DNA of 62,140 nucleotides from positions 1 to 62,140 of the IMG/VR virus record IMGVR_UViG_3300031851_000023; one strand, 5' to 3'. The notes beneath the pieces are model-generated. The model was not told the DNA's origin. It ran no database searches and was given only the letters and a program-made list of their open reading frames with translations. Numbering within the stretch: position 1 is the stretch's first letter; each line of letters begins with the position of its first letter. A program made the position numbers and the translations under genes. Positions 1-62,140 of this stretch are shown here, piece by piece. The DNA is from a virus.

Positions 1-91
1 CACCTTCAAATTTTTCTAATTTGAGTAGATAACCAATAGGGTTCAGGAAATTCCTATTAGTAGGTTGTTCCTTATACCATTCAGCAGACAT
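1..91 (-). CDS. Tube-like baseplate protein, N-terminal fragment
   Basis: Thirty codons read into the window edge, beginning MSAEWYKEQPTNRNFLNPIG. The ATG at 91 lies just past the stop codon of the oxygenase gene, so the two are probably cotranscribed. Openings of the type W-Y-x(5-6)-NRNFL-x-P-I-G-Y are what I remember from tail-tube-like baseplate proteins of T4-like marine phages (the gp48/gp54/gp19-related group). That is recall, not a search. Only the N-terminus is visible, so length and fold cannot be judged. It could equally be another tail completion protein. Confidence 0.5.
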   Translation of the reverse strand, partial: MSAEWYKEQPTNRNFLNPIGYLLKLEKFEG

Positions 92-92
92 G

Positions 93-674
93 TCAACTTC
101 CCAAGCTGATACTATTTATTGTATTTTCTTGAACCTGTTCTGCCGTTTCGTAGTTTATATTTAATACCAATCTTTTTGCTACATCAGTACACGAAACTCC
201 TTGATGCAATAATCCGTTTTTAAAAATTACAACTCTATTTTGAACTGATTTAACTTTTTCTCCAGTGTCAAATTCTGTGTATCCATTGTTATCATTGATA
301 TACAATATTGCGGTATTACAATTAAATGATTCTTTTGTATTTTGAATACCGCTAGAAATATCAATATGAAAACCATGACCGATATGATTTTCGTTAGCAA
401 CTGTTAAATTTACTTTACATCTGTGTAAATTTACAACTCCAAGTTTTTTAAATAAAGGTTTTAAAAATATTTCATCTTCCCCTAAAATATGACAAAATTG
501 AATATTGTATTTGTCATCTAATATTAATTTTTTGTGCTTGCGGAAATGCTCAGAAATTGCTCTGGAAGATAGTATTGTTGATTGTAACCAAGGCATATTT
601 GGATCATCTAATTCAAATAGCAATCTAATAAAATCTTCTTTATCTAAAAAATTATCAATTATTTTCATCTTCAT
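93..674 (-). CDS. 2-oxoglutarate/Fe(II)-dependent oxygenase
   Basis: This 193-aa protein carries the iron-binding triad of the 2OG-Fe(II) dioxygenase superfamily: H103-x-D105 in GFHIDIS, and H157 in LLHQGV. R168, eleven residues after the distal histidine, fits the 2-oxoglutarate carboxylate anchor. The fold would be a double-stranded beta helix using Fe(II), O2 and 2-oxoglutarate. The substrate is unknown: enzymes of this class hydroxylate proteins, nucleic acids or small molecules, and cyanophages usually carry several of them. Its start overlaps the end of the upstream 51-aa gene by 20 bases. Base composition is visibly AT-rich compared with the capsid genes upstream, which may reflect separate acquisition. 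Confidence 0.8.
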   Translation of the reverse strand: MKMKIIDNFLDKEDFIRLLFELDDPNMPWLQSTILSSRAISEHFRKHKKLILDDKYNIQFCHILGEDEIFLKPLFKKLGVVNLHRCKVNLTVANENHIGHGFHIDISSGIQNTKESFNCNTAILYINDNNGYTEFDTGEKVKSVQNRVVIFKNGLLHQGVSCTDVAKRLVLNINYETAEQVQENTINSISLGS

Positions 675-810
675 TATACCAAAAATCTTCCCAGTCTTTT
701 ACTGAATTGGTTACGTCTTCCCACTCTGGTTCATACAGAGGGCATGGTTCTTCCATCAAAATTTTAGTTTTCATTTTATTAATTCTATTATGTAATATTT
801 TTAAGTCCAT
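655..810 (-). CDS. Small acidic protein, unknown
   Basis: A 51-aa reading frame beginning MDLKILHNRINKMKTKILME, with an acidic, tryptophan-rich C-terminal half (EPEWEDV, DWEDFWYNEDENN). I do not recognise it. Its ATG overlaps the stop of the preceding 60-aa gene by a few bases, and its own stop lies inside the oxygenase start region. It therefore sits in an unbroken run of overlapping genes, which is the main reason to believe it. Coupled translation with its neighbours is likely. Confidence 0.55.
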   Translation of the reverse strand: MDLKILHNRINKMKTKILMEEPCPLYEPEWEDVTNSVKDWEDFWYNEDENN

Positions 811-983
811 TCGTCTTCCTCTTCTTCATCCCAAAATTCATAGGGACCATGTTGCATACGTTTTAGTTTATCAGTTTCAGCACGAAATGATACTGTTTCT
901 GTTATCCACATAGACAACTTAAGTATAATAAAAATAATCGCCAATGGCGATAAACACAAGAGCAATACTAATGAAGGATTCAT
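801..983 (-). CDS. Small membrane protein, unknown
   Basis: A 60-aa protein with one clear hydrophobic N-terminal segment (residues 4-27, LVLLLCLSPLAIIFIILKL) and a charged tail ending in DEEEEDEW. This predicts a single-pass inner-membrane protein with an acidic cytoplasmic or periplasmic tail. The start overlaps the stop of the upstream 55-aa gene in an ATGA arrangement. The function is not known. Confidence 0.6.
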   Translation of the reverse strand: MNPSLVLLLCLSPLAIIFIILKLSMWITETVSFRAETDKLKRMQHGPYEFWDEEEEDEWT

Positions 984-1147
984 TGGGAGTATTCGTTTAT
1001 AATATCTAATACTTTATCTAGCGAATCATGAGCTCCGTCATACCATTGACCTGTCATACCCGGATTCGTTTCTTTATCATATAATTCAGTTTTTAATTTG
1101 TATACTTTTGCAAGCATATCTGTTTTGTGTAAGCTACCACGGGGCAT
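980..1147 (-). CDS. Conserved small cyanophage protein, unknown
   Basis: A 55-aa frame beginning MPRGSLHKTDMLAKVYKLKT and ending in an amphipathic stretch (SLDKVLDIINEYSQ). From memory, similar short proteins follow gene 23 in other cyanomyoviruses, but I cannot check this here. It is the first gene after the gp23 terminator. A TTAAATA late-type element lies 23-29 bases upstream of the ATG, so it probably opens a new transcription unit running through the oxygenase. Confidence 0.65.
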   Translation of the reverse strand: MPRGSLHKTDMLAKVYKLKTELYDKETNPGMTGQWYDGAHDSLDKVLDIINEYSQ

Positions 1148-1169
1148 AACAATAGGGATTTACTACTTC

Positions 1170-1176
1170 TATTTAA
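1170..1176 (-). promoter_or_regulatory. Late-type promoter element TTAAATA
   Basis: On the minus strand this reads TTAAATA, close to the T4 late consensus TATAAATA. It lies just after the gp23 terminator and about 25 bases before the 55-aa gene. It is weaker than the other late elements here because of the TT opening. Confidence 0.45.
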
Positions 1177-1180
1177 GCAC

Positions 1181-1205
1181 AAAAAAAGGGACGCCGCAGC
1201 GTCCC
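1181..1205 (-). terminator. Rho-independent terminator after gp23
   Basis: A perfect 7-bp GC-rich stem GGGACGC/GCGTCCC with a four-base loop is followed on the minus strand by seven T residues. It lies 22 bases past the gp23 stop codon, so it ends the capsid transcript. Confidence 0.9.
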
Positions 1206-1226
1206 TGTGTTGATATCGTAACTATA

Positions 1227-2642
1227 TCAGGCGAGGTTCGCAACACGAACACGTCTGTAGTACTGGTTCTTAGAAGCAGTAAGTGCTTCAGCATCAGGAG
1301 TTCCTGCAGAAGACTCAACGAAAGGATTGCTGACCATGCCGTAGCGGGTCTTGAAACCAATCTTAGGTTGGAAGGTCTGAGGATCGATGCTGCGTAGCAT
1401 CTGGAGGGGAACGTAGGGGCAGTAGAATAGTCCTGCGTCATAAGGGGAAGAACCCTTATAACCAACTACGTAGTAGTGGGTGTTAGAAACGTTAGCAGAG
1501 TAAGGATCAACATAGACCTTAATGCGACCGTTCATGGTGCCGACTAGAAGGTTTCCGGTGTCATCAACGTCACCGATGGAAGGACCACCAGCGCCAGTTA
1601 GACCTGAGGAATAGTCGAGTGTGCCAGACATGGCAAGAGCAGAAGCAACGTCAGCAGAAGTGACGATGAAGTTGCCCTTTCCTCTACGAGTCTCTTGTGC
1701 GATAGCGTTAGCATCGCGCTCGATTTGGAACATAAGTCCTTTGAACTTCTCAACCGACCAACGACCGTTGCTGTCAACGTCGAGGTCAAATACACCAGCG
1801 TTAGCAACGTTGTTCTGAGCACCAGGCTTAGCAACGGTGTAAACGGTACGAACAACCTCACGGTTGATCTCAGCAAGGATTTCGCTAGACAATAGGTTAG
1901 CGAGTTCCTGCTCTGCATCAAGACCGTGGATTGCCTTAAGGTCTTGTGCCAATTCTAGAGTGTACTCAGCGCGAAGAGCTCTGGTCTTAGCAGTGACCGC
2001 AGTCTTCTCGATGCTGAAGTCCATTTCGTTGAACAAGGTCGAACCCGATCCAAGAACTTCTGCTGTTTCTCTAGCAATGTTGCCTGCTTGGCGCTCGTAG
2101 TTAGCAGCAGTTGTGCCGCCGCCAGTGGCGTCGTTAAGCAGACCAGGGTTAGCATCAGTCGTGCCGCCATCGCCAAGAGGAGATACGGGATCGTTGTATG
2201 CACCAGGACCCTGTGTGTTTCCAGAGAAGTTGGTGTCGGGCTCGTTGTAGAGTGCCTCAGCGCCAGCTCTGGTGTTGTAGTGGCTCTTCATTGCGAAGAT
2301 AAGTCCAGTAGGACCGCTCATGGGTTGAACGCCACAGATGTCGTATGCAACCAAGTTAGGTGCTGCACGACGGATAAGGTTGATCATTACAGGATCGAAA
2401 CCTGCAAGTCCACCAGTCTTGGTGGTTAGACCAGAACCACCTAGTGCTTGTCCACCAGCTGCGCTGATAGCTCCAACAGTACTAGCTTCGTTCATCATAC
2501 CACGCTCTTCGCGTAGTTGATTTTCTGTGTTTTCTAACAGAACAGCGGTAACAGCCTTTCTATAGTTGTCTTTGATGGTGCCAGCACCTTCATGACTTAG
2601 AACAGGAGACCACTTTTCGGTTAGAGCTTTTGAATTAAACAT
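1227..2642 (-). CDS. gp23: Major capsid protein
   Basis: The 471-aa product matches the gp23 type of T4-like phages in size class (T4 gp23 is 521 aa) and in position, directly after the scaffold gene and before a strong terminator. The N-terminus (MFNSKALTEKWSPVLSHEG) is charged and would be the propeptide removed by the gp21 protease. A plausible cleavage site is after the glutamate in RGMMNE-ASTV, about residue 51, but this is inferred from the family rule of cutting after glutamate. The rest would assemble as the hexameric HK97-fold capsomer. A weak AAGAG ribosome-binding site precedes the ATG. Codon and base composition are more GC-rich than in the fibre genes, as expected for a highly expressed core gene. 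Confidence 0.93.
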   Translation of the reverse strand: MFNSKALTEKWSPVLSHEGAGTIKDNYRKAVTAVLLENTENQLREERGMMNEASTVGAISAAGGQALGGSGLTTKTGGLAGFDPVMINLIRRAAPNLVAYDICGVQPMSGPTGLIFAMKSHYNTRAGAEALYNEPDTNFSGNTQGPGAYNDPVSPLGDGGTTDANPGLLNDATGGGTTAANYERQAGNIARETAEVLGSGSTLFNEMDFSIEKTAVTAKTRALRAEYTLELAQDLKAIHGLDAEQELANLLSSEILAEINREVVRTVYTVAKPGAQNNVANAGVFDLDVDSNGRWSVEKFKGLMFQIERDANAIAQETRRGKGNFIVTSADVASALAMSGTLDYSSGLTGAGGPSIGDVDDTGNLLVGTMNGRIKVYVDPYSANVSNTHYYVVGYKGSSPYDAGLFYCPYVPLQMLRSIDPQTFQPKIGFKTRYGMVSNPFVESSAGTPDAEALTASKNQYYRRVRVANLA

Positions 2643-2678
2643 TTGTTTGCTCTTGTTTGAAAAATGTGGGGTTTATTA

Positions 2679-3821
2679 TTAGGACCAGCGATCAAGTGCT
2701 TTCAGATACTGCGCCATTACTGGGTTAGAATCATCTACACCTTCGACTGGGGATTCATCAACAACTTCCGTTGGGGTAGCGATTGACTCTTTGAAGTAAG
2801 ACTCCTTGATGGTCGTAACCTTCTTGGAGAATGACTCTTCCGAGACAAACTCTAGACCCTCAGCAAGTGCTGCGAGTTTTTCTTTCTGAGTATCTGCTAG
2901 TCCTTCTGACACGGTGGACAGAATATTGAGTTTGGCAGACTCATTAAGACGATTTTGTAATTTCACGTTTGCTTTGACCTGTTCGTCAAGGCGTGTTTCC
3001 ATCTCACGAATAGATTCGGCCATACCTTCTACAACATCGACTTTCTCGTCGGGAATAGAAATGTAGTGCTCTTCAAAGAGACCCTTCAAACCTGCGATGA
3101 AGTCTGTAGTGATCTCATTTCTGATTCCACGGTCAATAGCAACTTGGTTTTGCTCCATCCATTGACCGATGGCATAGGACACTGTGCCGTCTACTTCCTC
3201 GGAAAGTTCTGCCTTAGCAGATGATACGTGCTTATCGAGTTCAGCAGCAAAGTGCTCTACAAGTTTGTCATACTCCTCAGAGATTTTCGCTTTGACAGCA
3301 GCCTCAAAAATGACTTTTGCTTTCTCAGCGAACTCTTCAGAGAGTTCTGTGCCTTCTACTAGAGCGGCAACATCAGCGGAAACATCAAGTTCTTCAAAGG
3401 AAGGCTTGATGGGGTAAGTAACAGCAGGTCCAGTACTAGTTGCGTATGCAACATCAGCACCAACGGTAGGCATAGCGTCAGGACTACCGGCACGCTGTTG
3501 GGGATCGCCAGATACTTGCGAAATAGGTGCTGCCGCTTTAGCGCCAGGATTCTCTTCGCCGTCGTCATCATCCTCATTAGGAGCAGTGGAAGTTCCACCT
3601 AAATCTGCAGCAGCAGATTGTCCAGGAGCAACACCTGGTTGAACTGAAGGCATAGGATCCTTGCCGCCAGAACCAGTCTGCGCGTCAGAAACCTGAGAGG
3701 GTTCGCTACCAGCACCGGGGATAATGTTAGCAGAAACTGTTGGCATAGGATCGCCAGCTTCTACAATCACCTTTTGCTCGGTAACGAACTCCTCAAATTT
3801 TTCATTTAACATATCTGACAT
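2679..3821 (-). CDS. gp22: Prohead core scaffold protein
   Basis: The 380-aa product lies between the gp21 protease gene and the capsid gene, the T4 position of gp22. It is rich in Glu, Ala and Ser. An N-terminal low-complexity region of roughly residues 25-135 (repeats such as DPMPSV and DAMPTVGAD) precedes a long helical, probably coiled-coil segment at about 145-330. Scaffold proteins of this family fill the prohead and are then cut into small peptides by gp21. The start is supported by an ACGAGGT ribosome-binding site and an exact TATAAATA promoter upstream. Confidence 0.88.
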   Translation of the reverse strand: MSDMLNEKFEEFVTEQKVIVEAGDPMPTVSANIIPGAGSEPSQVSDAQTGSGGKDPMPSVQPGVAPGQSAAADLGGTSTAPNEDDDDGEENPGAKAAAPISQVSGDPQQRAGSPDAMPTVGADVAYATSTGPAVTYPIKPSFEELDVSADVAALVEGTELSEEFAEKAKVIFEAAVKAKISEEYDKLVEHFAAELDKHVSSAKAELSEEVDGTVSYAIGQWMEQNQVAIDRGIRNEITTDFIAGLKGLFEEHYISIPDEKVDVVEGMAESIREMETRLDEQVKANVKLQNRLNESAKLNILSTVSEGLADTQKEKLAALAEGLEFVSEESFSKKVTTIKESYFKESIATPTEVVDESPVEGVDDSNPVMAQYLKALDRWS

Positions 3822-3864
3822 TTGAGATTACCTCGTAATTTTCCGTAAATAATTAATCTAAGTT

Positions 3865-3872
3865 TATTTATA
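3865..3872 (-). promoter_or_regulatory. Late promoter TATAAATA (gp22)
   Basis: An exact copy of the T4 late -10 consensus on the minus strand, 43 bases before the gp22 ATG. It begins immediately after the gp21 stop codon. Confidence 0.8.
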
Positions 3873-3874
3873 AA

Positions 3875-4519
3875 TCAAAGTTTTCCGAGGAAATCCTCAA
3901 ACACCTTGAGTGTTCTCTCTTCTAACTCACGACGCGGAGCGTCATTGATATAACGTTGGTATTTATCAACTTTTGATTCCTTGAGAATACCGTTGTCCCA
4001 TACCCATTCTTTACCTTCCATGATGCCATTAACAAAAGCATCAGGTGCTGAAGGATCTGCTACAATATCAGCAGCAGTTGTAAGCATGAAGTCATCACGA
4101 ACTACTGAAGTATCTTCGCGCTTTTCAATGCTTCCCATACCACGGGATGAAACACCTAACTGAACTCCTTCGCCAAGTAAAGACTTAGCAATTTGTCCCA
4201 TGGGTGTATCAAGAATTTGTGCCTTACCAATGAAGTTATTTCCTTCAGCGCGAAGACTTGTGATTCTGTGAGATACTCTATCAAGATTGATAGTAGGACC
4301 ATCGGGATGACCGAGTTCACCTAGAGCACGCTTTGATTTCACATACTCTTCGTTGTATCTCTCAACTTCATTGTTGAGAACATCGAAAGGATACATGCGA
4401 CCATTACGGTTCTTTAGTTCTGACTGTAAAAATACTCCTTCGATATAAAGAAGTTTCTTTCCGTCTCTTTCCTCAGTGAGGATTTTGACGTTTTCAATCG
4501 TTTCCGTTATCAGTTTCAT
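3875..4519 (-). CDS. gp21: Prohead core protease
   Basis: A 214-aa serine protease of the T4 prohead protease family, starting MKLITETIENVKILTEERDG. An open frame extends 49 codons further upstream, but the ATG at 4519 gives the family-like N-terminus and the usual length, and it overlaps the end of the gp67-like gene by only 26 bases. The candidate catalytic histidine is in GELGHPDGP and the catalytic serine in GVSSRGMG. It would cleave gp22, gp67 and the gp23 propeptide inside the prohead and then itself. It belongs to the head-assembly operon. Confidence 0.9.
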   Translation of the reverse strand: MKLITETIENVKILTEERDGKKLLYIEGVFLQSELKNRNGRMYPFDVLNNEVERYNEEYVKSKRALGELGHPDGPTINLDRVSHRITSLRAEGNNFIGKAQILDTPMGQIAKSLLGEGVQLGVSSRGMGSIEKREDTSVVRDDFMLTTAADIVADPSAPDAFVNGIMEGKEWVWDNGILKESKVDKYQRYINDAPRRELEERTLKVFEDFLGKL

Positions 4520-4706
4520 CGGGTTCTTCCGTTTCTGTGGGTTCATCAAAGAATGTATTCGCGGCAACCTGCTTGTATGTTGCCATAGCATCAGATGCTT
4601 TAGCAAAAAGTAGATCATGAATAGCATCAATAGCAGATGCCCTGTCGTTGTCGCTGATCTTATCAACGATATCTACCACGCCAGGTTCAGGGTTATGTTG
4701 TTCCAT
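4494..4706 (-). CDS. gp67: Prohead core protein, gp67-like
   Basis: A 70-aa acidic protein whose N-terminal two thirds look helical (DRASAIDAIHDLLFAKASD) and whose tail is almost all acidic and polar (DEPTETEEPDETDNGND). T4 gene 67 sits at the same place, between the portal and protease genes, and codes an 80-aa acidic core protein that gp21 degrades. The assignment rests on position, size and charge, since the primary sequence is too diverged to judge by eye. Confidence 0.7.
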   Translation of the reverse strand: MEQHNPEPGVVDIVDKISDNDRASAIDAIHDLLFAKASDAMATYKQVAANTFFDEPTETEEPDETDNGND

Positions 4707-4725
4707 AATAAGTATTCTGTATAAT

Positions 4726-6429
4726 TTATTTATTATTTGTAGAAGGTGAAGGCATTGACTTTGCTTTTTTCACTTCTCTTTCGGATGCGGAATCTGCAGC
4801 AAGTTCTTGTCTTTCTGCAGCATCTTGTGCTTGCTGATCCTGAATTTCAGGAGCAAGGGCAGTGTTTGCTGCTGTCATTTGATCCATAGCATTTGCTTCT
4901 GCTGGATCAATAGAGAGACCAGAAGCAATCTCTGCTTTAATCTGCTTATCAATATCCTTGTATTCTGTATCTTTTTGATTTAGAACATGACGACGGATAT
5001 ATTCAACAGAGAAATACTTACCAACAAAAGGATCCATCTGACTTACAGTCATCATCCTCTGGTTCATCATTTCAATTTCTTTTAGTTCATTGAAATGATT
5101 ATCAAAGAGATAGTCATACTGGATATGCTCCTTCATATCATCCCAGTCTTCAGGAGAAATTACTCCTTTAAGAATGAGTTGAGTCTTGAGCATGTCGTGG
5201 AACATCTCAGAGAATCTTTTACGTAGTCTTCCAATAAACTTGGTAAACTTAAGTTCGTCACGGAGGACTTCAGTGGTTTTACCAAGGTTAAATCCTTTGC
5301 TGTCGTCTGTAAGACGAGAAGGGGGAAGATTGAGAGAGTTATAAAGTTTCTTTTTAAAATACTCAACGTCCTTAAGTTCTCCAAGGTTCTGTCCTCCAGG
5401 CAGCGTAGTAATTTCAGTACCACGTCCACCCTCTCTACGAGGCAACCAGAAATCTTCAAGCATACTCATGTGCTTTTTGTCATCACGCATCTCGCCAGTT
5501 TGTGCGTCATACACAAGCTTGTTGCGATAGCGAGACATAACATCACGCAAGTATTGTTCTGCTTTTACCTTAGGTAGATTGCCTACATCGATGTAGAAAA
5601 TTCTACGCTCAGGTGCGCGTGATAATCTGTAGATAACAATTGAATCTTCAATCATTCTTAATTGATTGAGAGTCTTGATTGCCTTATGAAGGAAACCAAG
5701 AGTCATTCTTTTGTTTAAATCTTGTAGTCCAGAAGGACAGAATGTAATTGAATCAGTTGCCATCTTGACACCCTGAGACAAAGACATATCTCCAATCGGT
5801 CCTAGGACACCGCCTTTATAGAAACCTTTTGGATTGTACAGATAGTAATCGACAAACGTTCCATATTCATACTCAAGCGCCGTGCCTTTGATTGCTGCTT
5901 TCGCTAGAGAATCTTTTGGAGTATTGTCAATTTTTTGACGAACTTTCTTGATCTTCATCGGATCAATATAACGAAGTTCTGTAATACCTTTTCTGGGATT
6001 ATCTAAATCGATAACCTTATGATAAAATAAACGTCCATCAATATACCAAGTTCGGACAATCTCATGTGCTCGATTGTCGAAGTTTAAAAGTCTTTTAATA
6101 TACTCAAACTCATTACGAATTTTAGTTTTTACTCCAGCACCAACACCTAGATTATCTAAGTTAATTTCTACAGGAGAATCGTAAGCATCACTTACGATAA
6201 ACTCGTTAACAACTTCGTCAACAGCACTATCCACCTCGGGATGAATTGCCATATCACGATAACGACGGATCATCTCAAACTCATTACGAGCTTGATTATC
6301 CGTATCTACATACGTTCCATAATATCCACCTGCTGCTACTGCAACTGGATCTTCAGCAGAAGGAGGGACAGGAGATTGACCTCGCTGCCCCTCTTTTCTG
6401 TTAATTTGGAAGCCAAATAACTGACTCAT
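4726..6429 (-). CDS. gp20: Portal vertex protein
   Basis: The 567-aa portal protein (T4 gp20 is 524 aa) forms the dodecameric ring through which DNA enters and to which neck and terminase bind. Regions typical of T4-like portals are visible: YRDMAIHPEVDSAVDEVVNE at about residues 55-75, an RMIEDSIVIYRLSRAPERR segment near 260-275, FWLPRREGGRGTEI near 330-345, and KLYNSLNLPPSRL near 367-380. The C-terminus is a low-complexity Ala/Gln-rich tail. The gene lies between tail tube and gp67, the T4 order. Confidence 0.93.
   Translation of the reverse strand: MSQLFGFQINRKEGQRGQSPVPPSAEDPVAVAAGGYYGTYVDTDNQARNEFEMIRRYRDMAIHPEVDSAVDEVVNEFIVSDAYDSPVEINLDNLGVGAGVKTKIRNEFEYIKRLLNFDNRAHEIVRTWYIDGRLFYHKVIDLDNPRKGITELRYIDPMKIKKVRQKIDNTPKDSLAKAAIKGTALEYEYGTFVDYYLYNPKGFYKGGVLGPIGDMSLSQGVKMATDSITFCPSGLQDLNKRMTLGFLHKAIKTLNQLRMIEDSIVIYRLSRAPERRIFYIDVGNLPKVKAEQYLRDVMSRYRNKLVYDAQTGEMRDDKKHMSMLEDFWLPRREGGRGTEITTLPGGQNLGELKDVEYFKKKLYNSLNLPPSRLTDDSKGFNLGKTTEVLRDELKFTKFIGRLRKRFSEMFHDMLKTQLILKGVISPEDWDDMKEHIQYDYLFDNHFNELKEIEMMNQRMMTVSQMDPFVGKYFSVEYIRRHVLNQKDTEYKDIDKQIKAEIASGLSIDPAEANAMDQMTAANTALAPEIQDQQAQDAAERQELAADSASEREVKKAKSMPSPSTNNK
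4727..4734 (-). promoter_or_regulatory. Late promoter AATAAATA (gp67/gp21)
   Basis: The minus strand reads TAATAAATAAA here, one base from the T4 late consensus. The gp20 stop codon TAA lies inside the same A/T tract, so promoter and stop are fused. Confidence 0.6.
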
Positions 6430-6436
6430 GATTATC

Positions 6437-6443
6437 TATTTAA
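6437..6443 (-). promoter_or_regulatory. Possible late element TTAAATA (gp20)
   Basis: TTAAATA lies 8-14 bases upstream of the gp20 ATG. It is very close to the start codon, so the element at 6460-6467 is the more likely gp20 promoter. Confidence 0.3.
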
Positions 6444-6459
6444 CTTGTGCGCTTCCAAC

Positions 6460-6467
6460 TATTTATC
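6460..6467 (-). promoter_or_regulatory. Late promoter GATAAATA (gp20)
   Basis: GATAAATA on the minus strand, 31 bases before the gp20 start. The gp19 stop codon TGA supplies its first two bases. Confidence 0.65.
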
Positions 6468-7053
6468 AGACCACGCCAATGCCAGAAACACCATCTCTGG
6501 ATCCTGCTTGAGCAGTGAAGTAAGAATACTGCCACTCAACAGTGAATTCTTCAATCTGATCATTGCTATCATAAGCAAGATCGATAGGAGAAACATTAGT
6601 TGGGAAGCAGTACTTCAGAGTATATTCTCTGAGAATTGATCCTTCTTCGCTAGCATCTTTTTCAAGTTGCTTGACAGAAAGATCTGCCATGTAACCAGAA
6701 GTGGTTGATGGAGTGAAGAGAGGTGAAGTATTTGCTTCGTGGGTGTTGATGTTGTTTGCCCACTCTTCAAAGAATGCGCGAAGTTTGAAGTCCTTATCAT
6801 TGAAGAAAGTAGCAGACCATGTATCGAAGGTGCGATCACCTGCGATTTTGACTGTTCTTCCTCTGAAAGGAACTTCGATCACACCTAGATTTGAACCTGG
6901 TAGAGCAGCAGACTTACAAAGAATATTTGTAAGGTTTAAATCCTCGCCACCTTTTGAAAGGGAATCGGGGAATTGAACATCCACCAAGAACATGTTGGGC
7001 TTAACGCCCTGACCGATAGTTTGTAAGAAACTAGAAACGTTTGACAGTGCCAT
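6466..7053 (-). CDS. gp19: Tail tube protein
   Basis: The 195-aa tail tube subunit (T4 gp19 is 163 aa) lies between sheath and portal genes, as in T4. Visible family features are an N-terminal strand pair around MFLVDVQFPD, the loop segment LPGSNLGVIEVPFRGRTVKI near residues 50-70, and a late strand ending in EFTVEWQYSYF. It would stack as hexameric rings inside the sheath and guide DNA. It is separated from gp18 by 38 bases containing no clean late element, so it probably rides on the gp18 transcript. Confidence 0.92.
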   Translation of the reverse strand: MALSNVSSFLQTIGQGVKPNMFLVDVQFPDSLSKGGEDLNLTNILCKSAALPGSNLGVIEVPFRGRTVKIAGDRTFDTWSATFFNDKDFKLRAFFEEWANNINTHEANTSPLFTPSTTSGYMADLSVKQLEKDASEEGSILREYTLKYCFPTNVSPIDLAYDSNDQIEEFTVEWQYSYFTAQAGSRDGVSGIGVV

Positions 7054-7091
7054 TGTTGTTTATCTCGTAATTTTTTCTCTATAATTAATTA

Positions 7092-8996
7092 TCATCTACC
7101 GATGACTTCAGCAAACGAAACGCCCGTCTTAGTAGCAGTTACTGTAACTGTTACATAATTGATGGAGCGTGTAGGCTTGAGGTAGAGTTCAGCGACAAAC
7201 TCATTTCTGTCGATGACTTCTGGAGTATTGTTTGTGTCGTCACAAACAACCAAGAAATCTGTAACACCTCTACGTGCTTGAACTTCAGCAAGATATGAAG
7301 TCATTGAAGCAGCAAATGCTCCACGAGTTGTGCTGTCATTTTGCTCAAAGAGTACGCCTTCTGCGAGTCCTTTTGCTCTCTTCTCAACGTTGAGGAATAA
7401 ACGACGGACGTTGATTCTATCAAATGCGGAAGGTGAAGCAAGAGCAGTTTTATCTCCAAATAGAACAGGACCAGAACCGACCATTGAGACGATTGGGTTT
7501 ACTCTATTTGTGTAAAGATCATCACGTTGTGCTTTGTTTGGATTGAAAGCAAGTTTTACAACATTCTGAATACCACCACGATTTAGACCAGCAGGAGAGA
7601 ACCAGTCATCAAGGATAGAAGAAGTTGAAACACATACACCAGCAACATCACCGTTACAACCTACGTAACGATACTTGTCATTGAAACGATCGTATGTATA
7701 CTTAACACCACTGTCTAGAACAACATATGAAGAAGAACTGATGTTATCAAAGAATGCTATTGTGTTTGATAGTTGTAGTGCTGGAGTCAAAGCACTGCCA
7801 CCAGAAGTAGCTACTTGAGTACCAGTCCAAGGAGAAAGGAATGCGACACAATCTTTTCTGCTGTTAGCAATAGCAGCAACTGCTTGTGCTTTAGAAACAG
7901 TATCGTTTTCGTTAGCAGCATTGCCACCCATCAAAACGAAGTCAACAGTTGTTTGCTCTGTATCTAGGAACTCATCATATGCTGCTTGGATTTCACCAGC
8001 AGTATATGCGTAGTCATCAGCACCACCAGTTAAAGCACCACCTGCCGTAGATAAGATTCTTGACAGTGCTAGTGGGGAAGCATTAGTAGCACCATAAGAT
8101 GCTGCCGTTGCACCAGGATCTTCTCCAACAGCTGTTGTATCATCTGCTGCTAGTGAAGCACCAGCATAGATGTAACGAGAATACTGATTTACATAATCCT
8201 TCCAATAAGATGAAGCACCTTCTGGAGTTTTGCCGTCAGTTAATTTTGTGAGATACGTTAGTCTCTCAACAATAGTATTGGTTGCTGTATCAACAACAGC
8301 AACGTGTACTTCGTCATTTGAAAGGAAACGCTCTGCGGCATACGCAGAAGTACCAGGACGAGGACCAATTGCTTTGTAAGTTAAACCAGTTGTATCGATT
8401 GCTTGTGAATTGTAATCCCAAACAGTTGCTGTATCACCAGCTGCTGGAGTTGGAACAGCAGAACCTTTTACAATGGAGAAACTATTAGGGTTAATAACTT
8501 CATACACTTCGTGTCCTACAGCAGAATCGTCTGTATACGTGCCACCAACTGATAAACCATGACCAGTTTTTGCGATGACATAATCAGCGCCACGGTCAAC
8601 GATTACAACTCTAAGGTTGTTGCCGTCAGCACCAGCATAGCGAGCAGCAAACTTCTCGGAAGTTACGCCAGCATCGAAAGCATCCTTATCACCGATAAGA
8701 ACACCACTACCACTTTCGGTAGCATTTGAAACACCAGTTGTTGCTCTAACAACTGCGAGTTGTCCGCCGTAGCGGAGGAATTCTGCAGCAACCAACCAAT
8801 CTCCAGCGTTAGCCTCGGATGGTGTGCCGAACACATCAATAAGTTCTCTTTCGGAACCAATGTTTACAATTTTGCCTACTGGACCAGTGCGGAATGAAGA
8901 AGCAATAGCACCACGAATAGCGGTGGCTCCTACTACAACAGCATTGGAAAAATCACGTTCTCTAATAACAACACCAGGCGAGACTTGACTTGCCAT
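7092..8996 (-). CDS. gp18: Tail sheath protein
   Basis: The 634-aa contractile sheath subunit (T4 gp18 is 659 aa) opens with MASQVSPGVVIRERDFSN, a typical start for contractile sheaths. The C-terminal part, with RGVTDFLVVCDDTNNTPEVI, contributes the conserved beta handshake between neighbouring subunits; the variable insertion domains lie in the middle. A good ribosome-binding site (AGAGGT, eight bases upstream) and a CTAAATA late promoter precede it. High expression is expected. Confidence 0.95.
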   Translation of the reverse strand: MASQVSPGVVIRERDFSNAVVVGATAIRGAIASSFRTGPVGKIVNIGSERELIDVFGTPSEANAGDWLVAAEFLRYGGQLAVVRATTGVSNATESGSGVLIGDKDAFDAGVTSEKFAARYAGADGNNLRVVIVDRGADYVIAKTGHGLSVGGTYTDDSAVGHEVYEVINPNSFSIVKGSAVPTPAAGDTATVWDYNSQAIDTTGLTYKAIGPRPGTSAYAAERFLSNDEVHVAVVDTATNTIVERLTYLTKLTDGKTPEGASSYWKDYVNQYSRYIYAGASLAADDTTAVGEDPGATAASYGATNASPLALSRILSTAGGALTGGADDYAYTAGEIQAAYDEFLDTEQTTVDFVLMGGNAANENDTVSKAQAVAAIANSRKDCVAFLSPWTGTQVATSGGSALTPALQLSNTIAFFDNISSSSYVVLDSGVKYTYDRFNDKYRYVGCNGDVAGVCVSTSSILDDWFSPAGLNRGGIQNVVKLAFNPNKAQRDDLYTNRVNPIVSMVGSGPVLFGDKTALASPSAFDRINVRRLFLNVEKRAKGLAEGVLFEQNDSTTRGAFAASMTSYLAEVQARRGVTDFLVVCDDTNNTPEVIDRNEFVAELYLKPTRSINYVTVTVTATKTGVSFAEVIGR

Positions 8997-9033
8997 GTTT
9001 TATACCTCTTTAGATATCAATTTTATCTAAATC

Positions 9034-9040
9034 TATTTAG
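9034..9040 (-). promoter_or_regulatory. Late promoter CTAAATA (gp18)
   Basis: CTAAATA on the minus strand, the form of the late element I recall for cyanophages, about 38 bases upstream of the gp18 ATG in the gap after the 76-aa gene. Confidence 0.7.
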
Positions 9041-9078
9041 ATTTTTGAATCCTTCAGAGGTGGTGAACAATACATGAA

Positions 9079-9309
9079 CTACCAATCTGGATATCCCCAA
9101 TCGGTAAATGGATCTCTCTTTTTTCTAGATTCCATAACCCTTTTGACAGTACACTCCTTACATTCATATGCGTATGCTGATGGATGTCCTTTCTTAGTTT
9201 TTCGCGTAAGATAAAAATCTTCTATAAGATCTTTTTTAATCCCACATGATCTACATTTTCTTTCTTTGAATAGAATATGTTCTAATGAAAATTGGTCTTC
9301 AATATTCAT
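9079..9309 (-). CDS. Small zinc-ribbon protein, unknown
   Basis: A 76-aa protein starting MNIEDQFSLEHILFKERKCR. It has a four-cysteine zinc-ribbon pattern: C-x2-C in CRSCGIKKD and C-x2-C in YECKECTV, separated by about 25 residues. This pattern often precedes HNH or endonuclease VII-like nuclease domains, but here the protein ends shortly afterwards (DPFTDWGYPDW) and no HNH motif is present. The ATG overlaps the gp17 stop codon as TAATG, so it is translationally coupled to the terminase. A longer frame with a non-ATG start would run back into gp17, and I rejected it. Confidence 0.7.
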   Translation of the reverse strand: MNIEDQFSLEHILFKERKCRSCGIKKDLIEDFYLTRKTKKGHPSAYAYECKECTVKRVMESRKKRDPFTDWGYPDW

Positions 9310-10961
9310 TAGTAGTTCCACATGTATCCGACTTCTTCTTGCTTGTCTCCATATTCCCAAAGGTTTCCATCTCCATCAACAAAAGTATCATCACCCATAC
9401 CGTCATCAAGGAAACCAAATGGAGCCATGTCTTGTTCTATTTGATTACGTTGTTCGTCATAGATTCTTCTTCGGATATCCTGATCTGTCATCTCTTTAAA
9501 ATACTCTTGCATGACTAACCACGCAAAGAGAACCATACACATTACAAGATCGTCATGGTATCCTTCATCTGCTTCCCATGCTTGCTTCTTCTGTACGAAT
9601 GTAGTAAGTTCTTGGAAGATCTGGAAGTCGTTGAATATTAATTTGTCTTCTTCGATAATAGCTTTAAGATTAGAGCAACCGATCTTCTTGACCGTTACGC
9701 TCATCTTAACACCTAGTTGTGTTTTTGATCCTGAGAATCCTTGCCCCACGACTTGACCTGCTCTACCACGCATCGCACACATAAGTACATTAGGATATTC
9801 AAGATCGTAATTAAGAGTAGCAGCGATACTATCACCAATATCATTTACTTCTACCAGAACGTATGGGTTATTATATTCTTTACAAATTTGAAAGATTACT
9901 GAGGGAAACAGTATAGGTTTAATCTCATTATTTCTGTACTTTGCAACGATCTTATACGGCATCGTGGTGATATCAAACACGAGGAAAGCAGAATAGTCGC
10001 CACCAATTCCCCTGGCAACATCGACAGTAATAATATATTCGTGATCCTTTTCGACTCTCTCATAGATATCAAGTCCAGCATTTGATTTAATTGGGTCTGC
10101 GAATGGGATAGTTTGTAACTTTGCTGGACTAATCAAAGTATCAGCAGATCCAAGGAAGTCGCATTCAAACTCTTGTGCGAACTGTCTTGGAGATGTGTTC
10201 TTAATTGTCTCTTCTTTCCACTTGGCATCTCTGCCAGGAACTTGAGACCAGTGAACTTCATTAGTAGTATAATCATTCTTACCTCTCCTAGCATCCTCCC
10301 ACATCTTGTAGAAGTGATTCATGCCATTAGGCGTAGAGATAATAATTACTTTCGTTGATTTACCAGAAGTAATAGTAGGATAAACAGAGGCAAAGAATTG
10401 CTCCGCAACATGGTTTGGAACGAATGCGAACTCATCGAGGAAGAGAATGTTAAACGACATGCCTCGGACAGCACTCGCAGATGTAGAAGCTGCCAATATC
10501 TTACTGCCATTCTCTAACTCCACATTACCTTTGTTCCATACCAATACACCATGCTGCATCCACTTTGGTAGATTCTCGTAAGCAAGTTGCAGTCTTCCTA
10601 GCAGTTCCCTAGCGGTAGATGCCTTGTTTGCAAGAATACCAATATTAACACTATCGTAAAAAATTGCATAATAAAGAAGATAAGCGACAACAGTAGTAGA
10701 CTTTCCTGTTTGTCTTGGGAGCTTTGCGATGTTGAATCTTGTTTCATGAAAATCACTCAAAATCTTTTTTTGAAAATCATACATCTCAAAAGGCACCAAA
10801 CCTTCGTCAAGAGAGATGATTTTTATATAGTTCATCGCAAAGTAAATAGGATCATTTTTACACTTGATCCACTCATCAATTTGCTTCTTTGTAAATTGTA
10901 TTGGGGTCCCAGCCTTTTTCAGGTTGGGATTACCCAAGTATACATCAGTACCAGTCGCCAA
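9309..10961 (-). CDS. gp17: Terminase large subunit (packaging ATPase/nuclease)
   Basis: The 550-aa DNA-packaging motor (T4 gp17 is 610 aa). The N-terminal ATPase shows Walker A at about residues 82-90 (PRQTGKSTT) and Walker B at about 172-177 (ILFLDE), followed by a coupling-motif region (STPNG). The C-terminal RNase H-like nuclease shows acidic residues in TVDVARGIGGD, YVLVEVNDIGD and HDDLVMCMV. It docks on the gp20 portal and works with gp16. The start codon appears to be TTG, giving MATGTDVYLGNPNLKKAG, which matches the usual start of cyanophage gp17 as I remember it. No in-frame ATG precedes the conserved N-terminus. Confidence 0.93.
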   Translation of the reverse strand: MATGTDVYLGNPNLKKAGTPIQFTKKQIDEWIKCKNDPIYFAMNYIKIISLDEGLVPFEMYDFQKKILSDFHETRFNIAKLPRQTGKSTTVVAYLLYYAIFYDSVNIGILANKASTARELLGRLQLAYENLPKWMQHGVLVWNKGNVELENGSKILAASTSASAVRGMSFNILFLDEFAFVPNHVAEQFFASVYPTITSGKSTKVIIISTPNGMNHFYKMWEDARRGKNDYTTNEVHWSQVPGRDAKWKEETIKNTSPRQFAQEFECDFLGSADTLISPAKLQTIPFADPIKSNAGLDIYERVEKDHEYIITVDVARGIGGDYSAFLVFDITTMPYKIVAKYRNNEIKPILFPSVIFQICKEYNNPYVLVEVNDIGDSIAATLNYDLEYPNVLMCAMRGRAGQVVGQGFSGSKTQLGVKMSVTVKKIGCSNLKAIIEEDKLIFNDFQIFQELTTFVQKKQAWEADEGYHDDLVMCMVLFAWLVMQEYFKEMTDQDIRRRIYDEQRNQIEQDMAPFGFLDDGMGDDTFVDGDGNLWEYGDKQEEVGYMWNY

Positions 10962-10981
10962 AACAAAAACCTAGTTCACCA

Positions 10982-11245
10982 CTAGTATTTATCTTTATTC
11001 TCTTCTTCTAAATTTTCTAAAAATTCCAGTCGTTTTTTCCACGTATCTCCACCTTCCATTCCTCTTACTGGATTAATACATGTATTATCTCCCAAATTGT
11101 TACAAACGAGACCAGCAAGATCTAGATCATTACCTTTAGCACCAGTGCCAGACCAAATATGTGTGCCATTAATCCAGACCGCATGGCACTTGGGACATTC
11201 TTTTCTTTGTAATTTAAGATCAGACAGTTCCTTATCGTTGGTCAT
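10982..11245 (-). CDS. Small CxxC protein, unknown
   Basis: An 87-aa protein with an N-terminal C-P-K-C motif followed by HAVWINGTHIWSGTGAKG, and two further cysteines (LVCNN, NTCIN). The four cysteines suggest a small zinc-binding fold. The C-terminal 25 residues are a charged helix. It overlaps the end of the membrane protein gene upstream by 14 bases and precedes the terminase. I remember similar proteins next to gene 17 in other cyanophages, but no function is known. Confidence 0.65.
   Translation of the reverse strand: MTNDKELSDLKLQRKECPKCHAVWINGTHIWSGTGAKGNDLDLAGLVCNNLGDNTCINPVRGMEGGDTWKKRLEFLENLEEENKDKY
10986..10993 (-). promoter_or_regulatory. Late promoter GATAAATA (gp17)
   Basis: GATAAATA on the minus strand, embedded in the last codons of the 87-aa gene and 25 bases upstream of the TTG start of gp17. 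Confidence 0.6.
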
Positions 11246-11453
11246 TTTTTAATTCCTTTGCGAGTTTATTGAAGTCAGGTAGATCCTTTATAAGTTGTTG
11301 TTCTAATTTACGTCTCATCAAAAACATTTTAAATTTAATCCACTGATACCTGATCACAAGATCAGCATAAGCGAATAAGCGCATAGTTTCTTCCACGCCA
11401 GCATACGCTACCATGAGAACAATGAGAGTGATGATTACATATATGCCGAGCAT
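11232..11453 (-). CDS. Small membrane protein, unknown
   Basis: A 73-aa protein with an N-terminal membrane segment (residues 3-22, GIYVIITLIVLMVAYAGVEE), then a basic amphipathic region with RYQWIKFKMFLMRRKLEQ. It is probably anchored in the inner membrane with a positively charged cytoplasmic domain. It is the first gene after the intergenic region that follows the nuclease gene. Confidence 0.6.
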   Translation of the reverse strand: MLGIYVIITLIVLMVAYAGVEETMRLFAYADLVIRYQWIKFKMFLMRRKLEQQLIKDLPDFNKLAKELKNDQR

Positions 11454-11539
11454 AAAAATATTCCACTACAAACATTATAGTGTATGTAGTGAAAAATATT
11501 GTATCGTTAGGCTACATTTTTATAAGTGTTGGTTTACAC
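11454..11539 (-). promoter_or_regulatory. Intergenic region with TATAAT and inverted repeat
   Basis: The minus strand contains a perfect TATAAT about 18 bases before the 73-aa gene, inside a 7-bp inverted repeat (CACTACA ... TGTAGTG). A smaller AGTGT/ACACT hairpin lies just after the nuclease stop codon. There is no late-type element and no T-run typical of a terminator. A host-sigma promoter for the 73-aa/87-aa/gp17 unit is plausible. Confidence 0.4.
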
Positions 11540-12001
11540 TCATTCTACTAATGTTCCATGCTCACGGCGAATCTCTTTCAGTGCTTCAAGATTCATATCC
11601 TTAGTGCCTCCATCATAGGCGTGAGCATAACCTTCAATAATCATTTGCTCGTTAAGGGACACACTGTCGTCCCCAATGTAAAGCCAACCCAGAAGACGCC
11701 CGTATTTGCCAGTGCCACCAACAAGTTCAGTCCTAACAGACAACTCATCATCACCAGCCAAAGTGCCTTCGAGTTTTTCTTTGAGCCAGTTGGTTGCGTC
11801 GATTCCAAGTGCTTTCTCCTCTAGATTTCTCGTTCTTTTCTCTGGTGTATCAACTCCTGCAACTCTAACTCTTTCCTTCTTGTATAGATCGAACCCCAGA
11901 TCAATAGTGACATCAATAGTATCACCATCAAGTACACGATTGATCTCCGTCACCCGGAAGTTGTAGCAGCTCTTCCTGCTCGGTGGTGTCAATGCTCCCA
12001 T
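11540..12001 (-). CDS. Thermonuclease (staphylococcal nuclease family)
   Basis: A 153-aa SNase-fold nuclease. Catalytic residues are present with family spacing: the metal-site aspartates in LDGDTIDV (about D25/D27/D30), R46 and D51 with E54 in RVRVAGVDTPE, and R102 in KYGRLLGWL. No signal peptide is visible, so it would act in the cytoplasm on DNA or RNA, perhaps degrading host nucleic acid to feed phage synthesis. I chose the ATG at 12001, which has an AAGAGA site upstream, over an in-frame TTG at 12019. The first 74 bases overlap the upstream membrane-protein gene in another frame. Confidence 0.85.
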   Translation of the reverse strand: MGALTPPSRKSCYNFRVTEINRVLDGDTIDVTIDLGFDLYKKERVRVAGVDTPEKRTRNLEEKALGIDATNWLKEKLEGTLAGDDELSVRTELVGGTGKYGRLLGWLYIGDDSVSLNEQMIIEGYAHAYDGGTKDMNLEALKEIRREHGTLVE

Positions 12002-12134
12002 GAGATTCTCTTTTATCAACTCCTAGTATATAGTAGATACTATAACCAGCCATACAAAGAGAAAGAAAAACCATAAAAATAACCGACCACACAGGATCGT
12101 TTACATTAGTATGTGGGTGTAATAATAAATTCAT
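11928..12134 (-). CDS. Small membrane protein, unknown
   Basis: A 68-aa protein beginning MNLLLHPHTNVNDPVWSVIF with one membrane segment at about residues 15-38 (VWSVIFMVFLSLCMAGYSIYYI). The C-terminal third overlaps the nuclease gene out of frame. The start overlaps the stop of the 25-aa gene (ATGA). It is part of the chain of very small, mostly membrane-spanning genes below plastocyanin. Confidence 0.6.
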   Translation of the reverse strand: MNLLLHPHTNVNDPVWSVIFMVFLSLCMAGYSIYYILGVDKRESHGSIDTTEQEELLQLPGDGDQSCT

Positions 12135-12208
12135 TTTTTAACTGGCCAAGTAAGTTCCATTCCTATTGTGAGTAGTAGAACAAATCCAAATACAAATACA
12201 GCACTCAT
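12131..12208 (-). CDS. 25-aa single-membrane-span peptide
   Basis: The whole protein is nearly one hydrophobic helix (SAVFVFGFVLLLTIGMEL) with a short basic end WPVKK. It starts within the stop codon of the 28-aa gene and ends within the start codon of the 68-aa gene, so translation is probably coupled on both sides. Size and shape resemble the tiny one-helix subunits of photosynthetic membrane complexes, but I see no family motif. Confidence 0.5.
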   Translation of the reverse strand: MSAVFVFGFVLLLTIGMELTWPVKK

Positions 12209-12291
12209 AATTCAATAATAGATAAGAAAAAAAGAATCAATCCAAAGGAACAAAACAGACCAGTTAAAATAAATGGTATATAACTACTCAT
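12205..12291 (-). CDS. 28-aa single-membrane-span peptide
   Basis: The frame MSSYIPFILTGLFCSFGLIL continues to FFLSIIEL and is almost entirely hydrophobic. The start overlaps the stop of the 58-aa gene (ATGAGTAG) and the stop overlaps the start of the 25-aa gene. Interlocking starts and stops are the main evidence that it is real. Confidence 0.5.
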   Translation of the reverse strand: MSSYIPFILTGLFCSFGLILFFLSIIEL

Positions 12292-12460
12292 CTCTCTTGC
12301 TTCTGCGAGATGGAATCATTTGATATGAAAGTTTATCTCTTAAAAGATTAATTCTTTCTTCATCAAAATGAGCGAAGTTAGGATACTTCTCTACTTTTTT
12401 ATAATAGTGTAAAGCATTTTGGATGATTGTAAAATCTTCCATGGTTAATTCAAAGTTCAT
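12284..12460 (-). CDS. 58-aa helical protein, paralogue of its neighbour
   Basis: Starts MNFELTMEDFTIIQNALHYY and ends in a basic tail (PSRRSKRDE). It shares a layout with the 63-aa protein immediately upstream: a hydrophobic/acidic strand (FELTMEDF versus YTVNLTIEDI), a helix, then E(R/K)-x-L-x-D-x-L/LFRMM. The two may be diverged duplicates. The start overlaps the end of the 63-aa gene by 11 bases. Confidence 0.6.
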   Translation of the reverse strand: MNFELTMEDFTIIQNALHYYKKVEKYPNFAHFDEERINLLRDKLSYQMIPSRRSKRDE

Positions 12461-12641
12461 TAAATTTATAATCTAACATCATTCGGAAAAGAGAATCTCT
12501 CATTACCCATAGGTGCTCTTGTTCTTCTGCTGGTCGAGCAGGAAATCCTTCCCACATTTCTAACCTCTTTATCACACAATGGTGTAAGAGACGTATATCT
12601 TCTATTGTTAAATTGACAGTGTAGTCCGGTTCCTTATTCAT
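12450..12641 (-). CDS. 63-aa helical protein, unknown
   Basis: MNKEPDYTVNLTIEDIRLLH opens a short strand-helix-helix protein with a second helix around EQEHLWVMRDSLFRMML. Similar short proteins with the L-T-x-E-D-I start are familiar to me from cyanomyovirus genomes, without known function. It overlaps the upstream membrane peptide gene by 8 bases. A CATAAATA late-like element lies 33-40 bases upstream inside that gene. Confidence 0.65.
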   Translation of the reverse strand: MNKEPDYTVNLTIEDIRLLHHCVIKRLEMWEGFPARPAEEQEHLWVMRDSLFRMMLDYKFNEL

Positions 12642-12789
12642 GTTTGTGGAAAGGTTCCCAGTGCTGCCAATCGTATTTATGAACTGCCCACATTCCTATG
12701 ATGGGGACAAAGACTAAAATGGTTGAGAGGAATCCTAATCCGTATGGGTTGTTTAATACAACACCACAAAATCTAGCAAATTGTAACAT
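12634..12789 (-). CDS. 51-aa membrane protein, unknown
   Basis: One membrane segment (residues 17-35, GLGFLSTILVFVPIIGMWAV) follows a polar N-terminus MLQFARFCGVVLNNPY, and the C-terminus is aromatic and histidine-rich (HKYDWQHWEPFHKHE). The His cluster could bind metal, which would be of interest so close to a copper protein, but that is only an inference. The start overlaps the stop of the 34-aa gene (TGATG). Confidence 0.55.
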   Translation of the reverse strand: MLQFARFCGVVLNNPYGLGFLSTILVFVPIIGMWAVHKYDWQHWEPFHKHE

Positions 12790-12893
12790 CATAGTGTGTA
12801 AGCGTTGTTAAATCCCCAGATAACATAAAAGACAATACCACCTAAAATTATCATTGATGGTATTACTTTTATATCTTTTTTGTGTTTATCCAT
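12789..12893 (-). CDS. 34-aa single-membrane-span peptide
   Basis: MDKHKKDIKVIPSMIILGGI followed by VFYVIWGFNNAYTL: a basic N-terminus, one membrane helix and a short polar end. The end V-I-W-G-x-N faintly recalls the V-V-W-G-x-N of the cytochrome b6f subunit PetN, but it is too short to claim homology. Both ends overlap neighbouring genes. Confidence 0.5.
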   Translation of the reverse strand: MDKHKKDIKVIPSMIILGGIVFYVIWGFNNAYTL

Positions 12894-13072
12894 AAGTCTC
12901 GGAAATAAAAATCGATATTAGTTAATGTTCCTTCGGGATGATTATTTCCCGAATCTGCCCATTGATAACTGAAGTGCATCATCTCCATTGTGATATGACT
13001 TGTACCATACATTCTTGAAAATGCTGATAAAGCAAAGTTATATCGTTTTTTTAATTCGGGAGACCAATTCAT
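12869..13072 (-). CDS. 67-aa protein, unknown
   Basis: A mostly helical soluble protein starting MNWSPELKKRYNFALSAFSR, followed by an acidic/aromatic second half. It lies nine bases after the plastocyanin gene and overlaps the following 34-aa gene by 25 bases. I do not recognise a family. Confidence 0.6.
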   Translation of the reverse strand: MNWSPELKKRYNFALSAFSRMYGTSHITMEMMHFSYQWADSGNNHPEGTLTNIDFYFRDLWINTKKI

Positions 13073-13081
13073 TATAGTCTC

Positions 13082-13405
13082 TCAATTTACGTGAACAACA
13101 CCAGTCATACCTGCGCCCTGATGGGGACCACAGAAGAAGTTATAGTCTCCTGCGTCAGCAAATACAACGTCTTGTGTTTCTCCTGGAGCAAACAGTAATG
13201 ATTCTCTAGAGAGATCAGGACGTGCTTCTACAATAATATTGTGTGGTGGTAGTGCTTCGTTGATAAAGTGAACTGTGTCACCTGCCGAGATTGTGATCTC
13301 ATTAGGTTCAAATACTAGGTTCCCACCAGAACCCATTACTACATCTACTGCCCATACTGGGGCAGCAAAAAATAACACAACCAGAATCGTGATTAAAGAT
13401 TTCAT
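13082..13405 (-). CDS. petE: Plastocyanin
   Basis: A 107-aa cupredoxin with the full type 1 copper site: H55 in PPHNI, C92, H95 and M100 in CGPHQGAGM, giving the plastocyanin spacing C-x2-H-x4-M. The first 19 residues (MKSLITILVVLFFAAPVWA) are a clear Sec signal peptide with an A-x-A-like cleavage site, so the mature protein would act in the thylakoid lumen. It carries electrons from cytochrome b6f to photosystem I or the terminal oxidase. As a phage auxiliary gene it probably keeps electron flow going while host synthesis declines. Its start overlaps the stop of the 55-aa gene, so the two are coupled. No late promoter stands upstream; a TATAAT does. Confidence 0.95.
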   Translation of the reverse strand: MKSLITILVVLFFAAPVWAVDVVMGSGGNLVFEPNEITISAGDTVHFINEALPPHNIIVEARPDLSRESLLFAPGETQDVVFADAGDYNFFCGPHQGAGMTGVVHVN

Positions 13406-13569
13406 TTCGCTACAGAATGTTGTTCTTTGTAAGTATTGAGTTTGTGAATTAAATCATTGTATTCATCCCACATCCACTCAGAACCTGTCTTCTCTTGATA
13501 GAGACGGCAAGCTGTGATTAGGCGTGTGATATCGCTTTCGTTTAAACGCATTGTCATATCAGAACTCAT
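13402..13569 (-). CDS. 55-aa protein upstream of plastocyanin
   Basis: A helical protein beginning MSSDMTMRLNESDITRLITA, with a second helix rich in Trp, Tyr and Asp (SEWMWDEYNDLIHKL). Its ATGA overlap with petE suggests that its translation delivers ribosomes to the plastocyanin start. The general layout resembles the 58- and 63-aa proteins downstream (a strand with L-x-E-x-D-I, then two helices), so all three could be distant relatives. Confidence 0.6.
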   Translation of the reverse strand: MSSDMTMRLNESDITRLITACRLYQEKTGSEWMWDEYNDLIHKLNTYKEQHSVAK

Positions 13570-13575
13570 AATATA

Positions 13576-13581
13576 ATTATA
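13576..13581 (-). promoter_or_regulatory. Candidate sigma70 -10 box upstream of petE unit
   Basis: A perfect TATAAT on the minus strand seven bases before the 55-aa ATG, so any transcript would have a very short leader. No convincing -35 is visible 17 bases upstream. No clean late element occurs between here and the DUF6321-like gene. Confidence 0.35.
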
Positions 13582-13630
13582 GATCTAGTGAGTAGAATTG
13601 CTTTATTTTAACATTCTTTTCACAAGTATG

Positions 13631-14056
13631 TCAGCAATTCCACTTACGTAGTGATTTGTTGATTCTGCTGTCCTTGTCGTTAGCAGTTTTTTTGCTAGTT
13701 AATTTCTTTTTCATGCCCTTCATTCGAGCGCAGAACGATGCCCTGCGGGGGTTTCCAACCTTTTTGCTTGGTGCCTTAAGGTCAGATCCTGGATTTTCCT
13801 TTTCATAAGATCTTCGTCCCTTTTCATTGAGACCTCCTTCTTTGTTTTTGCCTGCTTTTTTTGTCCAGGCTGCTTCTGTGGTGAGTTCAAAACTTTCTTT
13901 GGCAGTCCTCGCCGCCTTTTGAAAAGCATCCTTAGCGGGGTAGTCCTTACTACCTGACTTCGCTGGTGCTTCTCCTCGTTTTCGCTTTGCGTGGATATTT
14001 GCGTAGAGACCGCGCTTTGCTTCACAGAGTTCTTTTAGTTCCTTATAATCTCTCAT
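13631..14056 (-). CDS. DUF6321-like basic protein
   Basis: A 141-aa lysine-rich protein. The C-terminal half, from GGLNEKGRRSYEKENPG through GNPRRASFCARMKGMKKKL to DSRINKSLRKWNC, matches the DUF6321 type I remember from many phages (the FCARMKGMK core and the invariant-looking RKWNC end). The high positive charge suggests binding to nucleic acid or to the prohead. The N-terminal 50 residues are a separate basic helix. It has its own CTAAATA promoter and lies just after the small terminase gene. Confidence 0.75.
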   Translation of the reverse strand: MRDYKELKELCEAKRGLYANIHAKRKRGEAPAKSGSKDYPAKDAFQKAARTAKESFELTTEAAWTKKAGKNKEGGLNEKGRRSYEKENPGSDLKAPSKKVGNPRRASFCARMKGMKKKLTSKKTANDKDSRINKSLRKWNC

Positions 14057-14081
14057 GACAACCGACGAGGGTTTACGAGAT

Positions 14082-14088
14082 TATTTAG
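14082..14088 (-). promoter_or_regulatory. Late promoter CTAAATA (DUF6321-like gene)
   Basis: CTAAATA on the minus strand, 26-32 bases before the ATG. The gp16 stop codon TAA is the TAA inside the promoter. Confidence 0.65.
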
Positions 14089-14498
14089 CGTTTACCCCCA
14101 CTCATATCTTTGAGCATCTTTTGAAGCTCTGCTGTAGATCCTACAAACATAGCGTTGTTGGTAACCTTGGATGGACCTTTCTTATCCTCGTCAAGATCCT
14201 TCATCTTCTTATGAAGGTCAGCAAGTTTGTCTGTCATGTCTGCAACGTGCTTCATTGCCGCTACAGCGACTTCATACGCTCTAGGGTGCCCTGACTCCTG
14301 AGCGACCTCTAACGCCCCGTTGACCGCCTCCTGACCCTTGTCTATGAGGGAGTACAATTCAGTACGTGTATATCTGTAATCTTTTTCACGATCTTCAGCA
14401 TCAACCTTAGGTGGTTGTGGTTTAGATGGTTTGGATTCCTCAACAGGTTCAGCACTAATGTTGAGGATTTCCTCCATGTTATCTTCTAGGTTACTCAT
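14085..14498 (-). CDS. gp16: Terminase small subunit
   Basis: The 137-aa protein (T4 gp16 is 164 aa) has a disordered acidic/proline-rich N-terminus, a central long helical region at about 45-105 (EAVNGALEVAQESGHPRAYE, DKLADLHKKMKDLDED) and a C-terminal segment NAMFVGSTAELQKML that is typical of T4-like small terminases. It recognises or regulates packaging and stimulates the gp17 ATPase. It overlaps gp15 by an ATGA. Confidence 0.88.
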   Translation of the reverse strand: MSNLEDNMEEILNISAEPVEESKPSKPQPPKVDAEDREKDYRYTRTELYSLIDKGQEAVNGALEVAQESGHPRAYEVAVAAMKHVADMTDKLADLHKKMKDLDEDKKGPSKVTNNAMFVGSTAELQKMLKDMSGGKR

Positions 14499-15295
14499 AA
14501 GAATTGAATCCCTTCATTAAATCCAAAGTCATCACCAGCATCAACTAAGGCATCATCGTTTACATCGATAACTCCATCAGTATTGATATCTGTAACTGCT
14601 TTTGGTGTATATGTTCTTGTAATTGTTCTACGACCGACATCAAGATCGCCCAAAGTTTCGTGGATAATTGCTTTCTTGATGACATCCGCAGTGTTGTATG
14701 GACCATACAGATACGATTTCATTGTAAACTGCAGTGCATATGCAATATACCTGCGCTCTAGAAAACTATCATCCCACTCATCTTCTCCACTAATGCCATT
14801 TAATACAATGGCAATATCACGTTTCTCATTCATGTCTGGTATCATGTTAAGAGTGATGCTAAAAGATGGTTGAAAATATGGCAGAATTTGCTCTACAATT
14901 TGTAAAGCATCATCCTGAGATTTGGCAATAACTCCTAGTTCAAAATTTATATTATAAGGAACAGGAACATATTGAACTCTAACTTCGCCACCATTACCAT
15001 CAATGATAGTTTTGTATTTTTGAATTGGTGATGTTTTACGGGAAGAATCGTAATCAATTCCTGTCATCTCAAAGTATATACGAGGCAAAGTAATTGCCAC
15101 TTTGCTGCTGCTAGCATTCTCTCCAATACGAACCAAGAACTTTTGCTTTGGTCCGTAGGCAAGAGGAACTTTAACTTCTTCTAAAACTTCTCCTGTATCA
15201 GGATCAGAACTCTTCATTGTTATATTATTGAAGAGTGTACCAAACGCAATAATGTTCTTGCGAACTATTTGGTTATAAAAATGTGATCCTAACAT
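14495..15295 (-). CDS. gp15: Tail completion and sheath stabiliser protein
   Basis: The 266-aa product equals T4 gp15 in length (272 aa) and position. The start [20 protein letters not shown] is typical of gp15, and IVEQILPYFQPSFSITLNM near residues 130-150 is a conserved strand-helix block. It would form the hexameric ring that caps the tube and sheath and binds the gp13/gp14 neck. Its start overlaps the gp14 stop codon (TAATG). Confidence 0.92.
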   Translation of the reverse strand: MLGSHFYNQIVRKNIIAFGTLFNNITMKSSDPDTGEVLEEVKVPLAYGPKQKFLVRIGENASSSKVAITLPRIYFEMTGIDYDSSRKTSPIQKYKTIIDGNGGEVRVQYVPVPYNINFELGVIAKSQDDALQIVEQILPYFQPSFSITLNMIPDMNEKRDIAIVLNGISGEDEWDDSFLERRYIAYALQFTMKSYLYGPYNTADVIKKAIIHETLGDLDVGRRTITRTYTPKAVTDINTDGVIDVNDDALVDAGDDFGFNEGIQFL

Positions 15296-16419
15296 TAGAT
15301 GCTATCCGTAAAGTTACCAAATTCACCAAATGGATTACCTTCTGTCCAATCAATAATCTCATCACCAGAATCTTCGATCTGTCTATTTTGATCGTAGTTA
15401 CTGTTCGTATTATTTAGAGTGTCAAATGTTTCTGGAGACCAGGTAGCACCTGAAGTTAGTCCAGTAATTACTTCAGCAGTAGTAAAGGTTCCTGTTCTAT
15501 TGTATACTTCCAGAGATCTGGTTGTGCTATCCCAAGACTTGACTTCTGCTCTATTGTCCTTAGGCGAGTAATCAATAGTAACAGTAGGAGCACTCGTATA
15601 ACCAGTTCCACCTGATGTAATTAGAATACTATTGACAAGACCAGTAGAACTAACTGCAGCAGTTGCTGTAGCACCTGTTCCACCTCCTCCAGTAATAGTA
15701 ACTGTTGGTGGAGTTGCTTGCTTATAATGTGATCCACCATCTGTAATAGTGATACTATCTACAGCATCACCATCAGTTGTTCCTGTTGCTTTCGCTAGGA
15801 ACTCATCACCAACAATCTCTTCTCCAACAGTAAAGTCTCCAGATCCACCAGGATCCATAAAGAGTTTGATGCTATTAGCAAATATTTCTTCCACATCATC
15901 GATCTCCTCAACTCCAGTATCAAAGTCATCACTACCGATCTCATAGATCTCAGCAGTGATAGCATAGAATTGGATCTTACCAAACTGGAAGAATGGTTCT
16001 TCCTTACCAACAAATTTAATCTCGTAGATATCTTTTGTTAGTGGGAAGTAAAGCAGATCTCCCTCGTTAGGTCTACTCTCAACAGTAATAGTAGGATTAT
16101 GATCTGCTACTTCTTCGTCCCATCTTCTAGTAGATACTCGGAAGATAATCTCATCCGTAATTCTTAAACCGAACTTGGAGATGAACTCAGCATTGTCTCC
16201 AAATCCCATGACGTTTTGAAGCAACATCTCAATTTGAAAATGTTCTTGATACTTAGAGTATCTAACCTCGTTAAGAGTGTTATCTTTTAGAGCTATTCTA
16301 GGAATGTAGTATATGTCTGTTCCGAACAGTTTAATTTGTTCGTCCACAAGATCCTGTGCGAGACCTTGCTCACCGCTGTGTCCTGAATAGTAAGTTGGAA
16401 AGTAGGGACTAGTAGGCAT
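15295..16419 (-). CDS. gp14: Neck protein with inserted beta-repeats
   Basis: A 374-aa neck protein, well over the 256 aa of T4 gp14. The N-terminal ~175 residues are the usual gp14 region ([20 protein letters not shown], then [16 protein letters not shown]), and the C-terminal ~30 ([20 protein letters not shown]) also look conserved. Between them sits an extra block of two G-x-x-Y-x(3-5)-P-x-V-T-I units, at about residues 225-285, each followed by GGGGTGATATA-type strands. The same unit occurs in the giant tail proteins in this window. The gene lies between gp13 and gp15. Confidence 0.88.
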
Positions 16420-16420
16420 C

Positions 16421-17221
16421 TTATCCGATCATATCCATAGGTGGGATGGCGTACTTACTGAGAACTTCGCTTTCGATTTTCTCAATCTCGCCTAATGCGT
16501 CTGTATACAATTCTCTACCATTAAGCGTGATACCGCCAGGTAGTTGAACGTTGTTATATTTAATCAAGTTTTGACCCCACTGTCTCTTCATAAGAGCAGT
16601 AGCATATTTCTTGACAAACATATCATTATTCATCTCTGTAGCATCTGTAGGATCAATCATCCTATGTGCCTCAATTACAAGATAGGTATCTTCTTTGAGG
16701 AATGCTTTATTGATGTCAAGATATAAACGATCACGACGCTGTGTATATCTGAACTGTTGGAACGAACCATTATTCAGAATCATATCTAGAGTTTCTAGAT
16801 ACTGCTTATTCATAAAGTAGTTGACAATATCAAGAGATCCGAATGCATATAGATCATTCAGAAACATCTGATACTCAACACCAAAGAGATTAGATCTAAT
16901 TGAGTTGCTGACTAAACCAAAAACTTTGCTGATGCCAACTACATGATCTGGAACTGGAATATAGTTGGTAGACTCTTCCCAATTTGTTGTTCCAGATGAT
17001 GTTGTTGCTTTATTATTGAAACGAGTTATATCGTCAGCAGTAATCTCATGCCTCAGAAAACATCTCTCCATACCGTTGTAACAGTTCTCTTGGAAGAACT
17101 GGTAAGTATCATCAATAACATTATTTACTTGCTCATCATCAATGTTAACTTGTAATACAGGCTCACCAAGTTGCCTCTTACAATATGTGATAAGATCAGC
17201 TCTTGAATTTGGAGACGCCAT
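16421..17221 (-). CDS. gp13: Neck protein
   Basis: A 266-aa head-tail connector protein (T4 gp13 is 309 aa), starting [20 protein letters not shown], a characteristic cyanophage gp13 opening. It binds the portal side of the neck with gp14. An in-frame TTG three codons upstream (17230) sits closer to the AAGGGA sequence, so it is an alternative start; I prefer the ATG because it yields the familiar N-terminus. Its leader lies inside the hairpin described separately. Confidence 0.9.
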
Positions 17222-17227
17222 TACACA

Positions 17228-17263
17228 CAAAAATCCCTTCTTACCTATTTAGGAAGAAGGGAT
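17228..17263 (-). terminator. Hairpin terminator overlapping gp13 leader
   Basis: A perfect 10-bp inverted repeat, ATCCCTTCTT (17254-17263) with AAGAAGGGAT (17233-17242), read on the minus strand and followed by TTTTTG. It closes the transcript of the small coiled-coil gene. The downstream arm is also the likely ribosome-binding region of gp13, and the loop carries a late promoter. Confidence 0.8.
17246..17252 (-). promoter_or_regulatory. Late promoter CTAAATA inside terminator loop (gp13)
   Basis: CTAAATA on the minus strand lies between the two arms of the hairpin, 25-31 bases before the gp13 ATG. Transcription from it would begin within or just past the downstream arm, so the new mRNA would lack the upstream arm. 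Confidence 0.7.
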
Positions 17264-17270
17264 CTGAGAG

Positions 17271-17468
17271 TTATTCTTCTGTTGTTTCTGCCGCTGGTGC
17301 TGCTTCTTCTTCAGGTTTGTCTTCTAGAAGACCTAGAGTTTCTAGACCTCCTTCCAGTTTAATTTTATATTCTTTTGCTTTGACTAGATTTGTTTCTAGT
17401 TCAGCAATTTGCTTTTCAGTTGTAGCAATTTGCTCTTCAAAATTAGACTTAAGTTGTGCGGGATCCAT
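17271..17468 (-). CDS. Small coiled-coil protein, unknown
   Basis: A 65-aa protein starting MDPAQLKSNFEEQIATTEKQ. Residues 5-45 form a strong heptad pattern (EKQIAELETNLVKAKEYKIK), and the C-terminus is acidic and alanine-rich. In T4 the fibritin gene wac lies before gene 13; this short coiled coil occupies that place but is far too small to be fibritin. A GTG three codons upstream is a possible alternative start. It has its own late promoter and terminator, so it is a single-gene unit. Confidence 0.7.
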   Translation of the reverse strand: MDPAQLKSNFEEQIATTEKQIAELETNLVKAKEYKIKLEGGLETLGLLEDKPEEEAAPAAETTEE

Positions 17469-17496
17469 AGTTATCACATGTAATTGTGTATATCAA

Positions 17497-17504
17497 TATT
17501 TATA
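17497..17504 (-). promoter_or_regulatory. Late promoter TATAAATA (coiled-coil gene)
   Basis: An exact late consensus on the minus strand, 29 bases before the ATG at 17468. It begins one base after the stop codon TAA of the upstream gene. Confidence 0.75.
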
Positions 17505-17975
17505 TTAGTAATCAAAAACGTTTGTTATGTTTTTGTATAAATCTTTTAGGGTGATAGGATAATGATGATCTTCTGGTGGAGTTGGCCAATTTACACTAGA
17601 GCGATCAATTTTTTTAAAATCTTCATCACTCATTCTGATTTGATCGGGATTTGTATTTTGTGGCAAATCGCGAAGTGCTTGTAGATAATTTTTCCATACC
17701 GGTGGAAGTTCTTCTCCTAGAGACATTGCTTTTACAACTCTCCAATTACAAAATTCCATCTCTTTATCACGTTCTCTTCTCAAAAGACGCATAGGTTCTA
17801 GTCTTGATTTTTCAACACACCATGCTTCCAAATCTGCTTCATTTGGACGAGGTGATGAATCCAACCAATTAAGACTTTGGTTATCATTTTTATCGACAGA
17901 AACAGACCACTCGGCATTTGGATATAATGCAGCGAGGGCGTGTGACCAATCATAATGCATCTGAATGTTAGCCAT
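17505..17975 (-). CDS. Tail-assembly-chaperone-like protein
   Basis: A 156-aa protein whose central part has the pattern LLRRERDKEMEFCNWRVVKA followed by WKNYLQALRDLP. This R-x-x-R-D-x(8-10)-D/N-W ... W-x-x-Y-x-x-x-L-R-D-L-P signature is common in phage tail fibre/tail assembly chaperones and related short proteins beside fibre genes. Its place directly after the fibre tips fits a role in folding or attaching them. A good ribosome-binding site (AGGAG) precedes the ATG. Confidence 0.65.
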   Translation of the reverse strand: MANIQMHYDWSHALAALYPNAEWSVSVDKNDNQSLNWLDSSPRPNEADLEAWCVEKSRLEPMRLLRRERDKEMEFCNWRVVKAMSLGEELPPVWKNYLQALRDLPQNTNPDQIRMSDEDFKKIDRSSVNWPTPPEDHHYPITLKDLYKNITNVFDY

Positions 17976-18000
17976 TATTAAGTTCTCCTATTAATACGTA

Positions 18001-18008
18001 TATTTATT
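18001..18008 (-). promoter_or_regulatory. Late promoter AATAAATA (chaperone-like gene)
   Basis: The minus strand reads CAATAATAAATA; the stop codon of the upstream fibre-tip gene (TAA) is part of this tract. It lies 26-33 bases before the ATG. Confidence 0.55.
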
Positions 18009-18585
18009 ATTGAACTATTTCCATTATACTAGAAATAGTACATCCATTTTCGTAACTATTTTGTGACAAAGCACCTTGCGTCCTATTCAAGTAAAACGTA
18101 TATGTTCCATTACTCGAAGATCTTACTGCTAATCCATATGTATTTTCTTGACCTGCTACTGCGGTATCAAAAACATTAATGTACCAATTTGACATGGTAG
18201 AACTTTGGTTTCTATCATACCATCCAGAACAATATCCACTCCAGCGAGAACCCGCTGATGTTGAGTGTGATTTAAACTCAACTCCATTTTTCATAATGAG
18301 GATGACAACATCTTGATGAACTTCTCCTGAAAGCATCCACTTTACTGATAACAACGAACCCGTATATTTCGGTGTAACTGAAATATTTGTATTGGGCATC
18401 GAGTTTTGGTTATTGGGACTAGCAGTGAAAGATTGCCTCCCATCGTATCTTGCCGTAACAAATTGAACTGGTGTTCCTTTCGATGATGCAAAAGCATTAT
18501 CTCCCAGAGCTATACTAGTGTTGCTAGCAATTTGAACTGCGGATCCTGTTTTTGGTCTAATTGTTTTTACTGATAATTTGCTCAT
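18007..18585 (-). CDS. Fibre-tip-like protein, third paralogue
   Basis: This 192-aa protein shares its plan with the next two genes: an N-terminal strand MSKLSVKTIRPKTGSAVQIA, then a beta-rich body with GEVHQDVVILIMKNG, a conserved RWSGYCSGWYDRNQS block near residue 120, LNRT near 165, and a C-terminal NSYENGCTISSIMEI. The matching C-terminal blocks suggest a trimeric jelly-roll-like tip, but that is inference. Placed after the giant fibre gene, the three are probably alternative or hetero-assembled receptor-binding tips. The start overlaps the preceding paralogue (ATGA). Confidence 0.65.
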   Translation of the reverse strand: MSKLSVKTIRPKTGSAVQIASNTSIALGDNAFASSKGTPVQFVTARYDGRQSFTASPNNQNSMPNTNISVTPKYTGSLLSVKWMLSGEVHQDVVILIMKNGVEFKSHSTSAGSRWSGYCSGWYDRNQSSTMSNWYINVFDTAVAGQENTYGLAVRSSSNGTYTFYLNRTQGALSQNSYENGCTISSIMEIVQ

Positions 18586-19163
18586 GGTGCTATCTCCATT
18601 ACGTATCCGGCAGATACAGTGTTTTCGTAGGCGTTTTGTCCACCTCTACTGTCAGTTCTATTTAACCAATATGTATAATTGGCGTTATTTGAAGATCTAT
18701 TGCCAACACGATATACAATCTCATTACCTACTGGAAAAGTTGCATTGGATGGTGCTTCATCATACCAAACAATACTATTATTATATTGAGTGCTATTGTT
18801 GTCTCTATCATACCAACCGTGAGATACCCCACTCCAACGCTGTGCTCCTGCATCAGTATTATATCCAATGAGTGAACTACCTCTGTATACAGTAAACATA
18901 TGGTCGTGTCCAGTGGCTTCTCCATTTACCATCCAAACACATTGGAATGAAGATCCAGGAACTGTCCTTCTGATAGTAATATCTAATGCACTTAATATAT
19001 TCCAATTATTATTATTTGCCGCAACAGATAAACGTCGGTCTTCTTCTACATAAGCAAAATTAACAACAGATCCAGGAAGAACTAATCCTCCGGCAATTGA
19101 AGAATCACCAAAAGAAATAGCTCCGTTATCAGATTCGATAGTATCTACAATAATTTCCGACAT
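18582..19163 (-). CDS. Fibre-tip-like protein, second paralogue
   Basis: A 193-aa paralogue: MSEIIVDTIESDNGAISFGD at the start, GEATGHDHMFTVYRGS in the body, the shared RWSGVSHGWYDRDNN block, LNRT, and NAYENTVSAGYVMEIAP at the end. The R-W-S-G-x(3)-G-W/P-Y-D block and the Y-E-x-x-x-S/C-x(3)-M/I-x-E-I end align with both neighbours, while loops between them differ strongly. This is the pattern expected of host-recognition surfaces after gene duplication. Confidence 0.65.
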   Translation of the reverse strand: MSEIIVDTIESDNGAISFGDSSIAGGLVLPGSVVNFAYVEEDRRLSVAANNNNWNILSALDITIRRTVPGSSFQCVWMVNGEATGHDHMFTVYRGSSLIGYNTDAGAQRWSGVSHGWYDRDNNSTQYNNSIVWYDEAPSNATFPVGNEIVYRVGNRSSNNANYTYWLNRTDSRGGQNAYENTVSAGYVMEIAP

Positions 19164-19167
19164 TTTA

Positions 19168-19773
19168 TTATTCCTCTATTTCGTAAATAATCATACTGGA
19201 AACACCACACTCATATGAGTTTTGTCCATTACTGCTACCACACCTGTTGATGTAGTTTGTGCTTTGGTTTGTATTACCCTCTCGACTAACAATCCTGTAA
19301 GTATTATTATTTGTATTTCCAGGTTTGTAAAATACCATAATAAACACATCACCCGGTGTTGAGCTATTGTTATTTGCTCCATCGTATGGACCACAAGTAA
19401 TTCCACTCCAACGTTGGTTTCCAGCATCATCATTATATGAATCATATGCCGCAGTGGTTATGTGAGATCCATTTACAGTATATCGAAATACTGTATTGTG
19501 GTATACATCTCCAAGAATTCTTGCTTCGATAACTACTTTAGAACTAGCAAATTTACATTGTAAATCTACTTGCATTCCAGGAACGTTTGTCGTGACAGAT
19601 CCAGTATTACTAGTAGCATTTTGCCAAGACGTTCTGGTTTTATATGTAACATGCTTCATTTGCACAATTCTGCCGGGATATGAAATACTGCCACTATCAG
19701 CAATAGTCAATCCCCCGACAAAATTAATAGCACCTGAAGGAGATTCTATCTCCCGTACAATAATTTTACTCAT
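19168..19773 (-). CDS. Fibre-tip-like protein, first paralogue
   Basis: The 201-aa first copy in transcription order: MSKIIVREIESPSGAINFVG, LGDVYHNTVFRYTVNG, RWSGITCGPYDGANNN, and NSYECGVSSMIIYEIEE. The N-terminal I-I-V-x-x-I-E-S-x-x-G-A-I strand is shared with the second copy and probably forms the attachment point. It follows the fibre gene with its own GATAAATA promoter, so the three tips form one late unit. Confidence 0.65.
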   Translation of the reverse strand: MSKIIVREIESPSGAINFVGGLTIADSGSISYPGRIVQMKHVTYKTRTSWQNATSNTGSVTTNVPGMQVDLQCKFASSKVVIEARILGDVYHNTVFRYTVNGSHITTAAYDSYNDDAGNQRWSGITCGPYDGANNNSSTPGDVFIMVFYKPGNTNNNTYRIVSREGNTNQSTNYINRCGSSNGQNSYECGVSSMIIYEIEE

Positions 19774-19797
19774 TGTAAAAATGACTCTTTATCATAT

Positions 19798-19805
19798 TAT
19801 TTATC
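19798..19805 (-). promoter_or_regulatory. Late promoter GATAAATA (fibre-tip unit)
   Basis: GATAAATA on the minus strand, 25-32 bases before the first fibre-tip ATG. Its first two bases belong to the TGA stop of the giant fibre gene. Confidence 0.65.
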
Positions 19806-22800
19806 ATACTACAGACCACGCTCCGCCATTTACAATCGTGACAGTATTACCAGACGCAATTTCAATTGGACCAGCAGACATACAACGATCAGATGCTGTA
19901 ATTGTTATATTGTCAGTTATAGTAGATCTGTTTCTTTTGATGATTCCGTATTTGTCGATATACTGTTTATCTCCATTAATTTTTAATCCATTGGAAATTT
20001 GACCACTACTGAAGGTACCACTCTGAATATTCATAGAAGATCCAGAAACGTCAATTCTATTAGTGGCAGCTGTGCCAATTCGGAATGTTCCGTCAATTTC
20101 ACTGTTTCCAGTAGCTTTAAAAGTGCCGGAAACTTGTAAAGTGTATGTTGGATCTGCTACATTAATTCCAACCTTAGATAGTCTGTAGATGTCATTACCG
20201 TTACTGGCTTCAGTCCAACGCGAAGTAACAAACTCAGCATTATTCTGGAAGAGTTGACCATTAAAATTAACATCTCCTTGAATGTTGAGTTGATAATTTC
20301 TATTGGTTCCACTTTCTGGATCAGTTCCACTAGTTGCTGTGGTATTAATACCAACTCTATTTGAATCACCAGCAACAGTAATTGCTGGAGTTCCATTCCA
20401 AGTTGTTCCGCCATTATTGGTGGATGCTTGAATAGTAAACAAGTGGTTGCCAACTAGTTGGTTGCCAATTCTAAAGTTTCTATACGAAGAAGATCCACGG
20501 AAGACTAGAGGAGCACCAGAGTTATCATTATCAGTGTCGATAGTAACGCCTGTTTGGAACATCGCGTTACCATTAACTTCCAGAGTGTAATCTGGTTCAC
20601 GGTTGATGCCAACACCCATTTTTCTGGATGCGATAACATCACCAACAACACGGAAGTACAGTTCTGTCTCTGTGCCTTCCATAGTGAATCCTTCACCATA
20701 CTCAGATGCTGGTGATTGACTATCAGAATGATTGTATCTCAGTGTGCCAACTTGAGATTGGTTGGATGAAACATCACAGAATCTAATTTTTGCTCCAACA
20801 GCATTTGTAATAGAGCGAACAAAGATACCACCATCGCCACGAACATCTAAAGTAGATAATGGGTTGGTTCCGGCATTAATACCAACTTCATTTGATCCAG
20901 CATCAACAAACAGAGTGCCAGAATCAACATTTAAGTCGTCCGACATTGAGACGACACCTGTGAATAATGATGTTCCTGAGATGCTTAGATCAGAATTAGC
21001 GCCCGTTAGAGTTAACGGACCAGTCATGGTATCGCCTGCTTTGAGAACGTTAAGCGAAGCAGCACCAGTTAGAGCAGCAGTGATTGTTCCAGCACTAAAG
21101 TCTCCATTGGTGTCTCTAGCAACAGCTGATGTTAACGCAGCAGTTGAAACAATATTTGATGAATTGAATGCGGTATTACCAGCATTCCAAACAGTCTGAC
21201 TATTGATGCTTAAAGAATTTTCATCCCCAACTACAATATTTAATTGTCCAGATCCATCAGTTGCGTTACCACCAGATGCTTCAATTTTTGAATTGTAACT
21301 TGCCGTTAGCGTAGAAGAATTAAATAAAACTGCCGGAGCACTACTAATCCCATCAGATCTTCCTAATTTTAACTGAGCATTACCAGAATTACTTTCTAGT
21401 GTTGCTGCGACAAAATTATTTCCATCTTCAATACTAAAATCTTGGAAAAATACAGATTCATTTGCATCACCAATTTTTATAGCACCAACAAAATTACCGG
21501 TAGTAAGTCTACCAATCAATATGGTGTAATCATTGAAATTATCTCCAACATCATCATTGATAATTCTATCATCAATTTCAATAACACCAGTTGCCTGGTC
21601 ATTTGAATTGTATAGGTTAACAGCGTCTGCTCCTGGGGAATATTTTGCGTCTGTTAAAGTTTGACCAGAAACATAAATTCTATATCTTGGATCTCCAGAA
21701 TAACTCTTGATTTCAATTTGATCTCTGAAGGAAGATGCACTCTTGTAAGTTGGTAGACGGTTATCTGAAATTGTACCAGAGTTGATATTAAGAGCATTTT
21801 GATACCAAGATCCTTGCTTATTATCAAGTCTGTCAGCGTCAAGACCAGTGCCAACACCATCATTACCAGATGTCCAAACTTTTGCCCAAGTACCAAATGT
21901 ACTAACACCAGATCCAGAACCACGAAGATACATGTTATCATTATCAGTAAATGCTAATTGCTTAACACCACCATCAACTGTAAATCCTTGTCCGCCTGGT
22001 CTGAAAGTTACAATTTGTGTTTTTGATCCACCGTCATTGAGTGCTGCAGCACTATTAAATATAGTGTTGGAGACAATACCAGTAACAAATGTGTTTGGTG
22101 CTGGAGATGACACTGGGTTGTTAGTACCACTGATAACACGAATTGTATTTTGTGATTGACCAGAGATGTCAATATTGTAATTTCCTGCCAATCTATCTGA
22201 TAGTAGAGTGCCAGCATTAAGATTGCCAGCATTTAGATAGTAAGCACCTTGAGCACCATCTAACAAGTCAGCGTCTAGACCGCTATCTGGACCGGTCTTA
22301 AGTTCAACCGAACCATTACCTCCTTGTCCAATATTAAATTGACTTTTCTTATATCTAGAAACTCCAATTGTTCCATATAGATCAGCAGAAATTGTTAGAT
22401 CAGAAACTCTCGCAATATCAAGTGATATATTTGCGTATTGTCTGTTGATAGTACTTACTTTACAATCAAGAACTAAACCAGATCCAGAACCAATTTCAGT
22501 TGGTGGGACCGTAATGCTAAAGTCAGCATTAAAGTTAACACCACCATCTGTTACCACAACTGAAGTAACTTCGTTATTTACAACAGTAATGTTTGCTGCC
22601 AATCCAGTTCCAGATCCACCAAATAATGGAACATCAAAGAATTGTCCATTGCTAAATCCTGACCCTGGCGCTGCGATAATAATAGATTCAACAAATTGAC
22701 CTTGTGTGTATGTTGATTCAAATGTAATTGGAGACTCACCCCTTAGAAACTCAATAATAGTTCCTGCGGGAATAATATCAGTAACTGGATTATCAATAGC

Positions 22801-25800
22801 AACTGTTGTCAATCCACCAGTTGTAATAACACCCGTAATATTAGTATTTGCGGGGATGCCAAGAATATTGTCAACTACTTCATGACCAATTAAAGTATTT
22901 GAATTGGTTGTAAATATAAGCGAATTTGTTCCAACACTAGCTTGAGAATATAGACTAGCAAAATATCTATTTTCTGCACCTTTTAATGACTGAACTGTTA
23001 AAGCATATGACTGATCACCACGTAAGAAGGTGAAAGAGTTTGCTGCGTTTGCACCTAGTAAAGATGTTGAGATAAGTTCATTTGGACCACTGGAGACCAA
23101 AGTGTTAACACTAACTGCTTCACTGCTTAGTGATACCCAGTTGGCGATATCAAATGAAGACGTATTAACAGTTCTTGTAAGGTTAACTGTATTTGTAGAT
23201 GGAGATGTGCTATCTTGAATAGTATCAGTATCTTCAATTTTGATTCTATTAACAATATCTCCGTATAATCTACTCTCCAATAGAGCACTACCCTGTGCTT
23301 GTATTCCTCCACCAGGAGGTGCATCAAATGTGATTGTTGGTTGTGTAGTATAACCTTTACCACCCAATAGTCCATTGAATAATGTAATAGTTACAGTAAC
23401 AACTTCGCCATTTGCTATAGTGCAATCAGCTTCAGCAGCAATAGCACCAGCAGATGGATTACCACCTGATATTACTATATTTGGTGCTGTTACATATCCA
23501 GAACCGCTATTTGTAATATTGATTCTGTAAATTACACCTTCTCTATATTCCGTTGATTGTAGTCTTCCATTAGAAACGCTACCAGTAAATACATCTCCAA
23601 TAGTAAAACTTAATGCTGGATCTGGATTAAATCCTAGGAATAAAGTATCGTTATCTTCATTCAAAATGAATGATGTGGATGTGTCTTGCTGAATCGCAAT
23701 ATCACCGGCAAGTGCTCCTTCGATAGATGTTCTTCCAGCAACATCTGGTACTGTGTAAACACTGAATGGACGCAAAGCAGGAATCTGATCAATAGAAATT
23801 TTTCCACTATCAGTAAGTTCTACTAGAGCTCTGGGGACAGCATTAGTAGAGTATGGTTTGTTGATATAAGGTCCGAGATTATTGGTAATAAAATCTTTAA
23901 CTGCTTTTTGAGTTGGGATCTTACTATCAGAAGCACTAGCACCACCAAGTGTGTTGGATGCGTCAAAACCGGTGACAACAACGTCACCACCTTTCAGTTT
24001 TAGGAACTCGACTTCTGAAATTGTAACTGTACCGGTAAAGGTAATATTACCAGTTCTGTTTTCAATCTTAGCAAACGTGCCAACTTTAAAGTCACCAAGT
24101 TCGTCAGTACCCGAAACATAAACACGACCATAATTTTGAGATACCTGCTCACTAGATTCATCCTTAGTGCCACCATTTTCTGGTAATGCATTATAGTTAG
24201 TGCCCGATCCAGCATATTCCCAAGTGTGAGAAGATGAGTTAACAATAGATGGTCTATGCAATCTAATTGTTTTTCCAGTCAGTACGGAATTTGATACTGC
24301 TTGATTGTTTGAAATATCAATCAAACTCATTGCCTGTCCGGTACCATCATCAATTGTTAATTGACCTCCAGAACCATCAACGGTAACAGCGGCAATACTA
24401 TCGATAAAATATTCAATATCTGGATTTGAATTTTTATATCCATCAATTTTAACAATATAATGCTCAAGTGGTTCTCTTCCTAAACCAGCAACAGTCAGAA
24501 TAGTTCTGCCAGTTGGTGTTGCGGACACATTGGATACCGTTGCGATATCAAACTCATATGCATCCTTTCTAAATCCTATAGCTCTTAACGCATATTGTCC
24601 AAAGTTAGTAGCAGAGTTGGTAATTGAACAATAACCACCAGACTCAGCAATAACACCATCACTACAGAAAATAACAAAGACAGAAACTAACTGGGTGTAA
24701 CCATCGTTAACAACTCTATAACCAGTACCACCAAAAGAAACAATCGTGAATGCCGCAGCAACCATTGATTTACCCTGATTCGGGAATGTTGCCGATCCAT
24801 CTAAGTTTAGACCAGGGAATGGTGAGTTGGGTTGCTTTACTTTATTACCATCAACTTCGGCACCGCCACCACCTAGGAAGGAGATAACAGAAGCGTTCTG
24901 AGTATATGGTGATGCTTCAATAATAGGATAGTCATCGTAGTCAGCACGAACTGCCATCCTATTATTATTTTGATCATAGATAAAACTATCTGGGTATGTT
25001 CTTATTTCTGCAGTATTGAACAGAGTGCCATACGTTTGTGTGGTTGCTCCTGGTAAAACAACACCACCTAAAATATCATCCAACAATTGCATTTCGGTGT
25101 CAATTGTTGAAGAAACATTAGCACACAAAGGATTGCTTGAATATGGTAGAATATCCCAGTCTTCAAATGTTGGAATATTAACAGACGGTACTACCGGATC
25201 AAAGATTAAAATTGTTCCATCAGTAAGAGCACTTACAAATGAATGTGCTCCTGTGTAAGAAGAAGAACCTACATTACATGTAATAGTAGTAAGACCACCG
25301 CCAGTAGAAACATTGGTAATTGCGTGACTTTTCCCACGATTTTTATCTGTTGGTGATGGACTTGCGTGATCTCCACCGCTGTTAAATGCACAGTTAAATG
25401 TTAACGCACCTTGCTTAAATGCAATTCTGTCATTGGTTGTTGGATTGCCAACAGAACCACTAATAGAAACAGTTACCTCACCCGTTGATGCGTTATAAGT
25501 TGCTGTTGTTGGTGTTGATTGAATGATAGTTCCATCAGACCAGTTACGCATTGCTTTCTTAGCAAGTTCAGCAACTTGGGTATACGCATACCTAGTAGAT
25601 GGCAACTGAGAAGCATCAACACCAACTAATACAGATCCACTAAAATATGTTTCGGCATTTGATACAATACCAGCATTTCCACCAAGAACCAAATCCCTAA
25701 CAAGACCACCAAGAATGTAATTGATATCTCTTCTACACTTTCTTTGATGTAGATCAGAAAGACCTAATGTTGGGAAGTTAGTTTCTGTATTAGTAAGTGC

Positions 25801-28800
25801 TTGCTCGGCAATTAAATCTCTGTTTCTAGCAATTAAGTATGCTGCGTCTAGATATGTTCCAGAAGCATCATTTCCGATCACATCAACATAAAGATATGCT
25901 AAAGTATCGATTGCTGATCTTACATCATCACATGCAGGACTACCAGCAGTTGCTGTAATTACCGTGTCGTCAAAATATCTTTCTGACGATGTAAACTCTG
26001 GGACGTATATTGGACTGGATTGTGTTCTGTCACCAGTTCTCCAATTACACATTGCAAAGATTGCTAGTTCGCGAGCATATTCAATCGCACGAACTGTTTG
26101 AATAATTTCATTTTCAATATAAGCAATTTTTGCGCCAACTACATATCTATCTGCTGCTTCAATAATATTATGATTTGATCCAAATTCTAAATCTCGTGTT
26201 AGAGCATTTAAGAAGTGGATAACATCTTGCTTACATTGAACGTCACCATTACTTCCAGAATTTGTTGACGTTGGAGCACTGTATGCTGGATAAATTTTCT
26301 GTCCAGCTTCACATTCAATTAGCAAATCTGCTAGTCTTACAATATCATCATTTGCTAGAGTTAATGGTTGGTCAGTTGTTACTACAGCAACACCAGTATT
26401 TGAAGTGTCGTATACAAAATTAGTAACGTTAGCTACAGCACCAGTAGATGAAGTTACAGTACCGCCACTAACCCAAGTATTTACATGATCTAATGTTCCG
26501 AGATATATGCTGAAAGAACTACCACCAACAGATAGAGAATTTGATTCAGATCTTACAAACGTGTGAACAGACTGTGGTAGATGTTTTACTGCATTGGATG
26601 CTGAACCAGAAAAACTATGTATTGATTGTGGTTCATGTTTGATAGCATTTGCTGATGCACTTATAAAAGTATGAGCAGAAGTGTCGGAAGAAGTTCCAAC
26701 GTTGATTGTAAACGTTCCATCTTGGTGGTCAATGCCATTGGCAAGCGCACTGACGAAGGTGTGAGTACCAGTGTAAGAAGAAGATCCTACATTAATATCA
26801 AATGTGTTGGTAGTTACATTGCTGATTTCTAACCAGCGACCTGATGGGTAATCATATCCAGCACGAGGATATGATTTTTGAGCAACATTACCATCTAGAT
26901 CACAAGTGTATGTTAATGTGCCATCATCAATTTTAACATAATCACCGTTAGTAAATCCATGGTTTGAAACAGTTAGTGTTACTACACCAGTTGCTGCGTC
27001 ATATGGAGCATCAGTTGCTGTATGCTGAGTAGAACCTACAGCAGAAATAGCAATAGACTTACCAGCAAATGGATCTTGTCCAGGACGTGGGTATGTGCTT
27101 TGAAGTACGTTTCCATCTAGAGCACATGTAAACGTAAATGAGTTGTCAGCAAGAACAACGCTACGCCCGACCCCAAGACCATGCTGTCCAACAGTGACTG
27201 TCATATCACCTGTTACTGGATTATAATTAGCACCAGTTGGTGTGAAATACTTATTGGGACCTGAAATGCCAGCATTAATGGTGATAGTATTTTCAGCAAC
27301 TGCTGTGATAGGCATAGACCTACCAGCAAAAGGATCAATACCAGGACGTGGATAAGTCTTAACTGACTGATTTCCATCCATGTCACATGTGAAGGACAAC
27401 GAATTGTCGTCAATAATAATACCTTCACCAACAGATAATGTATGTGGTCCGACTGTTAAAACAAGACTTCCTGTTGCTGGATCATAATTTGCACCAGAGG
27501 GTGTAAACTGCTGATCTGGACCAGAAGCACCAACGTTTACAGTAAATGTGTTTGTATCAGATGCAGTGATAGGTAAAGATCTTCCGCTAGCAAATTGATC
27601 CGTATCAGGTAATGCGTGTTCTGTTTGATTGCCATCCATCGCACATGTAAATGTGATAGACTGATCAGCAATCCTGATACCATTTCCTACAGATAATCCA
27701 TGGTTATTTACTGTGAATACAGTATCTCCTGTAGCAGGATTATAAGTTACATTTGTTGGTGTAAATTGAGCAGTTGCTTGTCCGCCAATATCATATACGG
27801 AATAGTAATCTCTTTTGAATTGATCATTAATTTTTCCTACTACTTCATCGGCAATAAATTCTCTGTTGTTGCGGATGAATGTAACAGCATCTTGATACCT
27901 TCTTTCGACAGGCGTTGCGGTTGCGAATGTGTTTGGTGAGTTGAGGAGCGATAATGTAACACTTCTCGTGAAAGTTTTTGCAACTGCTGTTTGTCCTGGT
28001 TGAATATTATTGTCAACGATAGCAGGAAATTTTTTGGGAATTACAAATCTTCTAGCACGACCATCAGCATCTTCTAGAACTTTATAAATTCTCTGTTTAC
28101 CGTTCAATGCAGATAGATCTGGATTGGAAGTTGGCATTCCAGAGATTACAATTTCCTCACCTTCTTTTAATTCGTGAGTATTGCTTCTACCTACAAGTTC
28201 GCTTGTGTAGAAGACAACACCACCAATATCTTCAGAATTTCCAAATGTTTCAAATTGGAAACCGTTTTGTGTAATAGATGGATCTCCTTGCTTCGAGAAA
28301 TCTAATCTAATAATAGGATACGAAGCTTCAAAATCTTCGTTGACTGATACAACTTCGCCTTCAGCTCTAATTGAAATTAGTGAAGTAGAATTGAAAGTTT
28401 CAATTTGTGGTGTTGCTTGGTTAATATTAACACTAATCGCAGCAGTGCTATTCCATTCAGGAGCTCCTAGTATACCAAAAAATCTAATATCCCAATAAGT
28501 TGGAGTATCAATATCATCTGGTGTAATTGAAGCAATTTGATAATAACCTTGCGTAAAGACAGCATCGTTAGTATCATCCACGAACACATATGTGCCAGCT
28601 GGAATTATAGATGACGGATCTGAAGTAGATCTGAGTTTGTTCTCTCCAGAAGCAGCAGTAATAGTTAATCCACTAATTGCCGCACCAGTTCCAGCAGATG
28701 TGATATAGGAAAATTGTTCGCCTTGAACAAAAGAACCACTTTTTAGTTCTACATCAGCTGATCCAGAAATATATGCGCTAGCGCCAGTTGTTTCCTCAAA

Positions 28801-30228
28801 CCTAACGTCAATAATATTTGCTCTTGAACCAGTATTTAAACCAACTACATCCAATCCATTAGCAAGAGTTGATAATCCTGTGTTACCAGTAAAATCAACA
28901 CGGAATTGATCTGGACCAAAAACTTGATGACCAATTGGAAACTTTACACCAATATCACCATTTACTTCTTTATCGACAAGAATTCTTTGCTTGTCGTCAA
29001 AGACCATAGCATAATCCCAAGTAGCAACAGCATCGCCATTAGCATCAATTTTGTCTCTATAAGTAACACCAGTGACATAGTTTTTATCACCGAACTTAAA
29101 GATGTGTTTGCCAGGATTGTTTGGTCTTATAATAACCAAACGAAGGTTATCACCAACAACCGATGCGTCTGGTGGTAGTGAGATGGGATTGTCTTCTACA
29201 TAATCACCACCAGAAACAATTAACGTTTCTTTGACACCAGGAGTAGACCATGCAATTTGTGCTGCCTTCTTAATGGTTCTAACAGGAGCAACAGCAGAAC
29301 GACCATCATTTAGATCGGAACCAATTTGTTCTGAAACATAAACACGACCACCAACGTCATTTGTTGCTAGGTTAAGTACATATTCAGTAGTAGCAATTTT
29401 GTCGGATCTATCTCCTAGAAGAGGAGTAATAGAACGAGGATATACACCTGCGTCTCCGGTATCATTATATCTAAATTCTTCTTCATTAATTACACGAAAA
29501 CCAACATGCTTGAAGTTAACTTCGCCATTTGCAACAATACCATCAACATGCTCTGGACCGCTAGGTCCAGTTTCTCCAGCATTTAGTGCCTGATAAACAT
29601 TTGAACCAAAATATCTAAATGAATTTTCCTGAAGAATAATATTTGGTGCCCATAAAGTACCAGTATTATTTTGATATGTTTTTAAGTTGGGCGCTCTAAA
29701 ATTTGTATCTGGAGTGATAAAGTTGTCAATATCTAGGTTTAGAATTCTCGCCGTATCTGAAATGATAGACGTGGAAGTTCTAATAGCACCATTAATATCA
29801 AGTTCAAAGTCAACGGTATCAAGTGCGGATGTTGCTGCAGCACCAGAACCATTACCACCACTAATAACAACTTGAGGAGCAGTACTATAACCACTACCTG
29901 GGTTATTAACTGCAATGTTAATAACACGACCGTTGAAAATAAAGGCAGATGCTAAAGCTTGTGTGCCACCTTCGGGGGGTGCTGTGAGTTCTACTAATGG
30001 TGCGGCGGTATACCCAGAACCGGACTCGGTAATTGTGATAGTATTAACTCTTTGTCCAGTTCTGTTAATACCAACACGAGGTAAATCCGTTTCGGAATCT
30101 AGTTGAGTTCTTAAAATTTCTTTTTCAGATGATCCAGTACCACCTCTAATAGTGAGTTCATTATCACCAATAAGTTTTGGATTAACGCCTCTAATTTTTT
30201 CTTTATCTGAATTGATATGAAAACTCAT
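19804..30228 (-). CDS. Giant tail fibre protein, 3474 aa
   Basis: Visible regions in order: GSGY-type beta units (about 70-130); a right-handed beta-helix start with RVYVSEQIGSDLNDGRSAVA and an RTIKKAAQIAW repeat (about 295-600); the first half of a helical module (about 780); a tandem ~95-aa repeat block (about 820-1155); the rest of the helical modules (about 1325-1720, interrupted by one more repeat copy near 1580-1680); more GSGY units (about 2220-2520); phage-fibre segments of the type GLDADLLDGAQGAYYLNAGN (about 2648 and 2788); and a C-terminal SAGPIEIASGNTVTIVNGGA end typical of phage fibre tips. It would be a trimeric, host-facing fibre. No strong ribosome-binding site precedes the ATG. 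In T4 terms it takes the place of the gene 11/12 region but is not recognisably either. Confidence 0.85.
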   Translation of the reverse strand: MSFHINSDKEKIRGVNPKLIGDNELTIRGGTGSSEKEILRTQLDSETDLPRVGINRTGQRVNTITITESGSGYTAAPLVELTAPPEGGTQALASAFIFNGRVINIAVNNPGSGYSTAPQVVISGGNGSGAAATSALDTVDFELDINGAIRTSTSIISDTARILNLDIDNFITPDTNFRAPNLKTYQNNTGTLWAPNIILQENSFRYFGSNVYQALNAGETGPSGPEHVDGIVANGEVNFKHVGFRVINEEEFRYNDTGDAGVYPRSITPLLGDRSDKIATTEYVLNLATNDVGGRVYVSEQIGSDLNDGRSAVAPVRTIKKAAQIAWSTPGVKETLIVSGGDYVEDNPISLPPDASVVGDNLRLVIIRPNNPGKHIFKFGDKNYVTGVTYRDKIDANGDAVATWDYAMVFDDKQRILVDKEVNGDIGVKFPIGHQVFGPDQFRVDFTGNTGLSTLANGLDVVGLNTGSRANIIDVRFEETTGASAYISGSADVELKSGSFVQGEQFSYITSAGTGAAISGLTITAASGENKLRSTSDPSSIIPAGTYVFVDDTNDAVFTQGYYQIASITPDDIDTPTYWDIRFFGILGAPEWNSTAAISVNINQATPQIETFNSTSLISIRAEGEVVSVNEDFEASYPIIRLDFSKQGDPSITQNGFQFETFGNSEDIGGVVFYTSELVGRSNTHELKEGEEIVISGMPTSNPDLSALNGKQRIYKVLEDADGRARRFVIPKKFPAIVDNNIQPGQTAVAKTFTRSVTLSLLNSPNTFATATPVERRYQDAVTFIRNNREFIADEVVGKINDQFKRDYYSVYDIGGQATAQFTPTNVTYNPATGDTVFTVNNHGLSVGNGIRIADQSITFTCAMDGNQTEHALPDTDQFASGRSLPITASDTNTFTVNVGASGPDQQFTPSGANYDPATGSLVLTVGPHTLSVGEGIIIDDNSLSFTCDMDGNQSVKTYPRPGIDPFAGRSMPITAVAENTITINAGISGPNKYFTPTGANYNPVTGDMTVTVGQHGLGVGRSVVLADNSFTFTCALDGNVLQSTYPRPGQDPFAGKSIAISAVGSTQHTATDAPYDAATGVVTLTVSNHGFTNGDYVKIDDGTLTYTCDLDGNVAQKSYPRAGYDYPSGRWLEISNVTTNTFDINVGSSSYTGTHTFVSALANGIDHQDGTFTINVGTSSDTSAHTFISASANAIKHEPQSIHSFSGSASNAVKHLPQSVHTFVRSESNSLSVGGSSFSIYLGTLDHVNTWVSGGTVTSSTGAVANVTNFVYDTSNTGVAVVTTDQPLTLANDDIVRLADLLIECEAGQKIYPAYSAPTSTNSGSNGDVQCKQDVIHFLNALTRDLEFGSNHNIIEAADRYVVGAKIAYIENEIIQTVRAIEYARELAIFAMCNWRTGDRTQSSPIYVPEFTSSERYFDDTVITATAGSPACDDVRSAIDTLAYLYVDVIGNDASGTYLDAAYLIARNRDLIAEQALTNTETNFPTLGLSDLHQRKCRRDINYILGGLVRDLVLGGNAGIVSNAETYFSGSVLVGVDASQLPSTRYAYTQVAELAKKAMRNWSDGTIIQSTPTTATYNASTGEVTVSISGSVGNPTTNDRIAFKQGALTFNCAFNSGGDHASPSPTDKNRGKSHAITNVSTGGGLTTITCNVGSSSYTGAHSFVSALTDGTILIFDPVVPSVNIPTFEDWDILPYSSNPLCANVSSTIDTEMQLLDDILGGVVLPGATTQTYGTLFNTAEIRTYPDSFIYDQNNNRMAVRADYDDYPIIEASPYTQNASVISFLGGGGAEVDGNKVKQPNSPFPGLNLDGSATFPNQGKSMVAAAFTIVSFGGTGYRVVNDGYTQLVSVFVIFCSDGVIAESGGYCSITNSATNFGQYALRAIGFRKDAYEFDIATVSNVSATPTGRTILTVAGLGREPLEHYIVKIDGYKNSNPDIEYFIDSIAAVTVDGSGGQLTIDDGTGQAMSLIDISNNQAVSNSVLTGKTIRLHRPSIVNSSSHTWEYAGSGTNYNALPENGGTKDESSEQVSQNYGRVYVSGTDELGDFKVGTFAKIENRTGNITFTGTVTISEVEFLKLKGGDVVVTGFDASNTLGGASASDSKIPTQKAVKDFITNNLGPYINKPYSTNAVPRALVELTDSGKISIDQIPALRPFSVYTVPDVAGRTSIEGALAGDIAIQQDTSTSFILNEDNDTLFLGFNPDPALSFTIGDVFTGSVSNGRLQSTEYREGVIYRINITNSGSGYVTAPNIVISGGNPSAGAIAAEADCTIANGEVVTVTITLFNGLLGGKGYTTQPTITFDAPPGGGIQAQGSALLESRLYGDIVNRIKIEDTDTIQDSTSPSTNTVNLTRTVNTSSFDIANWVSLSSEAVSVNTLVSSGPNELISTSLLGANAANSFTFLRGDQSYALTVQSLKGAENRYFASLYSQASVGTNSLIFTTNSNTLIGHEVVDNILGIPANTNITGVITTGGLTTVAIDNPVTDIIPAGTIIEFLRGESPITFESTYTQGQFVESIIIAAPGSGFSNGQFFDVPLFGGSGTGLAANITVVNNEVTSVVVTDGGVNFNADFSITVPPTEIGSGSGLVLDCKVSTINRQYANISLDIARVSDLTISADLYGTIGVSRYKKSQFNIGQGGNGSVELKTGPDSGLDADLLDGAQGAYYLNAGNLNAGTLLSDRLAGNYNIDISGQSQNTIRVISGTNNPVSSPAPNTFVTGIVSNTIFNSAAALNDGGSKTQIVTFRPGGQGFTVDGGVKQLAFTDNDNMYLRGSGSGVSTFGTWAKVWTSGNDGVGTGLDADRLDNKQGSWYQNALNINSGTISDNRLPTYKSASSFRDQIEIKSYSGDPRYRIYVSGQTLTDAKYSPGADAVNLYNSNDQATGVIEIDDRIINDDVGDNFNDYTILIGRLTTGNFVGAIKIGDANESVFFQDFSIEDGNNFVAATLESNSGNAQLKLGRSDGISSAPAVLFNSSTLTASYNSKIEASGGNATDGSGQLNIVVGDENSLSINSQTVWNAGNTAFNSSNIVSTAALTSAVARDTNGDFSAGTITAALTGAASLNVLKAGDTMTGPLTLTGANSDLSISGTSLFTGVVSMSDDLNVDSGTLFVDAGSNEVGINAGTNPLSTLDVRGDGGIFVRSITNAVGAKIRFCDVSSNQSQVGTLRYNHSDSQSPASEYGEGFTMEGTETELYFRVVGDVIASRKMGVGINREPDYTLEVNGNAMFQTGVTIDTDNDNSGAPLVFRGSSSYRNFRIGNQLVGNHLFTIQASTNNGGTTWNGTPAITVAGDSNRVGINTTATSGTDPESGTNRNYQLNIQGDVNFNGQLFQNNAEFVTSRWTEASNGNDIYRLSKVGINVADPTYTLQVSGTFKATGNSEIDGTFRIGTAATNRIDVSGSSMNIQSGTFSSGQISNGLKINGDKQYIDKYGIIKRNRSTITDNITITASDRCMSAGPIEIASGNTVTIVNGGAWSVV
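26770..27772 (-). repeat. Tandem ~95-residue repeats in the giant fibre
   Basis: About four consecutive copies of a unit with the pattern Y-[ND]-P-[AV]-T-G-x(3-5)-T-V-x(2)-H-x-L-x-V-G, then F-T-C-x-[ML]-D-G-N, then Y-P-R-[PA]-G-x-D, then a short I-T-A-x(3)-N-T strand and G-x-S-G-P linker. A further degenerate copy follows at the low-coordinate end, and one dispersed copy lies near 25195-25505. Boundaries are approximate. Confidence 0.75.
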
Positions 30229-30247
30229 GGTGCGTGCGCTCGTTCAT
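30203..30247 (-). other. Possible 14-codon upstream ORF overlapping the fibre start
   Basis: ATG at 30247 opens MNERTHHEFSYQFR and stops after the fibre start codon, in a different frame. It is preceded by a strong AGGAAAG ribosome-binding sequence, while the fibre ATG itself has none. It may deliver ribosomes to the fibre start or limit them. Expression is unproven. Confidence 0.3.
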
Positions 30248-30260
30248 CTTTCCTAGTTAT

Positions 30261-30267
30261 TATTTAG
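30261..30267 (-). promoter_or_regulatory. Late promoter CTAAATA (giant fibre)
   Basis: CTAAATA on the minus strand, five bases after the stop codon of the 166-aa gene and 33-39 bases before the fibre ATG. Confidence 0.7.
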
Positions 30268-30271
30268 CGAA

Positions 30272-30772
30272 TTACGACCATGCGATAGATACAACATCTG
30301 TCATAGCAATCCATTTAATATTTGATGTTGTTCCTGCTCTTGTAGTATTATATGTGAAATTATTTACCGACCCTAAAGGAACAACATCCCAAGTTTCTCC
30401 TTCGGGAATATCATCTTTTATAGTTGTCTCTAAAGTTGACGAAATAGATACTGCACCGGATCCATTACAAAATACAGCACTTTCTAATTTTTTTGCGAAT
30501 AATGTTCCGTTGGGATTTACAGCAATAATCTGACCAGTAATAAAATTTATCGTGTTATTTTCAATATTGATTAATGTTCCAACATCATCTAATTGCAAGG
30601 AACCACTGTTAGCTCCACGTAAAATATATTTTACTGATTTGGAATCGGCATAAAAAGAATTTTTTATTTCTAAAGAATTTAATTCTTTAGCATTTTTATC
30701 TTTATCAATTATTGTTGTTTGATCAATAGAAAATCCACCAAGTGAATCAAACTCTCTTAAATTAACAGGCAT
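30272..30772 (-). CDS. Virion protein, unknown (166 aa)
   Basis: A beta-rich 166-aa protein starting MPVNLREFDSLGGFSIDQTT, with several short strands (SVKYILRGANSGSLQLDDV, FITGQIIAVNPNG) and a C-terminal NIKWIAMTDVVSIAWS. There is no signal peptide or membrane segment. It lies between two large fibre/baseplate genes, two bases from the upstream one, so it is probably a structural component or connector. I recall similar proteins in other cyanophages without a defined role. Confidence 0.6.
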   Translation of the reverse strand: MPVNLREFDSLGGFSIDQTTIIDKDKNAKELNSLEIKNSFYADSKSVKYILRGANSGSLQLDDVGTLINIENNTINFITGQIIAVNPNGTLFAKKLESAVFCNGSGAVSISSTLETTIKDDIPEGETWDVVPLGSVNNFTYNTTRAGTTSNIKWIAMTDVVSIAWS

Positions 30773-30773
30773 T

Positions 30774-33700
30774 TTACTTGAGGGCGTGTGTGACTACAGT
30801 AAATTCTACGGAACTACCAACTAAATGATCATTGGTTAAAGTTACAGTTGCACGTACTTCATTTTCATCAGTAAAATCAAATGTAGTTGTGAAACCATCC
30901 TGAGAACTATTTAGACCACCGTATTCGTTATTGTAAATGTCGGTAGTGCTTTTATTGATAATTCCATATTCCATCATCGACTTATTTCCTGTTGCAGTAT
31001 TCTTTGAAAGAATTGTACAACGGCAACCATTAGCAGTAACTGTACTGTAAAGAACAGCACTTCCAATTTCAGATGAACCTTTGACTAAAGTAATTTTTTT
31101 AGTTGAAATTATATAATCTGCTAATTCAAATTCTTTTAGTTCAGAATCAAAAATTTTAACACCATCATACACTCCAGTACCAAATCCAATATTATAAAAA
31201 ATATCACCAGTGTCTTGGAATCTTAAAATTGGATCGACATTTAATCCAGATGATAGACCTAACTCTAATGCTGGTTTATTACTATGAATAAATGTTTTTG
31301 TCGTATCAGTGTTATCAATAGTTGTTGATGCATTATCAAGTGTTAGAAGAGATGAAGTTAGTTCAAACTCATTACTGGTTACAGATCTGATAGTATCAAC
31401 TGTGTCAAAATCAAGTGCTGTTGCTGTGAGTCTTAACGTATTGTTATTGTCATTATAAAAATATAAAATATTTTCATTTGATCCTGGAGAAAGTTCTGGT
31501 ATAATATAAGTATTCTGATCAACGTCTTTGACGCCACCAAGAGAACCCCAGTTGACTCCATCATAACCTTCAAACTGAAGAGCAGATGTATTGAAACGAA
31601 CAGAACCCTGATCAGGTGATCCCCTATCAGCATCCGCTCCAGATGGAAGAACCAGTGTTGTATTAGTATCAATTTTTACTTTTTTGCCACTGTTTGGCGC
31701 TATTAAAATATCACTGATAACAGAAGAGATTATATTTTCTGAAAGTTTTAAGTCATTGTTAATGACAATAGGACTAGAACCTGTTGGATCAATTCTAACC
31801 TCTTCAATATCTTCAAATACAATAGGTGCTACAGCTAATTGACTATAAACTAGTGTGGCATTGCCATTTAAAAAATTGCTTCCTGATATATCAACTGGAG
31901 GTGATCCTGGTCCGCCTGTAGTACCGTCTACAATAACTTCGTATAAGTTGTTCTTCCACTTTAAATAATCTCCAGCAACAACAGGAGTATTTGCATTCCA
32001 GTTAACAAAATTTGGCGCTGACGTATTAACAGAACTTTGCTTCTTCACATTCACAAATTCTAAAGAATTTGGTGTAACGTTTATAGTGTTAATATCATCA
32101 TTAATAAAATATAAAGTATTGTCGTTTGCGCCAACAGTTTCTTCTGCTTTAATATAGGTGTTACCGTCTTGGTCTCTAACACCTCCAAGAGAAGACCATG
32201 CAGTTGTTGTTGCGTTATAACCTTCATACTGCTGACTTTCTGTATTGAATCGGATCGATCCATTTTCAGCTAATAATGTTGGTCTCTCTGCTGTAGTACC
32301 AAAAGGAATATTTAAAGATGTAGTTGTTGGAATTTTTACTACTTGATCTACTGCTGGTATAATATTAATATCAAAACCAGCTTTTGATGAAATCGTATCT
32401 TCTTCTAAATGTAATTTTTCGTTAAATTCTGCGTAAGAAGATGTTTTAAAATATCCAGCACTATCGATGTTACCATCAGTATCGATAGTAATTTTATCTT
32501 TAAACGCAATATCTGTGGAAGTTATAATTAAAGAATCTATAGCAGTAATTGTAACATCTGTAGCAGAAGTAATTTCTGGTACATTAATATCTGTTGCTAT
32601 GATGCTATCGGCAGTTAAAGTTCCGGTGAGAGTTTGATCTACTGTATTAACTTGAGAACTTACTAGTGTAGGAATTGATACAGTTGAATTTTCTACATCT
32701 GTGTTGAAAATATTTGATGATGTTACGCTAATTACATTAAGTAATAAACCAGAACCAAATGTTCTTGGATTGTTAGCATCAATAGTAATTGATGCTTCTT
32801 GGTTATCTACCCCACCCATGTTTTGGTGGTTAGTACAATAATAATATAATGGACTAGGGGTATTTTCTGTAACACTAATAGTTAAATCTGTTCCTACTCT
32901 AGTTACACCTTCTGTATATTCACCGCCTGTAAAGGTTGCGCTAATTGCTCCAGTAACTGTGGCATTTCCCGATAATGTAATTTGAGTTGGTCCATCTACA
33001 CTAACAACAATTAAAGAATCTGGAATAGATCCAGCACCTTCAGTAGTCACTAGCATTCCTGCTAAAATACCTGTAGTGGAATTTAGCGTCATAACTGGAG
33101 ATGCTGCAGTTACTGACCCAGTTACCGCAGATACTAAACTTGGGGAATATATTCCATCTCTAAATGCACTTAATGTAAATGGGTGATCAGATGGATATGA
33201 AATTACAATCGTATCTCCAACATAAAAAGTTAGATTTGGTGTTGTAACTCCACCAATTTGATATCTATTTTCAGAAGTGGCAGCACTGATTGGATACGCA
33301 TTTGAACCATCTTTTACCAAACTTGTGGATTGAAATTGTCCACCATCAGCAACAACTATAGAAGTAATATTTGAACCATCGTCAATAACTGACAATACAT
33401 CAACTAATGTTCCGTCACTTGATACACTTGTTACAGTTGCTACAGTATTTCCACTGGCACCAATAGAAGCGCCACTAAATGTTACCGTATCATTTGCCTG
33501 GTAATTGTATCCTCCATCATCTGGGGTTATAGTAGCAGAGATTACTTCACCATTTTCGTCAAAAGAAATATCAAATAATCCTCCAACACCATTTCCTGAT
33601 GTTGAAGTTGGTGATATATTTGATAGTGAACTATCAGCAGTTCCTCCAGTAGAAGCAGTTGTAACTTCTGTATCTCCAATTACTCCTCCTTGTATTTGAA

Positions 33701-35075
33701 CTTGATCTGATGTAGTTAACGCACCGAGAGAAATTGCTGGATTGAAAGTTAATGATTCTACCGAAACACTAGTTGCAGTATAACTAATATTTTGAATTAA
33801 GTTTGCTGGATTTGTAGATAAAATATCACCTACAGCATATCCAACTCCACCATCTGTTATAGTAACTGAGCTAACAGATCCTAACGATGAAATCGTATAT
33901 ACAAGATTTGGTGATGGTTGTCCATACGGGGGAGTTATAGTTACTGTAATGGATCCAGCAGTTGTTGGAGTATCAGATAAAGTTAAAATGTAATCTCCAC
34001 TGTCTCCATCAATACTTAAGCTAATTGTTGTATTAGCAGCAAGAACAGCAGTTCCACCAGTTTTTGTTATAGTAGAACCGCCAACAAATTGATTATATTG
34101 TGCTTCTGTTATAACAATTATAGTAGATGGTTCTCCTTCTTCGGTAGCAATTGTTAATGAAACCCCAGTTACTTCTGTCTTAAGACTGAGAGTTTCTCCT
34201 ACCAGATATCCACTTCCTTTAGAAGAGAAAACTAGAGTACTTGTGTCAATACTACTCGGATTATTTGAAATAACAAATGTTGCTCCACTTCCTCCACTTG
34301 TTTGAGTGATGTCATTTTCATCAATATATGACATCGTGCTGTTATCTGGAGAGAGCACATCTCCATTTAAATATCCAGAACCAGATTGTGAAATTGTAAT
34401 TTCCGTGACAGATCCTGAACTGTCTACAACTACGGTTGCTACAGCTCCTGAACCATTTCCTCCAGTAAGACTTACATCATCATAACTATTTTCTTCATAT
34501 CCGCTTCCGGCATTACTTACAGATCCTTCAATATTTGGAACTGTGAAATTAATTGATGTAGAGTTTTCTGGAGCAGACCCACCAGTAAGTGTAGCACCAA
34601 AATACTGACCAGATGTTAATCCCGAAGCGTTTGTAGTTACTGAACCCAAAAATGCTTCTACTACAATTGTAGATTCTGATCCACTACCACTGCCACCAGA
34701 AAGAGGAACTTCTGTATATGATCCTGCTCCGTACCCACTTCCTGCAGTAGAAATTTGAGTTCCTGTAGTATCTAATTCATTTTTAATGACATATAAGTCA
34801 TTATACGCACTAACTTGAGAACTTGAATATTCAAAGATCTTTCTTGATCCAGAAACAAAAGAAAGAATATTTAAATCTGACTTAAATAAACCAAGAGAAT
34901 TATCGCTTATAAAAGATAATGATGGTATATTTTTAGATCCATCTCCAAGTTTTAAATTTCCTGTGGATAAATCGGAACCACCAGCGGCAATGTTGAATAC
35001 TTGAGATCCAATATCATTAATTTTATTCCTTTGTTGTTCAAAGGTATCTGTTCTAGCGACATTAATTGCTGGCAT
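30774..35075 (-). CDS. Large tail/baseplate protein with cupredoxin-like domain, 1433 aa
   Basis: The N-terminus MPAINVARTDTFEQQRNKIN with FNIAAGGSDLSTGNLKLGDG is a familiar cyanophage structural opening and loosely recalls the N-termini of T4 gp9/gp10 (I-N-x-x-F pattern). Residues ~110-250 hold GSGY-type beta units. Near 610-755 lies a cupredoxin-like region: H631 in SDHPFTLSAF, then C747, H750 and M753 in YYYCTNHQNMGG, with about 70 foreign residues between. The second half contains two similar ~150-aa blocks (RFNTESQQYEGY and RFNTSALQFEGYDG) followed by a C-terminal beta domain. It is probably a baseplate or short-fibre component. The start overlaps the preceding 68-aa gene. Confidence 0.75.
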   Translation of the reverse strand: MPAINVARTDTFEQQRNKINDIGSQVFNIAAGGSDLSTGNLKLGDGSKNIPSLSFISDNSLGLFKSDLNILSFVSGSRKIFEYSSSQVSAYNDLYVIKNELDTTGTQISTAGSGYGAGSYTEVPLSGGSGSGSESTIVVEAFLGSVTTNASGLTSGQYFGATLTGGSAPENSTSINFTVPNIEGSVSNAGSGYEENSYDDVSLTGGNGSGAVATVVVDSSGSVTEITISQSGSGYLNGDVLSPDNSTMSYIDENDITQTSGGSGATFVISNNPSSIDTSTLVFSSKGSGYLVGETLSLKTEVTGVSLTIATEEGEPSTIIVITEAQYNQFVGGSTITKTGGTAVLAANTTISLSIDGDSGDYILTLSDTPTTAGSITVTITPPYGQPSPNLVYTISSLGSVSSVTITDGGVGYAVGDILSTNPANLIQNISYTATSVSVESLTFNPAISLGALTTSDQVQIQGGVIGDTEVTTASTGGTADSSLSNISPTSTSGNGVGGLFDISFDENGEVISATITPDDGGYNYQANDTVTFSGASIGASGNTVATVTSVSSDGTLVDVLSVIDDGSNITSIVVADGGQFQSTSLVKDGSNAYPISAATSENRYQIGGVTTPNLTFYVGDTIVISYPSDHPFTLSAFRDGIYSPSLVSAVTGSVTAASPVMTLNSTTGILAGMLVTTEGAGSIPDSLIVVSVDGPTQITLSGNATVTGAISATFTGGEYTEGVTRVGTDLTISVTENTPSPLYYYCTNHQNMGGVDNQEASITIDANNPRTFGSGLLLNVISVTSSNIFNTDVENSTVSIPTLVSSQVNTVDQTLTGTLTADSIIATDINVPEITSATDVTITAIDSLIITSTDIAFKDKITIDTDGNIDSAGYFKTSSYAEFNEKLHLEEDTISSKAGFDINIIPAVDQVVKIPTTTSLNIPFGTTAERPTLLAENGSIRFNTESQQYEGYNATTTAWSSLGGVRDQDGNTYIKAEETVGANDNTLYFINDDINTINVTPNSLEFVNVKKQSSVNTSAPNFVNWNANTPVVAGDYLKWKNNLYEVIVDGTTGGPGSPPVDISGSNFLNGNATLVYSQLAVAPIVFEDIEEVRIDPTGSSPIVINNDLKLSENIISSVISDILIAPNSGKKVKIDTNTTLVLPSGADADRGSPDQGSVRFNTSALQFEGYDGVNWGSLGGVKDVDQNTYIIPELSPGSNENILYFYNDNNNTLRLTATALDFDTVDTIRSVTSNEFELTSSLLTLDNASTTIDNTDTTKTFIHSNKPALELGLSSGLNVDPILRFQDTGDIFYNIGFGTGVYDGVKIFDSELKEFELADYIISTKKITLVKGSSEIGSAVLYSTVTANGCRCTILSKNTATGNKSMMEYGIINKSTTDIYNNEYGGLNSSQDGFTTTFDFTDENEVRATVTLTNDHLVGSSVEFTVVTHALK

Positions 35076-35268
35076 TTTTTATTAGCTCTCTAAGTAGGGA
35101 TTTGATTTCAGAGACTTCATCCTTCAACATATTTATGTCTTCTAACGCGGAACCAAGGTGTTTTGATTTGCGTCTAGATTCTATGGCAGAATCGTCCAAA
35201 CTGATGATGGCACCTGTGGTCTCATCTCTGACGAGACCATCATGACCTTCTACTTTAATATAACTCAT
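35062..35268 (-). CDS. Small coiled-coil virion-associated protein
   Basis: A 68-aa protein starting MSYIKVEGHDGLVRDETTGA, with a helical C-terminal half of heptad type (LEDINMLKDEVSEIKSLLRE). The N-terminal V-R-D-x-x-T-G-A-I-I segment is a short beta hairpin. It is encoded between two giant structural genes, overlapping the downstream one by 14 bases and nine bases after the upstream one. A small adaptor or oligomerisation factor is plausible. Confidence 0.65.
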   Translation of the reverse strand: MSYIKVEGHDGLVRDETTGAIISLDDSAIESRRKSKHLGSALEDINMLKDEVSEIKSLLRELIKNASN

Positions 35269-35277
35269 ATGCGGAAA

Positions 35278-38200
35278 TTAGAATGCTGCTACTGCTCGAA
35301 TGTCTTGAATCTTGGGAACAAATGATGGATCGACTCCTTTCATAATAATTTTAACCGCAAAGGATGAGAACTCTGGGAGATTTGACACACTGTAAGTAAT
35401 ATCCTGATAAGATGATTGTTTTTCTACTATCGAAGAAATTGTATTTTCTGGAGTAGCAATCACTAGTGAATCTGGAGATCCATCTTCATTAAAGTATGTC
35501 CAATTAACATCTTCAAAGTTTTCTTGACTCGAAGATTTTTTAAATTTGTAAAGAACTTGAACATCATTAATATCCTTAGAATTTAATGTCAAGTGAACAT
35601 CAATAGCAGTTGCTGGATTGTTAATTACAACTTCCTTTGTAACATATTTTGCTACAGTAGAACTGTTCTTAGAAGTATTGTCGGAAACATATGTTATTCC
35701 GTTGGCATAAGTTATTGCTTTAATTTCCAAGAATCTTGCTTCATCATCTACTTGATTCGGATACTTCAAGAAGTCTCCTACTCTAAAGATATCGGCAAGT
35801 TGATCATTCACATCAGAATTTCTATTGAATATTAAATTGTCAGTAATTCTTCCTGTGAAATCATCTGCTAGTGGTTGTGTGTCGTTTCTAACTTCTAGTT
35901 TCTGAGTCTTGTTATTCCAAATAACCGCACTTCCAGTAATAATATTATCATACGATTCTAGAATTACGGATGGATTTCTTGCAACCATAGTTGCTGAATC
36001 TGGAATATCAAGGAATACTTCAACTGGGTTTGTAGAAATAGTAGCAGCTGGTACAACTACACCATTAACAGTTTCAATTAACGTTGGTTGATTTCCTAAC
36101 GTAACTCTTTCTCCTCTCTTGAAGAACTGACTTGTCTTGAGTCTCACCCAAACTGTAGAACCTTCAACTTTAGCAATAGTGCCAACTGCTTTTGAAGTAT
36201 ATCCTTCAATAGCTTGATTGTTTTGGATTTGACTGCCACTAGTATTTCCTATATTAAACTTATAGATCGGGTAGAACTCAATAATTTGATCTCTTCTTCC
36301 ATATCTATCTTCTTGTCCAGTAGCAGATTCGATTCTGTTTGATACAGTTTTGACACTTGCCGTAGAAAGATCAACTACTGGAGAAAGATAAGAAACGGTA
36401 GATGAAAGAGATAACTTATACGTTAATGAAGTAACATTATTCAATGTTTCATTAATATCAGAAGCAATAAACTTTTGATTTGTAAAATAATGTGGTTCAT
36501 TCAAAAATGTCTTTTCATAATCTGTTTGGGAATATGATGTATAATTATTGGTCAGGGAATCCACAGGAACAACATTTGTTGTTTTAATCGAAGAACTCAA
36601 CTTAGTTCCACTAAATGATAAACATTGAATTTGTGGATATAAAATTTCATATTTTCTATTGTAAGTAGCATACACTACTTCACCACCACCTTCAATGTTT
36701 CCAGAAGCAGCAATATTTGATGTGATATTATAAGTGTCAATTCCACTATTTGTAATTTGGAATAACTTGCTATTTAAAACATCAGAAGTTACACCGCCAG
36801 TTTCGACAGCACCTTTGAAGAAAACATAAGAAGATCCAGAAGTTTCAAATCCATTATCTCTATGTGATACTTGAATAATGTTGTTGTTGTTTCTAAAGAG
36901 TTTTGAAGTCGCGTTTGTGTTAGATGTAGCGTTAGTATTGAATGGGTTCTTGGCCAACAATTCGTAACCTAAAGATTCATTTGTTAATATCAACTCTGCA
37001 GTTTTAGCGATATTAAATTCTGCTCTGTATAGAGTAAATTTGACATCTTCAAAATTATCTTCTGTCCAGTTATCTACATTTTGTGATCTGTATACTGAAC
37101 CGAGAGAAGGTTGTGTCGTAATAACAGTACTTGTGGCGACATCAACTTCCCCAAGTCTAGATACCCAAAGTTCATAATCAGTTGAGTCAGTTTCAATTGC
37201 CATAGCATACTCGGTATCATTCTGTAGATATACCGGATGCTCAAATTCAAAATGTGATGGAACAGTAGAATCTGTGAGACCGCTCTGGTCCACTGCTACG
37301 CCCATTCTAACAGCAGGACTATCAATCTCTATCTCAGTTTCAATTGTCGCTCCTCCAGCGCCGTTACCGATGCCTTTGATGACTACAGATGGTGGTTCTG
37401 TATATCCAAATCCATTCAAACTAATTTCTGTATTATAAAGTTTGCCATCGGATACCTCCACACCAGCAGTAGCAACAGATCCACCAGGAAGTTGTGGACT
37501 TTCAATAGTTAAAATTGCGTTGGTGTAATTTTGACCAGTAGATGTAATTCTAATATTTGAAACCTTGCCACTATCTTTAGCAACAGTCAGAACGCCAGAT
37601 TCTCCCTCAGTGTTGTTTCTGAGAGTTACTGACGGAACTGAAAGTTGCTCGTTTTGATTAAACGAACGACCATTATGGTTACTTAAAACGAGAGTATATA
37701 CTTGCTCATTTGTTAATAAGAATCTACCAGAAGAAGATGGAACTAAATCAACACCATTCTTGTCAATAATTTTTTCAACTGGACCACTTGCAGCAGAAGT
37801 AGTTCCCGTTACATTTTCACCTTTAGTAATATAAACATTTCCATTTGTGAAAAATTTGATATACGTAAATGGAGATAGGATTTTTTCTGTTCCAGGAATA
37901 ATATTTTTACCTGGTTTGTCCGAATCTACATTAGTTAAGTATACTTTGACAGGAACCTTATTGCTTTTTTTGCTGAAGTAAAGATCGATACCTGTGGTAA
38001 ATACTCCACCATCATAGTTTTCAATTTTAAACGTTTGAGCAAGTGGATTTGGTCTTACTGGATTGTCGGTATTGCTATCAACAAACTGAACACCTTCATT
38101 TGCCTTAAAGAAAGATGGTTTAGTGGAAATAACACTGACAGGATTTTCTGGTAGAATACCAGTAGCATAGTACTTAACTTCAGCATACGTAGATACTGTT

Positions 38201-41200
38201 AGTTTATCAGCATCGCTATCGCTCGAAGTAAATCTAAACGTTTTAACTCCTGTTGTAACTCTTATTTCTTCAGATTCTGTATCGTAATCAACCGTATCAA
38301 CATCGCCACTCCATGTAGCATTTTGTCTAGGAGCAAAACCTGCAGGTAATAAAATTAATCCACTAGCATTGCCGTCATTGTCTGTGGTTACAGTGCCATT
38401 AAAAGCTGACAATGAATTACCAGCGATGCCAGTAAATCTAAGATCTGGATTTACCCAACGACTAATATCTCTACCCTCTAAGAATACCGAAATATTGGTA
38501 TTTGGTTTTAGTCTGCTAATTACAAACTTAACTGGTTGACTTCTGGCAAAGAATTGTAATGATGTGGATACAGAGTTACCTCTAACAATAGAAGATTGTA
38601 CTCCTTTAGCAACATCATTGTTCTGTGGACTAATGTTTGAAGAACTTGAAATAGAAGCATTACTTACAGAAGACTGAGATTCCAAGGAATTAATCTGTCC
38701 CAGAGAATTAATAGATGTAAATGACGGAGAAGATCCGACCCAGTTAACAACAAAAGAATTGTATAAACTTGAGAAACTTTCTCTTACATCTTGCTTGGCA
38801 ATAAAAATTTTATACAGATCAGTATTTGTGTCTACCACGAGGGGTTCTACTGATTGATCATACCATTGATCAATATTTGGAGATACAGTAGCATCACCAA
38901 CATATTGTAAAACAACAAATGGGTTTGGATTTAGTGTTTTTGAAGCAAAACTATTACCCAATAAATTTAAACTGGTATAAGGTAGTGTAATAATATCACC
39001 AGATTTTTTATAACCAGAAACAAATCTTTGATCTTCTCTAGTATTAACTTCTTTTAGGAAAAGAGAATCTTCTTTAGATTGTGGACGCAAGACTGATTGT
39101 TGTGAATCAACAGCACATTGATAATCAAGCGATATAAGATTTCCTGACTTGTGAGATTCAAAATTATCAACTAAGAAACCTGATTTAAATCTGTCTAAAC
39201 CTATTTCATCTTTTACTTGCATGTTTAGAGCTTGCTGCTCTAGAATGCTTAGTGTGGTATAATACTCAAGACGCTCAATACGCTTCTCTAGTTTGCCGAT
39301 GTCACGCATCGTATAGCGGCGATTATCAACAGAAGTAATTCTTACATCTTTGCTAGTTTGCGTAAATGCGGGAATGTAAGCATAAAATAAAGCAATCGCA
39401 TCATCAATTGGATCTGGTTTGGTTGGATTCAGTGAAGAATTTCCTTCTTTTACAATAAAGTTTCCATTTTTGTTTAAGAAAATTCCATCAATTCTATCAA
39501 GATACTGTACTTGACTAAAAGACATTGTATATTCTAAACCAAGATCTGGAGCTGGTGTAGCAGCAATTACAGATCCTACTCCGGCAAACTTACCTATACT
39601 TTCAGAAAGAGAAGACTGATCTTGGAAACCAGCAATAAATGATGTAGAATCAACTTTAGGTCTGAAGTCTAACAAATTTTTCAGATTTACAATGCCATAT
39701 ACAGAAGAATTAAAAGAAGGAATAAGATCTTCAGTTACACCTGCTTCATGAATATAACTATCAATTGTACAGAAATCTCCTTGTGATTGTTCAAAGTAAT
39801 CGAAAGCAATTACAAGTTGACCTGTAGTTTGTTCTTTACCTGGTTTTAATACAATACGAGAAACATCATATACAGTATCTCTCTGACCATTGTCAAACGT
39901 AAATCTATCAGTTACATCTATTCCAGAAATTAATTTTCCTGAAGTGTCAACAGTTGGTGGTTGTGTTGCACTACCTTCGTAGACATATTTTAGTTTGTAG
40001 GCATCTGAATACGAAATAGTTTCGACAACATCACTATCGTAATTGGTTCCTCTAAACGGGATTACACGATCTCCAGAAGAAGTAACAACAATTCTTCTAT
40101 TTTCGATAGAAGTTTTTAATCTAGGTTTAGCATTTGAAACTTCTAAAGTTGCGGATAGTTTTAATTTAGGGAATGTGCCATTTACTGGAATAGTTCCAAA
40201 GTATGTTGTCGGTAGATTGAGACTAATACTACCAGATGTCAGTCCACTTGCTGTATCAGTTGCAGAACTAATGTCTACAGAATCTACATCAACGTAAACG
40301 ATATCACCTTTACTAATATTTGGAGCATCACCTGGATCTAATACTGTAATAATATAATTCTCTTCAGTAAAAGTAGCAAACCTTTGTGTGCCAAATGGCA
40401 ACTGAGCAGCAAAGGTAATTGTGCCACCAGAAGTAGACGCTGTAGTTACAAAATCTCTACGGAAAAAATACTTGATATTTGTTTGTTCTGGTGTGCTAGA
40501 AACTTTTTTAATTTGATTGCTTCCTGTTGGGAATAGTAAAGTTCCTAAGTTAGCATTTTCCACCCTTGGACGTAATCTAACAATACTAGTATTAGTTACA
40601 TTGCCGGGAAGAACCGTGTCCATGTATACTCTAGACTTAGCAGATCCTTGTCTTTGAGTAGCATATTGTACAACAGCACGAACTAATGTATTGCTCTCAT
40701 CAGAAAACTGAATAACATCTCCTTGCTGTAGTAAAATACTTGCATCAGCATTAAAACTAGTAGATTCTATAAAGTTGTAACCTTTAGAACCGAAGAAAGT
40801 AAAATCGGTTACTGATTTAATTTCAGCATATGATTGATCATCTGTAACTAAGTCTGCGGTAAAAATATTAGCATTACCAGATCCATATTGTGATGTTACA
40901 GATTTTACATTTTGTGGTGTATAAGTTGTTACAGCATTTCTAGTTAAGACAGGTAGAATAACAGCACTAACACTAGGGTTAGCAGCTCCTTCTGGTTGCT
41001 TAACAGACACTGATGGTGGTTGAGAATACTCTATAGATAGAGCAGACTTATTATTAATTTGAATTGTGTAGAACGAACCGTTTGTTAAACGCATCAATTC
41101 TGCTGCAGCAGCATCGTATTCTACGCCATTAATAACAATAGTAGAACCATCAGCATATCCAAGACCACGATTAACTACAATAAATTTAGAAATTGTGTTA

Positions 41201-43395
41201 TCTGTAGCAATTTTATTTGTAACCCCAGATTCATCTCTGATGGATTCTCCTGAAGTAAATTTGCCGGAAAGAGTTTTTACGAATAAGATATTGCCAATTG
41301 AATATGTTCCAGAAGGTGCTCCTTCAACAACTCCATAAGCACCACTAGTTAATCCAACAACATACTTACCAATTCCAAAACTATTATTTTGTGGAGTAGT
41401 TTCTAGTAGTAATTTTGTATAAAATTCAGGATCAAAGTAAGAAAGACCAAAAATAGCATTGTATGTATCACCACCTTCTGCTAATTTTCCTTTAGATAAA
41501 ATAATATCAGAATCTGAATTAAAACCAAGACCTCTATTCTTGAGGAAATAGTTGCTTGGTTTTGCTCTACCAACTAAAGGTGTGATAGTTTCACTATAGT
41601 CGATGATATATCCCAATTCATTGTTATCAGTCGCAGCATCTGCTGCTGATAAGAATAGATTTCTTTGGTAGTTATTGTCTCCTGGATCATATTCCAACAT
41701 CAATAATTCAATGTCTTCTTTCTCTCCAACTACTGTCAATTCTAAGAACAGAACAGACTCATTAGAATTAAGTAATGGTTTGTTTACTTTAGCAAAAGAT
41801 AAAGACTTTAATGTTCCTGTTGTAAGGGCATTACCAGAATCATCTCTAGTTTTAATAAAATACAAATCTGCTAAATTAGCAAATGTGCCATCTGTAATTG
41901 ATGCTAAAGTAGTAGTGGTATTTGTTACATTAATAGTAATTGTTTTAATACCGTCATTACTTGATAATGTGGTTCCTCTTTTGTTTAAGGTTTGTCTATG
42001 GTCTGTAGATTTTTCTGTTCCATTAAGACCGATAGATCCATCATTATAAGTAGCAAACAAATTAACATATGGATATGCTGTTAGATCTCCGCCTTCCTTG
42101 TTTAAGGGAACACTTCCATATGTGTTGGTAATATTAAACGTTGGGAGTCCTTTAGTTTTTAGTGTGACGTTATCACTTGAGAGTGATTCTCTTGCTTTAC
42201 TAATTTCTAAATATTTTGTCTCTTTATTGACAATTTCGTATCCTCTAATATATGCTTTACCTGGTCCAATACCAGCAAGCATCTTTCTGCTTGCTTCTGA
42301 CTCGGTTAATCCATTATATGATCCAAATTCATCAACTTTATAGACACCGCCATTTTTATCTTTCTGAGCATATTCTCTAATGTCTACAGAAAAATTGTTG
42401 ACAATATAATCGCCACTTTCATCAAAAGTTCTTCTAGCAAGCGTCTGCTCAATCAAACTATAGTTTGTGGGAGATACTTTTTTCTGTACTAATCCTTTGT
42501 ATACTGTAATAAGTTGAATAAAATTCTTATCTGTTGCTTCAGATAGTTTGAATTTTTTTATAGTTAAACTGATCTTAAGTCTATGTGCTCCAGGAGCAGA
42601 ATAGTTTGCAGATCCAATAGAATTGTCATATAGAGATGCATCTTCTTCTGGAGTAACAACTTCTTCAACGATAGTAAATCCAACCTTTGCCGATGGATTG
42701 TTGTAATAGTCGTCTATTACTAAAAGTTGCTTTTCATTTCTGACAAAATATCCATTCACAAAATAGATGCCTTCTTCCACTTTTACTGCAGAAGCATACC
42801 CCATGGCAGGGCTTTCTAGTGGAGTAGATTCATCTGTATCTGGATTTATAATTTGGATACTAGTTGGAAGAACACTTCCATCGGTTCCAACGACTAGCAA
42901 TGGAGTATTAACACCGTCTACTACTTCAAGCGTTTCTCCTTGACGAAATGTACTATCTAAATTGGAATTACCACTACTTAGATAATTTACATATACTGTA
43001 TCGGCAGTAGAATCTGTTGCTAACTTTGTTTCTAAAACATTAGCAACAACTCCAGAACTCAAACCTCGGATTTGTGATCCAATAAGTTGACTAATATCAT
43101 ATTTTTTATATACGATATTATTATTGCCATCATTGATAGCAACTTCTGATACAGAAGACAACTTTACATAATCTAGTTTAGTGTTAAGACCAACTTCTCC
43201 AGGGACAACTAAGTCTCCTTGTTTGAAAGCGTACTTACCAAAACTTTCAACCTGATTCTGTAGAATAGATTGTATTTGTGTTAATTCTCTAGTCTGGATA
43301 GAATACCCAGGACGGAAAAGAATCTTATAGAAATTCTTGCTCGCGTCGAAGTCCTCGTAATAAGGATTTACATTAAGGTTTGTCTTCTGTGGCAT
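35278..43395 (-). CDS. DUF4815-type giant baseplate/tail protein, 2705 aa
   Basis: The N-terminus MPQKTNLNVNPYYEDFDASK leading to FRPGYSIQTRELTQIQSILQ is the DUF4815 type, which I recall from large tail proteins of T4-like marine phages. The next ~400 residues are beta-rich. A helical segment with IGKLEKRIERLEYYTTLSIL lies around 1370. Beyond it come Ig-like and carbohydrate-binding-like beta regions (LAQTFKIENYDGGVFTTGI) and two GSGY-type units (about 1960-2010). The gene follows gp8, where T4 has gp9/gp10, so a baseplate periphery or fibre-network role is likely. It is much longer than any T4 baseplate protein. A late promoter and a terminator stand directly upstream. Confidence 0.75.
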   Translation of the reverse strand: MPQKTNLNVNPYYEDFDASKNFYKILFRPGYSIQTRELTQIQSILQNQVESFGKYAFKQGDLVVPGEVGLNTKLDYVKLSSVSEVAINDGNNNIVYKKYDISQLIGSQIRGLSSGVVANVLETKLATDSTADTVYVNYLSSGNSNLDSTFRQGETLEVVDGVNTPLLVVGTDGSVLPTSIQIINPDTDESTPLESPAMGYASAVKVEEGIYFVNGYFVRNEKQLLVIDDYYNNPSAKVGFTIVEEVVTPEEDASLYDNSIGSANYSAPGAHRLKISLTIKKFKLSEATDKNFIQLITVYKGLVQKKVSPTNYSLIEQTLARRTFDESGDYIVNNFSVDIREYAQKDKNGGVYKVDEFGSYNGLTESEASRKMLAGIGPGKAYIRGYEIVNKETKYLEISKARESLSSDNVTLKTKGLPTFNITNTYGSVPLNKEGGDLTAYPYVNLFATYNDGSIGLNGTEKSTDHRQTLNKRGTTLSSNDGIKTITINVTNTTTTLASITDGTFANLADLYFIKTRDDSGNALTTGTLKSLSFAKVNKPLLNSNESVLFLELTVVGEKEDIELLMLEYDPGDNNYQRNLFLSAADAATDNNELGYIIDYSETITPLVGRAKPSNYFLKNRGLGFNSDSDIILSKGKLAEGGDTYNAIFGLSYFDPEFYTKLLLETTPQNNSFGIGKYVVGLTSGAYGVVEGAPSGTYSIGNILFVKTLSGKFTSGESIRDESGVTNKIATDNTISKFIVVNRGLGYADGSTIVINGVEYDAAAAELMRLTNGSFYTIQINNKSALSIEYSQPPSVSVKQPEGAANPSVSAVILPVLTRNAVTTYTPQNVKSVTSQYGSGNANIFTADLVTDDQSYAEIKSVTDFTFFGSKGYNFIESTSFNADASILLQQGDVIQFSDESNTLVRAVVQYATQRQGSAKSRVYMDTVLPGNVTNTSIVRLRPRVENANLGTLLFPTGSNQIKKVSSTPEQTNIKYFFRRDFVTTASTSGGTITFAAQLPFGTQRFATFTEENYIITVLDPGDAPNISKGDIVYVDVDSVDISSATDTASGLTSGSISLNLPTTYFGTIPVNGTFPKLKLSATLEVSNAKPRLKTSIENRRIVVTSSGDRVIPFRGTNYDSDVVETISYSDAYKLKYVYEGSATQPPTVDTSGKLISGIDVTDRFTFDNGQRDTVYDVSRIVLKPGKEQTTGQLVIAFDYFEQSQGDFCTIDSYIHEAGVTEDLIPSFNSSVYGIVNLKNLLDFRPKVDSTSFIAGFQDQSSLSESIGKFAGVGSVIAATPAPDLGLEYTMSFSQVQYLDRIDGIFLNKNGNFIVKEGNSSLNPTKPDPIDDAIALFYAYIPAFTQTSKDVRITSVDNRRYTMRDIGKLEKRIERLEYYTTLSILEQQALNMQVKDEIGLDRFKSGFLVDNFESHKSGNLISLDYQCAVDSQQSVLRPQSKEDSLFLKEVNTREDQRFVSGYKKSGDIITLPYTSLNLLGNSFASKTLNPNPFVVLQYVGDATVSPNIDQWYDQSVEPLVVDTNTDLYKIFIAKQDVRESFSSLYNSFVVNWVGSSPSFTSINSLGQINSLESQSSVSNASISSSSNISPQNNDVAKGVQSSIVRGNSVSTSLQFFARSQPVKFVISRLKPNTNISVFLEGRDISRWVNPDLRFTGIAGNSLSAFNGTVTTDNDGNASGLILLPAGFAPRQNATWSGDVDTVDYDTESEEIRVTTGVKTFRFTSSDSDADKLTVSTYAEVKYYATGILPENPVSVISTKPSFFKANEGVQFVDSNTDNPVRPNPLAQTFKIENYDGGVFTTGIDLYFSKKSNKVPVKVYLTNVDSDKPGKNIIPGTEKILSPFTYIKFFTNGNVYITKGENVTGTTSAASGPVEKIIDKNGVDLVPSSSGRFLLTNEQVYTLVLSNHNGRSFNQNEQLSVPSVTLRNNTEGESGVLTVAKDSGKVSNIRITSTGQNYTNAILTIESPQLPGGSVATAGVEVSDGKLYNTEISLNGFGYTEPPSVVIKGIGNGAGGATIETEIEIDSPAVRMGVAVDQSGLTDSTVPSHFEFEHPVYLQNDTEYAMAIETDSTDYELWVSRLGEVDVATSTVITTQPSLGSVYRSQNVDNWTEDNFEDVKFTLYRAEFNIAKTAELILTNESLGYELLAKNPFNTNATSNTNATSKLFRNNNNIIQVSHRDNGFETSGSSYVFFKGAVETGGVTSDVLNSKLFQITNSGIDTYNITSNIAASGNIEGGGEVVYATYNRKYEILYPQIQCLSFSGTKLSSSIKTTNVVPVDSLTNNYTSYSQTDYEKTFLNEPHYFTNQKFIASDINETLNNVTSLTYKLSLSSTVSYLSPVVDLSTASVKTVSNRIESATGQEDRYGRRDQIIEFYPIYKFNIGNTSGSQIQNNQAIEGYTSKAVGTIAKVEGSTVWVRLKTSQFFKRGERVTLGNQPTLIETVNGVVVPAATISTNPVEVFLDIPDSATMVARNPSVILESYDNIITGSAVIWNNKTQKLEVRNDTQPLADDFTGRITDNLIFNRNSDVNDQLADIFRVGDFLKYPNQVDDEARFLEIKAITYANGITYVSDNTSKNSSTVAKYVTKEVVINNPATAIDVHLTLNSKDINDVQVLYKFKKSSSQENFEDVNWTYFNEDGSPDSLVIATPENTISSIVEKQSSYQDITYSVSNLPEFSSFAVKIIMKGVDPSFVPKIQDIRAVAAF

Positions 43396-43418
43396 CGTTT
43401 TCCGCCAAATACTAGCAT
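43368..43418 (-). other. Possible 16-codon upstream ORF overlapping the 2705-aa gene start
   Basis: ATG at 43418 opens MLVFGGKRCHRRQTLM and stops past the start codon of the large gene, in another frame. An AAGGA sequence sits at a good distance before it. The arrangement mirrors that at the giant fibre gene. Expression is unproven. Confidence 0.3.
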
Positions 43419-43431
43419 TCTTTGTCCTTAG

Positions 43432-43439
43432 TATTTATA
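43432..43439 (-). promoter_or_regulatory. Late promoter TATAAATA (2705-aa gene)
   Basis: An exact late consensus on the minus strand, immediately after the terminator's T-run and 37-44 bases before the start codon. Confidence 0.8.
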
Positions 43440-43443
43440 GAGA

Positions 43444-43477
43444 TAAAAAAAATCCCCTGAGATATCTCAGAGGATTT
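43444..43477 (-). terminator. Rho-independent terminator after gp8
   Basis: A near-perfect palindrome (AAATCCTCTGAG pairing with CTCAGGGGATTT, one G-T wobble, four-base loop) followed on the minus strand by a run of eight T. It ends the gp8 transcript 19 bases past the stop codon. Confidence 0.85.
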
Positions 43478-43495
43478 GAAGTTATTTATTTGTGA

Positions 43496-45307
43496 TCAGA
43501 ATTCGATAACCAACTTGATATCTTCAATCTGGTCAGGAGCACGGGTGATCAAACGACGATTTTCTTGGTAAATGATATCGCCAGAGTTGTTTTCAATTTC
43601 AGGAGCAGCAAGACCAGATGTGAAAGCAACACCTAGAAGTGTGCTTGCGTATGTTGTATCAACATTACCTGCCGCTGCTGATAGAACACCGGAAATAGCG
43701 TTTGATCCATTGCTCTCAAATGCTCTTACAACACCCTGATCTGTGTGGGCATCATTTGTTTGGATATACTTAAGAACACCTGCTGTGGAAGAACCACTAT
43801 CTAGTGTCCAAGAAACTACAGTTCCTCTCGCAGTACCATCTGTTACCGTTTGAGAGATCTGCTCATCAGGAATGAAATCTGCGGTAGCACCAGTAATTTT
43901 AACTGATCTTAGACCACTAAGAGTGTCTGCAGTTGAGAACGTAGTAGTTCCCCAGTTGTATGGATCCTTAATGATTCCAATACGACGGAAGTCGTTATCA
44001 ACAGGGAAGTCACCAGAACCTTCTGCGTAAGTTAGACGAATATTCGTCATGACGCGCTTACCATTGAGTTCTAGCTCGTGGTCAAAACCATGACCGCCTT
44101 GTGGAGGCATTACAACTTCGATAGCACCAACACCATTTGCAGGTGTCGCAACTCCTGTAGTTAAACCAGCATCAGAGAAGAGGTTGCCATTTCCTAAAAG
44201 AACGTTAGCATATGTATAACCTGATCCTCTTGCTTGGACACTAGCAGAAGTAATAGTGCCGGAACCGTCTGTAGCAAACTCAATTACTCCACCAGTTCCA
44301 TCACCCTTGATGCTAGTGAATAGTGTTTGTGAAGCAGGTAGGTTAGCACCACCATCTTCAATAAGAGCAACATCAATTGCTCCGGCAACAGCAGCACCAG
44401 TAACAGCAGTACGGGTATTGTTGGCAGGAAGAACGATTGGCATGAAGTCCGAAGAAAGGAATCTTAGAACATCATCGGTTGGCATGGTATACATGTACTT
44501 CCAGATGTATCCAGCACCAGATGTCTCGGTATAAAGACCAGTTGCAGAAGCATAGTTACCACCAGCAGTTTTTGGTTCTTCAGTTGCGTTTTGTCCAGTT
44601 GGATTCGCAACATTTTCGCCGTTATATAAGCACTTAAATACTTCATAATCCGAGTTCATTAGGTAGAACTTGGCATCAGAGATACTTGTCTGGTTTGTAC
44701 CTGTTTGCTTACCAACTTGACCACCGCCACCAGGAGTAGCAGAGTAATCAGGTTTCCACATATCAAATTTAGGGTTCGCAACTAAATCCCAATTGTAACG
44801 ACGGATAACTGTTCTTGCAAAGGCATCAGTAATACGCTTCGCAGCAATGAGTTCGTCATATACAGCAATTTTTTCTCTCTGATTATCTAAAGGAAGAGGC
44901 GGAACATCTTCTGTTGCGTAACGATAAACGCCGGATTTTGCTACAGCACCAGTATCGCTAGAACCAGCGTCAGAAGTTTCTTTTAGATCTGAACCAATGG
45001 GGGGAACGGAATTTGTGCCGTTGCTGCCAAAAACGTCGGTAAGAAGGAGGGCACTATCATAAACTGCAGCAACGGTGGCACGGAAAGCAGTTGAACCATA
45101 TGTTCCAACATATACTTCATTTCCGACAGTGAAGTTAGTACTTCCTTTGGAATATACTTCTAGATATGCTTTCCATGCTTGAGGACGCCCAACAAAGAAA
45201 TACATTCTTGTGCGCTCGGCACTTGTTTCACTGGGTCCTTCTGTCAAGGATTCCAGGAATTGCTTCGCGTTAAAAATACGAAACTTATCAGAGATAATAG
45301 CAGCCAT
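43496..45307 (-). CDS. gp8: Baseplate wedge protein
   Basis: A 603-aa gp8 homologue, nearly twice the 334 aa of T4 gp8. The N-terminus MAAIISDKFRIFNAKQFLES, the block YEVFKCLYNGENVANPTGQN with GAGYIWKYMYTMPTDDV (compare GYVWEYLFEIPP in T4), and the C-terminus NRRLITRAPDQIEDIKLVIE (compare NRPPIIMAMDQTEEINILF in T4) all fit. The extra length comes partly from a middle insertion that includes a GSGYTYANVLLGNG beta unit near 365. gp8 dimers join gp7, gp10 and gp6 in the wedge. It is a single-gene unit with its own promoter and terminator. Confidence 0.9.
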   Translation of the reverse strand: MAAIISDKFRIFNAKQFLESLTEGPSETSAERTRMYFFVGRPQAWKAYLEVYSKGSTNFTVGNEVYVGTYGSTAFRATVAAVYDSALLLTDVFGSNGTNSVPPIGSDLKETSDAGSSDTGAVAKSGVYRYATEDVPPLPLDNQREKIAVYDELIAAKRITDAFARTVIRRYNWDLVANPKFDMWKPDYSATPGGGGQVGKQTGTNQTSISDAKFYLMNSDYEVFKCLYNGENVANPTGQNATEEPKTAGGNYASATGLYTETSGAGYIWKYMYTMPTDDVLRFLSSDFMPIVLPANNTRTAVTGAAVAGAIDVALIEDGGANLPASQTLFTSIKGDGTGGVIEFATDGSGTITSASVQARGSGYTYANVLLGNGNLFSDAGLTTGVATPANGVGAIEVVMPPQGGHGFDHELELNGKRVMTNIRLTYAEGSGDFPVDNDFRRIGIIKDPYNWGTTTFSTADTLSGLRSVKITGATADFIPDEQISQTVTDGTARGTVVSWTLDSGSSTAGVLKYIQTNDAHTDQGVVRAFESNGSNAISGVLSAAAGNVDTTYASTLLGVAFTSGLAAPEIENNSGDIIYQENRRLITRAPDQIEDIKLVIEF

Positions 45308-45349
45308 TGGTTTTCTGTTCCGACGTAGGGTTTGTGCCTGAGTTATTTA

Positions 45350-45357
45350 TATTTATA
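45350..45357 (-). promoter_or_regulatory. Late promoter TATAAATA (gp8)
   Basis: An exact late consensus on the minus strand, followed by a second overlapping TAAATA (TATAAATATAAATA). It lies 43-50 bases before the gp8 ATG. A CATAAATA upstream contains the gp7 stop codon. Confidence 0.8.
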
Positions 45358-45364
45358 CCGTTAT

Positions 45365-48300
45365 TTATGAAATTGTAAACGGAACCAATTCTTCAGCAGA
45401 ATTGATTGAATTTGGTCCACTATAGAGAGTACAACCATCAAATTGGGTTTCTGTTTTACTTGTGTATTGGATTACAGTTCCTCCACTAGTAAACAAATAT
45501 CCATTATTCGGGAAGTATGTTGTATCTTGTACAACAATTGAACCACCAATAGTTCCATTAGAAGAACTAATAGCAACTGGGTTTTGAATTGATGGAGGCA
45601 TTAGAGTAAACTTATCGCCCACTAAAGTATAACTAGAATTTCCGCGTTCGGCAAAATCGTTTACTGTCAATGATGGATAATAACTAGTCAATTCTAAGAT
45701 ACTTAAACTAGAAACATTACATGCTCCATCATCAAATAAACCATCAAAATGTTTAATTGTGTGACCAAGATTTGTTTTTGTGTAGTTACCTACATATCCC
45801 GTATCTTCTCCAAATGTCCTGTTTGATATTAAGATCTCTGTGGTATTTCGCTGTGTAACATAATATCTACCATTGATATCAATTAAATCAACTTCCCCAA
45901 TTCTTGTTTTAATTGGATCAACGACAAAAACACTTTCCTCGTATCCATCGACTGCTCCACTTGGAGGAGTGATGAGTAATACCTGCAACTCTTGCTTGGT
46001 TATATCAAGTTCTGATTGAACAGTTTGAATTGTATTTTTGAAGTTTGTTTGTCTGACTGATGTAGTAAATGACTGAATATTACTAGATGGTGTTTCTAGT
46101 TTGTAATTTACAACGGTTTCTACACTCGAAATAGATGCGACATTAAATTGTGGTTGAATATTCGCAATTGATTGTCTAGAAACTTTCTGAACTTTAACTG
46201 TTGGTGTTATAATTTGTTTTTGTGATTGACCTGCGGCAAACACTTTAGCACCAGCATTAATTGTAACCAGACTGGATTCAGACTCAACAACAGTGATACC
46301 ACCATATGTCAAGGATACTGGATCTGGAATCTGTCGTAAGAATGTTCCAGCAATCCACTCTTGAGCAGTAGTATTCTCTTGACCTCTTTCTACATTTAAG
46401 AAACGATCATTAATCTTGCGGAAATATCGAACAATTTCTGTTCCAATAAGAAGATATCCATTGGTTTTAAATTTATCTGTATTACCAACATAAATGACGG
46501 TATCATTAATAGTTAATGTAGTATCTAAGAACGCACCAACTTCAAAATAATTGATGTTAGTAAGAGCAGTGTTGTTTATAACATTAGCAATACTAGAAGT
46601 TATTTCTCTTGCTGCTGATGTTGTCAGTGTGGAAGAAGAATCAATACCAACAATGTATGGAGTACTAATACGAACATTAATTACTGTTCCACCATGGAAT
46701 GTGTCAACTGGTGCTGCTTGCTGCTCTGTATGGAAAGTAGTTAATACTTCATCAAGTTTTGCAGATAGATCTTCACTGACAGTTTCTTCAGCAGGAGTAA
46801 TTATATCAATTAATTTGGTATCAATTATCAGAGGACTGTCAACTAAGGTTGAAGTAATAGCTTGAACACTTGCTGCCTGATTACTAATAACATCAATACT
46901 GGTAAAGATTACGCTCAGTCCTAAAGACTGCTCTAAATTCATTCTGGCATTGATTAGAGAAACTCCAATATCAGTTTCTTCTAGAACATCATAACGTCTG
47001 GCAACAACAACTTTTGGTGCTTTTGTATATCCAGACCCACCTTCGATTAGTTCTACACTAATAACCTGACCTTTACTGACAAGGACCTGTGCCCTGGCTC
47101 CACCGCCTTCTCCATTTTCAGGAATAAAATTAATTACTGGCGGAGTATAATATTGATAAGCAGTCGGTTGTGTGATGGGATCATAACTACGTTGATTCCA
47201 ATCCAAATCTACAACAACACCATTTTCAATTTTAGCAACAATACTAAGACCTTCGCCTCTTGTTATTCCATTATATGCTTGAACTTCAACTTGACCAAAA
47301 TAACTATTTGATACTTGCTGTTGACTTCTTTGTTCCTTACTTGTTAGTTTTGATGGGAGTTCTTTAATTTTTCTGAACTTATCTTCACCCTCAACTTTTA
47401 TTAGACTATTGTTTGAAAGACTTATAAATGGATTTTTATATACTTTTCTCCAATAAGTACCACGCCAGTTTTGATCTATTCCTCTAAGAACAGATCTGCC
47501 ATCATTATCAGTTTCATATACAATTGAAGAACCAGATGAATTTAATCCAACAATGGTATTAATTTCATACTTTCTTGCTATAGAGAAATATACATCTCTT
47601 CCCTGAATTAAATCACACTTATAACCAAACACTTTTAAACTTAGAGTTGATCCAGAAACTGTTGGATCACTAACTTGTCCAATTACATTATATGTTCCAT
47701 CATCGTTAATTTGATAGGCATGAATTGGAGATCCTCTTCTAATACCCATCCATCTATTTCCTAAGAAATCGGAAAGACCTGACGTAATTTCTAAATTAAT
47801 AACACCATTTAAGTAATATAGATCTGTATTGAAATCAAACAAATTCAGAACTTGTCCAACATCTCTACCATAAAGGTATCTCATGTCAACTTTCATCTGT
47901 TCTGTAATTGGAAATTTGAAGAATATATTGGGACCAGATACTGTATACGAATCAATGTTTTTCTGGAGAACCCCATCAATAAACACTAATAAGTAATCTG
48001 GTTCTTCAACATTAACAACTGTAAGATCTTCTAAATCAAGAATTAAGAATGGTCCTGTTCGGACATTATTAACCAAATTCTTATCTAGAGTCATTCTCTT
48101 ATAATTTCCAACCCCAATACCAACAACTTTCTCAACAGCTGTTGCTTCCCCTAATGTTCTGGCACCAGCATATTGATCCCAAATAGGAGCAATATCAAAT
48201 TTAAGTTTGTTTGGAATTACTGTTCTATCGATATAATATGAATCATCTCCTGGATAATTTGCATTATACTTAGTCTCTTGTAATACAGCATTAATTGATA

Positions 48301-51300
48301 GTAATAGATTCTCATCTTGTTCTGTAACAACAGAACTTCCATCTTCCCAATATAATTCAAACTCTTTGGTTTCGCCGTCAATATAATCAGGAAGAGTTTT
48401 AGTAACTTCTAATTTGTTTAAAACATCGTCTAGGTTATTGTAAAGAGAATTAACAGATGAAATTACATCATTACATTCTTGTGATGGAAGTAATGGATCT
48501 GGCAATATATTATAGTTTGAATATGTAAGAGTAGCAGACCAATATCCAGGTTTGTTTGAATTGATGTTCACAATTTCTACTACACCTGTTCCTTTAGCAA
48601 TGATATCTTTTACGATATCAATCATAGTAGTAATTGTAGATTCAACATCGGCACATACAGGGAATTCTGAGTCTGCAAATACTGTATTATCTGCGTAGGG
48701 AGCAATACTAGTAAAAGTTCCACTTGTCAATGTATTCCGCATTGCCAGTATCATGAGATCTCTTAACCTCTCCCATGCTGCAACTGCGGCGGTAACTTCT
48801 AATCCAGTCAGATAAGTTAATTCTTCTCCATATGGATATCCGCGATTTGTGTAGTATAGTTGAGCAAATTCAACAATTTTAGCATTTCCACCAAATCTTA
48901 AGTGATAAACAATATCATCAATTAAAAATCCTAGATCTCTAGCACACTTTGCTTTGTCTGATACAGGTAGAGCATAGTTAGCATATACAAATTCACTTAC
49001 CTCTTCCTGTAAATATTCTTTGTTGTTGGCAATTAGGGTTGAAGCATCATAGTAAGTTCCATTATTAATTCCACTGAAGAAGAAAGTTGCGCTATCAGTA
49101 GAAGCAAATGATAAAGGTACTTGTAAAATATCATTTGGATTTACTGAATAATCATCACCTGGTTGAACAGCACCAATACTAGATCCTAAAACTTCACTTC
49201 CAGAAGAAGATCCACTAAGGAAAGTGGTAGATGAAGATGCTCCACCGGCACCACCAGAGTTTGCTAGTGCTGGTTTTGATAAAGTTACTTGTGTTATGCT
49301 ATCAATAGAAACAACAATTGTATCTGGACTATATGCTCTACCTGCACTAATCGTCATGCCGATAGCAATATTATTGGTATTGCTAACTGTGACTTCTTTA
49401 GAACCTTGAATGAAAACTACAGACTCTTCAACATAATCCCAATTTCGGATTGCCAAATTTGCTAGATTTGTAGCATATTTGAAAATTGATAAAGATTCTG
49501 CTGAATTGTTCTTGATATACTCTGAACTGGTAGCAAAAATATTTGCATAGTCTACGAGTTTGCTGTTTCCACCAAATCGAATATCATGTTGGTAGGCATC
49601 AAGAATGTAACCAATATCAATGGTATAATCATCTAATTTTGTACTCCAATCCAATGAACTGTAGTATTGCTTACCATAACCAATTGATTCCTCAATAATA
49701 AATTTCTTATTTCTATCAATTTGATTGGCAGCATCAATCCATGTTCCACTGCGCTGGAAAATATTTCTTAATTTTCTAAGATAACGAGTATTATACTGAC
49801 TATCCTTAAAGTAGAAATTTCTTCCAACAAATTTTGTTCCTTTGTATTGAGATGTATCACCAACATTATTTCCTGTTAATTTATTTCCAGGACCTAAAGG
49901 AGGTGCGCTAAAAATAATATTATCTCCACTTACAGTATATGCAACTCCTGGTTCTTGTAAAATACCATCAAGAGTAACAATCAAACTTTCTACATTAACT
50001 GGAGTAAATGGTACTCCTGTATCGTCTAGTACCTGGAAAGATGTTGTTCCTTGTAACCTACCATCTGTATCAAAATACCCATCAAATGGAGCACTAAGAG
50101 TGAATGAGAAAGCACGAGTTTCATTAAAATTAAATTCTGAGGTAGCAGCAGAACCTTGACCATTACGTATTCTTGTGTTTTTAACAGTTTGAATAGTTTG
50201 AGTTGTTACTTGCTTTGTGCTTTCAACAGTAATCTTATTTTTATTTGGATCCCATAGTTGAATAATTGAGAAAGTGTCTGCCTTTTTTTCACCAGCAACT
50301 GGCATTTCAGATTGAGCAGTTGTTTCAATGTCAACTTGCCCAAATAATTTAAATCCAGCAGGGTGTGTGGTGGATTTGATTAAATCTCTCCACTGTTCAA
50401 TAGAAGTTTTTGATTTGACAACGTAAGAGTAGTCTTGGTAAAAGAAACTATCAGTTAATTTTTGATTTGCTGCTCCAAGTCTTCCTTTATCTGAAGTATA
50501 GTAACCTAAGTTATCATACGAACCTTTAGTTGTTGTGCTGAATGTTGTAATAAATGCTTTCTTGACTATGCCAGAAGCACCAGATATGTAACCATCTACA
50601 GAAACATTTTCTCTAATAATACCAACAACTTTTTCAATTTTGATTAAATTTGATCCTTGTCTGTATTCAGAAACTATTGCTCTAGAAACTTCAACTCCAT
50701 CAATTGTTTGAGTTAAAATTTCTCCTTTCTGATACACTCCATTGAAATTTTTCAATGCCAAAGTATACTTTGAAGTTACTGCTGATGATACAGTTTTATC
50801 TAAATGATAACCAGCTCCATTGTTTATGATCCTCACACTTTGAGGAATTCCAATACTTTCACTTTCAGCATACAAACTTACTGCAGATTCAATAATTATA
50901 ATCTCAGGAGCATATGTGTAACCAACACCGGGATTTTTAACGGTAATTGAGAATAACTTACCATCACGTTGAATTACGTTAAAATCCGCACCGGTTCCAT
51001 CAGAATTTGTAATAATAACTTTAGGATTTACGTAATTTGATCCAACGATATCGATATTGACACCAGTAATAATATTAGTAAATGTATCAAATAAAACTGT
51101 TGCCGATCCTCTATATGGTTCTGAAGGATCGCAACCTAAAATCAATGGAACTTTTTTGTAGTTTTGTCCTAAATTTATTACCTTAACACTGTTGATTTCA
51201 CCAATAGCAAATTGACCACTAGTGGTATATGAAACAGATCCAGAACCATCCCAAAGAGGAGTACTTAAAACATCGTATACAAAACGATTTCTTGTAACAT

Positions 51301-54300
51301 AGTTAAGTGTCTTTGTTCCTTGTAACGGATCATTGATAACTTGTAAATATGCTCCCTCTGAATTTACAATATTATTTTTGTCAAAATAATAGAAATTAAG
51401 GAAATCTGTTCCTACTTTAGTATCATAGTTATTTTGCTCTAAAGCAGGACCAAATCCAAATTTAACTGTTGTTGATGACCCAGAATTACCAGGTAAAATT
51501 GTAGTAGCAAGTTTTTCTGTAGTTAATAAATTATAACTCTTACTTGGACTCATATCAAAATATGTTCCAATCAGAGAAGAATGTGAAGTATCAAATACGT
51601 AATTATAAAACTCTTGTATATTAATATTTGGATTTGGTGTAAATGTAGTATTGTCTTCAGAAAATTCAAATTTAAAATCAATATCTCCAACAGAAACAAT
51701 AGATATTAATCTTTGCTGACTGCTTTCATCAAAAAACGATGTGCTTAATGTTATTGCTTCTGCTTCTCTCTTGTCAATACTATAATCAAATACAATAGTA
51801 GCATTCTGAGTATCTAAATCATAAGATTGAATATACCCACTGCCATTAGCAGAAGTAATTTTAAAATTATTTGAAAAATTATATCTTGGTTTGTATAAAG
51901 AAAGAGACGCTTTATTATAATGATCTACCGCAGTAGTTCCTTCTCTAGATCGAATTACTGTTAATGTATTATTATTGATAGCAGAAATTTCTACGATCTC
52001 AGATCCAATGCTTACTAAATCTCCTGTGGCAAATCCTTTTGAGGTTTTAACTTCAATGGTAGTGGAGTTAAATGAGACACCTGCATGATCAACATATAAT
52101 GCTAATCTAGAAGAACTTAAAGATGCTCCTGATCTTTGTAGTTGATCATCATCTACACCAAGATAATCTCCTCTTTGGTAATCAACACCACCATTTGTAA
52201 TAGTGATACTATTAACGACTCCAGCATCAGATACTATAATGTCCGCAATAGCACCAGAACCAGAACCTCCTGTAATTGGAATATCGGTATATGTTCCTGC
52301 TGTATAATCTGCTCCACCATTTAAATTGGTAAATCTTCCAATACCATTAAAATTAATTGTTGTTGTATTGGACGGTGGTGTAAATGTTACTTGCTGATAT
52401 AATCTTTTTCTGATATAATATGTTTTAGTTTTGGTAGCATCATCTGGAAATATGTTAATATCAACAGAGTCTCCAATTGCTAATCCATGATCTTCTGTAG
52501 TTTCTATTAAGACAACACTTTGATTTACTTCAAATGGTTCTAAGTTATCACTCAAAGAAACTAATGTAACAATTTTAGATCCAGATGTGTTGAAAAGATT
52601 ATCTGACTGAAGGTAGTAATTGTCATCAACAATCCACACACCAGACAATACTTTGATGGTAACTGTATTCTGCCTACTAGTTCCTTCTAAAATTTCGGCA
52701 GTAGCAATAGGTGCGTTGACACCATCAGTTAAACTTAATATAGCACCTTTCGTGTAATTGCTATCTTGGTCTATAGTAAGAATAAAAGTTTTGATATCAG
52801 CAGAAAAAGTTCCGGTGTTATTAAAAGTTCCTATAACATTTTTAAGTACAATCAAGTTATCGTTGGTAACAGTTCCTACGATTGAACCAGATGCTCCACT
52901 TGCCGGTTGTCTTAATGTATCATCTACAAACAAGAAAGCATTTTGAATAGTTGTTAATTTTACAACTTTGTCTTCTTTACTTTGTAAGTAATTAACTCCT
53001 TTTCCTTTAACAGATGATACTAATGCATTAACATCTCTTCCCTCGGTTCCAATATTATTAAAGTATAGTTGTGAATTAACAGAGAAATTACTAGAAGAAT
53101 TGTCAATAACGACGTTATCTACAGTTCCTGATCGTACTTCGGAAATAGTAGCTACTAATCCATCACCATTACCCAACATTCCAGGAGTAAAAAATCTTTT
53201 AGCATCTTTGGGAATATCGTTTTGATTAATTTTAGTAGTGTAATTACTATCTACTGGTAGAGAATAGAATTTGTCTCCTAAAACATATGGAAACTGTGGT
53301 ACTTGACTACTATTAATAGTAATAAAATAAGCATATGTTCCATCAGGAAAATCTGGAGTGATGCAAAAACGACCGTTGTTCTCATCCAAAGATCCACTTT
53401 TATGAGAATAAACATAGTCATTGATAAAGGATCCTAATGGATACTCTACCGGTGAAGGTCCATCTTGCCTACTTCCAGACAAAGAATAACTAGAAGTCAT
53501 TCTTACAATTGGAGAAATTTGATCTAGTGGATTCTCGTATCCAAATGGACCATAGATTGGGTTGCCATCATAAGCAAATCCCAAAATGGGAGAATGTGTT
53601 TTGTTTGTTGGTTCTGTATCTGCAGAATTTAAATTGTCGTTTAATTGAATTCTGAGTGCTTTTGGGTTAGCAACTTGACCATATCCATATTCAAGAACAT
53701 TGTTTATGTTTTCAAATACATAACCATATTGTTTGTCTAAATTTGATTCTAAACTGACATAACGATTTTTATTCCACTCTTTTAACAATGGTGTTACTTC
53801 AGCACCAGATCCAACAGAAACAATTTCTACTTGAATATTTTGTTGAGTATATAATGAACCACCAGCAATTTTAGTAAATTCTACAATAGATCCGTCCCTA
53901 TCAATTACTGTATTATATTCGGCAAATCTTCCTTTGCCAACACGATCAGTAATTCTTACAATAGGTGGTGTGGAATAAAATTTGCCAGGATTTTCAACGA
54001 TTATACTAGTTACTTCTCCACCGGTTACAACTGCTCTAGCAACACCGTCTCTTCCAGAAGTAATCTCTACTTCAGGAGTAACTGGGAATGTGATGTCAGT
54101 ATCAACAATGATACTATCAACAACTCTACCAACCATCTGTGCCCTTGCTCTTCCGGCAAGACCATCAACTACAACAAATGGAGGATTTACATATCCACGT
54201 CCTCTATTATCTACACGAATTTCTTCCAGTTTTCCAAAACGTAGACTTTCAGAATCTTTATATCCATAAATGGGAACACCATTTAATAAGATACCAACAT

Positions 54301-55858
54301 CTCTTTTTTGTGTTTTATAAACTTCTGTTGTTGCTACAGGAGTTTTTCTAAGGATTCTAAGTATTTTTTGATCCTGGACAGGTTGTGTAACAATAGGACC
54401 GTCAAAAATGTTATGCGAAGGATAACTAGACGATGTGATATAGTAATACTGATCATCTGCAAAAATAGCAGACACATTATTAGAAATACCAGCAAGAGAT
54501 TGTTCTACTGGTGTATTAGTACTCGATGTTACTGATGTTCCTGTATCCTTGATCCATCTAAGTTGATTGGTTCCGGTTAGAACAATTCTGGGGTCTGCTG
54601 TTTTAAAACCGGGTTCTGATACTTGTACAGCATCACCTGTGAATGAATACGGTTGAGAAACATCGGGCAAAGCATCATAAACAACACCCAAGGTTAGTAA
54701 TGTAACATCAGAACCTTCAATTGTAACCGGTTTGTATACAAACTCACCTTGAGAATGCTCTACAGATAAACTTCTTTCGCTAATAATAAACTGAGTTACT
54801 GTCTTATCAGAAAACTTGATAATTTCATCACCAATTAAAATTTCTCCAATAGAACTCCACCCCATGGTAGAAAATACATTAACTCTATCGCCAACCCCAA
54901 AAGATGGTGCTATGCTACTTTCTAATTTTGTTTTTGTTGAAATTTGAAATTCGCCATTGACGGTTTCGGGAGCAACAACAATATTCCAGATTACTTCACC
55001 ATCAATCGTACCTTGAGCAATAACGTTATCTACAGTAGCAGATGCATATCCATAATCATCTGTTGGAGACTGTACTATTTTCTTGCCAATTAGGTCTTTT
55101 GGATTTCCTGATACTACCTTTACCTTAAGAGCATATACATTAATCCAATCAGATTCTGAGGATTTGTATGTAAATTCTCTTGGGTGATATACTTCTGGTT
55201 TGTTCTCTACATCATCTGATATAATAGTATTAAAAATAAATTTAATAGAATCATCAGTTCCTTTTGCTTTGTAGAACTTCTGAATATTTTTAATCAGAGT
55301 TCTCTTATCTACTTCCCCTCTAAGATACTTTTCAGGGAATGAACCAAGGTATTGGTTTTCAAAATTTCTTACAAAAGCATATAAGAATAGATTACTAATA
55401 TTATATACTTCAGCACCTGCTAAATGCTCTGCTGCTGTTGTACTAGAAAAATTGGAAGAGTTGTATAGATCTCCTAACTTGGTATTTCCACTTACTCCTC
55501 TGGAGCATTTCTGTAATTGACTATCAGTGCGACTTTCGTAGAAAATAATTTCGTCATCAATTCTTACATACCCATTTTTCTCTGGAAAAGACTGAGCATC
55601 TACAAGATCAATAGTTGTATCACTAATACTAATATCAGAAGTAACAGTATCTTTTTGATTAAGTAAGTTTTTTTCGTAATAATCAATGTCGGCATACTTT
55701 TGGATGTTACTTAAAACATCTAAAGGACCACCTTGTACTTCCTGTGCTTCATAATACTTCTCTACAAACTTACCAAACAGTTCATATTCAGAAGAAATGA
55801 ATTCTGGAAGTTGGGACTCAATTAGAGTAGAAATTCTCTTAGTCTTTACAGAAGGCAT
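45365..55858 (-). CDS. gp7: Giant baseplate wedge protein gp7, 3497 aa
   Basis: It lies between gp6 and gp8, as T4 gene 7 does. Its N-terminal ~300 residues resemble a late part of T4 gp7 (1032 aa): FYKAKGTDDSIKFIFNTIIS matches YSTKGIEASYKFLFKVLYN, and NPKDLIGKKI matches EDLVGQTI. A second piece, THPAGFKLFGQVDI near 1830, matches VHPVGFGFIAI. Between and after these pieces is about 3000 aa of added material: GSGY-type beta units, a YHYH-like domain (about 755-860), two helical RDI/GGN modules (about 2045-2145 and 2270-2420), a 'GM-IP-T' beta module near 2150-2200, and a C-terminal beta region. It would be the long wedge arm holding gp8, gp10 and gp53. The gene is AT-rich. Confidence 0.8.
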   Translation of the reverse strand: MPSVKTKRISTLIESQLPEFISSEYELFGKFVEKYYEAQEVQGGPLDVLSNIQKYADIDYYEKNLLNQKDTVTSDISISDTTIDLVDAQSFPEKNGYVRIDDEIIFYESRTDSQLQKCSRGVSGNTKLGDLYNSSNFSSTTAAEHLAGAEVYNISNLFLYAFVRNFENQYLGSFPEKYLRGEVDKRTLIKNIQKFYKAKGTDDSIKFIFNTIISDDVENKPEVYHPREFTYKSSESDWINVYALKVKVVSGNPKDLIGKKIVQSPTDDYGYASATVDNVIAQGTIDGEVIWNIVVAPETVNGEFQISTKTKLESSIAPSFGVGDRVNVFSTMGWSSIGEILIGDEIIKFSDKTVTQFIISERSLSVEHSQGEFVYKPVTIEGSDVTLLTLGVVYDALPDVSQPYSFTGDAVQVSEPGFKTADPRIVLTGTNQLRWIKDTGTSVTSSTNTPVEQSLAGISNNVSAIFADDQYYYITSSSYPSHNIFDGPIVTQPVQDQKILRILRKTPVATTEVYKTQKRDVGILLNGVPIYGYKDSESLRFGKLEEIRVDNRGRGYVNPPFVVVDGLAGRARAQMVGRVVDSIIVDTDITFPVTPEVEITSGRDGVARAVVTGGEVTSIIVENPGKFYSTPPIVRITDRVGKGRFAEYNTVIDRDGSIVEFTKIAGGSLYTQQNIQVEIVSVGSGAEVTPLLKEWNKNRYVSLESNLDKQYGYVFENINNVLEYGYGQVANPKALRIQLNDNLNSADTEPTNKTHSPILGFAYDGNPIYGPFGYENPLDQISPIVRMTSSYSLSGSRQDGPSPVEYPLGSFINDYVYSHKSGSLDENNGRFCITPDFPDGTYAYFITINSSQVPQFPYVLGDKFYSLPVDSNYTTKINQNDIPKDAKRFFTPGMLGNGDGLVATISEVRSGTVDNVVIDNSSSNFSVNSQLYFNNIGTEGRDVNALVSSVKGKGVNYLQSKEDKVVKLTTIQNAFLFVDDTLRQPASGASGSIVGTVTNDNLIVLKNVIGTFNNTGTFSADIKTFILTIDQDSNYTKGAILSLTDGVNAPIATAEILEGTSRQNTVTIKVLSGVWIVDDNYYLQSDNLFNTSGSKIVTLVSLSDNLEPFEVNQSVVLIETTEDHGLAIGDSVDINIFPDDATKTKTYYIRKRLYQQVTFTPPSNTTTINFNGIGRFTNLNGGADYTAGTYTDIPITGGSGSGAIADIIVSDAGVVNSITITNGGVDYQRGDYLGVDDDQLQRSGASLSSSRLALYVDHAGVSFNSTTIEVKTSKGFATGDLVSIGSEIVEISAINNNTLTVIRSREGTTAVDHYNKASLSLYKPRYNFSNNFKITSANGSGYIQSYDLDTQNATIVFDYSIDKREAEAITLSTSFFDESSQQRLISIVSVGDIDFKFEFSEDNTTFTPNPNINIQEFYNYVFDTSHSSLIGTYFDMSPSKSYNLLTTEKLATTILPGNSGSSTTVKFGFGPALEQNNYDTKVGTDFLNFYYFDKNNIVNSEGAYLQVINDPLQGTKTLNYVTRNRFVYDVLSTPLWDGSGSVSYTTSGQFAIGEINSVKVINLGQNYKKVPLILGCDPSEPYRGSATVLFDTFTNIITGVNIDIVGSNYVNPKVIITNSDGTGADFNVIQRDGKLFSITVKNPGVGYTYAPEIIIIESAVSLYAESESIGIPQSVRIINNGAGYHLDKTVSSAVTSKYTLALKNFNGVYQKGEILTQTIDGVEVSRAIVSEYRQGSNLIKIEKVVGIIRENVSVDGYISGASGIVKKAFITTFSTTTKGSYDNLGYYTSDKGRLGAANQKLTDSFFYQDYSYVVKSKTSIEQWRDLIKSTTHPAGFKLFGQVDIETTAQSEMPVAGEKKADTFSIIQLWDPNKNKITVESTKQVTTQTIQTVKNTRIRNGQGSAATSEFNFNETRAFSFTLSAPFDGYFDTDGRLQGTTSFQVLDDTGVPFTPVNVESLIVTLDGILQEPGVAYTVSGDNIIFSAPPLGPGNKLTGNNVGDTSQYKGTKFVGRNFYFKDSQYNTRYLRKLRNIFQRSGTWIDAANQIDRNKKFIIEESIGYGKQYYSSLDWSTKLDDYTIDIGYILDAYQHDIRFGGNSKLVDYANIFATSSEYIKNNSAESLSIFKYATNLANLAIRNWDYVEESVVFIQGSKEVTVSNTNNIAIGMTISAGRAYSPDTIVVSIDSITQVTLSKPALANSGGAGGASSSTTFLSGSSSGSEVLGSSIGAVQPGDDYSVNPNDILQVPLSFASTDSATFFFSGINNGTYYDASTLIANNKEYLQEEVSEFVYANYALPVSDKAKCARDLGFLIDDIVYHLRFGGNAKIVEFAQLYYTNRGYPYGEELTYLTGLEVTAAVAAWERLRDLMILAMRNTLTSGTFTSIAPYADNTVFADSEFPVCADVESTITTMIDIVKDIIAKGTGVVEIVNINSNKPGYWSATLTYSNYNILPDPLLPSQECNDVISSVNSLYNNLDDVLNKLEVTKTLPDYIDGETKEFELYWEDGSSVVTEQDENLLLSINAVLQETKYNANYPGDDSYYIDRTVIPNKLKFDIAPIWDQYAGARTLGEATAVEKVVGIGVGNYKRMTLDKNLVNNVRTGPFLILDLEDLTVVNVEEPDYLLVFIDGVLQKNIDSYTVSGPNIFFKFPITEQMKVDMRYLYGRDVGQVLNLFDFNTDLYYLNGVINLEITSGLSDFLGNRWMGIRRGSPIHAYQINDDGTYNVIGQVSDPTVSGSTLSLKVFGYKCDLIQGRDVYFSIARKYEINTIVGLNSSGSSIVYETDNDGRSVLRGIDQNWRGTYWRKVYKNPFISLSNNSLIKVEGEDKFRKIKELPSKLTSKEQRSQQQVSNSYFGQVEVQAYNGITRGEGLSIVAKIENGVVVDLDWNQRSYDPITQPTAYQYYTPPVINFIPENGEGGGARAQVLVSKGQVISVELIEGGSGYTKAPKVVVARRYDVLEETDIGVSLINARMNLEQSLGLSVIFTSIDVISNQAASVQAITSTLVDSPLIIDTKLIDIITPAEETVSEDLSAKLDEVLTTFHTEQQAAPVDTFHGGTVINVRISTPYIVGIDSSSTLTTSAAREITSSIANVINNTALTNINYFEVGAFLDTTLTINDTVIYVGNTDKFKTNGYLLIGTEIVRYFRKINDRFLNVERGQENTTAQEWIAGTFLRQIPDPVSLTYGGITVVESESSLVTINAGAKVFAAGQSQKQIITPTVKVQKVSRQSIANIQPQFNVASISSVETVVNYKLETPSSNIQSFTTSVRQTNFKNTIQTVQSELDITKQELQVLLITPPSGAVDGYEESVFVVDPIKTRIGEVDLIDINGRYYVTQRNTTEILISNRTFGEDTGYVGNYTKTNLGHTIKHFDGLFDDGACNVSSLSILELTSYYPSLTVNDFAERGNSSYTLVGDKFTLMPPSIQNPVAISSSNGTIGGSIVVQDTTYFPNNGYLFTSGGTVIQYTSKTETQFDGCTLYSGPNSINSAEELVPFTIS

Positions 55859-55863
55859 TTACT

Positions 55864-57660
55864 TTACTCTTTGTATGCAGTGAACGATGAATTGGCAACG
55901 TCAACGTCAAGGTATACCTCACGGAGTGCCTTGATATCATTAAGAAGTGGTTTTACTCTAACAGAAATGCGGTTGTCGAAGAATGATCCTTTTATGATAG
56001 TAAGAGCATACATTTTCAACTCACCTTTTTCATAATCAATATCTCCAACATTACTGTCTAGAACAACTTTTTCGCCGGTTACGCTATCTATTCTATATAG
56101 GACAATTTTGCTATCCCTATCTTCCAAATATACATCAAACGTAGGGTATTCTGTTACCCTAAAACCAGTTGATGACAGGGTAGGTTCTTCGCAATCTTTA
56201 TCAAAAGCATTTTGAAAACATACTTCATAATAGAAAGTAGAATTGAGACTAGGATAAAAATCCTTCCTCATAGTTACTTCTGTTAAATTTGAATTGATTG
56301 CTGGGTCTGCATCATCAATAACGCTGACTAACTTACTAAATCTAAACTTGCCATTAAATTTTTCTATATCGGATACATCAAGATATGATTGTACGGAACC
56401 AATTACTTTGTCTCTGATTTGTGGTGGTTTTAAATCTGTTGATTCACCATTGTAAAAAATCTTGGAAGTTAACTCAACAAATAAAATTGATGGGTCTACA
56501 ATAACGGGTCTAACAGAAGCAACCATATACTTCTTTAGATCTGAAATAATTTCTTGTTTTGTCAATGACGATAGAAAAGATGCGTCAGTTGGTTTCAATA
56601 CAATAAAAACTTTACCATACTCAGGTGGATCTTGATCTTCGCCACCAAAAATAATAATATCACTTACTGATGGATATACTTTACGAATGATAGCAGAGTA
56701 ATCTTGAGCAGTTACAGCACGATCCTGTGTGCCATACATTTTTGGAGCATTTGTCTTGATATTCTTAATAGACTCTTTTTCTTCTCCACCAGAAGAAGAT
56801 ACTACATTAGTAATAATAGTACTAAAAGAGTTTGGCGATGCACCATTTTGATTTTCAATAACACCAGAAAACACAAATGTTCTAACACCATTAGACTCTG
56901 GTCCTGATGTTGTGATGTAAGATACTTCTACTCTAGATCCATTATCAACTTTCTTACCTAAAACACCATCACCCAATAAAATTTCGTATCTATCATCTTC
57001 AATCTCTTCAATGAAGAAAACTTTTGATGTAGAATCTACATTTAAAATATTATCGGCAACGAGATATGACTCGTTAAAATTACCACCAGAGGGATATACC
57101 TTTACTCTAATAGTATTAGTGTCAATGTTTTGGTTGTCAAGAACAAATTTTTGTGATTTTAATGATGTGTTAACAGTAAACGTGTTGAGAATCTGTGTTC
57201 CTTCTCTAACTTCAACATTATCAAATGTTGCAACGTCGTTAACTACTTGTCCTGTTACATCCTCTAATGTGATGTATTGATAAATGTTGTTGTCATATGA
57301 ACTGATAAATCCTGTTCCTTTCTTCAGTAGGAGTTCAGTATCAGTTGTTGGTGACCCATAAGTTATATTAAAAGAAACATACGCAGTAGGAGAGGTGATA
57401 CCTTTGGGTCTGTATCCTAATTGCTTCGCAATCGCTACTACGTTGTCTCTTAAGGTGGCAGAATCAATGAATAGTTCATTGACTACCAGATTAGCATTAA
57501 ACGCCGTATAATACGTATTATAGGCAAGTGTGTCAATTAATGTTGATAGGACTGATCCATCAAAATCATAGTCAGTAAAATCTGACTGTGCTCTGATATA
57601 TTCTTTCAGAGCAACTTTGATATCTTCAAAGTCTAAATTAGCAACCTGAGTATATGGCAT
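55864..57660 (-). CDS. gp6: Baseplate wedge protein
   Basis: A 598-aa gp6 (T4: 660 aa), a member of the baseplate J-like family. The opening MPYTQVANLDFEDIKVALKE, IDTLAYNTYYTAFNANLVVN (about 45-65) and LGYRPKGITSPTAYVSF (about 92-110) are the usual signature. RAVTAQDYSAIIRKVYPSVS near 320-335 is a second conserved block, and SILFVELTSKIFYN near 385-400 is part of the beta core. gp6 forms the heterotrimeric wedge with gp7 and the continuous inner ring with gp25. The start overlaps the gp25 stop codon (TAATG). Confidence 0.93.
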   Translation of the reverse strand: MPYTQVANLDFEDIKVALKEYIRAQSDFTDYDFDGSVLSTLIDTLAYNTYYTAFNANLVVNELFIDSATLRDNVVAIAKQLGYRPKGITSPTAYVSFNITYGSPTTDTELLLKKGTGFISSYDNNIYQYITLEDVTGQVVNDVATFDNVEVREGTQILNTFTVNTSLKSQKFVLDNQNIDTNTIRVKVYPSGGNFNESYLVADNILNVDSTSKVFFIEEIEDDRYEILLGDGVLGKKVDNGSRVEVSYITTSGPESNGVRTFVFSGVIENQNGASPNSFSTIITNVVSSSGGEEKESIKNIKTNAPKMYGTQDRAVTAQDYSAIIRKVYPSVSDIIIFGGEDQDPPEYGKVFIVLKPTDASFLSSLTKQEIISDLKKYMVASVRPVIVDPSILFVELTSKIFYNGESTDLKPPQIRDKVIGSVQSYLDVSDIEKFNGKFRFSKLVSVIDDADPAINSNLTEVTMRKDFYPSLNSTFYYEVCFQNAFDKDCEEPTLSSTGFRVTEYPTFDVYLEDRDSKIVLYRIDSVTGEKVVLDSNVGDIDYEKGELKMYALTIIKGSFFDNRISVRVKPLLNDIKALREVYLDVDVANSSFTAYKE

Positions 57661-58052
57661 TATCGTGTGCGCTCTAAGAAGAATTCTACTGCTACTGGTG
57701 TATCGTCTCTACCTACGATCGTGTACGATAATTCAACTTCATATCCATTACTCATCTCGTCTGGTATGCAGTTAATAGTATTAACACGAATTCGTGGTTC
57801 GTAACGATTCAATACATCTGCGATCTCTGATCTGAGAATACCAGCACTACCATAATCTAATGGTTCAAATAATATATTTTGAATATCACAACCTAATTCC
57901 GGTTGAAATGGTCTTTCTCCCTTCCTAGTAAGGAGTAAGGCAGTAATCGATTGAACGATAGCTGCCTTATCTTTTACCGTTACTAAATCATCACTTACAG
58001 GATGCTTCTTAAAGGTAATACTCAGATCTTTAAATGTCTGAAAGGTCGGCAT
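57660..58052 (-). CDS. gp25: Baseplate wedge protein, sheath initiator
   Basis: A 130-aa gp25 (T4: 132 aa) of the family shared by all contractile injection systems. Conserved features are the TRKGERPFQPELGCDIQNIL core with the E-P-R pattern (RYEPRIRVNTI) and SGYEVELSYTI-type strands at the end (here NGYEVELSYTIVG). It nucleates sheath assembly on the inner baseplate and binds gp6 and gp53. A GATAAATA promoter lies upstream, so a gp25-gp6-gp7 late operon begins here. Confidence 0.95.
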   Translation of the reverse strand: MPTFQTFKDLSITFKKHPVSDDLVTVKDKAAIVQSITALLLTRKGERPFQPELGCDIQNILFEPLDYGSAGILRSEIADVLNRYEPRIRVNTINCIPDEMSNGYEVELSYTIVGRDDTPVAVEFFLERTR

Positions 58053-58076
58053 CTAGACACAGCAGTAGGCTGTTAC

Positions 58077-58084
58077 TATTTATC
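58077..58084 (-). promoter_or_regulatory. Late promoter GATAAATA (gp25 operon)
   Basis: GATAAATA on the minus strand, 25-32 bases before the gp25 ATG; the TGA stop of the 63-aa gene provides its first bases. Confidence 0.65.
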
Positions 58085-58274
58085 ACTTACCAACGAATCC
58101 ATCTGCCCATTCTTGAGAATCAAAAACCTCTTCGTTCTTTGCTTTGTTACGATTACGTTTTGCTGACATGTTTAGATACTTATCACTATCAGTCTCGGTG
58201 ATCAGTGTCATACCTTCATTAACAAAGTCTTCACCTTTGTCAACTGATCCGTCTAAGTGGTTAGGGTGTCCCAT
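58083..58274 (-). CDS. 63-aa protein, unknown
   Basis: A charged protein starting MGHPNHLDGSVDKGEDFVNE, with a basic middle (SAKRNRNKAKNEEVF) and a C-terminal SQEWADGFVGK. No domain is recognised. The start overlaps the end of the 219-aa gene by 14 bases. It probably belongs to the late unit upstream of gp25. Confidence 0.6.
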   Translation of the reverse strand: MGHPNHLDGSVDKGEDFVNEGMTLITETDSDKYLNMSAKRNRNKAKNEEVFDSQEWADGFVGK

Positions 58275-58920
58275 TTTGTTTCTCCTTTAGTGTTTGCCAA
58301 AAATAATCATCGGTGTCTCCTAGGCGTCCCCAGGTGCTCCCGCTCTCAACTTGGTATTCTATAGTAGATACCTTGAAATCGGGCATACAGGGCGTCTCAG
58401 GCGTCAATGAGAGGTCATACAGTCGCATCCTGTTATTTGGATACAACGCAAACTGACCGTTCTCTAGTGCTATACAATTGTGAGACTTATGCTCTTGTGG
58501 CACTTCGCTTACATTATTATCTATCGTATCTTTGTTCGCATGATAGTTATCTAATGTAAACAAATACGAACCTTTCTGTAGGTCATGATCACGAGTACGT
58601 AACTCAACATCCATCTCAGCAATGAAACCTTTGTTGATTGCCATAACTCCATAATCCATACAATTCCAGAATTGTAGATTGCCCAGATCCATGTCTATGA
58701 CTGGAGTTTGGGGGAATTGCAAAAACGCACTAATTGGAAGTTTGTCATACATCGCACCATATTCTGGTAAGTATGTCTCAAAGTAAAAAGCACGTCCAGG
58801 TATGCTTTTAGCAGATACCCAGACTCCCTCTACAAACTCCCCATGTCCATCTTGATGATCTCGTAAGTATTCCCTACGAACCCATACTTTCTTAGCAGGA
58901 AGGTTGCAAATTAAATTCAT
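58261..58920 (-). CDS. 219-aa cyanophage protein, unknown
   Basis: A mixed alpha/beta protein beginning MNLICNLPAKKVWVRREYLR. Distinct blocks are GVWVSAKSIPGRAFYFETYL (about 33-52), FLQFPQTPVIDMDLGNLQFW (about 66-85, a conserved-looking strand pair) and IALENGQFALYPNNRMRLYD (about 150-169). No signal peptide or membrane segment is seen. It overlaps the small basic gene upstream (ATGA). I remember homologues near the baseplate genes of other cyanophages but not a function. Confidence 0.65.
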   Translation of the reverse strand: MNLICNLPAKKVWVRREYLRDHQDGHGEFVEGVWVSAKSIPGRAFYFETYLPEYGAMYDKLPISAFLQFPQTPVIDMDLGNLQFWNCMDYGVMAINKGFIAEMDVELRTRDHDLQKGSYLFTLDNYHANKDTIDNNVSEVPQEHKSHNCIALENGQFALYPNNRMRLYDLSLTPETPCMPDFKVSTIEYQVESGSTWGRLGDTDDYFWQTLKEKQNGTP

Positions 58921-59066
58921 CCCCTACCTTGTCCTCTGTAACGCTTCTTAGCATTGTTACGTGATGTAGAAGTATACTTAGTATGCTTACCACGTCCTTG
59001 ACGAGTGCGCTTCGGACGAGACTCAATTGTGTCTGCTCCTGATAGTCCAACTCTGCTCTTTGCCAT
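58917..59066 (-). CDS. Small very basic protein
   Basis: A 49-aa protein beginning MAKSRVGLSGADTIESRPKR and continuing through a string of Arg/Lys/Gly (TRQGRGKHTKYTSTSRNNAK, KRYRGQGRG). The charge and low complexity suggest binding to DNA, RNA or an acidic virion surface. It is read in a different frame from a longer but implausible ORF in the same place. The ATG follows the PAAR-like gene stop by three bases, and the stop overlaps the start of the 219-aa gene. Confidence 0.7.
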   Translation of the reverse strand: MAKSRVGLSGADTIESRPKRTRQGRGKHTKYTSTSRNNAKKRYRGQGRG

Positions 59067-59069
59067 AAT

Positions 59070-59453
59070 TTAAACTGCGGTTTGTGTTCCAATTACTATT
59101 GTAGGATACTGAAACGGTCCTGTCAAGGGTCTTTCGGTAGATCCGATTAACAATCTTGCTTCATCTCCACTGACTGCTGGTAACTGACCATTAATAAAAA
59201 CAGTCTTGTTGATTTTAGGTATAATAGTACGCTGCCCCGGTTGACATGGTAATGGTACTGCCGGGTTAACTTTAATACCCTCTACAGGTGTACACTGATA
59301 GGGCACAGGAATGCCCGCAATGATCTCTAAAGTTACTCCACCTACCTTTATGGTAGTCGGCACCGTTGCGCCTCCTATGGGCGCTGCTGGATACAAACAA
59401 TTACCATCGGTACTCGGCGTATCTAGTGTCTCTGGTCCTGCTAAAAATGCCAT
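59070..59453 (-). CDS. PAAR-like spike-tip candidate
   Basis: A 127-aa proline- and glycine-rich protein with two repeated hairpin-like parts: TTIKVGGVTLEIIAG and KTVFINGQLPAVSGDEARLL, followed by TIVIGT. The pattern T-V-F-I-N-G-x-x-x-A-x-x-G-D is that of PAAR-type proteins, which cap the central spike of contractile tails (gp5.4 in T4). Three cysteines (C19, C54, C70) might replace the usual metal site, but this is uncertain. The location next to gp25 and gp6 fits a baseplate role. The start overlaps the stop of the coiled-coil gene upstream (TAATG). Confidence 0.55.
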   Translation of the reverse strand: MAFLAGPETLDTPSTDGNCLYPAAPIGGATVPTTIKVGGVTLEIIAGIPVPYQCTPVEGIKVNPAVPLPCQPGQRTIIPKINKTVFINGQLPAVSGDEARLLIGSTERPLTGPFQYPTIVIGTQTAV

Positions 59454-59680
59454 TACACTACCCTCGCAACATGTAGTAAATCTTTCTTAATACCCTCTAC
59501 ATTATTATGCAGATAATCTAATGTCTCTGAGAGACTTTCATAATCAGATTCCGTGGGACGACGATACATCAATTGTGGTCGCTCCAGCTGCGATATCCGT
59601 TGGTCCAGGCTCGTCAACCTCTCGGACAGCTTCTGGAGTGCGCTCTCCAACTTCTGCTGCTGCTGTGACAACTCTTCCAT
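59453..59680 (-). CDS. 75-aa coiled-coil protein
   Basis: MEELSQQQQKLESALQKLSE opens a clear heptad coiled coil of about 35 residues, followed by YRRPTESDYESLSETLDYLH and a C-terminal NNVEGIKKDLLHVARVV. A strong GAGGAG ribosome-binding site precedes the ATG at 59680, so I prefer this over the longer frame starting at 59743. The first 137 bases lie inside the upstream 83-aa gene in another frame. Confidence 0.65.
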   Translation of the reverse strand: MEELSQQQQKLESALQKLSERLTSLDQRISQLERPQLMYRRPTESDYESLSETLDYLHNNVEGIKKDLLHVARVV

Positions 59681-59795
59681 CGTTTTGATCTCCTCTGTTG
59701 AATGCTTCTGATGCTCTCGACTCAAATTCGTCACAGAATGCATCGAAATTACTTAATATACTATCGAAATCTTTGAACTCGTCTTTTTCAGGCAT
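59544..59795 (-). CDS. 83-aa acidic protein, unknown
   Basis: It starts MPEKDEFKDFDSILSNFDAF and has a helical acidic N-terminal half (CDEFESRASEAFNRGDQND). The rest is Ala/Glu/Val-rich, ending TTIDVSSSHGI. The C-terminal half overlaps the coiled-coil gene out of frame, so its composition may be constrained by that gene. It is the first gene after a CTAAATA late promoter, with no clear ribosome-binding site. Confidence 0.55.
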   Translation of the reverse strand: MPEKDEFKDFDSILSNFDAFCDEFESRASEAFNRGDQNDGRVVTAAAEVGERTPEAVREVDEPGPTDIAAGATTIDVSSSHGI

Positions 59796-59852
59796 TTTTT
59801 TGCTGGGAAATTTTTTTGCTTTTGGAGGTTTCTAAAAAACCATTTTCAAAAA

Positions 59853-59859
59853 TATTTAG
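59853..59859 (-). promoter_or_regulatory. Late promoter CTAAATA (83-aa gene)
   Basis: CTAAATA on the minus strand, about 58-64 bases upstream of the 83-aa ATG. It marks the start of the late structural region. The surrounding 186-base gap (59796-59981) also holds a small hairpin at 59945-59960; I see nothing else in it. Confidence 0.6.
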
Positions 59860-59944
59860 TGCTCGTCTGGATACTTTTGTAGGTTAGGAGGGACCCATGG
59901 ATTTTCGCTTGGCGCATCGCTAAGGGCGCTAGGGGGGGCAATAA

Positions 59945-59960
59945 ACAGTCCTTAGACTGT
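59945..59960 (-). terminator. Weak hairpin after the 89-aa gene
   Basis: A 6-bp inverted repeat ACAGTC/GACTGT with a four-base loop, followed on the minus strand by TTATTG. It is a plausible but weak terminator separating the early-type cluster from the late region. Confidence 0.35.
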
Positions 59961-59981
59961 CCACCCCTGTCCCCGCTGTGA

Positions 59982-60251
59982 TCACAACTCTGCTAGCATC
60001 TCATTCATCTCATCAGCGTCGATCTCTGGATTGTCCCATGCCACGCCGTCTGCTGTCTTGCAGAGCATACGACCAATCTGCCCCTCACACATGCAACGTT
60101 GGAACTTGTCCCATGGTGTCTCGTCCTCACTGCAGAACTTCACACATGCCTTTGCTGTGTTGTAGAGGAACTCATCGTTGCCGATCCACAGCGACACGTT
60201 CCATGTCTCGTAGTTTGCCCAACCGTTGTATGTGGTGGTGGATGCTGTCAT
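59982..60251 (-). CDS. 89-aa 'YETWN' protein, DUF7249-like
   Basis: The N-terminal block NGWANYETWNVSLWIGND is a widespread motif in small phage proteins, which I associate with the family DUF7249 (from memory). The rest is helical with cysteines (KACVKFCSEDET, RCMCEGQIGRML) and an acidic end (DADEMNEMLAEL). The role is unknown; such genes often sit in early clusters. An AAAGGA ribosome-binding site and an upstream TACAAT suggest its own early promoter. Confidence 0.65.
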   Translation of the reverse strand: MTASTTTYNGWANYETWNVSLWIGNDEFLYNTAKACVKFCSEDETPWDKFQRCMCEGQIGRMLCKTADGVAWDNPEIDADEMNEMLAEL

Positions 60252-60278
60252 GTGATGTCCTTTGTTTGGTATGTGCTT

Positions 60279-60292
60279 ATTGTAGACCCTAG
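60279..60292 (-). promoter_or_regulatory. Early-type promoter motif CTAGGGTCTACAAT
   Basis: On the minus strand CTAGGGTCTACAAT ends in a -10-like TACAAT, about 28 bases before the 89-aa gene. The same CTAGGGTCTA core precedes the 62-aa gene at 60774-60787. No classical -35 is visible. Confidence 0.4.
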
Positions 60293-60303
60293 AGGGGCGT
60301 TGC

Positions 60304-60531
60304 CTATGCCAGCAGTGCCAGCTCCTGGGTTGTCACACTGCTGATGTCCTCTCCTTCATAGACCCTCACCCATGGGATGGGTTGCCCTGAGGTGAGACGC
60401 CAGATCATCTGATCTCCCTCTTGCTCCTGCTGTCTGATGGCGGCAATGCGATAGGCACCGCTGATGGTGGGTGAGTAGTCTGCACCATACTCATCAAAGG
60501 TGCCGAAGGAGGTGGGTTGAACTGCGAACAT
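60304..60531 (-). CDS. 75-aa protein, unknown
   Basis: MFAVQPTSFGTFDEYGADYS begins a mixed strand/helix protein with a basic-polar middle (YRIAAIRQQEQEGDQMIWRL) and an acidic end. No known domain. The 5' leader is an unusual A/C-rich stretch without a ribosome-binding site, preceded by TAGACT at 60561-60566 as a possible -10. Confidence 0.55.
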   Translation of the reverse strand: MFAVQPTSFGTFDEYGADYSPTISGAYRIAAIRQQEQEGDQMIWRLTSGQPIPWVRVYEGEDISSVTTQELALLA

Positions 60532-60560
60532 GATTTGTGGTTTGTTTGTTTGTTGAACTT

Positions 60561-60566
60561 AGTCTA
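60561..60566 (-). promoter_or_regulatory. Possible -10 box TAGACT
   Basis: The minus strand reads CCCTGTAGACTAAG about 30 bases before the 75-aa gene. It resembles the -10 boxes of the neighbouring small genes. Confidence 0.3.
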
Positions 60567-60578
60567 CAGGGTCAGCGT

Positions 60579-60767
60579 CTAATGTCTGTCGCTGATGTTC
60601 CAGTTAGTGGATTGGACCTGCTCAATGCGTCCTGCTCTCACTGCCTGCCTGTACTCATGCTCTGCCTGCATCTGACGTTGGATCTTCTCCATAACGGTCA
60701 GCATCTTAGGGGAAGGATCACCAGAGGTGAGAAAGAAACCGGTTCGTGTCATTGCTTTGTTTTCCAT
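60579..60767 (-). CDS. 62-aa protein, unknown
   Basis: Starts MENKAMTRTGFFLTSGDPSP, then a basic helix (MEKIQRQMQAEHEYRQAVRA) and a short tail. It could bind nucleic acid or a host protein, but there is no family match. The -10-like TATACT ends seven bases before the ATG, so a transcript could be leaderless. Confidence 0.5.
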   Translation of the reverse strand: MENKAMTRTGFFLTSGDPSPKMLTVMEKIQRQMQAEHEYRQAVRAGRIEQVQSTNWNISDRH

Positions 60768-60773
60768 GCTGTT

Positions 60774-60787
60774 AGTATAGACCCTAG
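60774..60787 (-). promoter_or_regulatory. Early-type promoter motif CTAGGGTCTATACT
   Basis: CTAGGGTCTATACT on the minus strand, sharing CTAGGGTCTA with the element before the 89-aa gene. Its -10-like TATACT lies directly before the 62-aa gene. Confidence 0.4.
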
Positions 60788-60895
60788 GACGTTGATCGTG
60801 AGGCTGGACCAGGACACTTTGGAAACTGACCTTTCTCCTATGGCAGGGAGATAAGGCATACTATAATGAGACACGGTTTCGGCCGAGCAGTTTGT

Positions 60896-60930
60896 GTTAC
60901 TTAGTGATGAAGCGGTTAGTGTTAGTTAGT
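60896..60930 (-). repeat. Intergenic repeat, copy 1
   Basis: A 35-base sequence repeated at 61229-61263 with three mismatches (core TTAGTGATGAAGCG, then TTAGTGTTAGTTA). It lies in the gap between the 62- and 93-aa genes, just after the 93-aa stop codon. Confidence 0.75.
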
Positions 60931-61212
60931 CTAGACCATTTCCTGCTGTTGTAACATCAATTGCTCCTCTGTAACCTCATCCACACAGTCTTGAATCACC
61001 TGATAGATGTAATCAATCTGCCCAACATCATCAAAGATACGTGCAATCATTGCAGGATCTTCTACGTTGTTATCATAATCAATCTCACCATCTTCGTCCT
61101 TCAAATGACAATCATTTTTGGTGTAAATCCATGCGGCACATTCTGCATCTTCTCCCTGTTCTTTGATCATGCTATTCACACGGTCTTGAAGTTGCTTGAG
61201 AGTGTAGTTCAT
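60931..61212 (-). CDS. 93-aa acidic protein, unknown
   Basis: MNYTLKQLQDRVNSMIKEQG begins an acidic protein with AECAAWIYTKNDCHL (about 24-36), an Asp/Glu-rich linker (KDEDGEIDYDNNVEDP) and a helical end (DYIYQVIQDCVDEVTEEQ). It is probably a cytoplasmic early protein. Its strong acidity would suit a DNA mimic or host-protein binder, but there is no direct evidence. Copies of the same 35-base repeat stand just before and just after the gene. Confidence 0.6.
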   Translation of the reverse strand: MNYTLKQLQDRVNSMIKEQGEDAECAAWIYTKNDCHLKDEDGEIDYDNNVEDPAMIARIFDDVGQIDYIYQVIQDCVDEVTEEQLMLQQQEMV

Positions 61213-61228
61213 GATGAAGTGAATGAGT

Positions 61229-61263
61229 GTTAGTTAGTGATGAAGCGATTAGTGTTAGTTAAT
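61229..61263 (-). repeat. Intergenic repeat, copy 2
   Basis: Second copy of the 35-base repeat, 32 of 35 bases identical to 60896-60930, in the gap between the 93-aa and 108-aa genes. Part of it forms the hairpin at 61241-61270. Confidence 0.75.
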
Positions 61264-61270
61264 CGCTTCA
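61241..61270 (-). other. Perfect 11-bp hairpin
   Basis: TGAAGCGATTA and TAATCGCTTCA flank an 8-base loop. It lies 12 bases after the 108-aa stop codon, but no T-run follows on the minus strand, so it is not a classical terminator. It may protect or process the mRNA. Confidence 0.6.
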
Positions 61271-61281
61271 CTGTGTGAAAC

Positions 61282-61608
61282 TTAAGCAAACTCAACGAAT
61301 GTGTAACCATCAACGAAATCATGGATGACTTTGTTGTCACGAATGAACCACTGATAGTCCTTCTGAAAAACACCATCAGTGAAGGCACAACAGAACTCGT
61401 TAATGATAGCATTGAGACGAGATTTAGTTGTGTTTGACTGCCAACCACCATCGAAGATGGTAACAAAGTCATCACCAACCTTAGCAATTAGATTGCCATG
61501 CAAACGCACCTCAGACACACCATCTTCAGTGATAACTGATGTGTTGGCGTTAGTCCAGTTCTTGTTTGCCTTGATGGCGGCGTTCATGTTGGATTCGATC
61601 TTACGCAT
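61282..61608 (-). CDS. 108-aa protein, unknown
   Basis: It starts MRKIESNMNAAIKANKNWTN and has a beta-rich centre (VSEVRLHGNLIAKVGDDFVT, IFDGGWQSNTTKSRLNAIIN) and a helix-strand end (DYQWFIRDNKVIHDFVDGYT). The alternation of strands and a C-terminal helix suggests a compact domain. I recall similar small proteins in cyanophage early regions but no function. Confidence 0.6.
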   Translation of the reverse strand: MRKIESNMNAAIKANKNWTNANTSVITEDGVSEVRLHGNLIAKVGDDFVTIFDGGWQSNTTKSRLNAIINEFCCAFTDGVFQKDYQWFIRDNKVIHDFVDGYTFVEFA

Positions 61609-61651
61609 GAGAGACTTGAGTTGTTTGTCTTGAATGTATTGTTGCAGGGAT

Positions 61652-61671
61652 GGGGGTCAATTGCAACCCCC
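61652..61671 (-). other. Short GC hairpin between early genes
   Basis: GGGGGT and ACCCCC flank CAATTGCA between the 64- and 108-aa genes. The minus strand lacks a following T-run. It could be a weak terminator or an mRNA stabiliser. Confidence 0.4.
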
Positions 61672-61680
61672 TATGTGACA

Positions 61681-61875
61681 CTAGGTGGATTGGTTGCTTT
61701 CGTCCACGTCTAGCATGATCATCATGGCAAGATCGCATAGATTGTCATCTGCCTCGAAGGGTGCAATCTGACTGTCTACAAAATCCATCACCATTTCAAA
61801 GTCTGCCTCAGGGTTGCTGATGCAGAACCCTCGGATGTCTGATGCGATGTTGTTGCGTGGATCGGTTTTGTTCAT
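61681..61875 (-). CDS. 64-aa protein, unknown
   Basis: MNKTDPRNNIASDIRGFCIS leads into an acidic, helical protein (EMVMDFVDSQIAPFEADDNL, DLAMMIMLDVDESNQ). No family recognised. Its leader TGTATTGTAGACACATG is almost the same as that of the next gene upstream, pointing to a shared promoter type with very short leaders. Confidence 0.55.
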   Translation of the reverse strand: MNKTDPRNNIASDIRGFCISNPEADFEMVMDFVDSQIAPFEADDNLCDLAMMIMLDVDESNQST

Positions 61876-61889
61876 GTGTCTACAATACA
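61873..61889 (-). promoter_or_regulatory. Short leader/promoter motif, copy 1
   Basis: The minus strand reads TGTATTGTAGACACATG, where ATG is the start codon of the 64-aa gene. It matches the element at 62124-62140 at 16 of 17 positions. Confidence 0.45.
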
Positions 61890-61934
61890 GGGTTTAGAGT
61901 GCTGTGCCTATTTTGTGTGGCACTAGGTCAACTG

Positions 61935-62126
61935 TCACAGTCCGTTGAGATAGTCTGCCAGTTCCTCTTCATACTGTTCCTTGGTGTCAAACGTGCGACC
62001 ATGAATCACCCGTGGGTACGTGGCATCAAGACCAGCAGCAGCGACCATCTCACAGTCTGCCCGATCGTATCCCATCTCAACGAGGTTGTTGACGTATGGG
62101 TTGTTGCTTGGTGTTTCGTTGTTCAT
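61935..62126 (-). CDS. 63-aa protein, unknown
   Basis: It starts MNNETPSNNPYVNNLVEMGY, then DRADCEMVAAAGLDATYPRV, and ends FDTKEQYEEELADYLNGL. The V-x-x-L-x-x-M-G-Y-D-R-A-x-C/A start recalls a UBA-like three-helix pattern (MGF/Y loop), which is only a resemblance. It is the first gene of the window in transcription order, and its promoter region runs off the edge. Confidence 0.5.
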   Translation of the reverse strand: MNNETPSNNPYVNNLVEMGYDRADCEMVAAAGLDATYPRVIHGRTFDTKEQYEEELADYLNGL

Positions 62127-62140
62127 GTGTATACAATACA
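62124..62140 (-). promoter_or_regulatory. Short leader/promoter motif, copy 2
   Basis: TGTATTGTATACACATG on the minus strand, ending in the start codon of the 63-aa gene at the window edge. See copy 1. Confidence 0.45.

Follow-up and report, generated by a model that had tools for sequence, protein, structure and literature searches.

A hairpin before the neck gene gp13 of T4-like cyanophages probably joins an intrinsic terminator to a late promoter

We analysed a hairpin just upstream of the neck gene gp13 in a virus fragment of 62 kb (the whole stretch of 62,140 nucleotides is called the window below), and judging from sequence comparison we think it likely that this one element fuses an intrinsic terminator with a late promoter and insulates the junction between gp13 and the genes before it. 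The hairpin is followed directly by a U-tract and has a late promoter motif in its loop. Its stem covaries among relatives, the motif does not vary, and its placement before gp13 is unique. An earlier note on this DNA had proposed a terminator and a late promoter in one hairpin, and this part of its proposal appears to be sound.

By identity of this region (99.9% to Synechococcus phage ACG-2014j, of the family Kyanoviridae, and 97.7% to S-CAM4), the source is a T4-like cyanophage close to these two phages. All of the genes that we discuss around the gp13 junction are on the minus strand (Table 1). The small upstream gene is a 198-nt CDS in the ACG-2014j annotation and is named T4-GC_834 in the annotations of S-MbCM7 and S-PM2. 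Comparisons confirm the downstream gene as that of the gp13 neck protein. There are 49 bases from the stop codon of the small gene to the gp13 ATG, and the hairpin takes 31 of them. When we re-read the sequence, the earlier description of a 10-bp stem, TTTTTG after it, CTAAATA in the loop and a gp13 start 11 nt beyond the stem was exact to the base.

Table 1. Positions in the window of the gp13 junction and of the parts of the hairpin.
Feature	Position	Strand	Basis and remarks
gp13, neck / head-tail adaptor gene	16421-17221	-	ORF and comparisons; first of gp13-gp14-gp15
gp13 ATG	17221-17219	-	
Small upstream gene, T4-GC_834 family, hypothetical	17271-17468	-	ORF
Whole hairpin, ATCCCTTCTT-CCTAAATAGGT-AAGAAGGGAT	17263-17233	-	31 bases
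Hairpin 5' arm, ATCCCTTCTT	17263-17254	-	sequence; pairing backed by covariation; would be missing from RNA started in the loop
Hairpin loop, CCTAAATAGGT	17253-17243	-	sequence
Putative late promoter core in loop, CTAAATA	17252-17246	-	motif enrichment and comparison of gp13 upstream regions
TAAATA in loop	17251-17246	-	
Hairpin 3' arm, AAGAAGGGAT	17242-17233	-	sequence, folding and SD scan; holds weak AAGG ribosome-site candidate
Predicted late transcription start (+1), in 3' arm	17240	-	T4 spacing and purine preference
TTTTTG after stem	17232-17227	-	
U-tract of putative intrinsic terminator	17232-17228	-	T-run kept in hairpin-bearing relatives

The isolated hairpin folds at -16.7 kcal/mol, and none of 200 shuffles was as stable. 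RNA folding also pairs CC with GG, which makes the open loop shorter than the one given in Table 1. As is looked for in an intrinsic terminator, the stable stem-loop has a U-run (UUUUU) directly after it, and this run is conserved among relatives; the U-tract at gp13 is short (5-6, then GUGUGU). A simple terminator scan of the window did not list this hairpin because the loop exceeds the length which that scan allows, and scans written for the purpose do detect it. A search of the entire window against Rfam gave no family reaching the gathering score.

To follow the element across relatives we compared 167 regions upstream of gp13, taken from annotated phages and two scans of viral contigs, in which the database matches are not independent samples. 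TAAATA is found in all 167, mostly 24-29 nt before the ATG, and in 145 of them a hairpin with 6 bp or more encloses it. The U-tract is present in nearly all of the hairpin forms (a T-run of at least 5, with few exceptions). The earlier note had named loss of the loop motif from a kept stem as evidence against its proposal, and we saw this in 0 of the 145 hairpins. Phages of the window's own clade, with gp13 at 86-100% identity, share an almost unchanged element, which varies less than the gp13 coding sequence downstream of it. In distant relatives, with gp13 at about 52% identity, the stems have other sequences, each enclosing [A/C]TAAATA; the arms are GTCCCTGCCTG/CAGGTAGGGAC in Syn1, ATCCCTATCTG/CAGGTAGGGAT in S-PM2 and ATCCCTACATG/CATGTAGGGAT in L149.

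Compensatory changes in the stem, which the note had suggested looking for, are indeed there, along with changes to G-U and around a constant TAAATA. Among 37 distinct hairpins, 95.0% of the pair cells hold standard pairs and 38 cells have double-sided changes, compared with 13.9 in shuffles (0 of 500 shuffles match). Sliding the partner by one base collapses both measures. One stem pair is seen as U-A, G-U and A-U, and such G-U pairs favor an RNA helix.

There are 22 gp13 loci where the hairpin is lost, and all of them retain TAAATA upstream of gp13, so the motif is independent of the hairpin. It seems likely from these loci that the hairpin was built around a pre-existing TAAATA. One gp13 lineage (L145-L148, L153, L155, L156) has a separate terminator with TAAATA directly after its U-tract, a layout that also occurs elsewhere in these genomes. 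Among the named T4-like phages that we compared, the element is absent at gp13 in P-SSM2, S-ShM2, Syn9, P-TIM68, HTVC008M and T4.

The combined genomes of ACG-2014j, S-PM2, S-RSM4 and Syn1 contain 60 strict terminators, and four of these have TAAATA in the loop, one per genome and each at gp13. In another 13 the TAAATA is at most 40 nt after the stem. Because the in-loop cases in these four full genomes are orthologues, they count as a single origin and not as four. Exact 35-base copies of the window element are present in at least 120 viral stretches. Among the matches listed, the next gene is gp13 in 99 of the 99 copies with enough downstream sequence, and in 4 of 107 the gene on the upstream side does not resemble T4-GC_834. 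In L029, L041, L055 and L059 the upstream gene is replaced at the element's edge. Since the upstream gene differs there among copies and relatives, we take the edge to be a site of upstream-gene exchange; the element itself, by its placement, is tied to gp13. We also considered that it could be a mobile cassette, and rejected this because the readable exact copies, among the matches listed, are only before gp13.

We made some further observations on the upstream side. The stretch of the window from 17306 to 17474, in the small upstream gene, has 91.7% DNA identity to Syn1, while the gp13 proteins are only 52% identical, so there is likely a recombination junction near the hairpin. In L083, L084, L085 and others, the upstream stop codon is inside GAATAAATAC, which gives a second TAAATA about 20 nt 5' of the loop. 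RNA begun at this second motif would run straight into the putative terminator.

The late promoter motif that we looked for is NATAAATA, or [A/C]TAAATA, and at gp13 it is CTAAATA, 24 nt before the gene. We calculated promoter-motif statistics on the same four cyanophage genomes. At 92 intergenic sites the base preceding TAAATA is A in 61% and C in 28%, compared with 14% and 11% within coding sequence. At 6-7 nt after the motif, purines predominate. TAAATA is present 15-51 nt before genes in 43 of 155 annotated upstream regions; for hexamers of the same letters in this interval, the overlapping ATAAAT reaches 33 and every other one is at 15 or fewer. The T4 late motif spans -13 to -6 (PMC1524935), and this spacing together with the purines is what puts the predicted +1 in the 3' arm. 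The genes for gp55, gp33 and gp45 are all three carried by cyanomyoviruses (PMC2984593).

When TAAATA was counted loosely, in hairpin loops of any kind, it showed no genome-wide excess over hexamers of the same composition; late promoters are therefore not enclosed by hairpins as a rule, and the case for a fused element rests on the gp13 locus. We did see other late motifs in hairpin loops, without a U-tract. Syn1 (GU071105.1) has a second one at 78513, in the loop of a perfect 10-bp hairpin (TTCCTAACCT-CCTAAATA-AGGTTAGGAA) that precedes a 2758-codon ORF, and Syn9 (L215) has ATAAATA in the loop of a 9-bp hairpin at 33917-33954, just before the portal gene gp20.

We believe that the element would work in the following way. 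Polymerase arriving from the upstream genes would transcribe the hairpin and halt at the U-tract just before gp13, and the hairpin would terminate the RNA of the T4-GC_834-family gene. In the late phase of infection, CTAAATA in the same 31 bp would be recognised by the phage sigma factor gp55 together with gp33 and gp45. The late RNA would begin within the 3' arm, which would then also be the 5' end of the late mRNA, and it would carry gp13-gp14-gp15 behind a leader of about 20 nt. With TAAATA in the loop and the predicted +1 in the 3' arm, this RNA would lack the 5' arm and for that reason could not form the terminator. The element would shield the neck-gene unit from upstream transcription at almost no DNA cost. 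One compact, conserved palindrome of 31 bp would be the stop signal for one RNA and the start signal for the next, with the new RNA evading the stop through its own geometry, and in marine phages the gp13 junction would be a natural case on which to test cleanly how late transcription units are insulated from one another. A coupled version, in which polymerase does not leave the DNA on release at the U-tract but, lying over the loop promoter, is reloaded there by gp55, seems very improbable to us; if it were true, the element would convert upstream transcription into gp13 starts.

The earlier note went further and proposed that the hairpin, besides terminating, keeps the ribosome-binding site of gp13 hidden in read-through RNA, and that only late RNA exposes the site. 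Folding of both RNA forms, which it had recommended, agrees with this for the window's clade: the 3' arm has a near-zero unpaired probability in read-through RNA and is largely unpaired in RNA from the predicted late start, and the AUG is unpaired at about 0.6 (0.32 for its third base) in the former and at 0.7-0.8 in the latter. At 11 nt from the AUG, the end of the stem falls within a ribosome footprint, and AAGAAGGG in the downstream arm is the sole purine-rich run, as claimed. However, it is a poor ribosome-binding site, because it matches AAGGAGGT over no more than 4 nt (AAGG, a marginal SD, at an aligned spacing of about 10-11), and the AUG is not within the stem. No 4-nt SD is found in 101 of 155 genes of these phages, so SD sites are dispensable here. 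In the S-PM2-type relatives, which have a longer leader, the equivalent stem segment is at least 15 nt from the ATG and SD-like runs, where present, are outside of it. There are precedents for the full model in T4 e, soc and I-TevI (PMC3014915, PMC2988022), but we consider it unlikely as a whole. Silencing of the ribosome site does not hold up as a conserved function, although it is possible, going by the folding, that hiding of the site contributes in the window's own clade. As a separate observation, AGGA/AGGG is enriched in the 14 nt that follow promoter-position TAAATA sites in the four cyanophage genomes (AGGA follows at 16% of late promoters vs 3.5%), and ribosome binding may not be the reason why AGGGA persists in the 3' arm.

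We weighed three further alternatives. If the terminator alone mattered and the loop TAAATA were a by-product, the strong stem and U-tract would be expected, and the motif is short and A/T-rich; but TAAATA is invariant although the stem bases vary, it survives at the 22 loci without a hairpin, and [A/C]TAAATA is enriched before genes, which leaves this reading highly unlikely. A hairpin that protects the 3' end of the upstream mRNA or serves in its processing, with no real termination, would fit a stable stem directly after the upstream stop codon, but the conserved T-run after the stem is not needed for such a role and we give this explanation very little credence. In phage N4, DNA hairpins present promoters to the polymerase, and the gp13 palindrome, which is centred on the promoter core, could likewise act as DNA, with an extruded hairpin or cruciform presenting the core to the late polymerase. 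Against this, G-U pairs are mismatches in DNA (they occur in 13 of the 37 hairpins at one position and in fewer elsewhere), the conserved U-tract indicates RNA, and a strong palindrome is found at only 5 of the 92 promoter-position TAAATA sites, so we find it hardly plausible.

The leaders of T4 e, soc and I-TevI have hairpins with internal late promoters that sequester the SD and/or the AUG (PMC3014915, PMC2988022). The gp13 hairpin would resemble these in that a late start inside the hairpin (predicted for gp13) drops the 5' arm. It differs from them in having a U-tract, in an AUG that lies beyond the stem, and in a link to the SD that is weak and unconserved, AAGG being paired but marginal. 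Both functions also come together at gene junctions where a late motif simply follows an ordinary terminator, and the same genome has such cases (window 43477-43432 and 1206-1170), but there TAAATA is 11-12 nt past the stem, whereas at gp13 it is inside the hairpin. In the literature that we could search, we found no description of a late promoter core in a true terminator loop, conserved with covariation at a core gene, and an earlier description is possible.

A close comparison is with PeSLs (promoter-early stem-loops), which, as far as they are summarised in PMC4503421 (citing Arbiol 2010; Comeau 2014), are composite promoter-terminator motifs of T4-like phages. Both have a terminator stem-loop and a promoter in one small intergenic element, and upstream genes can switch right at the edge of the gp13 element. 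However, the PeSL promoter is of the early sigma-70 type, whereas the gp13 element has a late motif, in the loop. In contrast to the many copies and gene shuffling of PeSLs, the gp13 element is not scattered: there is one copy per genome in the four genomes, with the upstream gene sometimes replaced, and the readable copies, among the matches listed, are all before gp13. A sigma-70-like promoter is present at 11 of the 60 terminators (18%) vs 2% of control T-runs, its -35 being in or beside the loop and its -10 beyond the U-tract, which fits PeSLs as that summary describes them. Several have TTGACG in the loop as the -35 and, at a spacing of 17, a -10 immediately beyond the U-tract (ACG-2014j, KJ019089.1, near 183269, 137900 and 49841; Syn1 184254 and 169039; S-RSM4 51402), and by these features they are early composite promoter-terminators. 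We read the gp13 element as a variant of the composite promoter-terminators known from T4-like phages that has a late promoter in place of an early one, and it would extend them to late transcription of a gene for a core structural protein.
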